From the IMG/VR virus record IMGVR_UViG_3300044756_000020, positions 1 to 39,196 of that record: a stretch of 39,196 nt of DNA; one strand, written 5' to 3'. Position numbers and translations under genes: made by a program. This document shows positions 1 to 39,196 of this stretch, one piece after another (positions within the stretch are counted from its first letter, which is position 1; the number at the start of each line of letters is the position of its first letter). Source of the stretch: a virus. The notes beneath the pieces were generated by a model. The model made no database searches. It was not told the DNA's origin and saw only the letters and a list, made by a program, of their open reading frames with translations.

Positions 1-127
1 ACGATGCGCCGGCTGTCGGCCTCCTCGGCGACCTGCCGCCTCCCACGTCAGCGCAGCCCCCGGCGGTAGGGCAACAGCCGCCAGGGCAGCCGCCCCGGCC
101 ACCGGGGCCGCCACCCGGGGTGCCGGG
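1..127. repeat. terminal 127-bp overlap, left copy
   Basis: Identical to 39070-39196, read in the same direction. The portal reading frame continues correctly across the join. The odd length of exactly 127 matches a common maximum k-mer in short-read assemblers, so it most likely marks assembly circularity. It is not evidence of physical direct terminal repeats. Confidence 0.9.
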
Positions 128-356
128 GATGGGGCCGAGGCCTCCGATGATGCCGCCGCCACAAATGCCGCCGCCGTCACCCATGCCACCCAACCCTGGC
201 GCCGCCGCCATGGCCATGGGCAACCGCGCCGCCCTGGCCGGCGGGCCGATGCCCACCGCATATGGCCAGATAGCCAGAAGGGCCGCCCTGTCACCCCTCT
301 TCGGTCCCGGCGGCCCGCCACTGGCTCCCCCCTCACCAGGAGGCCCGCCACAATGA
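1..356 (+). CDS. portal protein, C-terminal tail (continuation of 36708-39196)
   Basis: Bases 1-2 finish a codon begun at 39069, and the frame from base 3 to the TGA at 354-356 is the last part of the portal protein. It encodes a low-complexity tail dominated by Pro, Gly, Met and Ala, with runs such as PPMMPPPQMPPPSPMPP. It looks disordered and contains no recognised domain. A GTG at 120 could be mistaken for a start, but the upstream codons are open and contiguous with the portal once the circle is closed. The stop overlaps the next start at 353 (ATGA). Confidence 0.85.
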   Translation, partial: DAPAVGLLGDLPPPTSAQPPAVGQQPPGQPPRPPGPPPGVPGMGPRPPMMPPPQMPPPSPMPPNPGAAAMAMGNRAALAGGPMPTAYGQIARRAALSPLFGPGGPPLAPPSPGGPPQ

Positions 357-538
357 TCGACATGCTCATCTGGGTCCTGATCCTCTGCATCATCGCCGGC
401 CTCATCATCTGGGTCGTGCGGCAACTCCCGCTGCCCGAGCCGTTCGGCAACATCGCGGTCGTCGTCGTCTGCGTCATCGTCCTGGTGATGTTGCTCTCCG
501 TCCTCCTCGGCGGCCTGCCTGGGATGCGTTTCCGATGA
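353..538 (+). CDS. small two-helix membrane protein
   Basis: A 61-aa protein with two strongly hydrophobic segments, about residues 4-22 and 34-53, joined by the short turn RQLPLPEPFGN. It ends in a basic tip. The start overlaps the portal stop (ATGA), so it is translationally coupled to portal synthesis. Small two-helix proteins next to portal genes are common in podoviruses of alphaproteobacteria. A holin function is possible from the topology but nothing in the sequence proves it, and no endolysin gene is adjacent. Confidence 0.8.
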   Translation: MIDMLIWVLILCIIAGLIIWVVRQLPLPEPFGNIAVVVVCVIVLVMLLSVLLGGLPGMRFR

Positions 539-987
539 AAACCTTAACCTTCATGAAGACCACCAAAGAGCCGAAAGCGGACACGAAGGCGCAACTCGCG
601 GCCGTGAAGAACCCGGAAAGCGCGAAAAACGCCGCCTTCTTCGCCAAGGGGACGCCCGTTCCAAAAATCCCGGCCGGTCTGCTCGCGACACGGCGGCCAG
701 AAGGCACGATCGTCAGCAAGACGCCTGTCGCCGTGCCCAGGAACCTCACCAGCGGCGCCGTGGCCGGCTTGCTGGGCTATCCCGAGACGAAAGCCCAGGC
801 CATTCGGTCGGGCGCCCCCGCCGTCGTCCAGGGACGCACGAGCAAAGGCGCGGTGGCGCATGAAAGCCTCGCCTCGCCGGCCGGTATCCCGGCCGCCGTC
901 GCCGCCGCCCGCGCCGCCGTCCCCAAAGGGAAGGTCGTCATCACCACGCCGCTGGCCGTGCTGGCCCGCCGAAAAGCGAAGCGGTGA
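535..987 (+). CDS. hypothetical protein, Ala/Lys-rich
   Basis: A 150-aa basic protein rich in Ala, Lys, Pro and Val with no domain I recognise. It begins by ATGA overlap with the preceding membrane-protein gene. The Lys-rich N-terminus (about residues 1-30) and the Ala-rich C-terminal half ending RRKAKR suggest an extended, possibly nucleic-acid- or capsid-associated protein. Its position in the head gene cluster between portal and scaffold suggests a minor virion or assembly role, which is inference only. Antisense and frame-shifted open frames cover the same bases but lack ribosome binding sites and junction overlaps. Confidence 0.7.
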   Translation: MKTLTFMKTTKEPKADTKAQLAAVKNPESAKNAAFFAKGTPVPKIPAGLLATRRPEGTIVSKTPVAVPRNLTSGAVAGLLGYPETKAQAIRSGAPAVVQGRTSKGAVAHESLASPAGIPAAVAAARAAVPKGKVVITTPLAVLARRKAKR

Positions 988-994
988 CAAAGCC

Positions 995-1252
995 ATGGCA
1001 CTGACCCGTGACATGATCCTGGCCAGCAGGCAGGCCCAACGCCTAAGTGCCGATGCCGAGTTCCTGGCCGTCCTGGCCAGGATCGAGCGCACGGCGACCG
1101 AGCAGGCGGTGACCAATCCCGTGCCGGAACAGCGCGAACAATGCCGCCAGCTCGCCCTCACGGTCATGTGCATCCGCCAGGAGATAGCGGCCGACGCGGA
1201 CCTCGAGGCGGCCGAGCAAAGCCGTGAACACCTCGCCAGAGGTATGGAGTAG
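995..1252 (+). CDS. hypothetical protein, helical
   Basis: An 85-aa, mostly helical, acidic protein starting MALTRDMILASRQAQ. I chose ATG 995, seven bases after the preceding stop, over an upstream in-frame ATG at 860 that lies deep inside the previous gene. No known domain is recognised. It lies in the head cluster and may be a structural accessory or chaperone, but no function can be assigned. Confidence 0.7.
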   Translation: MALTRDMILASRQAQRLSADAEFLAVLARIERTATEQAVTNPVPEQREQCRQLALTVMCIRQEIAADADLEAAEQSREHLARGME

Positions 1253-1259
1253 CGCGACC

Positions 1260-3092
1260 ATGGCCTCCCTCCTCCTCCCCGACGAGCAGACACAGCCGCT
1301 CCAGCCGCTGCTGCCGCTGGACGACCCAGACAAGCTGCCGCCGGCGCTCCAGCCAGACCCGCGCGCCGAGGCCCTGGGCCAGCTCTACCGCCAACTGGCG
1401 GCGCGCGCCGAGAAGAACACCCAGCATGGCATCTGGGATCCCAACAACCCGGTCGGCGCCGAGACGCTCCAATCCATGGGCATGCCAAAGCCGACCACCT
1501 ACGCCGGCACTATCGGCGAGTTCCTGAACCCATCCACCGGCCGGCTGACCGATCGGGGTCAGGCCAGGATGGATGACAGTCCCATGCTGGGCTTCGACAC
1601 TGGCGGCCTGGGTGGTGTCAGCCGCCGCATGCTGCGTCCCGGCCTCGGTCACAACAGCGGTGCCAGCGGCCTCCTCGATGTCCTGGGTCAGGACGCCAGG
1701 ATGCCGCAGACCAGCCTGCTGGGGGATGTCGAGGCGACCCGCCTGCCGGCCTCCAAGGTGACGCTCAACCCTGACGCGGTCGGCTTCAAGGATCGTGTCT
1801 CAACCAGCATCCCATCGGCGAAGAACGCCCCCGACGCGCACGATACCGCCGACTATCTCGTGAACTATGACCGGTTCAACGCCGCTCCCGATGTCTATAA
1901 GCAGCGGGTCAATGATGTGCTGCCGCGTCATATCGGCGTGACCGACCCAACCCCAGAGGGGTTTATTCACCACCTGACCGGCAACATCCGCGCGCTCTGG
2001 GACGCGACCCCGCCGCAATGGCGGGAGGGCGCCATGGGTTGGTATAACGGCGCCCGCACGCTGGCTGAGAAGATGGCCGACGAGTTCGGCACCAGCGTGC
2101 GCCAGCAGGCCGCTAACCTCGCCACCCTCTCCCCGCAACGCCCTTGGGAACATAACGTCGAAGCCGCCCGCCGTGTCGCTGGCGTCGTGTCGGACCATGC
2201 CGACACACCCTGGAGCATCGACCACGAAACCGCGTGGCTGCAACCAAAACAGCAGCCCAGCGGTCAGCTACAGGAGGCTTTCGCCGTCAACAATCCTGGC
2301 TGGCTCGATCGTTACGAGCGCATCAAGGGCAAGAGTTTTGGCGAGATCACTGACCCTGAAGACGCCGCCTTGTGGTTCCGCCTGCACGATCGGGCCTACG
2401 CGCCGCACAACAACGCTCGCGTGATCAACCCAGATGGAACATTCGGTGACTTCCTCCGCAACGCGGTGCCCGATAATGCCCCTCCTGGCACGCTGGGCCA
2501 GCCATCTGGTATTTCCTGGGGCGGCCTCGGCGAGATCGGCAACGCCATCAGCGTCCTGCGTGACGGTAGCCTCAACAACATCAGCCAACGCCTCGGTGCC
2601 GAGCATAAAGTCCGCAACTTCTATAACAACATCGTTTCGCCCGACGCCGGCCATGATGTGACGATCGACACCCACGCCGGGTCGGCCGCGTTGCTACGCC
2701 CCCTCGGCTCATCGAACCCCGAAATCAGCTACGCTCTGGGGAGCCCGGTCAACAAGGCGAAATGGCGGTCCGACCCCGATCCATCGAAGTGGTGGCCCAC
2801 CACCCCCGGCACGGACGTCGCCGGTCTGTCTGGGCTTTACCCGCTTCACGCCGAGGCCATCCGTCGCGTCGCTGAAAATCTGGGTGTCCTGCCGAGGCAG
2901 GTGCAATCGGTCACCTGGGAGGGTATAAGAGGGCTCTACAACGCCGCCGACCGGTCGAATAAACCGTTGATGCGGAGCAACTCGGATACGTGGAGATCGG
3001 TGACCGATGGCTATAGCTCACCAGAAGCAGCGCGCGACAAACTCCTCTCGAGGGGCATTCGAGCGCCAAACTGGCATGACGAAGGGCCCTGA
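1260..3092 (+). CDS. large phage protein with HhH-GPD-like (DUF7178-like) C-terminal domain
   Basis: A 610-aa protein. The start at ATG 1260 is preceded by GGAG at suitable spacing; a GTG at 1224 would overlap the previous gene. Residues 1-150 are low complexity. The C-terminal half resembles phage proteins of the DUF7178 type: LATLSPQRPWEHNV (287-300), then LGAEHKVRNFYNNI (445-458) and VTIDTHAG (467-474), then a helical end. The last two blocks recall the helix-hairpin-helix plus Asp signature of HhH-GPD DNA glycosylases (G-K-x-A then V-D-T-H in endonuclease III), with Asp470 as the candidate key residue. A glycosylase-like or DNA-binding role is inference. The gene sits between portal and scaffold, so the protein might be carried in the virion. 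It overlaps the next gene by 17 bases. Confidence 0.75.
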   Translation: MASLLLPDEQTQPLQPLLPLDDPDKLPPALQPDPRAEALGQLYRQLAARAEKNTQHGIWDPNNPVGAETLQSMGMPKPTTYAGTIGEFLNPSTGRLTDRGQARMDDSPMLGFDTGGLGGVSRRMLRPGLGHNSGASGLLDVLGQDARMPQTSLLGDVEATRLPASKVTLNPDAVGFKDRVSTSIPSAKNAPDAHDTADYLVNYDRFNAAPDVYKQRVNDVLPRHIGVTDPTPEGFIHHLTGNIRALWDATPPQWREGAMGWYNGARTLAEKMADEFGTSVRQQAANLATLSPQRPWEHNVEAARRVAGVVSDHADTPWSIDHETAWLQPKQQPSGQLQEAFAVNNPGWLDRYERIKGKSFGEITDPEDAALWFRLHDRAYAPHNNARVINPDGTFGDFLRNAVPDNAPPGTLGQPSGISWGGLGEIGNAISVLRDGSLNNISQRLGAEHKVRNFYNNIVSPDAGHDVTIDTHAGSAALLRPLGSSNPEISYALGSPVNKAKWRSDPDPSKWWPTTPGTDVAGLSGLYPLHAEAIRRVAENLGVLPRQVQSVTWEGIRGLYNAADRSNKPLMRSNSDTWRSVTDGYSSPEAARDKLLSRGIRAPNWHDEGP

Positions 3093-3264
3093 TGGCTGGC
3101 CCGAGGACGGCATCAGTGCCGGGCTGCGTCGGCGCGGCATCCCACTCACCCGTGAGAACCACATCCGTGCCAACTACGGCCGCATCCCCTCCGAGGATGA
3201 GTGGACGCCCGAGGATGAGGCCACGCTGCCAAAGCACCTGCGTGAGGGCATCGACCGGGACTAA
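3076..3264 (+). CDS. hypothetical protein, small and acidic
   Basis: A 62-aa protein starting at ATG 3076 inside the end of the previous gene (17-base overlap in another frame). It has the charged segment PSEDEWTPEDEATLPKHLREGI near its C-terminus. No domain is recognised. An upstream in-frame ATG at 3007 would extend it deeper into the preceding coding region, so the shorter form is preferred. It closes the group of genes between portal and scaffold. Confidence 0.6.
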   Translation: MTKGPDGWPEDGISAGLRRRGIPLTRENHIRANYGRIPSEDEWTPEDEATLPKHLREGIDRD

Positions 3265-3287
3265 ACTCCAATATTGAGGCGGCGACG

Positions 3288-3308
3288 ACGCGCGTGCTAG
3301 GCGCGCGT
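3288..3308 (+). promoter_or_regulatory. hairpin directly upstream of the scaffold start
   Basis: Perfect 7-bp arms ACGCGCG (3288-3294) and CGCGCGT (3302-3308) around the loop TGCTAGG, one base before ATG 3310. There is no T-run, so it is not a simple terminator. It leaves no room for a classical Shine-Dalgarno sequence close to the start, which suggests translational control or an operator. The motif GCTAGGCGCG recurs at 32558-32567. Confidence 0.5.
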
Positions 3309-3309
3309 T

Positions 3310-4422
3310 ATGTCAGACAGTCTAACTACCGGAACCCCAGGAACCCCGGCTGACGGCGGCTCTGTCAGCCCCCCGGCGAACGACGCGCCGGCGATCACCA
3401 TCTCGGATGCCGCCCGTCTTCTCTCACGCCAGCGCAGGTCAGCCCCGGCGCAAGGCGGCGATGGAGCGAGCGGTGTGGAGGCGGCCGGCGGTGCCGTGGT
3501 GGACCCCGCCGGCCGCAAACCCTCGCCTAACGAGGCGGCGGCGGCCAAGGCGGCGCTAGCAGCCACCCCGGCACCAGCGGCCACGCCTCCAGCCGATACC
3601 GGCCTGTCCGCGATGGAGAAGGCCCTCGGCGTCCCGGCCGAAACGTCGGCGACCCCAGCCGCTCCCGCGGTCGACAACGCCACCCCGCTCCCGGCGCCGA
3701 TCGTCATCGAGGGCCGGCAGCTCAGGACGATCGGCGACATCCAAAAATTCGCCCAGGACAAATCAGCCGACTACACAACGAAATCGCAGGAACTGGCCGA
3801 GGGCCGCAAGCATCTGGAAGGCCAGATGGCCGCCTTCGCCCAGGTGCTGCCACTCATCCAACCCGAGCTGGCCCGCCTCGCCCAGATCGTCCAGGAGGCC
3901 CCGCCACGTCCAGATCCGGCCCTGCTCGAGGCCGACCCCAACCGCTACCACCGGGAGCGCGCCGCCTGGGAGGCGCACCAGGAGGAAGCGCAACGCCTCG
4001 GCTCCCTCACCCAGGTGCAGCAGCAGGCCCAGGCCAGGGCGATGGAACAGGCCGTCGCGTCGGCGAATGAGATCCTCGCCAAGGAACTCCCTTTCTGGGC
4101 GGACCCGGCCCAACGCCTCGAGGCTCAGCAGCAGATCGTGAGCTGGGCCCTTGATAAGGGCGGTTTCAGCCGCGACGAGCTGCGTGGCCTGACGTCGGCC
4201 CATCATCTCAAGACGATGATGAAAGCGGCCCTGTGGGATAAATTCGCCGCCGGGGCCAAAACCACGGCGCCACAACAGGCCGCCGCGCCGGTGCGTGGCA
4301 CGGCCCCACCGCCGGCACTGAGCGAGCGGATCACCCAGGCCACCGAGAGCTTCCAGCAGAAGGCTGACGTCCGTAGCGCCACCGCTCTGCTGGCCGCTCG
4401 CCGCGCCGCCGCCAGCGGCTAG
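3310..4422 (+). CDS. capsid scaffold-like protein
   Basis: A 370-aa protein just before the major capsid gene. It directs procapsid assembly and is expected to leave or be removed before maturation. Residues 1-130 are Ala/Pro/Gly-rich and probably disordered. The remaining two thirds are helical and rich in Gln, Glu and Ala with coiled-coil character (for example QKFAQDKSADYTTKSQELAEG and the stretch after DPNRYHRERAAWEAHQEEAQ), as in podovirus scaffolds. The length agrees with the P22/T7/SU10 scaffold class. The start is ATG 3310, immediately after a hairpin. The stop shares a CTAG palindrome with the convergent small gene at 4419-4622. The call depends on composition and gene order, since scaffolds diverge strongly. 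Confidence 0.8.
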   Translation: MSDSLTTGTPGTPADGGSVSPPANDAPAITISDAARLLSRQRRSAPAQGGDGASGVEAAGGAVVDPAGRKPSPNEAAAAKAALAATPAPAATPPADTGLSAMEKALGVPAETSATPAAPAVDNATPLPAPIVIEGRQLRTIGDIQKFAQDKSADYTTKSQELAEGRKHLEGQMAAFAQVLPLIQPELARLAQIVQEAPPRPDPALLEADPNRYHRERAAWEAHQEEAQRLGSLTQVQQQAQARAMEQAVASANEILAKELPFWADPAQRLEAQQQIVSWALDKGGFSRDELRGLTSAHHLKTMMKAALWDKFAAGAKTTAPQQAAAPVRGTAPPPALSERITQATESFQQKADVRSATALLAARRAAASG

Positions 4423-4428
4423 AGCCGC
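4415..4428. promoter_or_regulatory. hairpin at convergent gene ends
   Basis: Palindrome GCGGCT-AG-AGCCGC covering the stop codons of the scaffold gene (TAG 4420-4422) and the leftward gene (TAG, 4421-4419). It may reduce readthrough in both directions. No T-run follows on either strand. Confidence 0.4.
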
Positions 4429-4622
4429 GCCTCCTCCAGTTCACGGCGCAGTTTCAGGAGGGAGTTCTGTTGATCTTCCTCCCACCGATCGTGACCAGTC
4501 TTCTTCCTTTTACTTTCCCTTAGAAGTACCAGGTCCGTGTCGATCCGGCTCAACGCCTCGGAGGCCAGCATCAGGCATATCTCCCGGCAGGCTTTCAGGG
4601 CGCGCTCCTGGGCTTCGGTCAT
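4419..4622 (-). CDS. small leftward coiled-coil protein between scaffold and capsid genes
   Basis: A 67-aa protein starting MTEAQERALKACREI. It is highly charged and helical, and its C-terminal half has a heptad-like Leu pattern (QQNSLLKLRRELEEARL). A strong Shine-Dalgarno, GAGGTGGG, lies just before the ATG at 4622, which supports it as a real gene even though it is antisense to the late operon. Its first residues resemble those of the leftward protein at 20364-20621 (MTEAEQDRMDRLEEAL), so both may belong to one group of small regulators or adaptors. No function is known. Confidence 0.65.
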   Translation of the reverse strand: MTEAQERALKACREICLMLASEALSRIDTDLVLLRESKRKKTGHDRWEEDQQNSLLKLRRELEEARL

Positions 4623-4681
4623 GGTCCCACCTCGGTGTTAAGGGGCGATTATGAAACACGGGGCACAACCGGCGGGCAAGG

Positions 4682-4712
4682 CTATTGACGCGGCCACCAA
4701 CGGTGTAGCAGT
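4682..4712 (+). promoter_or_regulatory. candidate promoter for the major capsid gene
   Basis: CTATTGACG at 4682-4690 contains the -35-like TTGACG (4685-4690). The same octamer CTATTGAC supplies the -35 of the two leftward promoters near 21330 and 32472. A -10 is weak here (TAGCAG at 4706-4711 with a 15-base spacer). The capsid gene needs its own promoter because a leftward gene separates it from scaffold. The assignment is tentative. Confidence 0.35.
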
Positions 4713-4732
4713 CACCCAGGCTGTCGCCTGAC

Positions 4733-4753
4733 GGAGTCCGACCGGACCCACCC
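4733..4753. repeat. 21-bp direct repeat with palindromic core, copy 1
   Basis: Direct repeat shared with 4797-4817, differing at one base. The core GTCCGACCGGAC (4736-4747) is nearly palindromic, and a GAGTC site (4734-4738) overlaps its left edge. It lies in the capsid leader and is probably an operator or an mRNA structure element. Confidence 0.7.
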
Positions 4754-4796
4754 AATGGCGGGACGTGCCGTCGCATAGGCGCCTCGCCGGCCGCCG

Positions 4797-4817
4797 GGAG
4801 TCCGATCGGACCCACCC
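4797..4817. repeat. 21-bp direct repeat with palindromic core, copy 2
   Basis: Second copy, 64 bases after the first. Its core GTCCGATCGGAC (4800-4811) is a perfect 12-bp palindrome, again with GAGTC at its left edge (4798-4802). GAGTC fits the GANTC sequence methylated by CcrM in alphaproteobacteria. Confidence 0.7.
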
Positions 4818-4864
4818 GACACGCCACGACCGACCATCGCGAAACCTCACAATTTGGTTTCACC

Positions 4865-4891
4865 GCGCAACGACTAAAGTTTCGTTGTCGC
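4865..4891 (+). promoter_or_regulatory. imperfect hairpin just before the capsid start
   Basis: GCGCAACG (4865-4872) can pair with CGTTGTCGC (4883-4891), with one bulged T, around the AT-rich loop ACTAAAGTTT. It ends six bases before ATG 4897 and 18 before ATG 4909. It may shape translation of the highly expressed capsid message. It was found by eye and has not been folded computationally. Confidence 0.35.
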
Positions 4892-4908
4892 AAGCGATGG
4901 ATAACAAA

Positions 4909-5895
4909 ATGGCAGCCGTCCCCGCACAAGGCGCGACCCCGTCGAACACCTATCTCGAGACCGCCGCGATTGGTGTAAAAGAAGATCTTGCAGATATAAT
5001 CTATCAGATTGACCCGGATGAGACGCCGCTGGTGTCGGCCATCTCGCGTGTCAACGCCCAGCAGGTGCTGACCGAGTGGCTCGTCCAGACCCTCAACGCC
5101 GCCGGCGATAACGCCCAGCCCGAGGGCTTCACCGCCACGATGCAGGCCGTTGTGAAACCGGTTCGAATGAACAACGTTTGTCAGATCATGGCGCGCACGG
5201 TTGGGGTTTCCGGCACTCTTAGATCAGTCGACATGGCGGGCGGTGAGGATGAATATAACCGCCAGCTCGTGTTGCGTGGGATGGAGATCAAGCGGGATCT
5301 CGAGTTGGCGATCACGTCGCCCCTCGTGCGCGCCATCACCGACCCCCGTCATATGTCGGGCCTACCGTGCTACTGCGCCAATGGAACGCGCGGCACCGGT
5401 GCTGGCGTCATGCCTGTCGGCGATGGCAGCAACGCTGGCACTGTCGGCACCAAACGTGACCTCACGCTGGCGATGGTCGACGCGGCGATGCAGCAGGCCT
5501 GGACGGCCGGCGGCAAGCCGTCTCTCGGCATCATGTCGGGCAACGTGAAGGCCTACTTCGCTACACTTTCGCAAGGTGGAACGGGCAACGCCGTCGTTGC
5601 CCAGAACATTCAAAATGTTACGAGTAGAGAAGAAGTTACGATAATGGGCGCCGTCGATGTCTACCGGACCAACTTCGGAAGTATCCAGTTGGCGCCTGAC
5701 CGTTTCTGTCCCGCGAACCAGATCCTGCTCGTCAGCACCGACTATGTGGAACTGGCTCCGTTGCCGGGTCGAGACATTGTCGAGCAAGAATATGCCCGCA
5801 CTGGCGACAACTCGCAGGGTGGCATCGTGTTCGAGGGGACGTTGCGTCCAACGGCGCCCCTTGCCAATGCCTGGATTGCCGATTTAAATCAGTGA
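4909..5895 (+). CDS. major capsid protein (SU10/DUF5309-like)
   Basis: A HK97-fold shell protein of about 328 aa. The N-terminal block NTYLETAAIGVKEDLADIIY, followed by QIDPDETPLVSAI, is the hallmark of the DUF5309/SU10-type major capsid family, and the C-terminal block around GGIVFEGTLRPTAPLANAWI also fits. The start is uncertain: ATG 4897 has no visible Shine-Dalgarno, while ATG 4909 has GGA about seven bases upstream, so the shorter form (MAAVPAQ...) is preferred. An ORF opening at 4765 would run through the leader repeats and is rejected. The gene follows scaffold in function but is separated from it by a leftward gene and a 286-bp non-coding leader, implying independent expression. Confidence 0.88.
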   Translation: MAAVPAQGATPSNTYLETAAIGVKEDLADIIYQIDPDETPLVSAISRVNAQQVLTEWLVQTLNAAGDNAQPEGFTATMQAVVKPVRMNNVCQIMARTVGVSGTLRSVDMAGGEDEYNRQLVLRGMEIKRDLELAITSPLVRAITDPRHMSGLPCYCANGTRGTGAGVMPVGDGSNAGTVGTKRDLTLAMVDAAMQQAWTAGGKPSLGIMSGNVKAYFATLSQGGTGNAVVAQNIQNVTSREEVTIMGAVDVYRTNFGSIQLAPDRFCPANQILLVSTDYVELAPLPGRDIVEQEYARTGDNSQGGIVFEGTLRPTAPLANAWIADLNQ

Positions 5896-5913
5896 CGATG
5901 CCGTAACGGTCTG

Positions 5914-6225
5914 ATGGCCAGCCTTCTTTACGATCGCTTCGATCCGGTAACCAGACGCTATACCGAGATCGAGGACACTGGTGAGGGTGAACTGCTGTTC
6001 ACTCACTCGCAGGACACCCGCGCGATCGTGGAGAGCGCCAAGGCCATCGCGTCTTCGTTCGATCCGCTGGTGCGTCGCGACACTGTCCACGTCGCGCGCA
6101 TCCCGCTCGTCATCTGGCGTCAGCTTCAGAAGCTGGGGATCACGAAAGACGAGAAAGCACTGAACGCGTGGCTCAACGATCCAGATAATTGCGTTTTCAG
6201 AACAGACGACCGGAGTAACCTGTGA
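5914..6225 (+). CDS. conserved small protein downstream of capsid
   Basis: A 103-aa protein starting MASLLYDRFDPVTRRYTEIE. It combines a beta-rich N-terminus with a helical C-terminus (RIPLVIWRQLQKLGITKDEK, then ALNAWLNDPDNCVFRTDDR). Similar small proteins follow capsid genes in related podoviruses, but I know of no established function. It may be a head-completion or decoration factor by position. It starts 18 bases after the capsid stop and overlaps the next gene start. Confidence 0.7.
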   Translation: MASLLYDRFDPVTRRYTEIEDTGEGELLFTHSQDTRAIVESAKAIASSFDPLVRRDTVHVARIPLVIWRQLQKLGITKDEKALNAWLNDPDNCVFRTDDRSNL

Positions 6226-6464
6226 TGGCACTCTCAACGACGACTGAGAAGCACGACGCGCCGGCCATGAAGCCGATGCCTGTCCCGTCGACCACGCCGG
6301 CCGTGCCGCACCTCGGTGAAGACATGGACCCGGTGCTGCTGCTGCGGTTGTTCCCCGCCAAGGTGACGGTCGAGGCGGCCCGTGCCGCCGCGCTGGCGCA
6401 GGGCAAGGCGACGGCCGAGGCAGGCGCGCATCTGGTGGCCTCGCAGCAGGAACCGGTGGGGTGA
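6225..6464 (+). CDS. hypothetical protein, Ala/Pro-rich
   Basis: A 79-aa protein. Two adjacent starts are possible, GTG 6222 and ATG 6225. GGAG upstream of them is at workable spacing to either, and the upstream stop TGA 6223-6225 overlaps both. The N-terminal 30 residues are Pro/Met/Thr-rich, and the rest contains a helical motif DPVLLLRLFPAKVTVEAARAA. No domain is recognised. It lies between capsid and adaptor genes. Confidence 0.65.
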   Translation: MALSTTTEKHDAPAMKPMPVPSTTPAVPHLGEDMDPVLLLRLFPAKVTVEAARAAALAQGKATAEAGAHLVASQQEPVG

Positions 6465-6467
6465 CCG

Positions 6468-7133
6468 GTGGCGACCTACCAGCAGCTACAGGATGATGTC
6501 GCCGGCTGGCTGAACCGCAGGGACATCGGCAGCCGCGTTCCCGGCTGGGTCGCGATGGTCGAGACGGAGATCGCCGAGACGTTGCGTGCGAGGTGCATGA
6601 TCACCTCCGGCACGCAGCCGATCGACGCGGCCTATATCAGCCTGCCGTCTGACTTCGCCACGATGGCGTCCATTCGTGACGCCACCAGTGGGGAGCTGCT
6701 GGAACTCAAGGACGCATGGTCTGGACACTGGTCTGGGCAGCAGGCGAACGCCTGGGTCGATGGCGCCGTCGTCGGCGGCAATGGCGGCCCCTGCTCGGCC
6801 TACAGGCTGATGGGGGATTGTATCGAGTTCCTTCCCCATCCGGTCATCCCAGACCCGCCAGACCCGGCCTGGGCGCCTCAGAGCGTGATCATGGAGTGGT
6901 ATGCGAAGCCGAAGCCGCTGCTGCTGCCGTCCGATACGAACCCGATCCTCGAGCAGCTCTACGCGGTTTACCTGTGGGGCGTGCTGAAGCAGGGCGCCAT
7001 GTTCGAACTCGATGACGACAGGGCCGCGCAGGCGGACGCCCAGTTCCAGCAGGTCGTGACCAGGGCCAACTTGTGGAAGCAGCAGGCGGACTTTTCCGGC
7101 GCGCCGTTACGCGCTGAACTGGTATCGTTCTGA
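6468..7133 (+). CDS. head-tail adaptor protein
   Basis: A 221-aa helical protein that by order and pattern corresponds to the podovirus adaptor (T7 gp11, P22 gp4 or SU10-type), the ring binding below the portal. The N-terminus MATYQQLQDDVAGWLNRRDI, the central aromatic region ending in IMEWYAKPKPLLL, and the C-terminal helices around EQLYAVYLWGVLKQGAMFEL are typical. It starts with GTG 6468, three bases after the previous stop. Its stop overlaps the next start, TGATG-like at 7133. The family call is from pattern, not from a profile search. Confidence 0.75.
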   Translation: MATYQQLQDDVAGWLNRRDIGSRVPGWVAMVETEIAETLRARCMITSGTQPIDAAYISLPSDFATMASIRDATSGELLELKDAWSGHWSGQQANAWVDGAVVGGNGGPCSAYRLMGDCIEFLPHPVIPDPPDPAWAPQSVIMEWYAKPKPLLLPSDTNPILEQLYAVYLWGVLKQGAMFELDDDRAAQADAQFQQVVTRANLWKQQADFSGAPLRAELVSF

Positions 7134-8290
7134 TGTCCTTCATCGTTCACCGCGTCGCCAAACACGCCGCGCGCTACACCGACGCGGGCGGGCGGGAAAA
7201 GTGTGGCATGTGCCGCTTCATGACCGGGCCACGCTTCTGCGGGAAGGTCATCGGCCCCGTCTCACCGATGGGCTGGTGCAAGTATTTCAGCCGCCAGATG
7301 GTCAGCCAGTTCGGCGGCTCCATCGTCACCAGCGGCATTCCCGCCGGTGCCACGCTGGCGCTCGATTTCATGTCATCGGGCAACATGCCCCCCGGCATCA
7401 CATTCACGCGCGCATCGACCGCGACCTACATCGACGCCGCCGGAACGATGCAGACGGCGGCGGTCAACGCACCGCGCTGGGATTACGCGGGTGGATCGTT
7501 ACGCGGCCTGCTGATCGAGGAAGCACGGACGAACCTGCTGCTGAACAGCGCGACGCTCGGCACGCAGTCGGTCGCCGTCACGGCGCAGGCTTACACGCTG
7601 TCGTTTTATGGCGCCGGCACGGTCACGAAGTCAGGCGCGGCGACGGGCGCGCTGGTGGGAACGGGCGCGGGTCAGCGCGTCACGCAGCCGTTCACACCGA
7701 CAGCCGGGACGCTGACCTGCACGGTCGCGGGATCGGTGACGAACGCGCAGATCGAGGCCGGCGGGTGGGCGTCGTCGTGGATATCGACAGCGGGCGCGGC
7801 GGCGACGCGGGCGCAGGATTTGTGCTCCATTTCTTCCGCCAACATGGCGCCCTGGTTCAACGCGACGGGAACATGGCTCGCCGAGTTCATTTTGGTCGAC
7901 CCCGCGCCGGCGAGTGACCGTATCATCGGCGCTCCCGTCACGGCGGATGGCGGCGCGGGGCCTCTGCTGATCGGGAGCGGCCCCTACACGCTGGGGCAGT
8001 GGGACGGGTCCAGCTTCTTCGCGACAACCAACACGGTCTCCGTGAATGTGCCGCAAAAGGCCGCCAACGCATCCGCCGGCGCGCTGGGGACCGCCAAACT
8101 CTGCCTGAACGGCGGGCCGGTCGCGTCGTTCCTGGTAAACAACGGCTTCGCATCGCTGGCGACAAGCGGCGTGCGGTTTCTCAACACGGTGGCGGGCGTG
8201 TCCGCCGATAACGGCAACGGCTACATCCGCCGCGTTCAGTTCTGGCCGCGCGTGCTGACCGATACCGAGATGCAGCAGGTGACGACATGA
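7133..8290 (+). CDS. tail fibre/receptor-binding protein with N-terminal HiPIP-like Cys motif
   Basis: A 385-aa protein in two parts. Residues 20-52 carry four Cys (C24, C27, C36, C49) arranged as in high-potential iron-sulfur proteins; C36-x6-V43-x3-G47-W48-C49-x2-F52 fits the published HiPIP signature as I remember it. From about residue 70 the protein turns into a beta-rich, Gly/Thr/Ala-rich lectin-like module starting TFTRASTATYIDAAGTMQTA and containing LRGLLIEEARTNLLL, a module common in phage tail fibres. Small stand-alone CxxC...C...GWC proteins occur at this place in other podoviruses, so this looks like a fusion of that protein with a fibre. A 4Fe-4S cluster in the virion is inference; the Cys could also bind zinc. 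The stop overlaps the next start (ATGA at 8287). Confidence 0.7.
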   Translation: MSFIVHRVAKHAARYTDAGGREKCGMCRFMTGPRFCGKVIGPVSPMGWCKYFSRQMVSQFGGSIVTSGIPAGATLALDFMSSGNMPPGITFTRASTATYIDAAGTMQTAAVNAPRWDYAGGSLRGLLIEEARTNLLLNSATLGTQSVAVTAQAYTLSFYGAGTVTKSGAATGALVGTGAGQRVTQPFTPTAGTLTCTVAGSVTNAQIEAGGWASSWISTAGAAATRAQDLCSISSANMAPWFNATGTWLAEFILVDPAPASDRIIGAPVTADGGAGPLLIGSGPYTLGQWDGSSFFATTNTVSVNVPQKAANASAGALGTAKLCLNGGPVASFLVNNGFASLATSGVRFLNTVAGVSADNGNGYIRRVQFWPRVLTDTEMQQVTT

Positions 8291-9744
8291 CCGGTTACCC
8301 GTGGGCGGTTGGTGACGCATTGCTCGCCGCCGATCTGAACGCGGCCCTGTCCAAAGCGGGCAGCGGCGTTAACGTCCTCGATCACGGTGCCGACCCGACC
8401 GGTGTCGCGGACAGCAGCGCGGCGATCAACGCGGCGGCGGCCGTGGTGGCGCCAAACGGGCGGCGCAAATCGGTCTATCTGCCCGCCGGGACGTATCGCG
8501 TGAACCACCAGATCACGCTGACACAATCCCAGGGACTTATCGGCGATACGCGCGGCTCGTCCATCCTTTACGTCGATGACCAGTTCGATCCGGCGGCGTC
8601 GTCGGTGATATTGTGCCGCGCGGCGTTCCGGGACGCGGGGCCGGTGATCCGCGATCTTGGTATCAGCTTCGCGCAGCCATCCGATCAGAGTTCGCGCGCT
8701 AACTTCAAAACACTCGCCGCTGGCGGAACCAGTGGAACAGGTGGAACCGGCGTCAGGTATCCGTGGGCTATCGCGGCGGGTGATAATTCGTTCCGAACAC
8801 AAATCATGCGGGTGCGGATTGGCGGCGCCTGGGACGGCATCACCAGCAATGGGTACAACGCGGTGTTCTGGCTTGAAGATATCGAGATGGGCGCGCTGGA
8901 CTGTGGTGTTTCACTTGGCGAGGGCGCGAGCGGCGGCGTCATGGATTTCTGCCACATCAGTGGCTACCACTTCTGGAATTTCGACCTGAACGCCGCTGGT
9001 ATTTCCACCGTATTTTATGATGGGCAAACGACATCGCTCCGTGTCGGGCGATGCGATGGCCTGGACATCAGGGACTTTTCCTCTTTCGTTGGTCGTCTGA
9101 TCGTCACCCCGGACAGCGTCGGATTCACCTCGATCCATGTCGTTAATTGCATGATGGACGGGGATCAGGCGACCATCGAAATAAACGGCATAATGCTACA
9201 CATGAATATCAGCAATTTATACGGCACGGCGAGCGCGGCGAGGCCGCGCCCGTTTATTTCCGTTAACGCGAAGTGTCCTCTGAACATAAATAATTATTAC
9301 TCTCATTCCTCCTCTCCGTTTCCAGAACTGCTCCTTAATGACTTCGACGCCAATGTGACGTTCAGGGGGTTCTATTCGATATACTATCCGAACGGAACCG
9401 CGTGGGCCTCGGTGCAGCGAGGGTTTTTGACCATGACGGACGGGCAATTGGTTTTGCAGGGGCCTCGGACGGTCGCGGCGGTGGATGCGACCGTGAATGG
9501 AAGCCTGGTTGTCGATAACATCACGGTGAACGCCACGGCCACCGCGTCGGGTCCGTTGGTCAATGTCGCGTCAACCGGGCCGTTCAACAGCATTGGCCGT
9601 ATCGGGCTGCAAACCGGGCAAACATGGACGATGGCTGTCCCGGCGGGGGCCAGTTATGCCAATGACGCGGCGGCGGCGGCCGGCGGCGTGGCGATCGGCC
9701 AACGCTACCGCAACGGCTCGGCTGTCATGGTCCGTGTGGCATGA
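8287..9744 (+). CDS. tailspike with pectate-lyase-like beta-helix
   Basis: A 485-aa receptor-binding protein. The N-terminal region has VNVLDHGADPTGVADSSAAI followed by the GRRKSVYLPAGTYRV block, the signature of the pectate_lyase_3 beta-helix superfamily used by phage tailspikes to bind or cleave surface polysaccharides. The middle has irregular repeats rich in Asn, Ile and Gly as expected for a solenoid, and the C-terminus ends in a small Ala/Gly domain. Bases about 9180-9340 are clearly more AT-rich than the surroundings, a sign of exchange in the receptor-binding part. It begins by ATGA overlap with the previous fibre gene and ends overlapping the 27-aa gene at 9741. Catalytic residues were not identified. 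Confidence 0.8.
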   Translation: MTGYPWAVGDALLAADLNAALSKAGSGVNVLDHGADPTGVADSSAAINAAAAVVAPNGRRKSVYLPAGTYRVNHQITLTQSQGLIGDTRGSSILYVDDQFDPAASSVILCRAAFRDAGPVIRDLGISFAQPSDQSSRANFKTLAAGGTSGTGGTGVRYPWAIAAGDNSFRTQIMRVRIGGAWDGITSNGYNAVFWLEDIEMGALDCGVSLGEGASGGVMDFCHISGYHFWNFDLNAAGISTVFYDGQTTSLRVGRCDGLDIRDFSSFVGRLIVTPDSVGFTSIHVVNCMMDGDQATIEINGIMLHMNISNLYGTASAARPRPFISVNAKCPLNINNYYSHSSSPFPELLLNDFDANVTFRGFYSIYYPNGTAWASVQRGFLTMTDGQLVLQGPRTVAAVDATVNGSLVVDNITVNATATASGPLVNVASTGPFNSIGRIGLQTGQTWTMAVPAGASYANDAAAAAGGVAIGQRYRNGSAVMVRVA

Positions 9745-9824
9745 GATATCGCACGCAACACTACTGCCCGGCGTGCAAGCGGTTCGTCTTCGTGTGCGAT
9801 CACTGGATCGTGGCGCCGTCATGA
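9741..9824 (+). CDS. 27-aa zinc-finger-like miniprotein
   Basis: A very short open frame that begins with ATGA overlapping the tailspike stop and ends with ATGA overlapping the start of the next gene, so it is coupled on both sides. The protein (MRYRTQHYCPACKRFVFVCD at its start) has C9, C12, C19 and H21, a plausible CxxC...CxH metal site. The double overlap and the conserved-looking metal ligands argue that it is real despite the size. The function is unknown; it may be a tail or assembly cofactor. Confidence 0.6.
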   Translation: MRYRTQHYCPACKRFVFVCDHWIVAPS

Positions 9825-10285
9825 ACGCATTCGTCGCTCTCGCCATCGGCGGCACCGAGGTCACGGTCAGGGGCTACACGCGGCGGCCCACGACGCTGGC
9901 CTACGCCGCCGATGGGGTCGCGCTGTGCAATCTCGCCTCGATCCAGTGGCCGGCCGCCACGGCCTCCTGGGGCGTCATCGACACGGTGCTGCTTTACGAT
10001 GCCGTGACCGGCGGCACGCTCATCGCCACCTTGCCGACCGTCACGCCGATCGAGATCCGTCAGTATGACATCGCCCGCATACCCGCTTCCGGCATCGCCA
10101 TGGCTCTCGACAGTGATCTGGTTTGGAAACCAGTGGTGGCGGTCACTCCTTTCGACACGATCGTCCTCGGCGGCGTCGGCGCGTTCGGCCCGCGCGGTTA
10201 CGGCCGCGTCATCGGCGTGCCGCTCGAGCGTGCTTTCGATCAGGTCCACGCCTGCGCGCCTGGAGTGTGGGCGAAAGCAGCATAA
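9821..10285 (+). CDS. hypothetical beta-rich structural protein
   Basis: A 154-aa, mostly beta-strand protein with two repeated-looking halves. The centre WGVIDTVLLYDAVTGGTLIA resembles small beta-sandwich proteins found among phage tail genes. The start is ATG 9821, overlapping the stop of the miniprotein; the frame is open further upstream to 9563, but that would overlap the tailspike. The stop is TAA 10283-10285. Probably a minor tail component; no precise function. Confidence 0.65.
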   Translation: MNAFVALAIGGTEVTVRGYTRRPTTLAYAADGVALCNLASIQWPAATASWGVIDTVLLYDAVTGGTLIATLPTVTPIEIRQYDIARIPASGIAMALDSDLVWKPVVAVTPFDTIVLGGVGAFGPRGYGRVIGVPLERAFDQVHACAPGVWAKAA

Positions 10286-10342
10286 ATCAGGTCAGGGGCG
10301 GCGAGGTGTTTCCAGCACCATCGCCGCTCCGAACATAACACA

Positions 10343-10357
10343 GAGGAGGCGACCATT
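10343..10357 (+). promoter_or_regulatory. strong Shine-Dalgarno aligned to an ATT codon
   Basis: GAGGAGG at 10343-10349 is the best Shine-Dalgarno match in this neighbourhood. Five bases after it stands ATT (10355-10357), in frame with the following gene. The first in-frame ATG (10376) is 26 bases away, far outside the usual spacing. Confidence 0.6.
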
Positions 10358-10669
10358 CCTAGCACCGCCGGCCAAATGACCCAGACGCCGACAGGTAACC
10401 CTCAATGGCGGGCCTGTAGCGGCACCAACGTGCAGGGCTTCCAGGCGCCGATCGCGCCGCAGACCAACCGTCCCCACACCGGATATTCCTACGGCACCTA
10501 CCGGGACTGGGTGCTGCGGATGGGCTACAATCGCACCAAGGGTATAGCAGGCTGGCGGGTCATGCTGCCGACCGGCGCGGGTTGGTATGTGGCCGTGACG
10601 GATGACAGCTCGGACGCGCCGACCGGGGTGACGAACGACGCGAACCATCCGCCGGCGGGTGTGAAGTAG
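10355..10669 (+). CDS. hypothetical protein with probable AUU start codon
   Basis: A protein of 104 aa if started at ATT 10355 (PSTAGQM...), or 97 aa if started at ATG 10376. The ATT form is preferred because GAGGAGG ends five bases before it and there is no ATG, GTG or TTG in frame between the upstream TAA (10283-10285) and 10376. AUU starts are rare; infC is the classic autoregulated case. The protein contains YRDWVLRMGYNRTKGIAGWR and a Trp/Tyr-rich core; no domain is recognised. It lies in the tail cluster just before the collar-domain fibre and is nine bases from it. The frame is the same as that of the preceding gene, so TAA readthrough would give a fusion, which is less likely. Confidence 0.65.
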   Translation: MPSTAGQMTQTPTGNPQWRACSGTNVQGFQAPIAPQTNRPHTGYSYGTYRDWVLRMGYNRTKGIAGWRVMLPTGAGWYVAVTDDSSDAPTGVTNDANHPPAGVK

Positions 10670-10678
10670 GAGACATCG

Positions 10679-11752
10679 ATGGCCGACGCCTATACCCCAT
10701 CGCTCGCGCTGATCCAGCCAGAGGTCGGCGCCAGTCGTGACACATGGGGAACGAAATGGAACCAGAACGCCACTATCATCGATCAGTTCGTCAGTCAGTT
10801 CTGCGTGGTCGGGATGATCGCCGATTTCGCCGGCCCCACCGCGCCCAGCGGCTGGCTGATCTGTGATGGTCGTACCGTGAGCAGAACGACATACTCAAAA
10901 CTGTTCGCGGTCATCGGCGTCTACTGGGGCAGTGGCGATGGGTCCACCACGTTCCGCCTGCCCAACACGGCGGGCCGTTCGCTGCTCGCCCCCGGCACTG
11001 TCACCGATCAGGGCGGCCTCGCCTACGCGTTCGGCTTCACCCAGATGCAGGGGTTTGTCTACAGTCCGATCACGCAGAACAACCTGCCCGCCTATAATCT
11101 CGTGACCGACAGCCAGGGCTACCACTCCCACGGTGGGGGCACGCAGGCGGCCGGATCTCACGCGCATACCACCGACGCGCAAGGCGTCCACTCACATGGT
11201 GGCTCGTATCTGCCGGATCATAGCCACACCGGCTACACCGACATTCAGGGCGACCACAGTCATACTTACACACGCGCCAACGAAGGCGTCGGTGTCACGG
11301 GCGGCGGCGCGGTCGTCGCCTCTGGCGCCAATTTCGGGTTCTCGAACTACAACACCTCGGTTAACGGCGCGCATCAGCACAACGTCCAAACCTACGGTGC
11401 CGGCAACATCGGGCTGGCGATCTACGGCGATGGCAACCACGCGCACAATGTCTACGCGGTCGGCGATCATGCCCACAACATCTGGCCTGATGGCGCCCAC
11501 CAGCATAACGTCAACCTCGGCGGCGGCGGCGTTCCGCTAAACGTCCTCAATCCATTCCTTGTCGTCACCAAAATCATTTATGCCGGCCAGGAAGCCGCGA
11601 TCGTGACGGCGGCCGACATCGCGCCGGCACCGGCATCGACCGACACGCATACCGAGATCGAGGCGTTGCGCGAGGAGATCGCGGCGCTGCGCGCCCTCTT
11701 CGAGACGCCTCGCGCCAGAATGTTGTCGGCGCCGTCACGCGGGCCACACTGA
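10679..11752 (+). CDS. tail collar-domain fibre protein with His-rich metal-binding repeats
   Basis: A 357-aa protein. Residues about 40-105 form a phage tail collar domain: GPTAPSGWLICDGRTVSRTT and the end GSGDGSTTFRLPNTAGRSLL are its conserved core. Residues about 145-285 hold many H-x-H pairs (HSHGG, HAHT, HSHT, HQHN, HAHN) arranged in short Gly/Asp-rich repeats, as in the T4 gp12 short-fibre receptor tip, where trimer-axis His side chains bind iron. A helical C-terminus with an E-I-E-A-L-R-E-E-I coiled coil (about 318-340) probably trimerises the fibre. Likely a host-recognition fibre. The start is ATG 10679, with GGAG close upstream. Confidence 0.8.
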   Translation: MADAYTPSLALIQPEVGASRDTWGTKWNQNATIIDQFVSQFCVVGMIADFAGPTAPSGWLICDGRTVSRTTYSKLFAVIGVYWGSGDGSTTFRLPNTAGRSLLAPGTVTDQGGLAYAFGFTQMQGFVYSPITQNNLPAYNLVTDSQGYHSHGGGTQAAGSHAHTTDAQGVHSHGGSYLPDHSHTGYTDIQGDHSHTYTRANEGVGVTGGGAVVASGANFGFSNYNTSVNGAHQHNVQTYGAGNIGLAIYGDGNHAHNVYAVGDHAHNIWPDGAHQHNVNLGGGGVPLNVLNPFLVVTKIIYAGQEAAIVTAADIAPAPASTDTHTEIEALREEIAALRALFETPRARMLSAPSRGPH

Positions 11753-11759
11753 GCGCGCC

Positions 11760-13307
11760 ATGCCACGCATCCCACAAGCTCCACCCCCTGGTGTTGTTCG
11801 GAACGCGACGCCCGAAGCAACTCCCAATCGGTGGTATGATACGAATATGATACGGTTTCGCGGCGGTCAGCTCCAGCCGATCGGCGGCAACGTCGCTCTG
11901 ACCAACGCGGTGTTTCCAGATCTACCGCGCGACATGCTGACATGGCACGACAACAATCATGTGCGCTGGGCCGCGATCGGCACCGACAGCAAATTGTATG
12001 CCTATCGCTTCGATACCCAGGTTCTCACCGACATCACCCCGGCCGGTGTCGGCCCGCTCGATCCCCCCGGCGCGCTCGACGGATATGGCATCGGCGATTA
12101 TGGGGAGGAGACTTACGGCACGGCACGCGGCTCCGGCGATGTCGGGCCGCAGGATCTGTCGGCGACCATGGGCGATCGTTGGTCGCTCGATACGTTTGGC
12201 CAGGATCTGTTGATCGTCCCAACGCAGGATGGTCACCTGTTCCGTTGGTCGCCGACGACACCGACGACGTTGCCCGCGATCGTCGCGGCGGCGCCGGATC
12301 AGAACCGTGGCGTTATCGTGACGGATCAGCGCCACGTCGTGCTTTATGGGGCTGGCGGCGACCCGCGCCGGGTCGCCTGGAGCGATCAGGAAGACGTCGA
12401 CGTCTGGGCGCCGGCGATCACCAACCTCGCTGGCGACAAGATGCTGGTCACGCAAAGTTACGTGATGACCGCGATCAAGATCTCTGACGGCGTTCTGATC
12501 TGGACCGGCAACGATTTGCACAAGATGACCTACGTCGGCGCTCCCTATGCCTACGGGATCGTCCAGATAGCGACGGGGTGCGGGCCCATGTCGCCGAGGG
12601 CCGTTGTCGCTATCGGCTCCTTCATCGCGTGGCCCGGTGTGCAAACCTTCTGGTCTTATCAAGGAAATGTGCAGCCGTTGATTTGCACCGTTCAAGATTG
12701 GTTCTACTCGCTCATCAATCGTTCCCAGGTCGGCCGGGTGTTCGGCAGTCCTAATCCGTCGTTCACCGAGGCTGTCTGGGACTGGCCGGATGAGGGGTCG
12801 CTCGAGTGCAACCGATACCTGATTTTGAACTACGCCGACCCGGCGAAGCCGTGGGCGATCGGCGTCAGGGAGCGCACGGCGGGCGATCCAAGCGGGACGA
12901 TGGACCGGCCGACGCTCGGTGGTCCGAAGGGCGCCGGTGGCGCTCTGTTTATCCATGAATTTGGGTGGCTCTCAGACGGGATGCCACGCGCCCCGTTCGG
13001 CGAAGTGTATGCCGAGAGCGGCGCGATCACCTTGGGTGACGGGAATAATCGTTACCACGTCAAGCAAGTAATTTGTGACGCGGAGCCGCAGGACGAGGGC
13101 ACGCTTGGTTTTCAGTTCGCTGTCAGGGAGGAGCCTGGAGATCAGGCGGGAGAGTTCACCACGGGATTGTATACCGCCATGCATGAAGGCTTGCTTGATG
13201 TCCGCTTTTCGGGGCGCTCAGTCCGAATGCGCGTCGAGGCACTAAAAGATGCTCCGTTCGCGTTGGGGCGGCCTCGATTGGATATACGACAGGGAGGCCG
13301 AAGATAA
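11760..13307 (+). CDS. virion protein, tail nozzle/stabilisation-like beta-propeller
   Basis: A 515-aa protein with repeated beta-strand blocks (for example HVRWAAIGTDSKLYAYRFDT, DTFGQDLLIVPTQDGHLFRW, IGSFIAWPGVQTFWSYQGNV), consistent with a beta-propeller. By length, the N-terminal MPRIPQAPPPGV and its place among tail genes it resembles the P22 gp10/T7 gp12 nozzle class that closes the podovirus tail tube. The start at ATG 11760 follows the collar fibre stop by seven bases, and the stop overlaps the next ATG (TAATG at 13307). The specific family match is inference. Confidence 0.65.
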   Translation: MPRIPQAPPPGVVRNATPEATPNRWYDTNMIRFRGGQLQPIGGNVALTNAVFPDLPRDMLTWHDNNHVRWAAIGTDSKLYAYRFDTQVLTDITPAGVGPLDPPGALDGYGIGDYGEETYGTARGSGDVGPQDLSATMGDRWSLDTFGQDLLIVPTQDGHLFRWSPTTPTTLPAIVAAAPDQNRGVIVTDQRHVVLYGAGGDPRRVAWSDQEDVDVWAPAITNLAGDKMLVTQSYVMTAIKISDGVLIWTGNDLHKMTYVGAPYAYGIVQIATGCGPMSPRAVVAIGSFIAWPGVQTFWSYQGNVQPLICTVQDWFYSLINRSQVGRVFGSPNPSFTEAVWDWPDEGSLECNRYLILNYADPAKPWAIGVRERTAGDPSGTMDRPTLGGPKGAGGALFIHEFGWLSDGMPRAPFGEVYAESGAITLGDGNNRYHVKQVICDAEPQDEGTLGFQFAVREEPGDQAGEFTTGLYTAMHEGLLDVRFSGRSVRMRVEALKDAPFALGRPRLDIRQGGRR

Positions 13308-13531
13308 TGGCGACCCCCGTCCGTCACCCGGCGGCTCCGTTCACCGTTCCTCAAAGCGGCGACATCGACCAACGGCTGGCCGCCATCGCGACTGAGTTAA
13401 ACAAGAAGGCCAACGCCGGCATCGCTGGACCCGCATACGCCTTCCTCGGCCTGCTGTCGCCGAATGGGACGGCGTGGCGCGTGACGGTCGACGATGCCGG
13501 CGCCCTCCATACCGAGGCCGTGCCACGATGA
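13307..13531 (+). CDS. small structural protein
   Basis: A 74-aa protein ending in LLSPNGTAWRVTVDDAGAL, a short beta motif common in small phage tail proteins and at the ends of fibres. The N-terminal half is helical (DIDQRLAAIATELNKKAN) and could form a trimeric coil. It is coupled on both sides: TAATG with the nozzle-like gene and ATGA with the next. Probably a tail tip or fibre-attachment part; not proven. Confidence 0.65.
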   Translation: MATPVRHPAAPFTVPQSGDIDQRLAAIATELNKKANAGIAGPAYAFLGLLSPNGTAWRVTVDDAGALHTEAVPR

Positions 13532-13896
13532 GCCTCTCCGGTGATGAGATGCGGGCGCGCATGGAGCGGGCGCTGCGTTACGCCGGCGACACGCACACGC
13601 TGGCCGACATCACCGACGCGGTGAAAGGCAGCCGCGCTCAGTTCTGGACCAACGGTGACGGCGCCATCGTCACCGAGATCCACACATTCCCCAGGCGACG
13701 GGCCGTCCATTACTGGTTGATCGCGGGTGAGATGAAGAGCTGTCTCGCGCTTCAGCCGGAGATCGACGCCTGGGCGGTCGAGCAGGGATGCGATATCGCC
13801 ACCGCCTGCGGCCGGCGCGGATGGGGCCGGGTCGCGGCACCGAGTGGCTGGGTCGAATGGTTGCCCAACTTTCAGAAAGGCCTCGTTCATGAGTAG
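13528..13896 (+). CDS. GNAT-like phage internal protein
   Basis: A 122-aa protein. The pattern TNGDGAIVTEIHTFPRRRAV, then AVHYWLIAGEMKSCLALQPE, then AWAVEQGCDIATACGRRGW is the reduced GNAT-like fold seen in podovirus proteins next to ejection genes (T7 gp13-like annotations). Whether it acetylates anything is unknown; the acetyl-CoA P-loop is not convincing. The start ATG 13528 overlaps the previous stop; a longer form from 13474 is rejected for that reason. It overlaps the next gene by eight bases. Confidence 0.65.
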   Translation: MSLSGDEMRARMERALRYAGDTHTLADITDAVKGSRAQFWTNGDGAIVTEIHTFPRRRAVHYWLIAGEMKSCLALQPEIDAWAVEQGCDIATACGRRGWGRVAAPSGWVEWLPNFQKGLVHE

Positions 13897-15028
13897 CCAG
13901 GGCGGCAAGGGCGGCAAGCAGGAAAGCACCACCAACCAGCTCGCGAACAGCTACACCAACATTCCAGACTGGCTGAACAACGCCAGCCAGGAAGCGATCG
14001 GCAGGGCCACGACCTTGTCGAACCGGGATTACAATCCCTACACTGGCCAGCTCGTCGCCGGTCAGTCGCCCGACACGCTCCAGGCGTATCAACAGGTCAG
14101 AAACCTACAGGGCAACGCCGACCCCGCGTTCGCCGCCTCGGCCAACGCCTACCAGGGCCTGCTCGGTCAGGCCACACCGCAGACCGCCGATCAGATCACC
14201 GGACTGGCGAACCAGCTCTATGGCAATTTCGGCCAGCAGGTCCTGAACCCGGCCCAGAATATGTTCGGCTCCTACACCGCCAACACGGGACCGGCGACGG
14301 CGGGACAGGTCGGCGCCAATGCCCAGGCCCTCATGTCCCCCTACTCGGCCAGTGTCATCGCTCCCATGATCGCCGCCGGCGAGCAGCAGAGGGAGATGGC
14401 GCGGCAGCAGATCGCCAAATCGGCCGACAGCGCCGGCGCGTTCGGCGGCTCGCGACAGGGCGTGGTCGAGGGGACATCCGACGCCGCCATCCAGCTCGGC
14501 ACGCAGCAGCAAATCGGCAACCTGCTGCAATCCGGCTGGGGACAGGCTCTGACGCCGGCCACCAATCTGGCCACCTCCGCGTCGGCGCAGGGGTTCAGCG
14601 CCAACAACATCCTCGCCCAGCTCGGCCTCACTGGTTACCAGAACGCCGCCTCCGAGGGGGCCCACATCGGCGACACCAACCTTCAGTCCGGTCTGACGGC
14701 GGCCGACCGGCTCCCCGCGCAGGCTGTCGCCCAGGGCACATTCGACCAGCAGCAGGCCGGCGCTCTCCAGGCGGCCGGGAGCGGCCAGCAGGCCTATCAG
14801 CAGCAACTCCTCAACTCGCTTTATGGCCAGTATCAGCAGGGCCAGAACCAACCCTATCAGAACCTGGACACGCTGCTGGCGGCCCTCGGCGCCGTGCCCT
14901 ACGGGACCACCAGCGGGTCGCAGGGATACGGCAAGACAAGCAACCAGACCTATCCTGGCCTGATGGATCAGATCAGCGGCGCCATCGGCCTCATCGGCAA
15001 GGTCGCCACCACCGCGGCGGCGGTTTAG
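13889..15028 (+). CDS. internal virion/ejection protein, Gln/Ala-rich
   Basis: A 379-aa protein very rich in Gln, Ala, Gly and Ser, with amphipathic helices (for example ANAYQGLLGQATPQTADQIT and MIAAGEQQREMARQQIAKSA). It resembles podovirus DNA-ejection proteins that are packed in the head and form the trans-envelope channel. It follows the GNAT-like gene and precedes the transglycosylase gene, the usual order of ejection genes. The start ATG 13889 overlaps the previous gene. Confidence 0.7.
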   Translation: MSSQGGKGGKQESTTNQLANSYTNIPDWLNNASQEAIGRATTLSNRDYNPYTGQLVAGQSPDTLQAYQQVRNLQGNADPAFAASANAYQGLLGQATPQTADQITGLANQLYGNFGQQVLNPAQNMFGSYTANTGPATAGQVGANAQALMSPYSASVIAPMIAAGEQQREMARQQIAKSADSAGAFGGSRQGVVEGTSDAAIQLGTQQQIGNLLQSGWGQALTPATNLATSASAQGFSANNILAQLGLTGYQNAASEGAHIGDTNLQSGLTAADRLPAQAVAQGTFDQQQAGALQAAGSGQQAYQQQLLNSLYGQYQQGQNQPYQNLDTLLAALGAVPYGTTSGSQGYGKTSNQTYPGLMDQISGAIGLIGKVATTAAAV

Positions 15029-15039
15029 GGAGAGAGGCC

Positions 15040-15345
15040 ATGTCAGCGGGAGGCGGCGAAACAGCGGCGGCGGCGGGTGGCGGCGGCATGGACTGGAGCA
15101 AGATGCTGAAAGGCCTGGGCGGCCTCGATGACTCCAAGGACACGAAAAAGCCGGCCGTGCCGCAGATGCAGAGCGCCGCCGCTGGTCAGTCCCAGTCCCA
15201 GCTCGGCACGCCGCGCGCGCCGGTGAGCATGGACCAGTTGGTCAAGCTGCTGATCGAGCACGCCGCGCAATACCAGCAGGCGGCGATGACCCCAGGCGGT
15301 GCGGTGGGGCAGCAGCAGCGCCCCGCCGGTTTATTGGGTTATTGA
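15040..15345 (+). CDS. small Gly/Ala/Gln-rich ejection-cluster protein
   Basis: A 101-aa protein with a Gly/Ala-rich N-terminus (GGGETAAAAGGGGMDWSKML) and a helical C-terminal part (MDQLVKLLIEHAAQYQQAAM). AGAGAGG upstream of ATG 15040 serves as ribosome binding site. No domain is recognised. It lies between two ejection-type genes and probably belongs to the same virion complex. Confidence 0.65.
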   Translation: MSAGGGETAAAAGGGGMDWSKMLKGLGGLDDSKDTKKPAVPQMQSAAAGQSQSQLGTPRAPVSMDQLVKLLIEHAAQYQQAAMTPGGAVGQQQRPAGLLGY

Positions 15346-15356
15346 GGTGAGAAGCC

Positions 15357-17813
15357 ATGGCTGACGACACATCGACGGGGTTGCTCGGGCAGGCCGTTCC
15401 GCCATCGAATATCGATCCGGCCATGTTGGAGCAGTTGCAGCGGAAACTGTTGGCGCCGGTGCCGGCCGTGCAACCCGATCGCACGCCGGTCGAGCATGAC
15501 TGGCGTTATTGGCTCGGCCGGGTCGGCAACGCGATGGGCGGCTCGGGTGTGATTGATTCGCTGTCACCAGCGGAGCAGCAGGCCGCCGGATTGCGGGCGC
15601 TCGGCAGCTTCTCCACCGGCCTGATGCAGTCGGCGCGTTACGAACCGGGAAAGACCATCTTCTCGAACCTGGGCGAGGGCTTCGCCGCCGCCGATCGGTC
15701 GGTCGCCGGCAGCGAGCGCGAGGGGGCCAGGGTTCTGGCGGGGCGGCAGGCCGCGCTGACCGAGAGCCAGAAGCAGCAAATCGAGGGCATCAAGGCGGCG
15801 CTGCCGCTGCTCACCCTTCAGGGCCAGCAGGCGGCCGTGCGAGGGATGCCAGGCAGCCTCCTCGGCCCTAACGTCGGAAGCGTGGGCGCTGACACCTATG
15901 TCGGCGCCATCGGCGGCCATGAGGGCACGGGACAGAACCCCAACTCCTCGGCTGTCGGCGTCGGCCAGTTCCTCGACAGCACCTGGATGGATTTCGCCAA
16001 GGCGAACCCGCAATACTTTACCGGCATGACACCGGAGCAGGCGTTGGCGGCCCGCAAAGATCCGGCGTTCGGCGCCAAGGTCGGCCCGGTCGCGATCGAG
16101 TGGCTGGCGAAGCAGAACGCCGACGCGCTCACCAAGGCTGGCGTGCCGCCCTCCGGCTCCGTCCTGGGCATCGCGCACTACCTCGGGGCCGGCGCGGCGG
16201 CGTCGATCGCCAAAGCCCCCGACAGCGCGATGGTGTCTTCGTTCGTCCCCGCCGCCGCCGTGGCGGCCAACCCTGAACTGAAGACCATGACGGTCGGGCA
16301 GATGAAAGCCCGCTACGCCAACACGCCAAATCCCACCTTCATGGCGGGCGCCCCGGCGGCACCCACCCCCGTTGGCCAGAACCCAGGCGGCAAGGTTCAG
16401 ATCCCGCCGCCAACAGCGGCGGCGCCAGGGACGCCCACCGTGGCGCCGGGACAGGCGGCGCCGACAGTCGCGCCGGCTGGACGGGGAACGCTGCCGCCGC
16501 CAGAGCCGGCCATGGCGGGCACGGCGCAGGTGGCGGGGAATGTCGGCGCACCTACCAGCGGCGTCATCCCTCCATCCCCGCCTGGGTCGGCCGCCGACGT
16601 GGCCGACATCAAGGCGGGCATGGTCGCCGCCGGCGCCGATCCAAACACGCTGGCAGCCGGCCCAGGATCGAAGCCGGGGGTGCCTCCGGCCGTCGCCACG
16701 GCCCAGCTCTCTCCCCTGCCGCCGGGAATGGATGCCAATTCGCGCGAGGCCTACGGCATCCTCCATCCGATCGTGCCGCCTCCCGAGATGCAAAAGCTGT
16801 TCAATCCGCAACCCGACCCCGATCAGATGGCGGCCATCCAGGCGCGGAAGCTGAACGCGGAGAGGGACTATCAGGCCGCGAAGGCCGGTAAAGATCCGAT
16901 CGCGGCGACGGCGGCGGCGCGTGCGCTGTTCGACAAAGCGACGGCCGACGAGAACACGCTGCGCGAGAACGCCCGCAAACTCGGCACCGAAACCAAGGCC
17001 AATTTTTACAAGGAGCGGAGCGCCGCGCTGGACACCGCGTGGGCGGCGGAACAGAAGCAGCGGGATGAACTGGCGGCATCGCAGCGGACGCAAGACTTCG
17101 AACTAAGAAAGATCGAGGCGACGGGCCGGGAAACCCGTCTGAATACCGAGGCGGGCTCGATCGTCGAAAGCAACAAGCGGGTGCGCGACAGCCTCGGCGA
17201 CGATGCCACGGCGGCGGCGAAGACGATCCCCAACCTCGAGGGGCTGCGTGCGCTGTCGGACAATGTTGGCCCGAATGATGCCGACCTGACCAAACTGGCG
17301 ACGGTGCCGTTCATGGGCACCTCGCTGCTCAATCATATGGCCACGCTCGGGCTGGTCGACAAAACCAAAGCGGGCGCCATTCAAATGCTGCAAGGCGGGA
17401 TTTCCGGCACCGTGGCGCAACTGCGTCAGGGTATGTCGATGGGCGCGCTGTCGGATCGTGACCTGACATTCATCGAGAGCCTCGGCCCCAACCTTTACGA
17501 AGATCAGGCGACCCGCTCGGCCGTGATCTCGTATTTGCAGCAGTCGCAGCGCGCCAAGATCCGCTTCAACAACGAGTTCAACGAAGAGATGACGAAGCCC
17601 GGGGCGAACGCGGCCAAGGCACTCGCGGCGGCACGCGAGACGATGGACGCGAAGCATCCGATCGTGCCCCAGATGACACCGGAAGTCGCCGCCATTTGGA
17701 CCGATCCGTCCCCGGAGGCGGCGGCGACGCGGAAACAGTGGGCGGCGCGCCACGGCGTGAAGCAGAACACGCTGGTGCGTCAGCCTGACGGCTCCCTGTT
17801 GTTGGTGAAGTAA
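15357..17813 (+). CDS. internal virion protein with lytic transglycosylase domain
   Basis: An 818-aa protein. Residues about 178-315 form a lysozyme-like SLT domain: GGHEGTGQNPNSSAVGVGQF has Glu189 as the likely catalytic acid, followed by LDSTWMDFAKANPQYFTGMT and the GIAHYLGAG block typical of this family. Residues about 325-460 are a long Pro/Ala/Gly linker. The rest is helical and charged, with coiled-coil character (about 490-640), as in T7 gp16-type ejection proteins. It probably opens peptidoglycan during DNA entry. It is also the only peptidoglycan-cutting enzyme recognised in the genome, so a second role at lysis cannot be excluded. GAGGTGAGAAGCC precedes ATG 15357. Confidence 0.82.
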   Translation: MADDTSTGLLGQAVPPSNIDPAMLEQLQRKLLAPVPAVQPDRTPVEHDWRYWLGRVGNAMGGSGVIDSLSPAEQQAAGLRALGSFSTGLMQSARYEPGKTIFSNLGEGFAAADRSVAGSEREGARVLAGRQAALTESQKQQIEGIKAALPLLTLQGQQAAVRGMPGSLLGPNVGSVGADTYVGAIGGHEGTGQNPNSSAVGVGQFLDSTWMDFAKANPQYFTGMTPEQALAARKDPAFGAKVGPVAIEWLAKQNADALTKAGVPPSGSVLGIAHYLGAGAAASIAKAPDSAMVSSFVPAAAVAANPELKTMTVGQMKARYANTPNPTFMAGAPAAPTPVGQNPGGKVQIPPPTAAAPGTPTVAPGQAAPTVAPAGRGTLPPPEPAMAGTAQVAGNVGAPTSGVIPPSPPGSAADVADIKAGMVAAGADPNTLAAGPGSKPGVPPAVATAQLSPLPPGMDANSREAYGILHPIVPPPEMQKLFNPQPDPDQMAAIQARKLNAERDYQAAKAGKDPIAATAAARALFDKATADENTLRENARKLGTETKANFYKERSAALDTAWAAEQKQRDELAASQRTQDFELRKIEATGRETRLNTEAGSIVESNKRVRDSLGDDATAAAKTIPNLEGLRALSDNVGPNDADLTKLATVPFMGTSLLNHMATLGLVDKTKAGAIQMLQGGISGTVAQLRQGMSMGALSDRDLTFIESLGPNLYEDQATRSAVISYLQQSQRAKIRFNNEFNEEMTKPGANAAKALAAARETMDAKHPIVPQMTPEVAAIWTDPSPEAAATRKQWAARHGVKQNTLVRQPDGSLLLVK

Positions 17814-17814
17814 G

Positions 17815-19530
17815 ATGGCGGACGATTATGATCCTGGCGCGAACTCCACTCCGTTCGGCCCCCAGGCTGGCGACACGCCGGCGGCCGCGGCGGCGCCGTC
17901 TTACGATCCCGGCGCGGCGGCGAAGCCGAAGGAGAACCCCAACCCTCTGACCACCAGCTATGGGAAGGTGCCGACCAGCCAGTGGGCCGGCTCGCCATGG
18001 GCGACAAATCCGAACGACGACGAATACGGCGGCAGACCAGGGGGACTAGACAAGTTCCTGGCGGAACCGTTCGTGTCTGGCGTTGGGCGCGGCGCCCGCG
18101 ACACGATCGACACGGGCGCCCACGCGCTGGCCTCGGTCGCCGCGCCGGGAGATGTCGAAGCCATTCGCGCCTCCGATAAAGCCATTCGTGACGAGTGGGA
18201 GAAGAAGCATGGCGACAGCACGGCGGCCAAGGTCGGGCGCTTTGTCGGGCAGCTCGGCTCGACGGCGGGCCCGGTCGGCATCGTTGGACGCGGTATCGGC
18301 GCGGCCGCCTGGGGTTTGCCGGCCGCTGTTCGGTTATTGCTTCAGGGCGCGGGCCAGGGAGGCACCCAGGCCGGTATGACCGCCTCGGGCTATGACGAGC
18401 CGACCGGAGAACAGGTCGTCCGTGGCGCCGCCACGGGGGCCGTGGTTGGGCCGGTCGCCGGGGGCCTGACGGCGGCGATCGATAAGTTGCGCGGCTTCTA
18501 TGGCGGCATCCGGCCGGAGATCGCCGATCTGGCCGACAAGGCGTGGCAAAGAGGGATCAACATCCCGGTCAACGCCATGGCGACAAACCCGCAGCTCAAG
18601 ATGTTCACCAACGCGCTGCGGACTTTACCGGGCACGGGAGAAGACGCCGCCGCCCTGGCGCGGCAGAGGCAGTTCCAGGGCGCGGTGATGAGGGAAGGCG
18701 GCTCCGTGGCCGACACGGCTGGTCCCGCCGAGATGACGGCGATGCGAAACCGCATCAGCGACGGCTACGAGGCCGCGCTTAACCGGGTGACGGCCATCCC
18801 TCACGGCCCGCAACTCATCAACGATCTGTCGGGCGTTGGAGCCGACGCGACCCGGTTCACCGACCCGGCCACGGCGGGTTACGTCGGACGCGCCATTCGC
18901 GAGGTTCACGACGCGTTCGGTGGTGGTCCCATCACGGGGGCCGCCTATAAATCACTGACCGCCAGCGACGGCCCGCTGGCGCGGATCACCGCCGCCGCCC
19001 CGGAGGCGGCACGGCCTTATCTGACTCAGATCAATGACGCGTTACGGCAGCAACTCACCCGATCGGCTCCACCCGGCACCGCCGCCGATCTCATTCGCCT
19101 CGACCGGGAATGGCGGGCGATGCACACCATCCGTCCCCTGGCTGAGAAGTCGGCGACCGGCGACATCCAACCGGGCGGGCTCCTGCAATCGGTGATCAAT
19201 CAGTCACGTAAATTCGACGGCCCGGCCAGCGGCGTGGCGTTCAGTGACGAGGCGTTGCCGGAACTGGGCCGGATCGGGAAGCAGTTCTTCGGACACATCC
19301 CCGAGAGCGGCACGGCGCCGCGAACACAGGCCTACAGCTTCGCGCAACACCCCCTCGCCACCGCGACGGGGTTCATGCCTGGGATGGTGTTCGGCCGACC
19401 CCTGCGGGCGTGGCTGGACAACCCAACGGTATCCAGGCGGGTGATCGACACATCACTGGGTGGCCCGGTGCCTGATCCCGGCCGTGCCATCCCGGCGGTA
19501 AATCTGTTGGGCCTCGACGCTCAACGCTGA
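17815..19530 (+). CDS. internal virion/ejection protein
   Basis: A 571-aa protein. Residues 1-60 are disordered. Residues 80-225 have Gly/Ala-rich, weakly hydrophobic helices (GIVGRGIGAAAWGLPAAVRL and AATGAVVGPVAGGLTAAI) that could insert in membranes. The C-terminal part is helical. It starts one base after the transglycosylase stop (TAAGATG) and ends the rightward late operon, overlapping the end of the leftward gene at 19521 by 10 bases. The order and composition match the last ejection protein of podoviruses. Confidence 0.75.
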   Translation: MADDYDPGANSTPFGPQAGDTPAAAAAPSYDPGAAAKPKENPNPLTTSYGKVPTSQWAGSPWATNPNDDEYGGRPGGLDKFLAEPFVSGVGRGARDTIDTGAHALASVAAPGDVEAIRASDKAIRDEWEKKHGDSTAAKVGRFVGQLGSTAGPVGIVGRGIGAAAWGLPAAVRLLLQGAGQGGTQAGMTASGYDEPTGEQVVRGAATGAVVGPVAGGLTAAIDKLRGFYGGIRPEIADLADKAWQRGINIPVNAMATNPQLKMFTNALRTLPGTGEDAAALARQRQFQGAVMREGGSVADTAGPAEMTAMRNRISDGYEAALNRVTAIPHGPQLINDLSGVGADATRFTDPATAGYVGRAIREVHDAFGGGPITGAAYKSLTASDGPLARITAAAPEAARPYLTQINDALRQQLTRSAPPGTAADLIRLDREWRAMHTIRPLAEKSATGDIQPGGLLQSVINQSRKFDGPASGVAFSDEALPELGRIGKQFFGHIPESGTAPRTQAYSFAQHPLATATGFMPGMVFGRPLRAWLDNPTVSRRVIDTSLGGPVPDPGRAIPAVNLLGLDAQR

Positions 19531-19658
19531 CGCGGCGGCCACTGGCACATCTCGGTAGCCGTCAGCCACAGCAGCGGGATCAGCACGCGAAGGAACGCGG
19601 CGGCGAGGGGAAGCCCCACGAAGACGACGAAAAGCCAGAACAGTATCTCGATCATCAT
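19521..19658 (-). CDS. small membrane protein
   Basis: A 45-aa protein (MMIEILFWLFVVFVGLPLAA at its start) with one long or two short transmembrane segments (about residues 4-35) and a short basic tail PPRQR. The start is at 19658 within ATGATG, overlapping the stop of the upstream leftward gene. Size and topology would suit a holin or a superinfection-exclusion peptide. It is the last gene of leftward cluster 1 and runs into the end of the late operon. Confidence 0.7.
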   Translation of the reverse strand: MMIEILFWLFVVFVGLPLAAAFLRVLIPLLWLTATEMCQWPPRQR

Positions 19659-20140
19659 GTCATCCCCTTCATTCTGCCTTCCATCACGGCTCGTCGAGCC
19701 GCCAGAAGGTCAATGCCGACCCGCTTTCCGTCGTCCAGCCACCCCCCGAGCAGTCTTTTTTTCTTACTTCCTTGGTTTGGGCGGACAGACTGTCCGCCCC
19801 GGATTATTCTGGGTTTCGGCACGACCGGGCCGTCTGGAACCAGCAGGCCATACGCGTTCGCCCGCTGTTGCGCGCGGCCGTCGACGATCTCAAAGCGAGC
19901 GCGGACGGCGAGAAGGCCACGGGCCTCGAGGGTAACCCTGGCCCGGCGCACCGTCCGATCACAACATCCGGCGGTGACGGCGATCTTGCCTGTGGTCGGC
20001 GACCAGTCCCCCGCCATGTTCAGGTTCGCAATGGCGAGCGCCACGTCCCGGTGCTTCGCGGGCAGCCAGCCAGCATGATATTCGTCCCTGATCCTGTGGC
20101 AAAACGCTGACCATTCCTTGGTTGGCAGTGTCGCGGGCAT
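19655..20140 (-). CDS. winged-HTH-like DNA-binding protein
   Basis: A 161-aa basic protein. Residues about 27-100 have a winged-helix pattern: KHRDVALAIANLNMAGDWSP, then KIAVTAGCCDRTVRRARVTL as a recognition helix region, then EARGLLAVRARFEIVDGRAQ as the wing. It resembles replication-initiation or HTH-type phage regulators. The C-terminus is basic and disordered. The start ATG 20140 has the Shine-Dalgarno GAGAGG eight bases upstream, itself part of a hairpin. A regulatory role is inference. Confidence 0.75.
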   Translation of the reverse strand: MPATLPTKEWSAFCHRIRDEYHAGWLPAKHRDVALAIANLNMAGDWSPTTGKIAVTAGCCDRTVRRARVTLEARGLLAVRARFEIVDGRAQQRANAYGLLVPDGPVVPKPRIIRGGQSVRPNQGSKKKRLLGGWLDDGKRVGIDLLAARRAVMEGRMKGMT

Positions 20141-20148
20141 CGGTTTGT

Positions 20149-20164
20149 CCTCTCTGTCGAGAGG
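20149..20164 (-). promoter_or_regulatory. hairpin that sequesters the ribosome binding site
   Basis: On the leftward mRNA CCTCTC-GACA-GAGAGG folds into a perfect 6-bp stem. Its 3' arm is the Shine-Dalgarno of the gene starting at 20140. Translation should depend on opening of this stem by a protein, a coupled ribosome or another RNA. Confidence 0.5.
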
Positions 20165-20289
20165 CCGCCGTCAGGGGGCTCCACAAGGCCGCGATTTCCC
20201 GTCCGTGAAAACGGTACTTGAAATCTGATCTCAGGCATGGGAAGGTCGGTTTTCGAGACAGACTTTCCCGGCCTTGCCGGACGCTTGTG

Positions 20290-20319
20290 GGCCACCTTCG
20301 GGTGGCCTTCGGTGTTTCT
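20290..20319 (+). terminator. rightward terminator-like hairpin with UUCG loop
   Basis: GGCCACC-TTCG-GGTGGCC (20290-20307), a perfect 7-bp stem closed by a very stable cUUCGg loop, is followed on the plus strand by the moderately T-rich TTCGGTGTTTCT. Its direction is opposite to the leftward cluster around it, so it may stop late transcripts that run past 19530. The noncoding stretch 20141-20363 otherwise holds only the ribosome-binding-site hairpin at 20149. Confidence 0.5.
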
Positions 20320-20363
20320 AGGTCATTGCATCCCCGGACTTATGCACAGATATCGGAGTCTGG

Positions 20364-20621
20364 CTAGCGCGATTCGCGGTCGTCTCCCTCGTATAGTGCC
20401 CGCCGCGCGATGTGGGCGATCTGGGTGACGACGTGGCGCATACTGGCCGCCGCGATCCTGTCGAGCGTCATGCCGTTGGCCTCCAGCACCTCTCGCGCTC
20501 GCCGGTAGTAGTCCCCGCTCGGCTCGGGGAACGCTGACAGCGGGTATGCCTCTTCCCACGATGCGACACGGTGGAGGGCCTCCTCGAGCCTGTCCATACG
20601 GTCTTGCTCGGCCTCGGTCAT
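20364..20621 (-). CDS. small helical protein
   Basis: An 85-aa protein starting MTEAEQDRMDRLEEALHRVA. It is charged and helical, with an aromatic middle (EEAYPLSAFPEPSGDYYRRA). The start ATG 20621 overlaps the stop of the upstream gene (ATGA); a longer form from 20678 is less likely because it would run through that gene. The first residues resemble the leftward gene at 4419-4622. No known domain. Confidence 0.65.
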   Translation of the reverse strand: MTEAEQDRMDRLEEALHRVASWEEAYPLSAFPEPSGDYYRRAREVLEANGMTLDRIAAASMRHVVTQIAHIARRALYEGDDRESR

Positions 20622-20776
20622 GGCGTCATCCACCGCACCCGCTCCCCTCTCGTCAGCTGCGCCGGCGCTTCGTGACACGCGGCGTCGAGCGTCATCGGGG
20701 TGAGGAGAGCGATACCGGTCATCGCCGTGAGCGCGAGCAGGGTGGAGGCCAGGACAAAGTTGAGCGTATCAACCAT
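20618..20776 (-). CDS. small protein with N-terminal membrane segment
   Basis: A 52-aa protein with a hydrophobic segment at residues about 5-27 (LNFVLASTLLALTAMTGIAL) and a short polar C-terminus containing one Cys. AGGA lies eight bases before the ATG at 20776. It is coupled by overlap on both sides (TGATG upstream, ATGA downstream). It could be a signal-anchored envelope protein such as a spanin-like or exclusion peptide; there is no clear lipobox. Confidence 0.65.
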   Translation of the reverse strand: MVDTLNFVLASTLLALTAMTGIALLTPMTLDAACHEAPAQLTRGERVRWMTP

Positions 20777-20997
20777 CAGGGTCGTCCTTTCCTTTCGAGG
20801 ACATCTGGCGTCGGCGCCATCTGGTTGATTTCGGAGACAGCCAAAGGCTTACGCCACTGTATCGTTACATGGACGTGATTGTCGGGGAAGTCGTCGGCCA
20901 GTATCAGCGGCTCGCTCGTGCCACACATGGACATGATACGATCACGCACTGACTCGATTTCGCGGACTGTCGTCCCGCTCCAACGGAGCAGGGGCAC
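20776..20997 (-). CDS. hypothetical protein, possibly the 3' part of an interrupted gene
   Basis: A 73-aa protein if started at GTG 20997. The same frame is open for 24 more codons upstream (SVYAGGRPLWHLSLARQDLK followed by KRQP) until a TGA at 21072-21070 that is the stop of the next upstream leftward gene, in the same frame. No ATG, GTG or TTG lies in that stretch. The upstream codons look coding, so the original protein probably joined both pieces. GTG 20997 has no good Shine-Dalgarno. The protein contains LRWSGTTVREIESVRDRIMS and a C-terminal segment ending LERKGRP. No function is known. Confidence 0.6.
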   Translation of the reverse strand: MPLLRWSGTTVREIESVRDRIMSMCGTSEPLILADDFPDNHVHVTIQWRKPLAVSEINQMAPTPDVLERKGRP

Positions 20998-21069
20998 CGG
21001 TTGCCGTTTCTTTAGATCCTGCCTGGCTAAACTAAGATGCCAGAGCGGTCGGCCGCCGGCGTAAACGCT

Positions 21070-21201
21070 TCACTCCTGGCCGATATTCACCGTCAGGCAC
21101 GCGCTGATGTCACGCGTGGCGCGCCAGGAGTGGCCGACGACGATGTCTCGTTCGGGGTCGAAGGCGGGGCGCGCCAAGGCAAAGTTTATCTGTGACCGCA
21201 T
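21070..21201 (-). CDS. 43-aa protein, possibly the 5' part of an interrupted gene
   Basis: First gene of leftward cluster 1. ATG 21201 has AAAGGAAA at good spacing. The protein (MRSQINFALARPAFDPERDI, then VVGHSWRATRDISACL) ends at TGA 21072-21070, after which the same frame stays open into the gene at 20776-20997. Either it is a complete small protein, or the TGA is a nonsense mutation, sequencing error or recoding site. CAGGAG just before the stop could start reinitiation. The 95-base leader upstream can fold into hairpins. Confidence 0.6.
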   Translation of the reverse strand: MRSQINFALARPAFDPERDIVVGHSWRATRDISACLTVNIGQE

Positions 21202-21247
21202 CTGGGCTTTCCTTTTAATCGGATCGTGATTTGGCGGGGATATGCAC

Positions 21248-21266
21248 GTCCAGGCTTTGCGTGGAC
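21248..21266 (-). promoter_or_regulatory. hairpin in the leader of leftward cluster 1
   Basis: GTCCAGGC-TTT-GCGTGGAC, an 8-bp stem with one mismatch, lies between the predicted leftward promoter and the first gene. No T-run follows. It may stabilise the leader or take part in control. Confidence 0.35.
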
Positions 21267-21303
21267 CTCTACACGGGAGGTCGGCGCCGGCACGAAGGCG
21301 GGC

Positions 21304-21332
21304 ATCCTGTCGTTATGTCTGATAGCGGTCAA
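21304..21332 (-). promoter_or_regulatory. predicted leftward promoter of cluster 1
   Basis: TTGACC (minus strand, 21332-21327) and CAGGAT (21309-21304) are separated by 17 bases. The -35 lies in CTATTGACC, shared with the leftward promoter of cluster 2 and the capsid leader. It directly abuts a predicted operator at 21333. Confidence 0.5.
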
Positions 21333-21429
21333 TAGGCAATCGCCAAAGGGTTCCGTTTTTTAATCATTGCCATTTGGTAATTGGCAGTTGCCAAGACTTT
21401 TGAGCATGGACTCTCTTGGAGATGTCCAA
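21333..21429. promoter_or_regulatory. operator array of 14-bp palindromes in the control region
   Basis: TTGGCAGTTGCCAA (21381-21394) has perfect 6-bp arms, and TTGGAGATGTCCAA (21416-21429) has 5-bp arms with the same TTGG-N6-CCAA frame. TAGGCAATCGCCAA (21333-21346) is a weaker match. TTGCCATTTGGTAA (21367-21380), adjoining the best site, is a degenerate inverted form. The array separates the leftward promoter from the HTH gene at 21443, as in lambda-like immunity regions, so this HTH protein is the obvious candidate ligand. Apart from these sites and the promoter, 21202-21442 is non-coding. Confidence 0.55.
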
Positions 21430-21442
21430 CTAGCGTCGCGTG

Positions 21443-21670
21443 ATGGGAACCGATCCAGATCCGCTTTTAATCGCCATCGAAGCGTATCTTTCCGAGACCG
21501 GAATATCCCAAACCGCGTTCGGCTATTACAGCGTCAACGATCCGGCACTCGTTTCGGACATGCGCCGTGGGCGAGAGCCACGCCGAGCGGTGCGTGAGCG
21601 TGTCCTCGCCTTCATCGATTTGCCGCATCGCGGCACCGCGCGCGAAGCAGCCCGCAAGGCAGCGGCATGA
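21443..21670 (+). CDS. small HTH transcriptional regulator (Cro-like)
   Basis: A 75-aa protein. LLIAIEAYLSETGISQTAFG followed by YYSVNDPALVSDMRRGREPR has the helix-turn-helix pattern of small Cro/C1-type regulators common in alphaproteobacterial phages, where the RRGREPR-like stretch follows the recognition helix. The start is ATG 21443, or GTG 21440 directly before it; neither has a clear Shine-Dalgarno. The gene is monocistronic, with operator palindromes upstream and a structured tail with a strong terminator downstream. It probably regulates its own promoter and leftward cluster 1. Confidence 0.75.
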   Translation: MGTDPDPLLIAIEAYLSETGISQTAFGYYSVNDPALVSDMRRGREPRRAVRERVLAFIDLPHRGTAREAARKAAA

Positions 21671-21682
21671 CATCTCCCCATT

Positions 21683-21734
21683 GGCCGTCTGGAGACATAG
21701 CAGACGGCCGATCGCGGTCTGGGCGGGTCCAGAC
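21683..21734 (+). ncRNA. two perfect hairpins in the 3' region of the regulator transcript
   Basis: Hairpin 1: GGCCGTCTG (21683-21691) with CAGACGGCC (21701-21709). Hairpin 2: GTCTGG (21717-21722) with CCAGAC (21729-21734). Because GTCTGG and CAGAC occur in both, the left arm of hairpin 1 can also pair with the right arm of hairpin 2, giving an alternative fold. The terminator follows 26 bases later. It may be a structured 3' UTR or a small RNA. Confidence 0.45.
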
Positions 21735-21759
21735 AAGCCACGACTATCCCCCCAACACT

Positions 21760-21800
21760 GACCCAGGCGCGCGCCCCAATGCGGGCCTGGGTCTTTTTTT
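21760..21800 (+). terminator. rho-independent terminator
   Basis: GACCCAGGC (21760-21768) pairs perfectly with GCCTGGGTC (21785-21793), followed by seven T residues (21794-21800). It closes the transcript of the HTH regulator. The next gene starts 22 bases further on, so the early operon must be transcribed by readthrough or from an unseen promoter. Confidence 0.9.
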
Positions 21801-21821
21801 GGTCGGTGACCGGAGGCCGGC

Positions 21822-22613
21822 ATGACGCAGCGCAGTAAGCTCCAGTCACCTGAACGGCTCGCCATCGTCGCGGAGTTGTGGGGCACGATGACGCCGACGC
21901 GAGAGATCCTCGAGCTGCTCAACGCGGCGCCGGGGCCAGAGGGAAGGGTCACCAACGACCAGGCGCACAGGTGGGGTGTCCGGGCCGGCGTGTACCGACC
22001 GAAGAACCTTTCCAGCGCGCAACGAATGGCCACGGTGCGCGGCAATTTCGCGCGACCAGAGGCGATGTCCTCGGCGGAACGCGCGCCGATCCTGCGCGCG
22101 CTGGTCACCGATACGTGGTCCTACGAGCGGCTCGAGACGCTGTGTGTCGAATGGAATTTAGGGACGCTCACCAGCGAGATTGGCCTGAAGTTGCACTGCT
22201 CACGCGGCGCGACGTTGGGCAAGGCGCGGCGGCTGGTCGAGGCCGGCGCGCTCATCTCCCGGCTGTCTCCTATTTTCTATCAGCGGGAGAATGCGGGTAG
22301 CGGCTGGGTCAGCCGGGCGAAGGGAGCGCCGGAGGCCGTGACGGCGCGTGCCGTCAATATCCCAGATCCGAAGGTCACGCTGGCGCCGCTGGCCAGCCTC
22401 GCCGGCGAGCCGCTCGAGGACGAAGCCTGGACGCCGCCGGCGCGTATCCGGTCATGCCAGTTCGTCGTCTGTGAGGGGTCTTTCTGCCAGCCCTGGGAGT
22501 TGTGCGGCCAGCCGCTCGCCGATGGATCACGAGCATGGTGCGATGAACACCGCCTGCTGGTCGTTGATGTCGCGGCCATGAAGCGGTCCTCGAGGCGGGA
22601 TCTGGCGGCGTGA
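21822..22613 (+). CDS. GcrA-like cell-cycle regulator homologue
   Basis: A 263-aa protein. The N-terminal 60 residues contain an HTH-like segment (PERLAIVAELWGTMTPTREI). A second helical domain spans about 90-160. The C-terminal residues about 210-243 show the GcrA-type Cys/His motif: SCQFVVCEGSFCQPWELCGQ followed by PLADGSRAWCDEH. GcrA works with sigma-70 at promoters carrying methylated GANTC in alphaproteobacteria. Phage homologues could redirect host transcription or drive phage genes. The protein is longer than host GcrA (about 170 aa). GGAGGCC precedes ATG 21822. Confidence in the C-terminal motif is good; the function is inference. Confidence 0.65.
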   Translation: MTQRSKLQSPERLAIVAELWGTMTPTREILELLNAAPGPEGRVTNDQAHRWGVRAGVYRPKNLSSAQRMATVRGNFARPEAMSSAERAPILRALVTDTWSYERLETLCVEWNLGTLTSEIGLKLHCSRGATLGKARRLVEAGALISRLSPIFYQRENAGSGWVSRAKGAPEAVTARAVNIPDPKVTLAPLASLAGEPLEDEAWTPPARIRSCQFVVCEGSFCQPWELCGQPLADGSRAWCDEHRLLVVDVAAMKRSSRRDLAA

Positions 22614-22915
22614 GCGCCGGTCTGGAGCTGATCGCCGAGCCGACGCCGAGTGAGGCGCCGATCGCCTGGCGCTGTAGCTGGATCAGGACCACCGGCTACC
22701 TGCCGTTCCACCCCATCCAACCGAAGCCAGAGACGATGGACTGCGCGACCAGGGAGGAGGCCGACAAGGCCAAGGCGCACCTGCGTGAGATGTGGCCCGG
22801 TATCGTCATCACCGTCACGCCGGTCTATCCGAAGGCGCGGAAGATGACGAAGAAGGCGCTGCGGCAGGCCCTCGATGCCGCTGGCTGGCCGCTACAGATG
22901 CGGGTGCCCAGGTGA
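22610..22915 (+). CDS. hypothetical protein
   Basis: A 101-aa protein starting at GTG 22610, overlapping the previous stop. It has a short aromatic N-terminal region (RCSWIRTTGYLPFHPIQPKP) and a basic helical C-terminus (KARKMTKKALRQALDAAGWP). No domain is recognised. It is coupled to the resolvase gene downstream by GTGA overlap, suggesting a role in the recombination/replication group. Confidence 0.65.
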   Translation: MSAGLELIAEPTPSEAPIAWRCSWIRTTGYLPFHPIQPKPETMDCATREEADKAKAHLREMWPGIVITVTPVYPKARKMTKKALRQALDAAGWPLQMRVPR

Positions 22916-23367
22916 GTTGGAGCGACACCCCACCCGATCGTGTGATCACGATGTCGCGGCCGCCGTCGACCAACGCGCTGTGGGAGACGGGTGTCGGCAA
23001 GGGGCGCGTTCGGACGGCGAAGTATAGCGAGTGGATACTGTCGGCCGGCTGGGATGTGCGCCGGCAGATGGCTGGTGTGGCGGCGATTGATTGCCGGTTC
23101 AACGTGGTCATCGAGGTGCCGATCAGCCGACGAGACACCGACAACTGGACCAAGCCGACACTGGATCTGCTCGAGCATGTCGGCGTCGTCAGCAATGACG
23201 GCAACGTCAATGAGGTGATCATCCGGCCCGTCGAGCGTGACGATGTGATGGTCGGCCTGTGGTGCCTGCCCGAGATGGGCGCGGTGCGGAAACAGGCGGC
23301 GGCGCGGCGTGTGAGCAAGCCGTGGAAGAAGCCGCGCGCCGGTCTCGGTTGGAAGATGCCCGCGTGA
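22912..23367 (+). CDS. RusA-like Holliday junction resolvase
   Basis: A 151-aa endonuclease. The N-terminal PPSTNALW block and the core RRDTDNWTKPTLDLLEHVGV followed by VSNDGNVNEV are the RusA signature, with D75, D77, K81, D85 and D96 as candidate metal and catalytic residues. It resolves branched DNA before packaging. It starts at GTG 22912, overlapping the previous stop. The C-terminus is basic (KPWKKPRAG). Length fits the family (about 120-150 aa). Confidence 0.88.
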   Translation: MSWSDTPPDRVITMSRPPSTNALWETGVGKGRVRTAKYSEWILSAGWDVRRQMAGVAAIDCRFNVVIEVPISRRDTDNWTKPTLDLLEHVGVVSNDGNVNEVIIRPVERDDVMVGLWCLPEMGAVRKQAAARRVSKPWKKPRAGLGWKMPA

Positions 23368-24179
23368 CGGCTCCTCGCCTCCGCGTTCTGAGCCTGGGCG
23401 CCGGCGTCCAGTCGACGACGCTCGCGTTGATGGCGGCGGCCGGCGAGATCGAGGCGCCCGACTGCGCGATATTCGCCGACACGCACTGGGAACCGGCCTC
23501 GGTCTATACGCACCTGGGCTGGCTGGAGCCGCTGTTGCCGTTCCCCGTCCACCATGTCAGCGCGGGGGACATACGAGCCAACATCGCGACCCGGCGGAAC
23601 ACGACCGGAGGCCGTTACGCGGCCATTCCGTTCTTCATGCTCAATCAGGACGGCACCAAAGGCATGGGCCGGCGGCAATGCACGTCGGAATACAAGATAG
23701 AACCGATCAATCGAAAGATACGTGAGTTACTCGGCAAGCAACCGCGCCAGCGCATTCCGGCCGATGCCGTCGACCTGTTGATCGGCATCAGTGCCGACGA
23801 AGCGCAGCGGGCAAAACCGTCTCGGACGGCGTGGACGCGCAAGACGTTCCCTCTGCTCGACCTCGGAATGCGCCGATCTGACTGCCTCGCGTGGTTGGCG
23901 AAACACCAACACCCGACGCCGCCAAAGTCGGCGTGCATCGGCTGTCCGTTCACCTCGGACCATCGATGGATGGACCGCAGGCGGAACCAGCCCGCCGAGT
24001 GGGCCGACGCGGTCGAAGCCGACCGGCAACTGCGGACGGGTCACGCGCGGGGAATGCGCGGTGTCGAGTTCATGCACAGCCAACGGGTGCCGCTCGATGA
24101 AGTCGACTTTTCGCGGATCGATCCCGATCGGCAACCGGATCTGTTCGGCAATGAGTGCGAGGGGATGTGTGGTGTTTGA
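23364..24179 (+). CDS. PAPS reductase-like PP-loop protein
   Basis: A 271-aa protein of the adenine nucleotide alpha-hydrolase superfamily. The PP-loop LSLGAGVQSTTLAL (residues 9-22) binds ATP. RRQCTSEYKIEPINRKIREL and the later SACIGCPF give Cys positions typical of phage PAPS-reductase-like enzymes, which may carry an Fe-S cluster or a thiolation site. The C-terminus ends in a further Cys pair (NECEGMCGV). Possible roles are sulfur assimilation, nucleotide thiolation or DNA modification; the substrate is unknown. It starts at GTG 23364 overlapping the resolvase stop. Confidence 0.8.
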   Translation: MTAPRLRVLSLGAGVQSTTLALMAAAGEIEAPDCAIFADTHWEPASVYTHLGWLEPLLPFPVHHVSAGDIRANIATRRNTTGGRYAAIPFFMLNQDGTKGMGRRQCTSEYKIEPINRKIRELLGKQPRQRIPADAVDLLIGISADEAQRAKPSRTAWTRKTFPLLDLGMRRSDCLAWLAKHQHPTPPKSACIGCPFTSDHRWMDRRRNQPAEWADAVEADRQLRTGHARGMRGVEFMHSQRVPLDEVDFSRIDPDRQPDLFGNECEGMCGV

Positions 24180-24181
24180 CC

Positions 24182-24424
24182 ATGGTTGACCGTTGGCGAC
24201 CGGCGCGGGCGATCGATGAGCCCCGGCCCTGCTTCGTCCGTCTGCGCCGTGATCGGCATGGCGGCTATGTGCCGGCCCGGATCTGGCAACGCATGGGCAT
24301 GCTGGCGGCCGAGATCGATGGCGAGGCCTGCGACGTCGAGCGTGTGTGGTGTTCCGGGGATCTCATTAGCGAGGCAGAGTGGCGCCAGCTCGTCGCCGAT
24401 CGCCTGCGGCCGAGGCCATTTTGA
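24182..24424 (+). CDS. hypothetical protein
   Basis: An 80-aa protein starting MVDRWRPARAIDEPRPCFVR, two bases after the previous stop. It is mixed alpha/beta, with the C-terminal stretch LISEAEWRQLVADRLRPRPF. No domain is recognised. The stop overlaps the TTG start of the next gene. Confidence 0.65.
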   Translation: MVDRWRPARAIDEPRPCFVRLRRDRHGGYVPARIWQRMGMLAAEIDGEACDVERVWCSGDLISEAEWRQLVADRLRPRPF

Positions 24425-24591
24425 GCCGCGCCGCCTGGGAGATGCTCGTCGGCATGCGCGGCGGCATCCCCGAAGCGTGTGACTTTTGCAAGCAGCCGTT
24501 CACGCCAACGCGTTACCCGGTGCCGGAAGAAGCAGGCGCGTGGGCCTGCTCGGAATGCGACGCGCGCTGGGAAAAGGAAGAGCGTGGATGA
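24421..24591 (+). CDS. small zinc-ribbon protein
   Basis: A 56-aa protein with two CxxC pairs, CDFC and CSEC, about 21 residues apart, giving a four-Cys zinc ribbon. It starts with TTG 24421 overlapping the upstream stop (TTGA). An internal ATG at 24442 would shorten it but keep both pairs. It may bind nucleic acid or a protein partner. It overlaps the next gene by ATGA. Confidence 0.65.
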   Translation: MSRAAWEMLVGMRGGIPEACDFCKQPFTPTRYPVPEEAGAWACSECDARWEKEERG

Positions 24592-24794
24592 CCATGATCG
24601 ATCGGATTTTAGACGTCATGCTTGCACGCGGCCTGAACGCTGATGAAGCCGATGTCATCGCAATCATTGAAGCACTCCGAGATCCAACCGAAATTATGTT
24701 CCGGGCGCGCCCCGTGAGTGTCGCCGATCGGAACGATTGGGAGCGGATATGGCGATGGCAGATAGACGCCATGCTGCGACCCAATGACCTCTAG
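24588..24794 (+). CDS. hypothetical protein, helical
   Basis: A 68-aa protein starting MTMIDRILDVMLARGLNADE. It is acidic and helical, with a Trp-rich end (NDWERIWRWQIDAMLRPN). The start ATG 24588 overlaps the zinc-ribbon stop. No domain is recognised. Confidence 0.65.
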   Translation: MTMIDRILDVMLARGLNADEADVIAIIEALRDPTEIMFRARPVSVADRNDWERIWRWQIDAMLRPNDL

Positions 24795-24841
24795 AAGCGC
24801 GGCGACATGGCGACAAAAACACAAGAAGACAGGCACGACAA

Positions 24842-25582
24842 ATGGCTGACACAAACACGCCTTCCATAGATCTGACGTCGGCGCTGGACCCCGGCGCGCT
24901 GTCGACATGGATCGAATACCAGCTCGCCGATCATGTCGCGGCGATTGATGCGCTGCTCGTGCGTTACGATACATTTTTGCAAGTGACGGTGGGTGGTATC
25001 GCCGACGACTTTATTTGTGGGCACGCATCGGATTTGGCCAAGGCCATAAAGGGAGCGGAGGCCGCGACCGATAAGAAGCGAGTGGAGATCAAGGCGCCAG
25101 TGTTACACGCCGCGCGCCTGATCGACGGCGCCGGTAAGACGCTGCTGGACCCGGCGCGCGGCGCCGTCGCCGTCATCGAGAAGCGCATCACCGACTACCT
25201 GAAAGTGAAGGAAGCGGCGGCACGGGCGGCGGCGGAAGCGGAAGCGGAGCGGCTGGCGCTCGAGGCCGAGGCGGCGATCGCGGCGGCCAATGAGAGCAAC
25301 ACCGAAGAGGCGATCGGCGAGGCTGTCGCGGTGATGGACGCGGCGACGAAGGCCGAGGCGCACGCGTCGGCCCCGGGGCTCGAGTTGACGCGCACGCGTG
25401 GTCTGGGCGGCTCGATCACCGGCCTGCGGGATAACTGGACATACGAAATAGTCGCGCTGCACGCGGTGCCCCAGCACATGCTGAGGGTCAACGACGCGGC
25501 GGTGAAGCTGGCGATTAAACAAGGAGCAAGGGAGATACCAGGGTTACGTATATGGAACGATGCGAAGGCGTATGCGCGGTAA
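24842..25582 (+). CDS. phage protein with central coiled coil
   Basis: A 246-aa protein. Residues about 110-180 form a long Ala/Glu-rich coiled coil (AAAEAEAERLALEAEAAIAA). The C-terminal block LRDNWTYEIVALHAVPQHML followed by RVNDAAVKLAIKQGAREIPG and LRIWNDAKA is a conserved ending seen in phage proteins encoded beside recombination and single-strand DNA-binding genes. Its function is unknown. Here it leads the replication genes. A 47-base gap precedes it. Confidence 0.7.
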   Translation: MADTNTPSIDLTSALDPGALSTWIEYQLADHVAAIDALLVRYDTFLQVTVGGIADDFICGHASDLAKAIKGAEAATDKKRVEIKAPVLHAARLIDGAGKTLLDPARGAVAVIEKRITDYLKVKEAAARAAAEAEAERLALEAEAAIAAANESNTEEAIGEAVAVMDAATKAEAHASAPGLELTRTRGLGGSITGLRDNWTYEIVALHAVPQHMLRVNDAAVKLAIKQGAREIPGLRIWNDAKAYAR

Positions 25583-25613
25583 CCGTTAACTGTAACGAAT
25601 GAGGAATGAGAGA

Positions 25614-26276
25614 ATGGCTATACTCGCGACACCAGCGGCCGGAACCGGCTCGGGCGATTTCACCCCAATCATGGCGTATAAGGCAAATCAAGGAAGGTTA
25701 TACCTTCGTAACAGAACGCAGGACGCCAGTGGCAACTGGCAGGCCGAGGAGGTGGAGGTGACCCAGGACCGCCCATCGTTCGCGGTGGACTTCGGAAGGA
25801 TTGAGGTCGGGTGGTGCCATTTCGTGGCTGGTGCGGCGCCGCTGTGGGTGATGGTCCCGCTCGGTCACCCCATGCCACCGATGCCGGCCAGCCCAGGCAA
25901 TGACGACAGAGGCAAGGCACTCAATTTTCGGCAAGGATTTAGGGTGCCGGTGGCGGGCAATGCCATTGGCGGGGTGCGTGAACTGGCGGGGAACAGTGCC
26001 GCGATGATCAACGGCATTAACGCGCTGCACACGCTGTATGAAGCTGCGCCGCAGGCTTACCAGGGCAAGATCCCGGTGGTGCAGATGACCGACGCGCTAC
26101 CAATCAAGACGGGGCCGTCCACCAACTTCCAGCCGGTGTTTTCGATTATCTCGTGGGTCGATCGGCCGGAGATCCTCGGGCCGCGCACGGTGCCAGCACC
26201 CGGCTCGGCGCCAGTCCAGCAGGCGCCGCCGGCGGGCAAGGTGGCGGCTCCCGCGTCATCGGGCATGCCTTTCTAG
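25614..26276 (+). CDS. hypothetical protein, possible ssDNA-binding
   Basis: A 220-aa protein. ATG 25614 is preferred over 25599 because GAGG lies nine bases upstream. The first 180 residues are beta-rich with a central aromatic stretch (DFGRIEVGWCHFVAGAAPLW), and the end is a Pro/Ala-rich linker finishing SSGMPF. The order of globular domain, disordered linker and a terminal -PF tip is like single-strand DNA-binding proteins, but the tip lacks the usual acidic residues. Its place between recombination and replication genes fits. The assignment is inference. Confidence 0.6.
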   Translation: MAILATPAAGTGSGDFTPIMAYKANQGRLYLRNRTQDASGNWQAEEVEVTQDRPSFAVDFGRIEVGWCHFVAGAAPLWVMVPLGHPMPPMPASPGNDDRGKALNFRQGFRVPVAGNAIGGVRELAGNSAAMINGINALHTLYEAAPQAYQGKIPVVQMTDALPIKTGPSTNFQPVFSIISWVDRPEILGPRTVPAPGSAPVQQAPPAGKVAAPASSGMPF

Positions 26277-26280
26277 TAAC

Positions 26281-26880
26281 GTGCCCCGCGTCACACTTCA
26301 CCTGCTGCCCGTGGGATCGACGGATATCCCACGGGCCGACGCGGAAATAGCGCGCACCATCGCGACGCTGAAGACCGCCCAGTTTGAGCAAGACCCGCTC
26401 TTCGATGTCGGCGACTCCTTTAAGTATTCGCTGATGGGGTCAGCCGTAAAACGAGAGGGAAAAATCCTCGAGGCGGCGGTCATGGACGCGATCGCGCAAC
26501 ACGGTCACCTGCGGCTGATTGACGTAAATCGTCACCTGAAACGCGTGCCGGATGTTCAATTCGAGCTGCTCGAGCGCGGCTGGATGGTCGCGCTGGAGAT
26601 AAAGCGCGGGTCTTTTCACGACGCGAAATCCCTGCGTGGGTTCCGACGCGATCTGGAAGATATCCCCATCATTTTACAGCAGGCGTCATTGTCGCTTTTC
26701 CCGCCCGAGTGCGTGCATTTTCATATCGTGTTCGTCGGCGGCGTCCCGCGACTGAAGGAGGGGATGACGCCGGAGGGGCTGGCGAACCTGTATGGGTTAC
26801 GGACCCGCTCGCACATCATGGCGGCACGGCAACGGTATTCCTCGGCGATCAAAATGGTGCTGCGTGAGAGGGGGTTGTGA
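26281..26880 (+). CDS. predicted PD-(D/E)XK nuclease
   Basis: A 199-aa protein starting at GTG 26281. GKILEAAVMDAI (Glu64), RVPDVQF (Asp91) and VALEIKRG (Glu106, Lys108) lie in the order and spacing of the PD-(D/E)XK nuclease core: a helix with Glu, then Asp at the end of a strand, then ExK on the next strand. The C-terminal part has a helical QRYSSAIKMVLRERG end. It could be a recombination exonuclease, a resolvase-type enzyme or a restriction-like nuclease. It is followed by TGATG coupling to the methyltransferase gene, which raises the idea of a modification-linked pair. Prediction by motif only. Confidence 0.55.
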   Translation: MPRVTLHLLPVGSTDIPRADAEIARTIATLKTAQFEQDPLFDVGDSFKYSLMGSAVKREGKILEAAVMDAIAQHGHLRLIDVNRHLKRVPDVQFELLERGWMVALEIKRGSFHDAKSLRGFRRDLEDIPIILQQASLSLFPPECVHFHIVFVGGVPRLKEGMTPEGLANLYGLRTRSHIMAARQRYSSAIKMVLRERGL

Positions 26881-27845
26881 TGGAGCTTGTCCGCTACGAC
26901 GCGATGTGCCGCGCCATCGCCGAATGCCACGCTGTCGATGAGGTCAAGGACATCCGCGATAAGGCGAGGGCGCTGGAACACTACGCGCGGCAGGCCAAGG
27001 ACAAGGAAGCCGTCAGGCAGTGCGGCGCCGTTCGCCTTCGCGCGGAAGTCAAAGCGGGCGAGCTGCTGGCGAAAATGGAAAAGGCGAAGGGCGCGAAAGG
27101 CAACCCAGGCGGTCAGGGCGCGATCGTTGTGCGGTCTCATGACGATACCACACAAACCCTCTCCAGTATCGGTGTTTCAAAGAAGCAGTCATCCGACTGG
27201 CAACAACTCGCTGCCCTGCCAACGCCGGAAATCGAAGCCGCGTTGAACAAGTCGGTTATCCCCACGACCAACGCCTTATTGAAAAAGCCACGCCGGGCGA
27301 AGCGAGAGCGGGCGTTCGCCGAAACAACGAAGCAGACGAAACTCTATGGCGTGATCTACGCCGACCCGCCCTGGCGGTTTGAACCATACTCGCGCGAAAC
27401 CGGCCTCGATCGCGCCGCCGATAGTCATTACGAAACGATGAGCCTGGATGACATCGTGACCATGGCCGTGCCCGCGGCGCCCGACTGTGTGCTGTTCTTG
27501 TGGGCGACCGTGCCAATGCTGCCTGAAGCTTTGGCGGTCATGCGGGCCTGGGGCTTCACCTACAAGAGCCATTGCGCCTGGGTGAAGGATCGGATGGGCA
27601 CCGGCCACTGGTTCCGCAACAAGCATGAGTTACTGCTTGTTGGCACGCGCGGCGTCGGGGTGCCGGCACCGGCGCCGGGTGAGCAGTATGTTTCCGTCAT
27701 CGAGGCCGCGCTCGGCCGGCACAGCGAGAAGCCGGCCTGTTTCGCCGAGATGATCGAGGAGATGTTCCCCCACGTCCCAGCGATAGAGCTGTTCGCGCGC
27801 GGCCAGCGCCTGGGCTGGGACGTTTGGGGCAACGAGGCCGGCTGA
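26880..27845 (+). CDS. MT-A70 family adenine methyltransferase with N-terminal regulator-like domain
   Basis: A 321-aa protein. Residues 1-140 are a helical domain (CRAIAECHAVDEVKDIRDKA) found in front of phage methyltransferases and ParB-like proteins. Residues 150-315 are an MT-A70 domain with the catalytic DPPW at 162-165, SHYETMSLDDI and LFLWATVPMLPEAL. It transfers methyl from SAM to N6 of adenine in DNA (or RNA). ATG 26880 is preferred over GTG 26877 because AGAGGGGG is better spaced. The target sequence is unknown; modification would protect phage DNA or alter GcrA/CcrM-type control. Confidence 0.85.
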   Translation: MELVRYDAMCRAIAECHAVDEVKDIRDKARALEHYARQAKDKEAVRQCGAVRLRAEVKAGELLAKMEKAKGAKGNPGGQGAIVVRSHDDTTQTLSSIGVSKKQSSDWQQLAALPTPEIEAALNKSVIPTTNALLKKPRRAKRERAFAETTKQTKLYGVIYADPPWRFEPYSRETGLDRAADSHYETMSLDDIVTMAVPAAPDCVLFLWATVPMLPEALAVMRAWGFTYKSHCAWVKDRMGTGHWFRNKHELLLVGTRGVGVPAPAPGEQYVSVIEAALGRHSEKPACFAEMIEEMFPHVPAIELFARGQRLGWDVWGNEAG

Positions 27846-30025
27846 TGTCAGCGCACGGCGAGGCGGCGAGGGAGACGCCACAGCTATCGGCGGCGCTTTG
27901 GTATGCCTCGCTCGGCTGGTCGGTCGTGCCCACGCACCGGATCGTCAACGGGGCCTGCTCGTGTCCCGCCGGCGCCGCCTGCACCAGCAAGGGGAAGCAT
28001 CCGGCGGTCGCCTGGACACCCTACCAGAGCGTGGCCGCGACGATCGAGCAGATCCGGGCATGGTTCGGTCCCGGCGGTCTGTTCGCCGGCCATGGCGTCG
28101 GCATCGTCACCGGCGCCGTCAGCGGCTTTGTCGTGGTGGATGTCGATGAGGGACCGGGCAAGGCTGGCGGCGAGACGCTGAACGATTTGCAGTTCCTGAA
28201 CGGAGACATGCCGCACACCGTGGTCGCCCGCACCGGAGGCGGCGGCAAGCATATCTTTCTGCTGCATCCTGGCGGCGTCTGGGTCACCACCGGGCGTAAC
28301 GTCCTCGGCCCCGGCGTTGATGTCAGGGGTGACGGCGGCTTCATCGTGGCGGCTCCATCGTTGCACGAGAGCGGACGCTATTACCTGTGGGACGCCGCCT
28401 GCCACCCGCGTGACACGCCGATCGCGGCTGCTCCGGCCTGGGTCGTGGAGATGGCCGAGGGGTCGGCGCCCGATCCGGCGACGGGACAGCGGGCGCCATC
28501 GACCGGGACAACCGGGACCGGGGAGATCGTCCGCGACAGTTGGGGCCGCGTCATCGATGGCCGCGAGCGGTTCATGGTCGGCATCGTGTGCGGCGTCATC
28601 GCCTCGCTGGCGCGTGAAGCGGACGCGCTGCCGACCGTGGAGGCGGTCGTGGCGGAAGCATGGCCGACGTATGAGCGTGGCGCCAGGGCCAGGGGCGCCT
28701 CACTGGAGGCCGATGGGCGTGGCGAGACGCTCATGCGTCAGCGCGCCGGTCACTTTCTGAGGCGCGCGGAGAAGGGCAAGTGGAAGCTGGACAAGCGGGA
28801 GGCGCCCCCTTTCGGGGAAGACAAGGGTGACGCGTTGATGAGGGCCACGCCAGTGGAGGAGCTTGATTTCTCGATCATCCAGCCCCGGCGTTGGGTCTAT
28901 GGCCGAGAGCTAATTCGCGGTTACGTCAGCGTGCTGGCCTCGGTCGGCGGCGTGGGCAAGACCGCGTATGCGCTCCTGGCGGCGATTTGCATGGCGCTCG
29001 GCCTGCCTCTGCTGGGTGTCACCGTCCACGGCCGCACACGGGTGTGGGTCATAAACCTCGAGGATCCGCTGGAGGAGATGCGCCGGCGGATGGCCGCCGC
29101 GATGCGACATCACAAGATCGAGGTGGCCAATCTGGCTGGCTGGCTGTTTCTCGACAGCGGGCGTGATCAACCCCTGGTTGTAACCATCCGGGGACAGGAC
29201 GGGGCGCTTTGGATGGCGCCGGTCGTGCCGGCGTTCGTCGCGGAGATAAAGCGGCGCGGCATTGGCGCCGTGTTGGTTGATCCGTTGGTGCATAGCCACA
29301 CGGCGAACGAGAACGACAACACCGAGATGGCTTTCGTGATGGGATTGTGGGCGAGGGTGGCGCATGAGGGCGACTGCGCGGTCTGGCTCGCCCACCATTT
29401 CAGGAAGGGTGGGCAGGGTGGCGACGCGGACGCCGTGCGGGGCGCCGGCGCCATTCAGGGCGCGGTCAGGGCCATGCACACGCTCTCGGCGATGACGGAG
29501 GAGGAGGCCGAGAGGGTCGGCGTCAAAGCCGAGGATCGCCTGGGCTACATCAGGCACGACTCGGTCAAGCAGAACATGGCGAAGGCGCCGGCGAAGGCGG
29601 ACTGGTATCGGCTGGTTTCCGTCCCGTTGGGCAATGGGAACCTGGCATATCCAGACGGTGACGAGGTGCAGACGGTCGAGAGATGGAGCCCGCCAAGCCC
29701 GTGGACGGGCCTGACGTGGGACGCGGTCGAGCAGATCCTCGCGCGCATCGTGCGCGGAACGGTGCTGGGGGAGCCGTGTGCGCTGGCGAAGCAGGCCGGT
29801 GACCGGTGGGCCGGGCACGCGGTGATGGCGTTCCACAAGACGGCGACGGTGGGGCAGGCGGCCGACATCCTGAAGCGGTGGGTGGCCAACGGGGTGCTGG
29901 TGCCGGGGGAATGGAAGGCGCCGAAGACGCGGAAGACGACCGGGTGCGTTACGGTAGACCAAGGAAAGTTCCAGGAAATGAGACGGCGCGCGACGACCCC
30001 GGAAACGGAGTCGGAGGTGTTATGA
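27845..30025 (+). CDS. prim-pol / AAA helicase replicase
   Basis: A 726-aa two-domain replication protein. Residues about 12-200 are a bifunctional primase-polymerase domain: DVD at 99-101, GGGGKHIFLL at 131-140 and GVDVRGDGGFIVAAPS at 157-172 are the conserved catalytic blocks. Residues about 340-560 are a RecA/RepA-type helicase ATPase with Walker A ASVGGVGKT (365-373), Walker B VLVDP (476-480) and WLAHHF near 520. The C-terminal part may be a winged helix (GQAADILKRWVANGVLVP). It should prime and unwind phage DNA. The start ATG 27845 overlaps the methyltransferase stop (TGATG). It is followed by a structured intergenic region. Confidence 0.87.
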   Translation: MSAHGEAARETPQLSAALWYASLGWSVVPTHRIVNGACSCPAGAACTSKGKHPAVAWTPYQSVAATIEQIRAWFGPGGLFAGHGVGIVTGAVSGFVVVDVDEGPGKAGGETLNDLQFLNGDMPHTVVARTGGGGKHIFLLHPGGVWVTTGRNVLGPGVDVRGDGGFIVAAPSLHESGRYYLWDAACHPRDTPIAAAPAWVVEMAEGSAPDPATGQRAPSTGTTGTGEIVRDSWGRVIDGRERFMVGIVCGVIASLAREADALPTVEAVVAEAWPTYERGARARGASLEADGRGETLMRQRAGHFLRRAEKGKWKLDKREAPPFGEDKGDALMRATPVEELDFSIIQPRRWVYGRELIRGYVSVLASVGGVGKTAYALLAAICMALGLPLLGVTVHGRTRVWVINLEDPLEEMRRRMAAAMRHHKIEVANLAGWLFLDSGRDQPLVVTIRGQDGALWMAPVVPAFVAEIKRRGIGAVLVDPLVHSHTANENDNTEMAFVMGLWARVAHEGDCAVWLAHHFRKGGQGGDADAVRGAGAIQGAVRAMHTLSAMTEEEAERVGVKAEDRLGYIRHDSVKQNMAKAPAKADWYRLVSVPLGNGNLAYPDGDEVQTVERWSPPSPWTGLTWDAVEQILARIVRGTVLGEPCALAKQAGDRWAGHAVMAFHKTATVGQAADILKRWVANGVLVPGEWKAPKTRKTTGCVTVDQGKFQEMRRRATTPETESEVL

Positions 30026-30201
30026 GAAGTACGCAAGAAGCCCGCAAAGGGGTGCGGCGTACTTCTCAGGTGCCTATAGACAAAAAAGAACCCCGCACGC
30101 GCGTACTTCTCTCCGCTGGGGGCGGAGAGAGAAGTCCGCACGTCTGTGTGCGGTGGTCTTTTTTGCCTCCAGGCACCTGGGCCGATGTCCGCATGAGTTA
30201 A
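30022..30201 (+). CDS. 59-aa open frame across the hairpin array (doubtful)
   Basis: It begins by ATGA overlap with the replicase stop and ends at TAA 30199-30201. The protein is basic (RSTQEARKGVRRTSQ) with no domain. The DNA beneath it is dominated by inverted repeats and a terminator, so it may be a leader-type peptide or simply an open frame without function. The overlap is its only positive sign. Confidence 0.3.
   Translation: MRSTQEARKGVRRTSQVPIDKKEPRTRVLLSAGGGERSPHVCVRWSFLPPGTWADVRMS
30023..30068 (+). repeat. 12-bp inverted repeat after the replicase gene
   Basis: TGAGAAGTACGC (30023-30034) and GCGTACTTCTCA (30057-30068) are perfect inverted copies with a 22-base loop. A further copy of the right arm, GCGTACTTCTC, lies at 30101-30111 and can compete for the same left arm. 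Confidence 0.75.
30067..30179 (+). ncRNA. nested alternative hairpins after the replicase gene
   Basis: Outer stem CAGGTGCCT (30067-30075) with AGGCACCTG (30171-30179). Middle stem 30082-30098 with 30148-30164: AAAAAAGA pairs with TCTTTTTT and CCGCAC with GTGCGG, with two mismatches. Inner hairpin ACTTCTCTCCGC (30105-30116) with 30122-30135, with a two-base bulge. CCGCAC occurs twice (30093, 30136), and both can pair with GTGCGG at 30148, so a terminator and an antiterminator-like fold exclude each other. It may be an attenuator, a regulatory RNA or a replication initiation site. Confidence 0.6.
30136..30164 (+). terminator. rho-independent terminator within the hairpin array
   Basis: CCGCAC-GTCTGT-GTGCGG (30136-30153) followed by TGGTCTTTTTT. 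The alternative pairing of GTGCGG with the upstream CCGCAC at 30093 would destroy it. An A-run at 30082-30087 makes the element partly bidirectional. Confidence 0.7.
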
Positions 30202-30239
30202 TATTTTGAGACACACACGAAGCAGCAGCCGAGGCAGCC

Positions 30240-30869
30240 ATGTATGATGATGAGCGGTTTCGTCTCGCCCTCGTGCCCGTCGATCAGGCGTTCTGGGCAA
30301 GCGAGCAGAAGTGGGGTGTGGGCCGCCTCGAGAGGCTGGTCAGCAGTTCCACCCTCGCCGCCTACCGGCGTGGTTGGACCCGCTACAGGCAGGCGACCGA
30401 GGCGAGCGATGGAGCGGAGTTGGAGATTGTCGGCCCTCTCATGATCGCGGCGCTGGCGTTCATGGATAAGGAGGCGACGGAAGCCGGCCACCCGCATCTG
30501 GCGCCCGATACGTGGGAAGCGGCGATGGGTGATGGGCGGACCCTGGTCGTGGTCAGGTCCAACGCGGAAGCGTCGGCCGTCCTGCGTGGGGCGAAGGGTG
30601 GATCGTGGGAAACAACGATCCCGCCCGATTTGGCTGTCACGGTGAGAAGCCAGCATGAGGGCAGGGCCCTGGTCGTCATCACCATGGCCGAGATCGTCGG
30701 CCTGCTGAAGCGGGCGGAGCAGGAGGTGGCTGTCGGCACCGCCTGGGAAGGCGACCCCGCTCCCTCTGGCAGGGTCATGGGAGAGGGAGCGGCGGCCGAT
30801 CTGGCGAGGGATGGCTACCCCTTGCCCATCCCCATCGGCGCGGACGTGTCGGCGTCCCTGCCGTTCTGA
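30240..30869 (+). CDS. hypothetical protein, conserved phage type
   Basis: A 209-aa protein. The N-terminus VDQAFWASEQKWGVGRLERL followed by VSSSTLAAYRRGWTRYRQAT is a helical pattern seen in alphaproteobacterial phage proteins without known function. The C-terminus ends with SASLPF. It is the last rightward early gene, beginning 39 bases after the doubtful 59-aa frame and behind the terminator. It overlaps tail-to-tail with the leftward HTH gene at 30815 by 55 bases. Confidence 0.7.
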   Translation: MYDDERFRLALVPVDQAFWASEQKWGVGRLERLVSSSTLAAYRRGWTRYRQATEASDGAELEIVGPLMIAALAFMDKEATEAGHPHLAPDTWEAAMGDGRTLVVVRSNAEASAVLRGAKGGSWETTIPPDLAVTVRSQHEGRALVVITMAEIVGLLKRAEQEVAVGTAWEGDPAPSGRVMGEGAAADLARDGYPLPIPIGADVSASLPF

Positions 30870-31315
30870 ACGATCAGACCGAAATCCAGGAGGTAGCGAA
30901 CCAAGGTCGCTCCCTGCTCGATGGGGAGCGTTGTCTTCAGCCAGACGGACATCGTTCCATCATTGCTGGCTGTCATGCCCATGACGCCAGCCGGTGGCGA
31001 AGCCGGTGGAATGACGCGAGGACTGTCGGCGTGCATGAGGGCCGCCCGCTCGGCCGGCCCTCGGCGCACCACCGGGCCCGTGCGAGGCGGGGAGACGAAC
31101 GGGTGCCAGTCGATGTTGGGGCCTATCGCCTTGGCCATGGCCTTGGCGGCCGGAACGGTGACGCTACTCTTGCCGTTCATCCGGTTCGACAGCGTGCCGT
31201 CGGAGATATTGAGCTGTTTGGCTATCTCGCTCGCCGGCCTGCCGGCGTCGTGGACGGCGTGGCGCAGGGCCTTGCCGCTCTCCTCGAGGTGCGGCTGTCT
31301 ACGCATGGTGACCAT
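30815..31315 (-). CDS. HTH repressor-like protein
   Basis: A 166-aa protein. Residues about 14-66 form a lambda-repressor-type HTH: ALRHAVHDAGRPASEIAKQL followed by NISDGTLSNRMNGKSSVTVP. The remaining part has a Pro-rich linker and a small domain with TLPIEQGATLVRYLLDFG. The start ATG 31315 overlaps the upstream stop (TGATG). Last gene of leftward cluster 2. Candidate repressor for the control region at 32451. Confidence 0.75.
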   Translation of the reverse strand: MVTMRRQPHLEESGKALRHAVHDAGRPASEIAKQLNISDGTLSNRMNGKSSVTVPAAKAMAKAIGPNIDWHPFVSPPRTGPVVRRGPAERAALMHADSPRVIPPASPPAGVMGMTASNDGTMSVWLKTTLPIEQGATLVRYLLDFGLIVQNGRDADTSAPMGMGKG

Positions 31316-31635
31316 CAGCGTGTTCCCCGCTTCCGCCGAGTCGGACGTGGTTTGTCCGCCTCGCGTTCCATCTCACGGGCGAAGTCATCGGCGTGCTTCG
31401 TGATCGAGGGGGCGTGGTGCCGGCCCAGGACATACCAGCAGTCCCTCCAGGCGGCCGACTGGCTGCGGAACGGGCCGGCCTCCTTGCCACCCCTGGCCCA
31501 ATACCAGCCCGAGAAGACGAGCGGCTCGCCCGGGTCGCGGTTCTCGGCCCAGCGTCTGGCGGCGCCGTATGGGAGGTAGAACACGCGCGCCTCGAGGGCT
31601 TTGACATCGTTGATGAGTGCATCAGGGAGCCACAT
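31315..31635 (-). CDS. hypothetical protein, Trp-rich
   Basis: A 106-aa protein with a hydrophobic/aromatic core (SGWYWARGGKEAGPFRSQSA, then AWRDCWYVLG) and a basic C-terminus KPRPTRRKRGTR. Overlaps the upstream gene by 14 bases and the downstream one by TGATG. The function is unknown; a nucleic-acid-binding tail is likely. Confidence 0.65.
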   Translation of the reverse strand: MWLPDALINDVKALEARVFYLPYGAARRWAENRDPGEPLVFSGWYWARGGKEAGPFRSQSAAWRDCWYVLGRHHAPSITKHADDFAREMEREADKPRPTRRKRGTR

Positions 31636-31990
31636 CGGTCTGGCTCCTCCAGTCAGGGTTGCCGGGCCTGACGGTGACGGGTGGCATGGGGTCGGCCTCG
31701 TGGTGTGCGGCCAGCCGCTCGAGCCAGTGGAGCAGCTCGGTGGGCGGTGGCGCGCGGTTGGCGGCCCAGTGGTTCACGGTGGAGGGGGACAGGCGTAGCG
31801 CCGTGGCCAGCAGCCCCTTGGACCACCGGAGGGACGCCAGGGCGGCTGTCAGCCGCTCTCCTGTCGTCGGTGCCTCTGGCGGTGCCTGGGGTGGCTGGAC
31901 GGCGGTAGCCGCCGGCTCCGGGACCGGCGGCGCGACCGGCGCGGGGGTAATAATGGGGGTCGGAGGTAACATTCCGGCGAAGTTGGTCAT
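31622..31990 (-). CDS. HTH DNA-binding protein with Pro-rich N-terminus
   Basis: A 122-aa protein. Residues 1-45 are Pro/Ala-rich. Residues about 46-100 contain an HTH: ALASLRWSKGLLATALRLSP followed by STVNHWAANRAPPP, a Cro-type recognition helix pattern. It starts at 31990 overlapping the upstream stop (ATGA). Probably a regulator of this cluster or of the divergent DUF5681 gene. Confidence 0.7.
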   Translation of the reverse strand: MTNFAGMLPPTPIITPAPVAPPVPEPAATAVQPPQAPPEAPTTGERLTAALASLRWSKGLLATALRLSPSTVNHWAANRAPPPTELLHWLERLAAHHEADPMPPVTVRPGNPDWRSQTDVAP

Positions 31991-32181
31991 CGTGGTGGTC
32001 CGTCGATCTGGTGGACGGTGACGGTGTCGCCGATGCGGAGGGGCCAGTGCTGGTTCATTAGTTCGACGGCGGCGGCGAAGATGGCTCGGTCGAACTCCGC
32101 GTCATCCTCGACGGTGGAGAGGACGCGGTTGTCGATCTCGCCCTCGGTCGTGTTGGCGATGGTGACCTTGGCCCAGATCAT
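31987..32181 (-). CDS. hypothetical small protein
   Basis: A 64-aa acidic protein starting MIWAKVTIANTTEGEIDNRV, alpha/beta, ending LRIGDTVTVHQIDGPPR. Longer frames upstream to 32523 run through the next gene and are rejected. Coupled on both sides by overlaps. No domain recognised. Confidence 0.65.
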   Translation of the reverse strand: MIWAKVTIANTTEGEIDNRVLSTVEDDAEFDRAIFAAAVELMNQHWPLRIGDTVTVHQIDGPPR

Positions 32182-32414
32182 CAGTAGGTCGCCGGGGGGC
32201 CGGAGATCGGCCACTGGCTCTCGCGCCACTCGACGGCCGCCTGGAACTGTCTGGCGACATAGGTGAGGAGCGGGCGGCTCTGGAGGACGGGGTCGGTCCT
32301 GTCTTCCCATAGAACCCATTGCATGCCGCGAGAGGCTTTGTGGGGGCCTCGGACGATACGGCCGAGGCGGGGGGAGTTCAGCGACCGGACGGCGCTGTCG
32401 AGGGGGAAGGCCAT
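32181..32414 (-). CDS. hypothetical small protein, first gene of leftward cluster 2
   Basis: A 77-aa basic protein starting MAFPLDSAVRSLNSPRLGRI, with a Trp-containing middle (GMQWVLWEDRTDPVLQSRPL). It begins about 25 bases after the predicted transcription start, with only a weak ribosome binding site. The stop overlaps the next start (TGATG). Function unknown. Confidence 0.65.
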   Translation of the reverse strand: MAFPLDSAVRSLNSPRLGRIVRGPHKASRGMQWVLWEDRTDPVLQSRPLLTYVARQFQAAVEWRESQWPISGPPATY

Positions 32415-32445
32415 GGTGTGGGTGCTTTCGTGTGGTGGACTGCGC

Positions 32446-32479
32446 TATGTATCTATTGGCGTGATGTTGGTCAATAGAT
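32446..32479 (-). promoter_or_regulatory. leftward promoter of cluster 2 with overlapping inverted repeat
   Basis: TTGACC (32474-32469) and TACATA (32451-32446) are separated by 17 bases on the minus strand. ATCTATTG (32451-32458) and CAATAGAT (32472-32479) are perfect 8-bp inverted arms that cover the -35 and touch the -10, so a dimeric repressor could block it. The -35 lies in CTATTGACC, as at 21335. Confidence 0.6.
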
Positions 32480-32499
32480 GGTATCGTTCCCCTGTCGTA

Positions 32500-32523
32500 T
32501 CGTGGAGCATCGTCGTGGAGCAT
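32500..32523. repeat. tandem 11-bp repeat in the divergent control region
   Basis: TCGTGGAGCAT occurs at 32500-32510 and 32513-32523, period 13 bases. It sits between the leftward promoter and the start of the DUF5681 gene, so may be a regulator binding site. The rest of 32415-32594 shows no gene; a small hairpin TCGCGC-TAG-GCGCGA stands at 32554-32568. Confidence 0.55.
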
Positions 32524-32553
32524 TACGATGGTGGGTTGATGCGGCCACGAAAG

Positions 32554-32568
32554 TCGCGCTAGGCGCGA
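32554..32568 (+). promoter_or_regulatory. CTAG-loop hairpin upstream of the DUF5681 gene
   Basis: TCGCGC-TAG-GCGCGA, perfect 6-bp arms. It shares GCTAGGCGCG with the hairpin before the scaffold gene (3296-3305). Confidence 0.4.
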
Positions 32569-32594
32569 AGGATCATTGATCGGGAAAGTGCCGG

Positions 32595-33008
32595 ATGTCG
32601 GCGGCTTTGAGTATTCCTGCTGTGTCCAAGACGCGTGCGCCGAGGCCTACCGCGTGGAAACCGGGGCAGTCTGGCAACCCTGGCGGGCGCCACGCGGACC
32701 CGGTGCGGCAGTCGGTGACGGAGCTGGCGAAGCAGCACACCGAGGTCGCCATCATGGCGCTGGTCGAGGCGTTGAAAGTGCCCAACTCCCGCGTGCCGGC
32801 CGCTACGGCGCTGCTGGATCGCGGCTGGGGCCGGCCGAAGCAGCACATCGAGGCGACGGGCGACGGGACGGCGGTGCTGCACCTGCTCGCCGCGCAGATG
32901 GTCAGCCGCGAGCTGCTCGACCAGATCGGCGATCAGGTCGCCGACCGGCGCGCCGAGATGGCGGCCGATCGTGTGACGATCGATGTCGATGCGCTGCCGA
33001 CCGAGTGA
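32595..33008 (+). CDS. DUF5681-like protein, possible small terminase
   Basis: A 137-aa protein. WKPGQSGNPGGRHADPVRQS (residues about 21-40) is the DUF5681 signature, followed by a helical region and VPAATALLDRGWGRPKQHIE. DUF5681 proteins often lie near terminase genes and may bind DNA. A large terminase is encoded 1.3 kb downstream. The start ATG 32595 lies after a hairpin. TGATG couples it to the next gene. Confidence 0.65.
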   Translation: MSAALSIPAVSKTRAPRPTAWKPGQSGNPGGRHADPVRQSVTELAKQHTEVAIMALVEALKVPNSRVPAATALLDRGWGRPKQHIEATGDGTAVLHLLAAQMVSRELLDQIGDQVADRRAEMAADRVTIDVDALPTE

Positions 33009-33208
33009 TGGCCGTTATGTTTGACTACTTCGAGTGCCCTGAATGCCAATTTGATAGCGTGCAGCCCACGACTTTCACGGGGTCGACTGAGTGTCCGCTT
33101 TGCGCCGGCGACAGCGGTCATTCTGTGATGATGCGGCGACGCCCAGCTAAACCGGATGATAAGCCGGAAGGGCGGGACGCGCGTCGGTCGTCCGTTACGG
33201 ACGAGTGA
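33008..33208 (+). CDS. small zinc-ribbon protein
   Basis: A 66-aa protein with CPEC and CPLC pairs (DYFECPEC...TECPLC) forming a zinc ribbon in the first 40 residues and a basic, disordered C-terminus (RRRPAKPDDKPEGRDARRSS). It starts by TGATG with the DUF5681 stop. May bind nucleic acid in packaging or early expression. Confidence 0.65.
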   Translation: MAVMFDYFECPECQFDSVQPTTFTGSTECPLCAGDSGHSVMMRRRPAKPDDKPEGRDARRSSVTDE

Positions 33209-33324
33209 TGGTTCGTTGCAGTTTAGGTGTGCACCTACCAAAGAACGCTGCGGCTCTAGTGTTAGTGCCGTTTACAAAACTCGGATGTGTGTTCAAACGG
33301 TCGTTTGGAAAGGTGGCCGCGTGG

Positions 33325-33352
33325 TTTGGTGCGCCGCGTCGGCACATATATA
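33325..33352 (+). promoter_or_regulatory. candidate rightward promoter of the late region
   Basis: TTTGGT (33325-33330), 16-base spacer, TATATA (33347-33352) in a locally AT-richer stretch. The -35 is weak. It would lie about 190 bases before the first late gene at 33545. Confidence 0.3.
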
Positions 33353-33510
33353 GGTGGGTCCAGCCGCGCGTGTGGGGGGTGTGCCCCGGCGTGCCGGTCA
33401 GGGCCGGGTTGGAGGTTCAGGCCGCCCGGCCCGCTCCTCAATGGATGACTGTCGGATATCCCATCCGCGCTCAACCCGGCATTCCCGCCAGTTTATGGGG
33501 CAATGTCGGT

Positions 33511-33534
33511 CTGTCCCCTAATCTGTCCCCTAAT
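33511..33534. repeat. perfect tandem 12-bp repeat
   Basis: CTGTCCCCTAAT twice in a row, ending 10 bases before ATG 33545. Possible binding site or regulatory element of the first late gene. Confidence 0.75.
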
Positions 33535-33544
33535 CGTGCAGCCA

Positions 33545-33739
33545 ATGACCGATGAGCAGACACGCTTACTTATAGGTCTTCCCGACCGCATCATCCGAGT
33601 GCTGCCGCCTGCCATGCTGTTGCTGGTGCTGCTCAACGTGGCCTTCCTCGGTGTCACGATGTGGCTGGTGCAGCACAACGCCGATGCCCGCAACACAATG
33701 CTTGCTCGCATCATCGATACGTGTATGGAACGGAAGTAG
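33545..33739 (+). CDS. small membrane protein
   Basis: A 64-aa protein with one transmembrane helix at about residues 17-38 (LPPAMLLLVLLNVAFLGVTM) and a C-terminal helix ending in MERK. I chose ATG 33545 over ATG 33503 because the latter overlaps the tandem repeat. Phage small membrane proteins near terminase genes may act in lysis or exclusion; no function is shown. Confidence 0.65.
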   Translation: MTDEQTRLLIGLPDRIIRVLPPAMLLLVLLNVAFLGVTMWLVQHNADARNTMLARIIDTCMERK

Positions 33740-33747
33740 GACACGAC

Positions 33748-34086
33748 ATGGAACGATCGATCGAGGCCCCCCCTTCGCATGGGCCGGATGGTAGGGTGGT
33801 GGTGGCACCCCCCTCCCAAATTTTTCCCACCATCCCGGATACCTATAACGGCAACGAAACGACAATCGACGCCGCCGTCATCGACGTCCCCGAGCTGGAT
33901 GGTCAGCCAAAACGCAAACACCGCGCCACGAAGCCAACACCTACGCACATTCTCATCGCCGGCCGCGTTCGCCTGCTCATGCGGACGCCTGACGGCAAAA
34001 GCCTCGTGCAATTCGAGGACGGCACCACCGAGTTGTTCACCGACCCGCTGATCCCGATCGATGTCATCAAACAATACCTTGGATAG
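33748..34086 (+). CDS. hypothetical protein
   Basis: A 112-aa protein. Residues 1-60 are disordered; residues 65-110 are a compact beta-rich part (ILIAGRVRLLMRTPDGKSLV followed by QFEDGTTELFTDPLIPIDV). No domain is recognised. It overlaps the alpha-CTD-like gene by 26 bases, indicating coupling. Confidence 0.65.
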   Translation: MERSIEAPPSHGPDGRVVVAPPSQIFPTIPDTYNGNETTIDAAVIDVPELDGQPKRKHRATKPTPTHILIAGRVRLLMRTPDGKSLVQFEDGTTELFTDPLIPIDVIKQYLG

Positions 34087-34285
34087 CCTGGGCTTGTCGG
34101 CCCGTCCCGCCAATGCTCTGCGCGGCTGGGGCGTGACCACGGTTGACCAGCTCACCAGATTTTCAGACCGCGATCTTCTCCGCATGCCGTGGCTGGGGCG
34201 CGTTGGTTTAAGGGAGATCGAGGAAGCCCTACGCGTGCGTGGTTTGAAGCTACGCCCCACGATCTGTCCAACCTGCGGCCGGTGA
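34061..34285 (+). CDS. RNA polymerase alpha-CTD-like protein
   Basis: A 74-aa protein matching the C-terminal domain of RNA polymerase alpha over residues 7-64: LSARPANALRGWGVTT, then the DLLRMPWLGRVGLREIEEAL block. Compared with E. coli alpha from memory, R265, N268, G296 and E302 correspond to R15, N18, G46 and E52, while C269, K298 and S299 are replaced (A19, V48, G49). Alpha-CTD binds UP-element DNA and activators. A free-standing copy could recruit or titrate host transcription proteins. The end CPTCGR adds a possible metal pair. It overlaps both neighbours. Confidence 0.72.
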   Translation: MSSNNTLDSLGLSARPANALRGWGVTTVDQLTRFSDRDLLRMPWLGRVGLREIEEALRVRGLKLRPTICPTCGR

Positions 34286-35742
34286 GCCAGACCCAACCTA
34301 AACCGGAAGAGCAGGACTGGGCGAAACGCATCGCCCAATCGCCCAACCCGTTCCACACGGCCATCACACGTTACGCTCGCGCACCCATTGCCTTCGTCAG
34401 AGAAGTTCTCCACGCGGAACCAGATCCCTGGCAACTCGAGGCGCTCAGAGCCATCGCCAGAGGCCACACCCGTATCTCCATCCGTAGTGGCCACGGCGTC
34501 GGCAAGACCGCCTTCGCCGCCTGGACGATGGTCTGGTTCGCCAACACAAGAGCCCCATTCAAGATCGCCGTCACCGCCCCCTCCGCTCCCCAGCTCTTCG
34601 ATGCCCTCTGGCCAGAACTACGAAAGTGGTTCGGCCTCCTCCCAGACGGCTGGAAAAACCTCTGGGACATCACATCCGATCACATCACCCTCAAAGCCGA
34701 TCAGGAATGTTTCATAACCGCAAGAACATCGCGAAGCGATAAGCCGGAAGCCATGGCCGGCCTCCACAGCAGCAGCGTCCTCCTCGTCGCCGACGAAGCA
34801 TCTGGCATCGACGAAGCAGTCTACGAAGCGGCTGGCGGCTCCATGTCCAGTATCGGTGCCGTCACCCTCCTCATCGGCAACCCAAGCAGGGCCAGCGGTT
34901 TCTTCTGGCGAACCCACATGCTCGAGCGCGACCGGTGGTTCACCATGAAGGTGTCGTCGATCGACAGTAAGAGGGTCACCCAGGACTACGTCGATGAAAT
35001 AGCGAAACGACACGGTATCGACTCAAATGTCTACCGCGTCCGTGTCCTCGGCGAGTTCCCTGAAGCCGATGACAACACCCTCATCGGCGCCGAGCTTGTC
35101 GACTCAGCCATGCAAAGGGATGTCGCCCCAGACCCCCAACAACCGATCATCTGGGGCGTCGACGTCGCCCGTTTCGGCACCGACGCATCCTGTCTCATCA
35201 AACGACAGGGCAATGTCGTCCTGGAAATGCCGAGACGTTGGCGTAATCAGGACACGATGCAGCTCGCCGGCGCCATCAAGGCGGAATACGACAGCCAAAT
35301 CCAAACGAAACCCAACCTCATCGTCATAGACGTCATCGGCATCGGCGCCGGCGTCGTTGACCGCCTCAACGAGCAGGACCTCCCCATCCTCGGCCTCAAC
35401 GTCAGTGAAGTCCCCAGCACCACCGGCAGATACGCCAGACTAAGAGACGAACTGTGGGTCCGCACCAAGGAATGGCTTAATACTCGCGCCGTCCGCCTCC
35501 CTAAAGACGACCAGCTCAGGGATGACCTCGTCGCCCCCCGCTACAATTTCCTCTCAGACGGCCGGCTCCAGGTCGAAAGCAAAAATCTCATGCGGTCCAG
35601 AGGCCTCGCCAGCCCTGATAGTGCCGACGCCCTCATCCACACCTTCGCCAGCCAGGGCCTCGGCATCGGTTCCGGCATGTCGGCTGGCCTGCACGACAAA
35701 AACCCGATCAGAATGGCTCTCACCCAGGCTGACTTCGCATGA
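34282..35742 (+). CDS. terL: terminase large subunit
   Basis: A 486-aa ATPase/nuclease that drives DNA packaging. The start is GTG 34282, overlapping the previous stop; a longer frame from 34189 would run through the alpha-CTD-like gene. Walker A SGHGVGKT is at 69-76 and Walker B VLLVADEA at 166-173. The nuclease domain begins at WGVDVARFGTD (Asp294), with NLIVIDVIGIG (Asp350) and DSADALIHTF near the end as further acidic positions of the RNase H-like fold. Coupled by ATGA to the next gene. Confidence 0.92.
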   Translation: MSQTQPKPEEQDWAKRIAQSPNPFHTAITRYARAPIAFVREVLHAEPDPWQLEALRAIARGHTRISIRSGHGVGKTAFAAWTMVWFANTRAPFKIAVTAPSAPQLFDALWPELRKWFGLLPDGWKNLWDITSDHITLKADQECFITARTSRSDKPEAMAGLHSSSVLLVADEASGIDEAVYEAAGGSMSSIGAVTLLIGNPSRASGFFWRTHMLERDRWFTMKVSSIDSKRVTQDYVDEIAKRHGIDSNVYRVRVLGEFPEADDNTLIGAELVDSAMQRDVAPDPQQPIIWGVDVARFGTDASCLIKRQGNVVLEMPRRWRNQDTMQLAGAIKAEYDSQIQTKPNLIVIDVIGIGAGVVDRLNEQDLPILGLNVSEVPSTTGRYARLRDELWVRTKEWLNTRAVRLPKDDQLRDDLVAPRYNFLSDGRLQVESKNLMRSRGLASPDSADALIHTFASQGLGIGSGMSAGLHDKNPIRMALTQADFA

Positions 35743-36140
35743 ATATGACGCTGGAAGAAGAGGACGTGACCGAGCGGGAGTATGAGGCGGCGCGCGTCGC
35801 GTTCGTCGCCGCCGGAGCCCGTATGACGGCCGCCAAAGCCAGGATGCGGCCTGTTTGGGAGGCGCGCGAGCGACGTAAGGAGAACGAGAAACTGGCGGCG
35901 CTCGTCCCGGTCGTCATGGCCATCCTCGACGGCGCCAGCAAGCAGCAGGTCCAGGCCATGCTGGAGAAAAAGCAGCCGCCTTACTGTTTATGGCATGTCG
36001 CCGACCGTTTCATCGATCCCCTTCTCACCTGGGAGGAGAGATACAGAAACCCGGATCTGCCTGAAACCCATACCGAGGCATGGTATCGGCGGATCACCGA
36101 GATGGCTCTCGAAAGATACCGGGAAAGGCTGGCCGCATGA
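35739..36140 (+). CDS. hypothetical protein, charged helical
   Basis: A 133-aa protein starting MNMTLEEEDVTEREYEAARV, with a long charged helix (about 5-60) and an aromatic C-terminal section (RFIDPLLTWEERYRNPDLPE). It is ATGA-coupled to terminase and to the next gene. By place it may assist packaging or portal assembly; no domain recognised. Confidence 0.65.
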   Translation: MNMTLEEEDVTEREYEAARVAFVAAGARMTAAKARMRPVWEARERRKENEKLAALVPVVMAILDGASKQQVQAMLEKKQPPYCLWHVADRFIDPLLTWEERYRNPDLPETHTEAWYRRITEMALERYRERLAA

Positions 36141-36346
36141 GTATGAAACTCCCAGAGCTGGCCACCGCCATCGATGACCTCCTCGTCGGCCACCATGGCC
36201 TCGCCCACTCCCTCGCCGAGGATCATCTCCCGTTCACGGCCACCTTCGAGGAAGCCCTGAAACACTACCAAAACGGCCCCCTCCTCCACCTGTGGAACGA
36301 ATGTCGGCTGGTCAACAACCTCAGACAGATATGGCTCGGTGCATGA
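36137..36346 (+). CDS. hypothetical small protein
   Basis: A 69-aa helical protein starting MSMKLPELATAIDDLLVGHH, with HYQNGPLLHLWNECRLVNNL near the end. ATG 36137 overlaps the previous stop, and ATGA also leads to the next gene. No domain recognised. Confidence 0.65.
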   Translation: MSMKLPELATAIDDLLVGHHGLAHSLAEDHLPFTATFEEALKHYQNGPLLHLWNECRLVNNLRQIWLGA

Positions 36347-36711
36347 CCCCCACCGCCCACTACTCGCTGGAGACCATTCTCGCCGCCGAGGCGCGCGGAA
36401 AAGCCATTATGGCCGCTCATTTCGCTGGAAAAGCCGCCATACGCGAGGTCGATCATGCTTCCTCGCCGTTCTGGCCGCTGCTGGTGTCCATTCAGGAGTT
36501 CCTGTGGGACGAGGAGCGACGGCGCCCGAGGCGGGCGATAACGTGGCCCATACGCACGCCCGCGCAATGGAGAAAGCGCCGGAAGACGGCGTTGAGGATG
36601 CGTGAGGCTGGCGCGTCGCTGCGTGAAATCGGCGCTCGTCTCGGCATAACGGCAGGCGCCGTCAGTTCTCTCATTAAGCGGGCGCGGCGTGACAGGGATC
36701 AAAAACAATGA
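36343..36711 (+). CDS. HTH-containing protein before portal
   Basis: A 122-aa protein. The C-terminal part ALRMREAGASLREIGARLGI followed by TAGAVSSLIKRARRD is a helix-turn-helix of the resolvase/sigma-region-4 type. The N-terminal part is helical. It lies between terminase and portal, where it could be the packaging-recognition (small terminase-like) protein or a late regulator. ATGA on both sides. Confidence 0.68.
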   Translation: MTPTAHYSLETILAAEARGKAIMAAHFAGKAAIREVDHASSPFWPLLVSIQEFLWDEERRRPRRAITWPIRTPAQWRKRRKTALRMREAGASLREIGARLGITAGAVSSLIKRARRDRDQKQ

Positions 36712-39196
36712 GCAGCACACTCGCCTCCGGCCTCCTCGCCCCAACGACGGGCCCAACACCACAAACGGGACCGCCACGGCTCCCCAATATTCCGGGCCTC
36801 ATCCCCCAAGGGATGCGGCCGATCGATATCGGCACGACCGGCGACCAGATGATGGCCTTCCTGATCCCGCCGAAGCGGCATCCAAACGACCCGCCACCCG
36901 ACAGTGATGACGCTCTCCCCGACAGCCTCAGGCCCTACGCGGCCGGCCTCAGACCCACCCAGCGCCCGGCTGGTGTCGACTGGCAGCAGGAAATTATCTT
37001 CGAGCGCCTGTCCAAGACCGACAGCCAAATAGCCAATATCGCCCGCCACTACTTCCAGGCGGCCAGAAACTACGATGATTACCTATCGAGACAACGCATC
37101 ACCGCCAGTAAATATTACGCCGGCGAGCCAGACACCCCGCAAATCGAGGGCCGGTCAAACATAACCCTCACGATCGTCCGCGACACCATCAGGCAGACCC
37201 TGCCGAGCATGCTTAGGCTCTTCACATCCGTGCAAGACCCCGTCTCCTTCGAACCCTTGGCCGACGACACCACACCGGACGACAAAACGGCGACCCTCCT
37301 CGCCCGTCAGGCGACCGATTACACCAGATGGGCCCTGTTTACGGCCAATCCAGGTTGGCAAATCATCCACGACGCCCTCCTCGACGCCCTGACGAGGAAA
37401 GCCGGCTGGGTCAGGTGGTCCTGGGGCTCGAAACGCCAGGTCAGGACCGAGGCTTGCCAAGGCCTGCTCCTCCCGCAGTTGCAAATGCTCCTCGCCGAGC
37501 CCGGCATCGAGGCGCAGCGCATCTCGCGTCGGCCGATGACCCAGGAAGAGACCAAATACTTAAACAAAACGCCGGAGGGACAGATGTTCCTCCAGACCGG
37601 CCAGCCAGCCGAATACTGGGGCGCCACCCTGACGAGAACGGCACAGCGAGCGTGGCCCCAGATCGAGCATGTCCCGGCTGAGTGCGTCTGGATCGTCGCC
37701 GACGCCACAAGTGTCGAAACCGCCCGCGCTGTCTTTCACGTCCGTGACGTAACCGTATCGGATCTCATCGAGGCAGGCCTGCCGGAAGACAAGGTTCTCG
37801 CCCACCGCGACAGCCAGATGAACGCGAGACAACGTCAACAAATGATCGCCCGCGACCGCGCGCAAGGTCAGTCGGTCCAGGGATCTCCCCCACCCGGCGA
37901 CAAGTCGATGGCGACGGTAAGATACGTCGAAGGTTTCATCCGTTGTGACACGGATGGAGACAATCAGGCGGAACTCATCCACGTCCACCTGCTCGGCAAC
38001 GCGACGACCCTGATAAAGTGGGAACGCACCGACGAGATCCCATTAAGCTGCTTCACTCCATACCGGGAACCCGGCCGCGTCATCGGTCAAAGTCAGGCCG
38101 ATATGGTCATGGACCTGCAACGGACGGAAAGCCGTGTCATGCGCGGCGTTCTCGACAGCCTGGGCCAGTCCATGTTCCCCCGCACGATCATGACGCAAGG
38201 CATGGCCAACCTCGCCGACGTGCGGCAAACCGCGATCGGCGCCATCATCCGCGTATCGCAACCAAACGCCGTCTCGGAACTCGTGAAGCCGTTCATGGGT
38301 AAAGAAGCCCTCCCGGTCATGGACGTTTTGGAAAAGATCAGGGAAAGCCGCACAGGCATCACCCGCGCATCGTCCGGCCTCACCGTCGATGAGCTGCAAA
38401 GCACGACACCGATGGCCGTCTCCCAGCAGGCCAGTGCCGCGCAGGACCGTCTCGACATGGTCGCCCGCACCCTGGCCGAAACGGGACTTGCCCCGCTCTA
38501 CACTGGCATCCTTAAAATGATGGCCAGACAGCAGGACCGTCCCAACGTCATCCGTATCCGAAACAAATGGCAGGCCATCGACCCGCGCGCGCTCGCCACG
38601 ATGTGGCAGACCGCCGTCAATGTCGGCGGCAAGGGCCTCCCGCAAGAGCGCCTCGCCATGCTCGCCCAGATCGCCCAAAAGCAGGAGCAAATCATGCAAA
38701 TCGGCGGCATGGCCAACCCGCTCGCCGGCATCCCTGAATACCGAAACACGCTGGCCAGAATGCTCGAGACAGTCAACATCGGCGACGTATCCTCATACTT
38801 TAAGGAACTCCCCGAGGGCTTCACCCCGCCAGCCCCGCCACAGCAGCCCAGCCCCGAGCAGCTCCTCGCCCAGGTACAGAAGGAAAAGACGGCGGCGGAC
38901 GTGGAAAATGACAGAGCCAAGGAACAAACCAGCCGCGCGTCCCTGCTGATGCAGGATGACAGGGAGCGCGACAAGTCGGCGCTCGACGCCTGGACGAAGA
39001 CGTGGGTCGCGGCCGCTCAGTTCGGCACGCCGGCCCCGTCCCTGGATCAGTTCAAACAAGCAATGAAGAACGATGCGCCGGCTGTCGGCCTCCTCGGCGA
39101 CCTGCCGCCTCCCACGTCAGCGCAGCCCCCGGCGGTAGGGCAACAGCCGCCAGGGCAGCCGCCCCGGCCACCGGGGCCGCCACCCGGGGTGCCGGG
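36708..39196 (+). CDS. portal protein, N-terminal and main part (continues at 1-356)
   Basis: Forms the dodecameric ring at the capsid vertex through which DNA is packaged and ejected. The reading frame opens at ATG 36708, overlapping the previous stop as ATGA, runs off the window end and continues in frame at base 3 through the 127-base terminal overlap. The joined protein is 905 aa, longer than a P22-type portal of about 725 aa. The body has the mixed alpha/beta portal pattern, including the segments QADMVMDLQRTESRVMRGVL and TGITRASSGL, that is typical of podovirus portals. The C-terminal third is helical and Gln/Glu-rich, then turns into a Pro/Gly/Met-rich tail. Its place after the large terminase and before scaffold and capsid agrees with this call. 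The family assignment is from pattern recognition, not from a profile search. Confidence 0.85.
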   Translation, partial: MSSTLASGLLAPTTGPTPQTGPPRLPNIPGLIPQGMRPIDIGTTGDQMMAFLIPPKRHPNDPPPDSDDALPDSLRPYAAGLRPTQRPAGVDWQQEIIFERLSKTDSQIANIARHYFQAARNYDDYLSRQRITASKYYAGEPDTPQIEGRSNITLTIVRDTIRQTLPSMLRLFTSVQDPVSFEPLADDTTPDDKTATLLARQATDYTRWALFTANPGWQIIHDALLDALTRKAGWVRWSWGSKRQVRTEACQGLLLPQLQMLLAEPGIEAQRISRRPMTQEETKYLNKTPEGQMFLQTGQPAEYWGATLTRTAQRAWPQIEHVPAECVWIVADATSVETARAVFHVRDVTVSDLIEAGLPEDKVLAHRDSQMNARQRQQMIARDRAQGQSVQGSPPPGDKSMATVRYVEGFIRCDTDGDNQAELIHVHLLGNATTLIKWERTDEIPLSCFTPYREPGRVIGQSQADMVMDLQRTESRVMRGVLDSLGQSMFPRTIMTQGMANLADVRQTAIGAIIRVSQPNAVSELVKPFMGKEALPVMDVLEKIRESRTGITRASSGLTVDELQSTTPMAVSQQASAAQDRLDMVARTLAETGLAPLYTGILKMMARQQDRPNVIRIRNKWQAIDPRALATMWQTAVNVGGKGLPQERLAMLAQIAQKQEQIMQIGGMANPLAGIPEYRNTLARMLETVNIGDVSSYFKELPEGFTPPAPPQQPSPEQLLAQVQKEKTAADVENDRAKEQTSRASLLMQDDRERDKSALDAWTKTWVAAAQFGTPAPSLDQFKQAMKNDAPAVGLLGDLPPPTSAQPPAVGQQPPGQPPRPPGPPPGVP
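39070..39196. repeat. terminal 127-bp overlap, right copy
   Basis: Right-hand copy of bases 1-127. Removing one copy leaves a circle of 39,069 bp. Confidence 0.9.

Follow-up and report, generated by a model that had tools for sequence, protein, structure and literature searches.

The window analysed here, a linear virus record of 39,196 nt, carries a SU10-type capsid protein together with portal, terminase and DNA-ejection genes, and its predicted gene set is as expected of a short-tailed phage; no tRNAs were found in the window. Between the gene of the SU10-type adaptor and that of a putative tail spike lies a reading frame of 385 codons, whose product joins a short N-terminal module resembling the high-potential iron-sulfur proteins (HiPIPs) to a fibre-type C-terminus. 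The genes and features concerned are the following:

6468 to 7133, + strand: gene of the SU10-type adaptor (head-tail connector), immediately before the fusion gene (Pfam SU10_adaptor, 1.7e-19)
7133 to 8290, + strand: HiPIP-fibre fusion gene, 385 aa, overlapping the adaptor stop with its ATG and the start codon of the spike gene (ATG) with its stop
about 7154 to 7291, + strand: HiPIP-type domain, residues ~8-53
7202 to 7204, + strand: Cys24 codon (TGT), predicted cluster ligand 1, aligning with PioC Cys22
7211 to 7213, + strand: Cys27 codon, predicted cluster ligand 2, aligning with PioC Cys25
7238 to 7240, + strand: Cys36 codon, predicted cluster ligand 3, aligning with PioC Cys34
7277 to 7279, + strand: Cys49 codon (TGC) in G-W-C-x2-F, predicted cluster ligand 4, aligning with PioC Cys47
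7346 to 8287, + strand: C-terminal fibre part, residues 72-385, all-beta, with phrog_5939 similarity and a concanavalin-A/LamG/CBM40-like fold
8287 to 9744, + strand: pectate-lyase-like/tail-spike protein, the gene after the fusion gene

The product of window positions 9563-10285 matches the phrog_240 head protein, and a protein of similar appearance is encoded directly after the adaptor in relatives that have no HiPIP fibre (e.g. L191).

Members of the HiPIP family hold a [4Fe-4S] cluster with a positive potential of +50 to +500 mV. The N-terminus of the fusion protein shows the spacing C24-x2-C27-x8-C36-x12-C49 before it passes into the beta-rich, lectin-like fibre protein, and the HiPIP pattern C-x(6,9)-[LIVM]-x(3)-G-[YW]-C-x(2)-[FYW] is matched by C36-x6-V43-x3-G47-W48-C49-x2-F52. 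A six-frame search of the window finds the core pattern a single time, and 100 shuffles of the window do not contain it at all; together with the strong homology described below, this rules out a chance match of a short pattern. Tyr15, Ser44, Gly47, Trp48 and all Cys are invariant across 44 aligned phage and cellular rows, and Tyr51/Phe52 are the aromatic residues following the last Cys; a Trp before and aromatic residues after the last Cys are conserved in HiPIPs (PMC7462912). The preliminary description had listed the four Cys and the surrounding C-x6-V-x3-G-W-C-x2-F exactly as they stand, but the span 7189-7290 that it gave for the module is too short, since the domain comprises residues ~8-53; the first ~12 domain residues, the invariant Tyr15 among them, were omitted.

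The proposed relationship to HiPIPs was borne out by homology, the statistics of which go far beyond those of the pattern. A phmmer search of PDB with the single sequence matched PioC, a proven HiPIP of R. palustris, at E=6.2e-6 over residues 12-53, and a profile of the phage domain (first 14 rows) matched PioC at E=6.2e-11 and the HiPIP 3h31 at 2.6e-4, the following matches having E values of at least 0.22. Profile-profile comparison of the phage domains with 26 cellular domains (Tat-exported HiPIPs) gave 99.6% probability (E 5.7e-24). An HMM search against the HiPIP family, as suggested in the preliminary description, gave a divided result: the model of the Iro-type HiPIPs (NCBIfam NF041615) was matched by 14 of 14 members of the phage family (best 1.2e-8), the window protein reaching 27.1 bits over residues 8-53 against a curated equivalog cut-off of 100, but with Pfam HIPIP (PF01355) the window protein, at 11.9-13.7 bits, stayed under the gathering score of 22. 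The latter score does not discriminate, because the proven HiPIP PioC (15.0 bits) is sub-threshold too. The domain is under purifying selection (median pairwise dN/dS 0.27), and the experimentally assigned cluster ligands of PioC are Cys22, Cys25, Cys34 and Cys47 (PMC7462912). Judged by its sequence, the N-terminal module is a HiPIP homologue.

The four Cys might instead form a structural knuckle for zinc or another metal, the HiPIP likeness then reflecting ancestry only, since four-Cys sites can be re-purposed and the AlphaFold model of the domain is of low confidence: modelled by AlphaFold2 without templates it has a mean pLDDT of 62, and within the full-length model the domain stays below 50. 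However, the only two PDB fold matches of this low-confidence model (pLDDT 62) are PioC and the R. marinus HiPIP, that is, HiPIPs and not zinc knuckles, the match to PioC having a Foldseek probability of 0.99, TM values of 0.60/0.68 and an E value of 0.08. Moreover, what has been retained goes beyond the ligands alone, including the spacing of the HiPIP pocket, the GWC and the aromatics, with Tyr15, Gly47 and Trp48 invariant. We therefore regard a zinc knuckle as quite improbable; in the structural check foreseen in the preliminary description, a model of low confidence pointed to HiPIPs as the nearest folds.

The remainder of the protein is of tail-fibre type, with a predicted glycan-binding fold. 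Residues 74-187 match the phrog_5939 tail protein (1e-40, PHROGs), residues 255-379 match Laminin_G_3 (Pfam) weakly, and the full-length structure model is confident from residue 68 onward. Compared with PDB, the full model resembles the sialidase CBM40 and other concanavalin-A-like folds (1e-5); compared with BFVD, it resembles phage tail fibres and lectin-like proteins, down to 8e-17. In some relatives (~830-900 aa) the fibre module is present twice in tandem. In phages without a SU10-type adaptor visible in the upstream flank, the C-terminal module bears other N-termini. Among the relatives of the fibre C-terminus, those at L205, L208, L221, L223, L229 and L232 begin with N-termini resembling Tat/Sec signal peptides (e.g. 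MVIARRSLLLAGVALPAVARAQC); Pfam and NCBIfam lend these little or no support (best E 0.07-0.4), and such a start would be odd for a virion fibre.

The fusion itself recurs. In three scans of viral contigs, nearly all related domains were continuous with a fibre-type C-terminus in a single open frame, and 80 loci, corresponding to about 51 distinct combinations of adaptor and domain, have the fusion after the adaptor, nearly always immediately, the first Cys codon being mostly 71-107 bases beyond the adaptor end. An assembly or frameshift artefact was ruled out, since about 51 distinct loci share the fusion. The view of the preliminary description that the module is the N-terminal part of a fibre-type protein is supported. 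At some loci an extra small ORF lies between the adaptor and HiPIP-fibre genes and leaves both intact (L004:5485-5832, L017:5483-6001, L052:5452-5946); it carries a motif of the type FEEWW..W..SGKW..RG and has the appearance of a homing or HNH-type gene. Loss of one or more Cys in homologues had been named as evidence against the iron-sulfur assignment. Loci were retrieved with the adaptor or the C-terminal part as query and then searched with Cys-masked queries, so that Cys was not selected for; all 37 domain-bearing loci recovered in this way, without the domain as query, have the four Cys. Three weaker matches (E 0.2-0.39) are due to chance.

For about 16 distinct adaptor relatives the available downstream sequence shows no HiPIP fusion, several of these contigs being short, and presence or absence of the module changes only a few times on the adaptor tree; on this tree L009 is labelled 'no', yet it has a HiPIP fusion further downstream. 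The module is thus stable but dispensable or replaceable. No cultured phage with a HiPIP-fibre fusion was found among deposited phage genomes, which yielded a single relative, a stand-alone protein of 67 residues in cyanophage S-SRM01 that is annotated as hypothetical. Stand-alone phage homologues, for which the preliminary description had proposed a survey at the same place in other podoviruses, do exist (S-SRM01, L115), but none was seen at the position of the fusion gene.

Such stand-alone proteins raise the question whether the fusion product belongs to the virion at all or is an auxiliary product, namely a phage-encoded electron carrier or a surface lectin made during infection, and the signal-peptide-like N-termini on related C-terminal modules elsewhere would agree with the latter. 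Against it, the fusion gene lies within the structural operon and overlaps both adaptor and spike genes, its product has no export signal, and its C-terminus is of tail-fibre type, all of which makes a non-virion role very unlikely.

The S-SRM01 protein is encoded at L066:4977-5177 (MW015081.1 47292-47495) and starts with MKSFQEFLFEE. In the S-SRM01 genome a DNA pattern for MK[ST][FY]x[EQ]F has 8 matches on the forward strand and 0 on the reverse, with 0 in the control, and the genes examined are annotated as hypothetical. This start resembles the capsid-targeting sequence of T4; if it is one, the S-SRM01 HiPIP would sit inside the head. Other settings of HiPIP-like domains are a stand-alone 60 aa protein (L115, 3995-4174), a 150 aa protein on contigs of 14-330 kb (L116-L118, ~3941-4390) and a protein of >2000 aa that also has helicase-like sequence (L018, frame from 802). 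A match in Vibrio phage 1.247 was discarded as chance, having no HiPIP motif.

What the module does on the fibre is suggested by how the two parts of the protein have diverged. Across 35 fusions, distances between HiPIP domains correlate with those between adaptors (Mantel r=0.62, p=0.001), whereas distances between C-termini do not (r=0.003, p=0.47), the mean distance being 0.62 for the C-terminus vs 0.31 for the adaptor. A backbone-specific N-terminus combined with an exchangeable receptor-binding part is the usual pattern of fibres. Since divergence of the HiPIP domain follows that of the adaptor and the C-terminus is exchanged freely, an N-terminal virion-anchoring module fits best, although part of the correlation between adaptor and HiPIP domain may come from mere adjacency (genetic linkage). 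The suggestion of the preliminary description that the module could anchor the fibre is hence supported indirectly, by the link to the SU10-type adaptor, co-divergence and C-terminal swapping, while the attachment and anchoring role themselves, like cluster occupancy, incorporation into and location in the virion, and any redox role, are what we infer.

We consider it fairly likely that a minimal PioC-like HiPIP without export signal serves as the cluster-stabilised N-terminal anchor of a podovirus glycan-binding fibre. HiPIP clusters are generally oxygen-tolerant, so that a HiPIP suits a particle exposed to air. In the proposed mechanism, Cys24/27/36/49 would receive a [4Fe-4S] cluster from the host Fe-S machinery in the cytoplasm of the infected cell, and the cluster would drive folding of the HiPIP module, which in turn would tether the fibre to the virion at its neck/adaptor region. 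The C-terminal concanavalin-A-like modules would bind host surface glycans and be exchanged between phages. Cytoplasmic assembly before export has been described for HiPIPs (PMC7462912).

The same ancestry allows a redox-active module, which would exchange electrons at adsorption or entry and either sense the redox state or dock on periplasmic or outer-membrane partners of the host, such as cytochromes or the reaction centre. HiPIPs are electron carriers, PioC shuttling between PioA and the reaction centre (PMC10304953); in cells the relatives are HiPIPs of the periplasm, chiefly from Alphaproteobacteria, and the aromatics around the last Cys, linked to high potential, have been retained. Ancestry is nevertheless the sole support for this possibility, no partner gene was recognised, and the N-terminal position beside a co-diverging adaptor is more readily explained by an anchor than by an exposed sensor, so that we regard redox activity as unlikely. 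In a bolder form, each fibre would carry an air-stable, redox-active cluster, and at the cell surface electron exchange with a periplasmic or outer-membrane host carrier, or a redox change in the base of the fibre, would trigger or license infection; this we hold to be rather improbable. A prophage search for the host in 385 genomes of one class gave no match.

Elsewhere, HiPIPs are familiar as periplasmic electron carriers of bacterial respiration and photosynthesis. A conserved HiPIP module in a viral adhesion protein, at some fifty loci, is therefore an unexpected place for a redox metallodomain. The PMC literature searched contained no report of HiPIPs in phages or tail fibres; the family is already known, and it is the HiPIP-fibre architecture and its setting that appear to be unreported. 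The role of an iron-sulfur cluster in a virion, as a structural staple or with a redox function, becomes testable via a domain of ~55 residues that can be expressed separately.

Compared with known systems, the phage module comes closest to PioC of Rhodopseudomonas palustris TIE-1 (PDB 6xyv, 7a4l, 7a58), with which it has in common the size of ~50 residues, the spacing C-x2-C-x8-C-x12-C, a Trp preceding and an aromatic residue following the last Cys and, in a model of low confidence, the fold. PioC, however, is a free, exported periplasmic electron carrier, whereas the phage module is fused to a fibre and has no export signal. Likewise Iro (iron oxidase), after which the Iro-type HiPIPs are named, stands alone, and the cellular relatives are single-domain proteins with twin-arginine (RR, Tat) export signals. 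In the phage gene no Tat export signal was found; the first Cys is residue 24, and there is no room for such a signal because the reading frame is closed by a stop five codons ahead of the ATG. With the phage tail fibres of the phrog_5939/concanavalin-A-like kind the protein shares residues 74-187 and the beta-sandwich folds, whereas fibres of the phrog_5939 type examined outside the phage group have other N-termini; a HiPIP on such a fibre after a readable gene other than a SU10-type adaptor was not seen.

An iron-sulfur cluster in a virion, which the preliminary description regarded as unusual, has a precedent in lambda gpL (PMC10721106, PMC10276861). Lambda gpL, RcGTA gp13 and the R4C hub are siphophage tail-tip proteins in which four Cys hold a [4Fe-4S] cluster (PMC10721106, PMC10276861); the cluster of gpL is oxygen-sensitive and its role open (PMC10721106). 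Common to this group and the present protein is a four-Cys Fe-S site in a phage virion protein, the site and the place in the virion being predicted for the fibre. No family of the gpL type was found for the fusion protein in Pfam or PHROGs, and its Cys site is N-terminal and HiPIP-like, whereas that of the gpL type is C-terminal. The gpL group thus represents an unrelated hub of long-tailed phages, while here a HiPIP-type domain makes up the N-terminal end of a fibre in a short-tailed phage. After lambda gpL, to which it is unrelated, this fibre would be the second example of a phage particle that probably contains an Fe-S cluster.

Follow-up and report, generated by a model that had tools for sequence, protein, structure and literature searches.

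SaPI Rep and SCCmec Cch2 recognize, through their C-terminal domains, iterons that lie directly downstream of their own genes; for Cch2, direct repeats are essential for binding, whereas inverted repeats are dispensable (PMC7581432). pRN1 requires a stem-loop that follows the gene for its PrimPol-helicase, and its authors found no iterons (PMC4234260). The primase of RSF1010 uses ssi hairpins, and the alpha protein of phage P4, which we compared by description, is a primase-helicase whose winged-helix domain binds repeats in the origin (PMC4234260).

The window (the whole stretch of DNA analyzed, 39,196 nucleotides) is a circular phage genome of 39 kb, its first and last 127 bases being identical, and has no DNA similarity to named phages. 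A replicase gene in it is followed immediately by an array of short repeats, and the features of this locus are listed below.

27824-30025, plus strand: replicase gene, 733 amino acids, with Prim-Pol (PF09250), RepA-like AAA_25 helicase (PF13481) and C-terminal winged helix
27845, plus strand: alternative ATG start of the replicase
29717-29956, plus strand: predicted C-terminal winged-helix domain, the proposed iteron reader (from the model of the C-terminal half, and because the motif tracks this domain in relatives)
29792-29794, plus strand: Gln codon that aligns with the Q/R column of relatives, which goes with motif base 6 there
30025-30034, plus strand: iteron copy 1, AGAAGTACGC, overlapping the replicase stop codon; left arm of the 12-bp repeat
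30036-30045, plus strand: iteron copy 2, AGAAGCCCGC
30057-30066, minus strand: iteron copy 3, AGAAGTACGC; right arm of the 12-bp repeat, with a GTGCGG core at 30052-30057
30087-30096, plus strand: iteron copy 4, AGAACCCCGC, with a CCGCAC core at 30093
30101-30110, minus strand: iteron copy 5, AGAAGTACGC
30130-30139, plus strand: iteron copy 6, AGAAGTCCGC, with a CCGCAC core at 30136
30150-30159, minus strand: iteron copy 7, AGACCACCGC, degenerate (3 mismatches), with a GTGCGG core at 30148
30183-30192, plus strand: iteron copy 8, CGATGTCCGC, degenerate (2 mismatches)
30067-30179, no strand assigned: outer inverted repeat with an A-rich/T-rich middle, its 32-nt arms (30067-30098 and 30148-30179) 84% complementary, enclosing the inner iterons
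30136-30167, plus strand: terminator-like G+C-rich hairpin CCGCACGTCTGTGTGCGG followed by the T run TGGTCTTTTTTG; termination predicted
30240-30869, plus strand: downstream ORF, function unassigned, with homologues 3' of the array in five relatives

The replicase matches PF09250 and PF13481 at 2.7e-33 and 2.3e-33. Its primase is thus of the Prim-Pol type and not of the RSF1010 RepB' type, and its helicase belongs to the RepA/AAA_25 group and not to SF3, matching RSF1010 RepA (1g8y) both by sequence (E=1.2e-13) and by fold. An AlphaFold2 model of the C-terminal half (pLDDT 90.4) ends in a predicted winged helix, with helices at 303-318, 327-332, 335-341 and 347-359 and strands at 363-369 and 376-382. 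The ORF at 30240-30869 has no match in Pfam, PHROG or NCBIfam. Upstream of the replicase, 23259-24179 and 26877-27845 resemble phage PAPS-reductase-family proteins (phrog_424) and MT-A70 methyltransferase.

Set beside the described systems, the locus most resembles those of SaPI Rep and Cch2, in which a self-encoded initiator helicase likewise carries a C-terminal domain for short iterons directly downstream: here too repeats directly follow the initiator gene and a C-terminal DNA-binding domain is predicted. The SaPI and SCCmec proteins differ in helicase family, motif, copy number and host, and their primase is often separate, whereas here the primase is fused and the iterons occur in both orientations. 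The origin used by ORF904 of pRN1 is similar in joining a PrimPol, a helicase and a C-terminal winged helix to a stem-loop of ~100 nt and a terminator hairpin that closely follow the gene, and in the variation of the stem-loop sequence between relatives (PMC4234260); its helicase, however, is SF3 and it lacks the iterons that recur alongside the RepA-like helicase described here. RSF1010 shares a RepA-type hexameric helicase, a primase, iterons and hairpins (PMC4234260), but uses three separate proteins (RepA, RepB' and RepC) where the phage has a single polypeptide that includes a Prim-Pol domain and a winged helix of its own. The alpha protein of phage P4 resembles the replicase in domain layout and differs in its TOPRIM-type primase (PMC4234260). 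On the strength of a layout like that of SaPI Rep and SCCmec Cch2, and in part that of pRN1, we read the array that immediately follows the replicase gene, about eight iterons in all, as the probable replication origin of this phage, with a probability of roughly 80%.

The repeat is a motif of ~10 bp, AGAAGTMCGC (core CCGCAC), present in about eight copies on both strands within 170 bp after the replicase. The array begins at the replicase stop codon, and its eight copies (30025-30192; five forward, three reverse) carry 0-3 mismatches relative to AGAAGTCCGC. Counting 10-mers on both strands with at most 2 mismatches gave 7 copies at the array, compared with no more than 4 in any of 200 shuffles; genome-wide, 3 of 217 scanning windows reached 7-8 by the same mismatch-tolerant count. 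With at most 1 mismatch, GAGAAGTACGC occurs at the array and at no other place in the genome, and the CCGCAC cluster there is the densest of the genome (4 in 102 bp). An exact 7-mer count did not single out the array, because its copies are more degenerate than those of most relatives, so a mismatch-tolerant count was needed. An exact palindrome search in viral contigs was set aside, as its 26 matches were about the number that we estimated to arise by chance.

Relatives were collected with the downstream ORF and alignments of the helicase as queries; a scan of genome collections yielded only 4 hits. Most of those scanned, which encode a RepA-type helicase bearing a winged helix at its C-terminus, carry 5-15 copies of a motif on one or both strands, either directly after the RepA-like gene or within about 1.6 kb of it, compared with a usual 3-4 copies for repeats elsewhere in the same locus. 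The motif varies from phage to phage (CCGGACA, CGTGACA, CGTATCA, GCGGAAGT-like, GGCGTAGGTT-like, CCGCAC and others). Unannotated arrays were found in named phages as well: Rhizobium 16-3 (CGTGACA, 15 copies), RHph_N65 (12), Roseobacter CRP-823 (11) and CRP-406 (5), and Alteromonas PB15 (8). At the same place in Caulobacter GB2A and Mycobacterium Klein we saw no array. The proteins of L002 and L003 end without the C-terminal domain, and no array accompanies them either; L042 and L043 have the C-terminal extension, yet no array was found within the sequence covered. L038, L040, L047, L048 and L051 retain a homologue of the window's downstream ORF after the array. The N-terminal primase module varies among relatives (Prim-Pol, TOPRIM, or PriCT-2 without another recognized primase domain), and helicase, reader and array persist despite this change.

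Three further observations concern array architecture and distribution. In L066, the closest relative of the window helicase, a 24-nt outer inverted repeat (5230-5330) surrounds the iterons, its sequence unrelated to that of the window's repeat. The arrays of L053, L055, L057, L059, L060, L062 and L170 share an A+T-rich block near GTAAGTCATTGAAATCATTG between iterons that differ, and this block could be an unwinding element. Lastly, a related helicase gene followed by repeats (6, 3 and 5-6 copies) occurs in L146, L148 and L149, from Lichenibacterium, Leifsonia and Streptomyces genomes.

Which motif a phage carries goes with its C-terminal winged helix and not with its helicase or primase. L040 (= L046), a natural chimera, has a Prim-Pol half with 73% identity to that of the window, a helicase and C-terminus like those of L041 (= L045), and the L041 motif. 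L100/L112 have a core identical at 316-318 of 320 positions to that of CCGCAC phages and a C-terminus only 62-63% identical, and their array is built of CCACAG. Across 30 non-redundant replicases, partial Mantel tests related motif to C-terminus given the core (r=0.27, p=0.0005) and not motif to core given the C-terminus (r=-0.09, p=0.9), with shared ancestry only partly controlled. These comparisons of sequences suggest that the replicase reads the array via its C-terminal winged helix, a statement about recognition and not about the effect of binding. The specification of repeat sequence by the C-terminal domain, as in SaPI Rep and Cch2, is thus seen in relatives, and the window offers one comparable position.

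One marine subfamily, with motif CC-N3-CA-S6, allowed a residue-base code to be derived from 41 distinct combinations of C-terminus and motif. Base 6 is C where one protein column holds Gln (25 rows) and G where it holds Arg (16 rows), with no exceptions. Base 3 follows a second column: Asp goes with G, Ala, Thr or His with A, and Gln with T; the sole exception, L114, lacks this motif type altogether. Each column ranks first of 420 for its base, again with shared ancestry only partly controlled. In a model of L134, the base-6 column falls just before helix 2 and the base-3 column in the wing. The pairings would resemble canonical contacts, Arg with G on one strand and Asp with C or Gln with A on the other. 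On the helicase-core tree the states change at least 4 times for base 6 and at least 7 times for base 3; sign tests on independent pairs pointed in the expected direction apart from some ties and were not significant, because too few such pairs exist. L122 and L145 have similar spacers, and base 3 differs between them from A to G in most copies.

The code was then applied to 33 held-out contigs that the first set did not include, two of which end before any array. It predicted the motif correctly, among 16 possible CCNCAN motifs, for all 19 distinct arrays of 5 or more copies; six of these carry CCTCAC, a combination unseen in the derivation. The held-out contigs L209, L211 and L213 share one further array with a TCCCACC-like motif, in which base 6 fits and base 3 breaks the rule. 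The window's C-terminus is divergent, with 19-35% identity between its winged helix and those of relatives, and lies outside the subfamily. It therefore played no part in deriving the code, and a comparison is possible solely at the Gln/C position, where the Gln fits the C at base 6 of CCGCAC; this is one point of agreement, and a weak one. For L066, L067, L085 and L131, also outside the subfamily, we claim no code, as their motifs cannot be placed in the same frame. We found no published description of the two-residue code in the open-access literature, which does not prove novelty.

The same 170 bp fold strongly. The structures listed by an earlier, sequence-only reading of the locus are all there: a 12-bp perfect inverted repeat (30023-30034/30057-30068), a third copy of its right arm (30101-30111, our iteron copy 5) to which we add an imperfect fourth (30129-30139), a 9-bp outer stem (30068-30076/30171-30179), an A-rich/U-rich middle stem (A-rich/T-rich in DNA), an inner hairpin (30108-30116/30122-30130) and a terminator-like hairpin with a T run (30136-30153). 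That reading likened them to attenuators, two copies of CCGCAC competing for one GTGCGG. In an RNA attenuator at this place, mutually exclusive hairpins would control a terminator that separates the replicase from the gene after it. Strong folding, competing copies and the T-run hairpin do speak for one: as RNA the array reaches -91.5 kcal/mol (z = -7.7), none of 200 shuffles folding as strongly, and it ranks first among 652 segments of the genome. However, CCGCAC does occur twice but so does GTGCGG (30052 and 30148), making two against two, and because opposed copies of one site necessarily pair, their hairpins are mutually exclusive and competition need not mean a switch; the inverted repeats are by-products of an iteron array on two strands. 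The one alternative tried, a forced pairing of the left arm with the third copy, gave -71.6 kcal/mol, some 20 kcal/mol weaker than the minimum-free-energy fold and so not of similar stability. Folding is no weaker on the minus strand than on the plus (z = -9.2), nor for the array as DNA (z = -8.7), again with 0 of 200 shuffles as strong in each case. Relatives keep the sites and not the RNA structure, large hairpins or stem-loops being present in many and absent or weak in several that retain iterons; L055, L057, L059 and L062 have direct repeats only and no notable hairpin. An Rfam search of the array found no match. We therefore rejected an attenuator or riboswitch, which we regard as very improbable. 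An intrinsic terminator and nothing more, its extra repeats being accidental, is just as hard to sustain: the hairpin followed by TGGTCTTTTTTG at 30136-30167 and a C5TTTAG5-type hairpin inside the arrays of L047, L048 and L051 agree with termination, but leave the copies, their recurrence in relatives and their co-variation with the replicase C-terminus unexplained. The terminator is likely an added function and not the whole element.

Two further explanations accept a role for the replicase at the array. It was also suggested earlier that the position suits a single-strand initiation site for the adjacent prim-pol/helicase. Initiation at this place is strongly favored by an array that is kept in position and co-varies with the C-terminal domain, but an ssi-like form, in which hairpins and not double-stranded iterons are recognized, is improbable. 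A RepA-type helicase and a primase occur together as in RSF1010, the DNA hairpins are very stable and L066 has a long outer repeat too; against this stand the several relatives that keep iterons where hairpins are absent or weak, and the finding that Cch2 binding needed direct and not inverted repeats (PMC7581432). Alternatively, the array could be an operator or copy-control site at which the replicase limits its own synthesis or handcuffs DNA, the true origin lying elsewhere. The sequence evidence bears on reading of the array and not on the outcome of binding, which leaves room for such a role, and plasmid iterons are often both origin and control sites. The array is not marked by GC skew: the switch sought there is absent from the window, where cumulative skew peaks near 33.4 kb (33420) and is lowest near 15.0 kb (15014), and from most relatives examined, only G012 (L047) having a minimum nearby. 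A strand-composition switch is expected at many origins without defining them. We consider an operator unlikely, since the array sits after the replicase gene and not at its promoter, no second dense motif cluster occurs in the window or in 10 other records (3 of them partial), and characterized systems of like layout are origins (PMC7581432, PMC4234260).

From the array, its recurrence and its co-variation with the C-terminal domain, we infer origin activity, binding, an order of steps and transcription termination as follows. The PrimPol-RepA replicase would bind the double-stranded iterons through its C-terminal winged helix; its RepA-like helicase ring would then assemble and open the DNA, and the Prim-Pol domain would prime on the exposed strand. 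The single strands would fold into mutually exclusive hairpins because iterons lie on both strands, and one hairpin with a T run may also end the replicase transcript.

More broadly, phages with RepA-type replicases may have a fast-changing, modular system of origin recognition, a proposition on which we place even odds. The winged helix would read the iterons by a simple residue-base code, all copies would change along with the reader, and reader and array would be swapped between phages together, as one cassette, whatever primase and helicase accompany them. If true, whether co-infecting phages are incompatible in replication would depend on this system. Through the two-residue code, origin specificity can be put to the test, and the code suggests a way in which the replicons of related phages stay separate. 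The origins of most metagenomic phages are unknown, and a short repeat just after a RepA-type replicase gene would point to a likely one.
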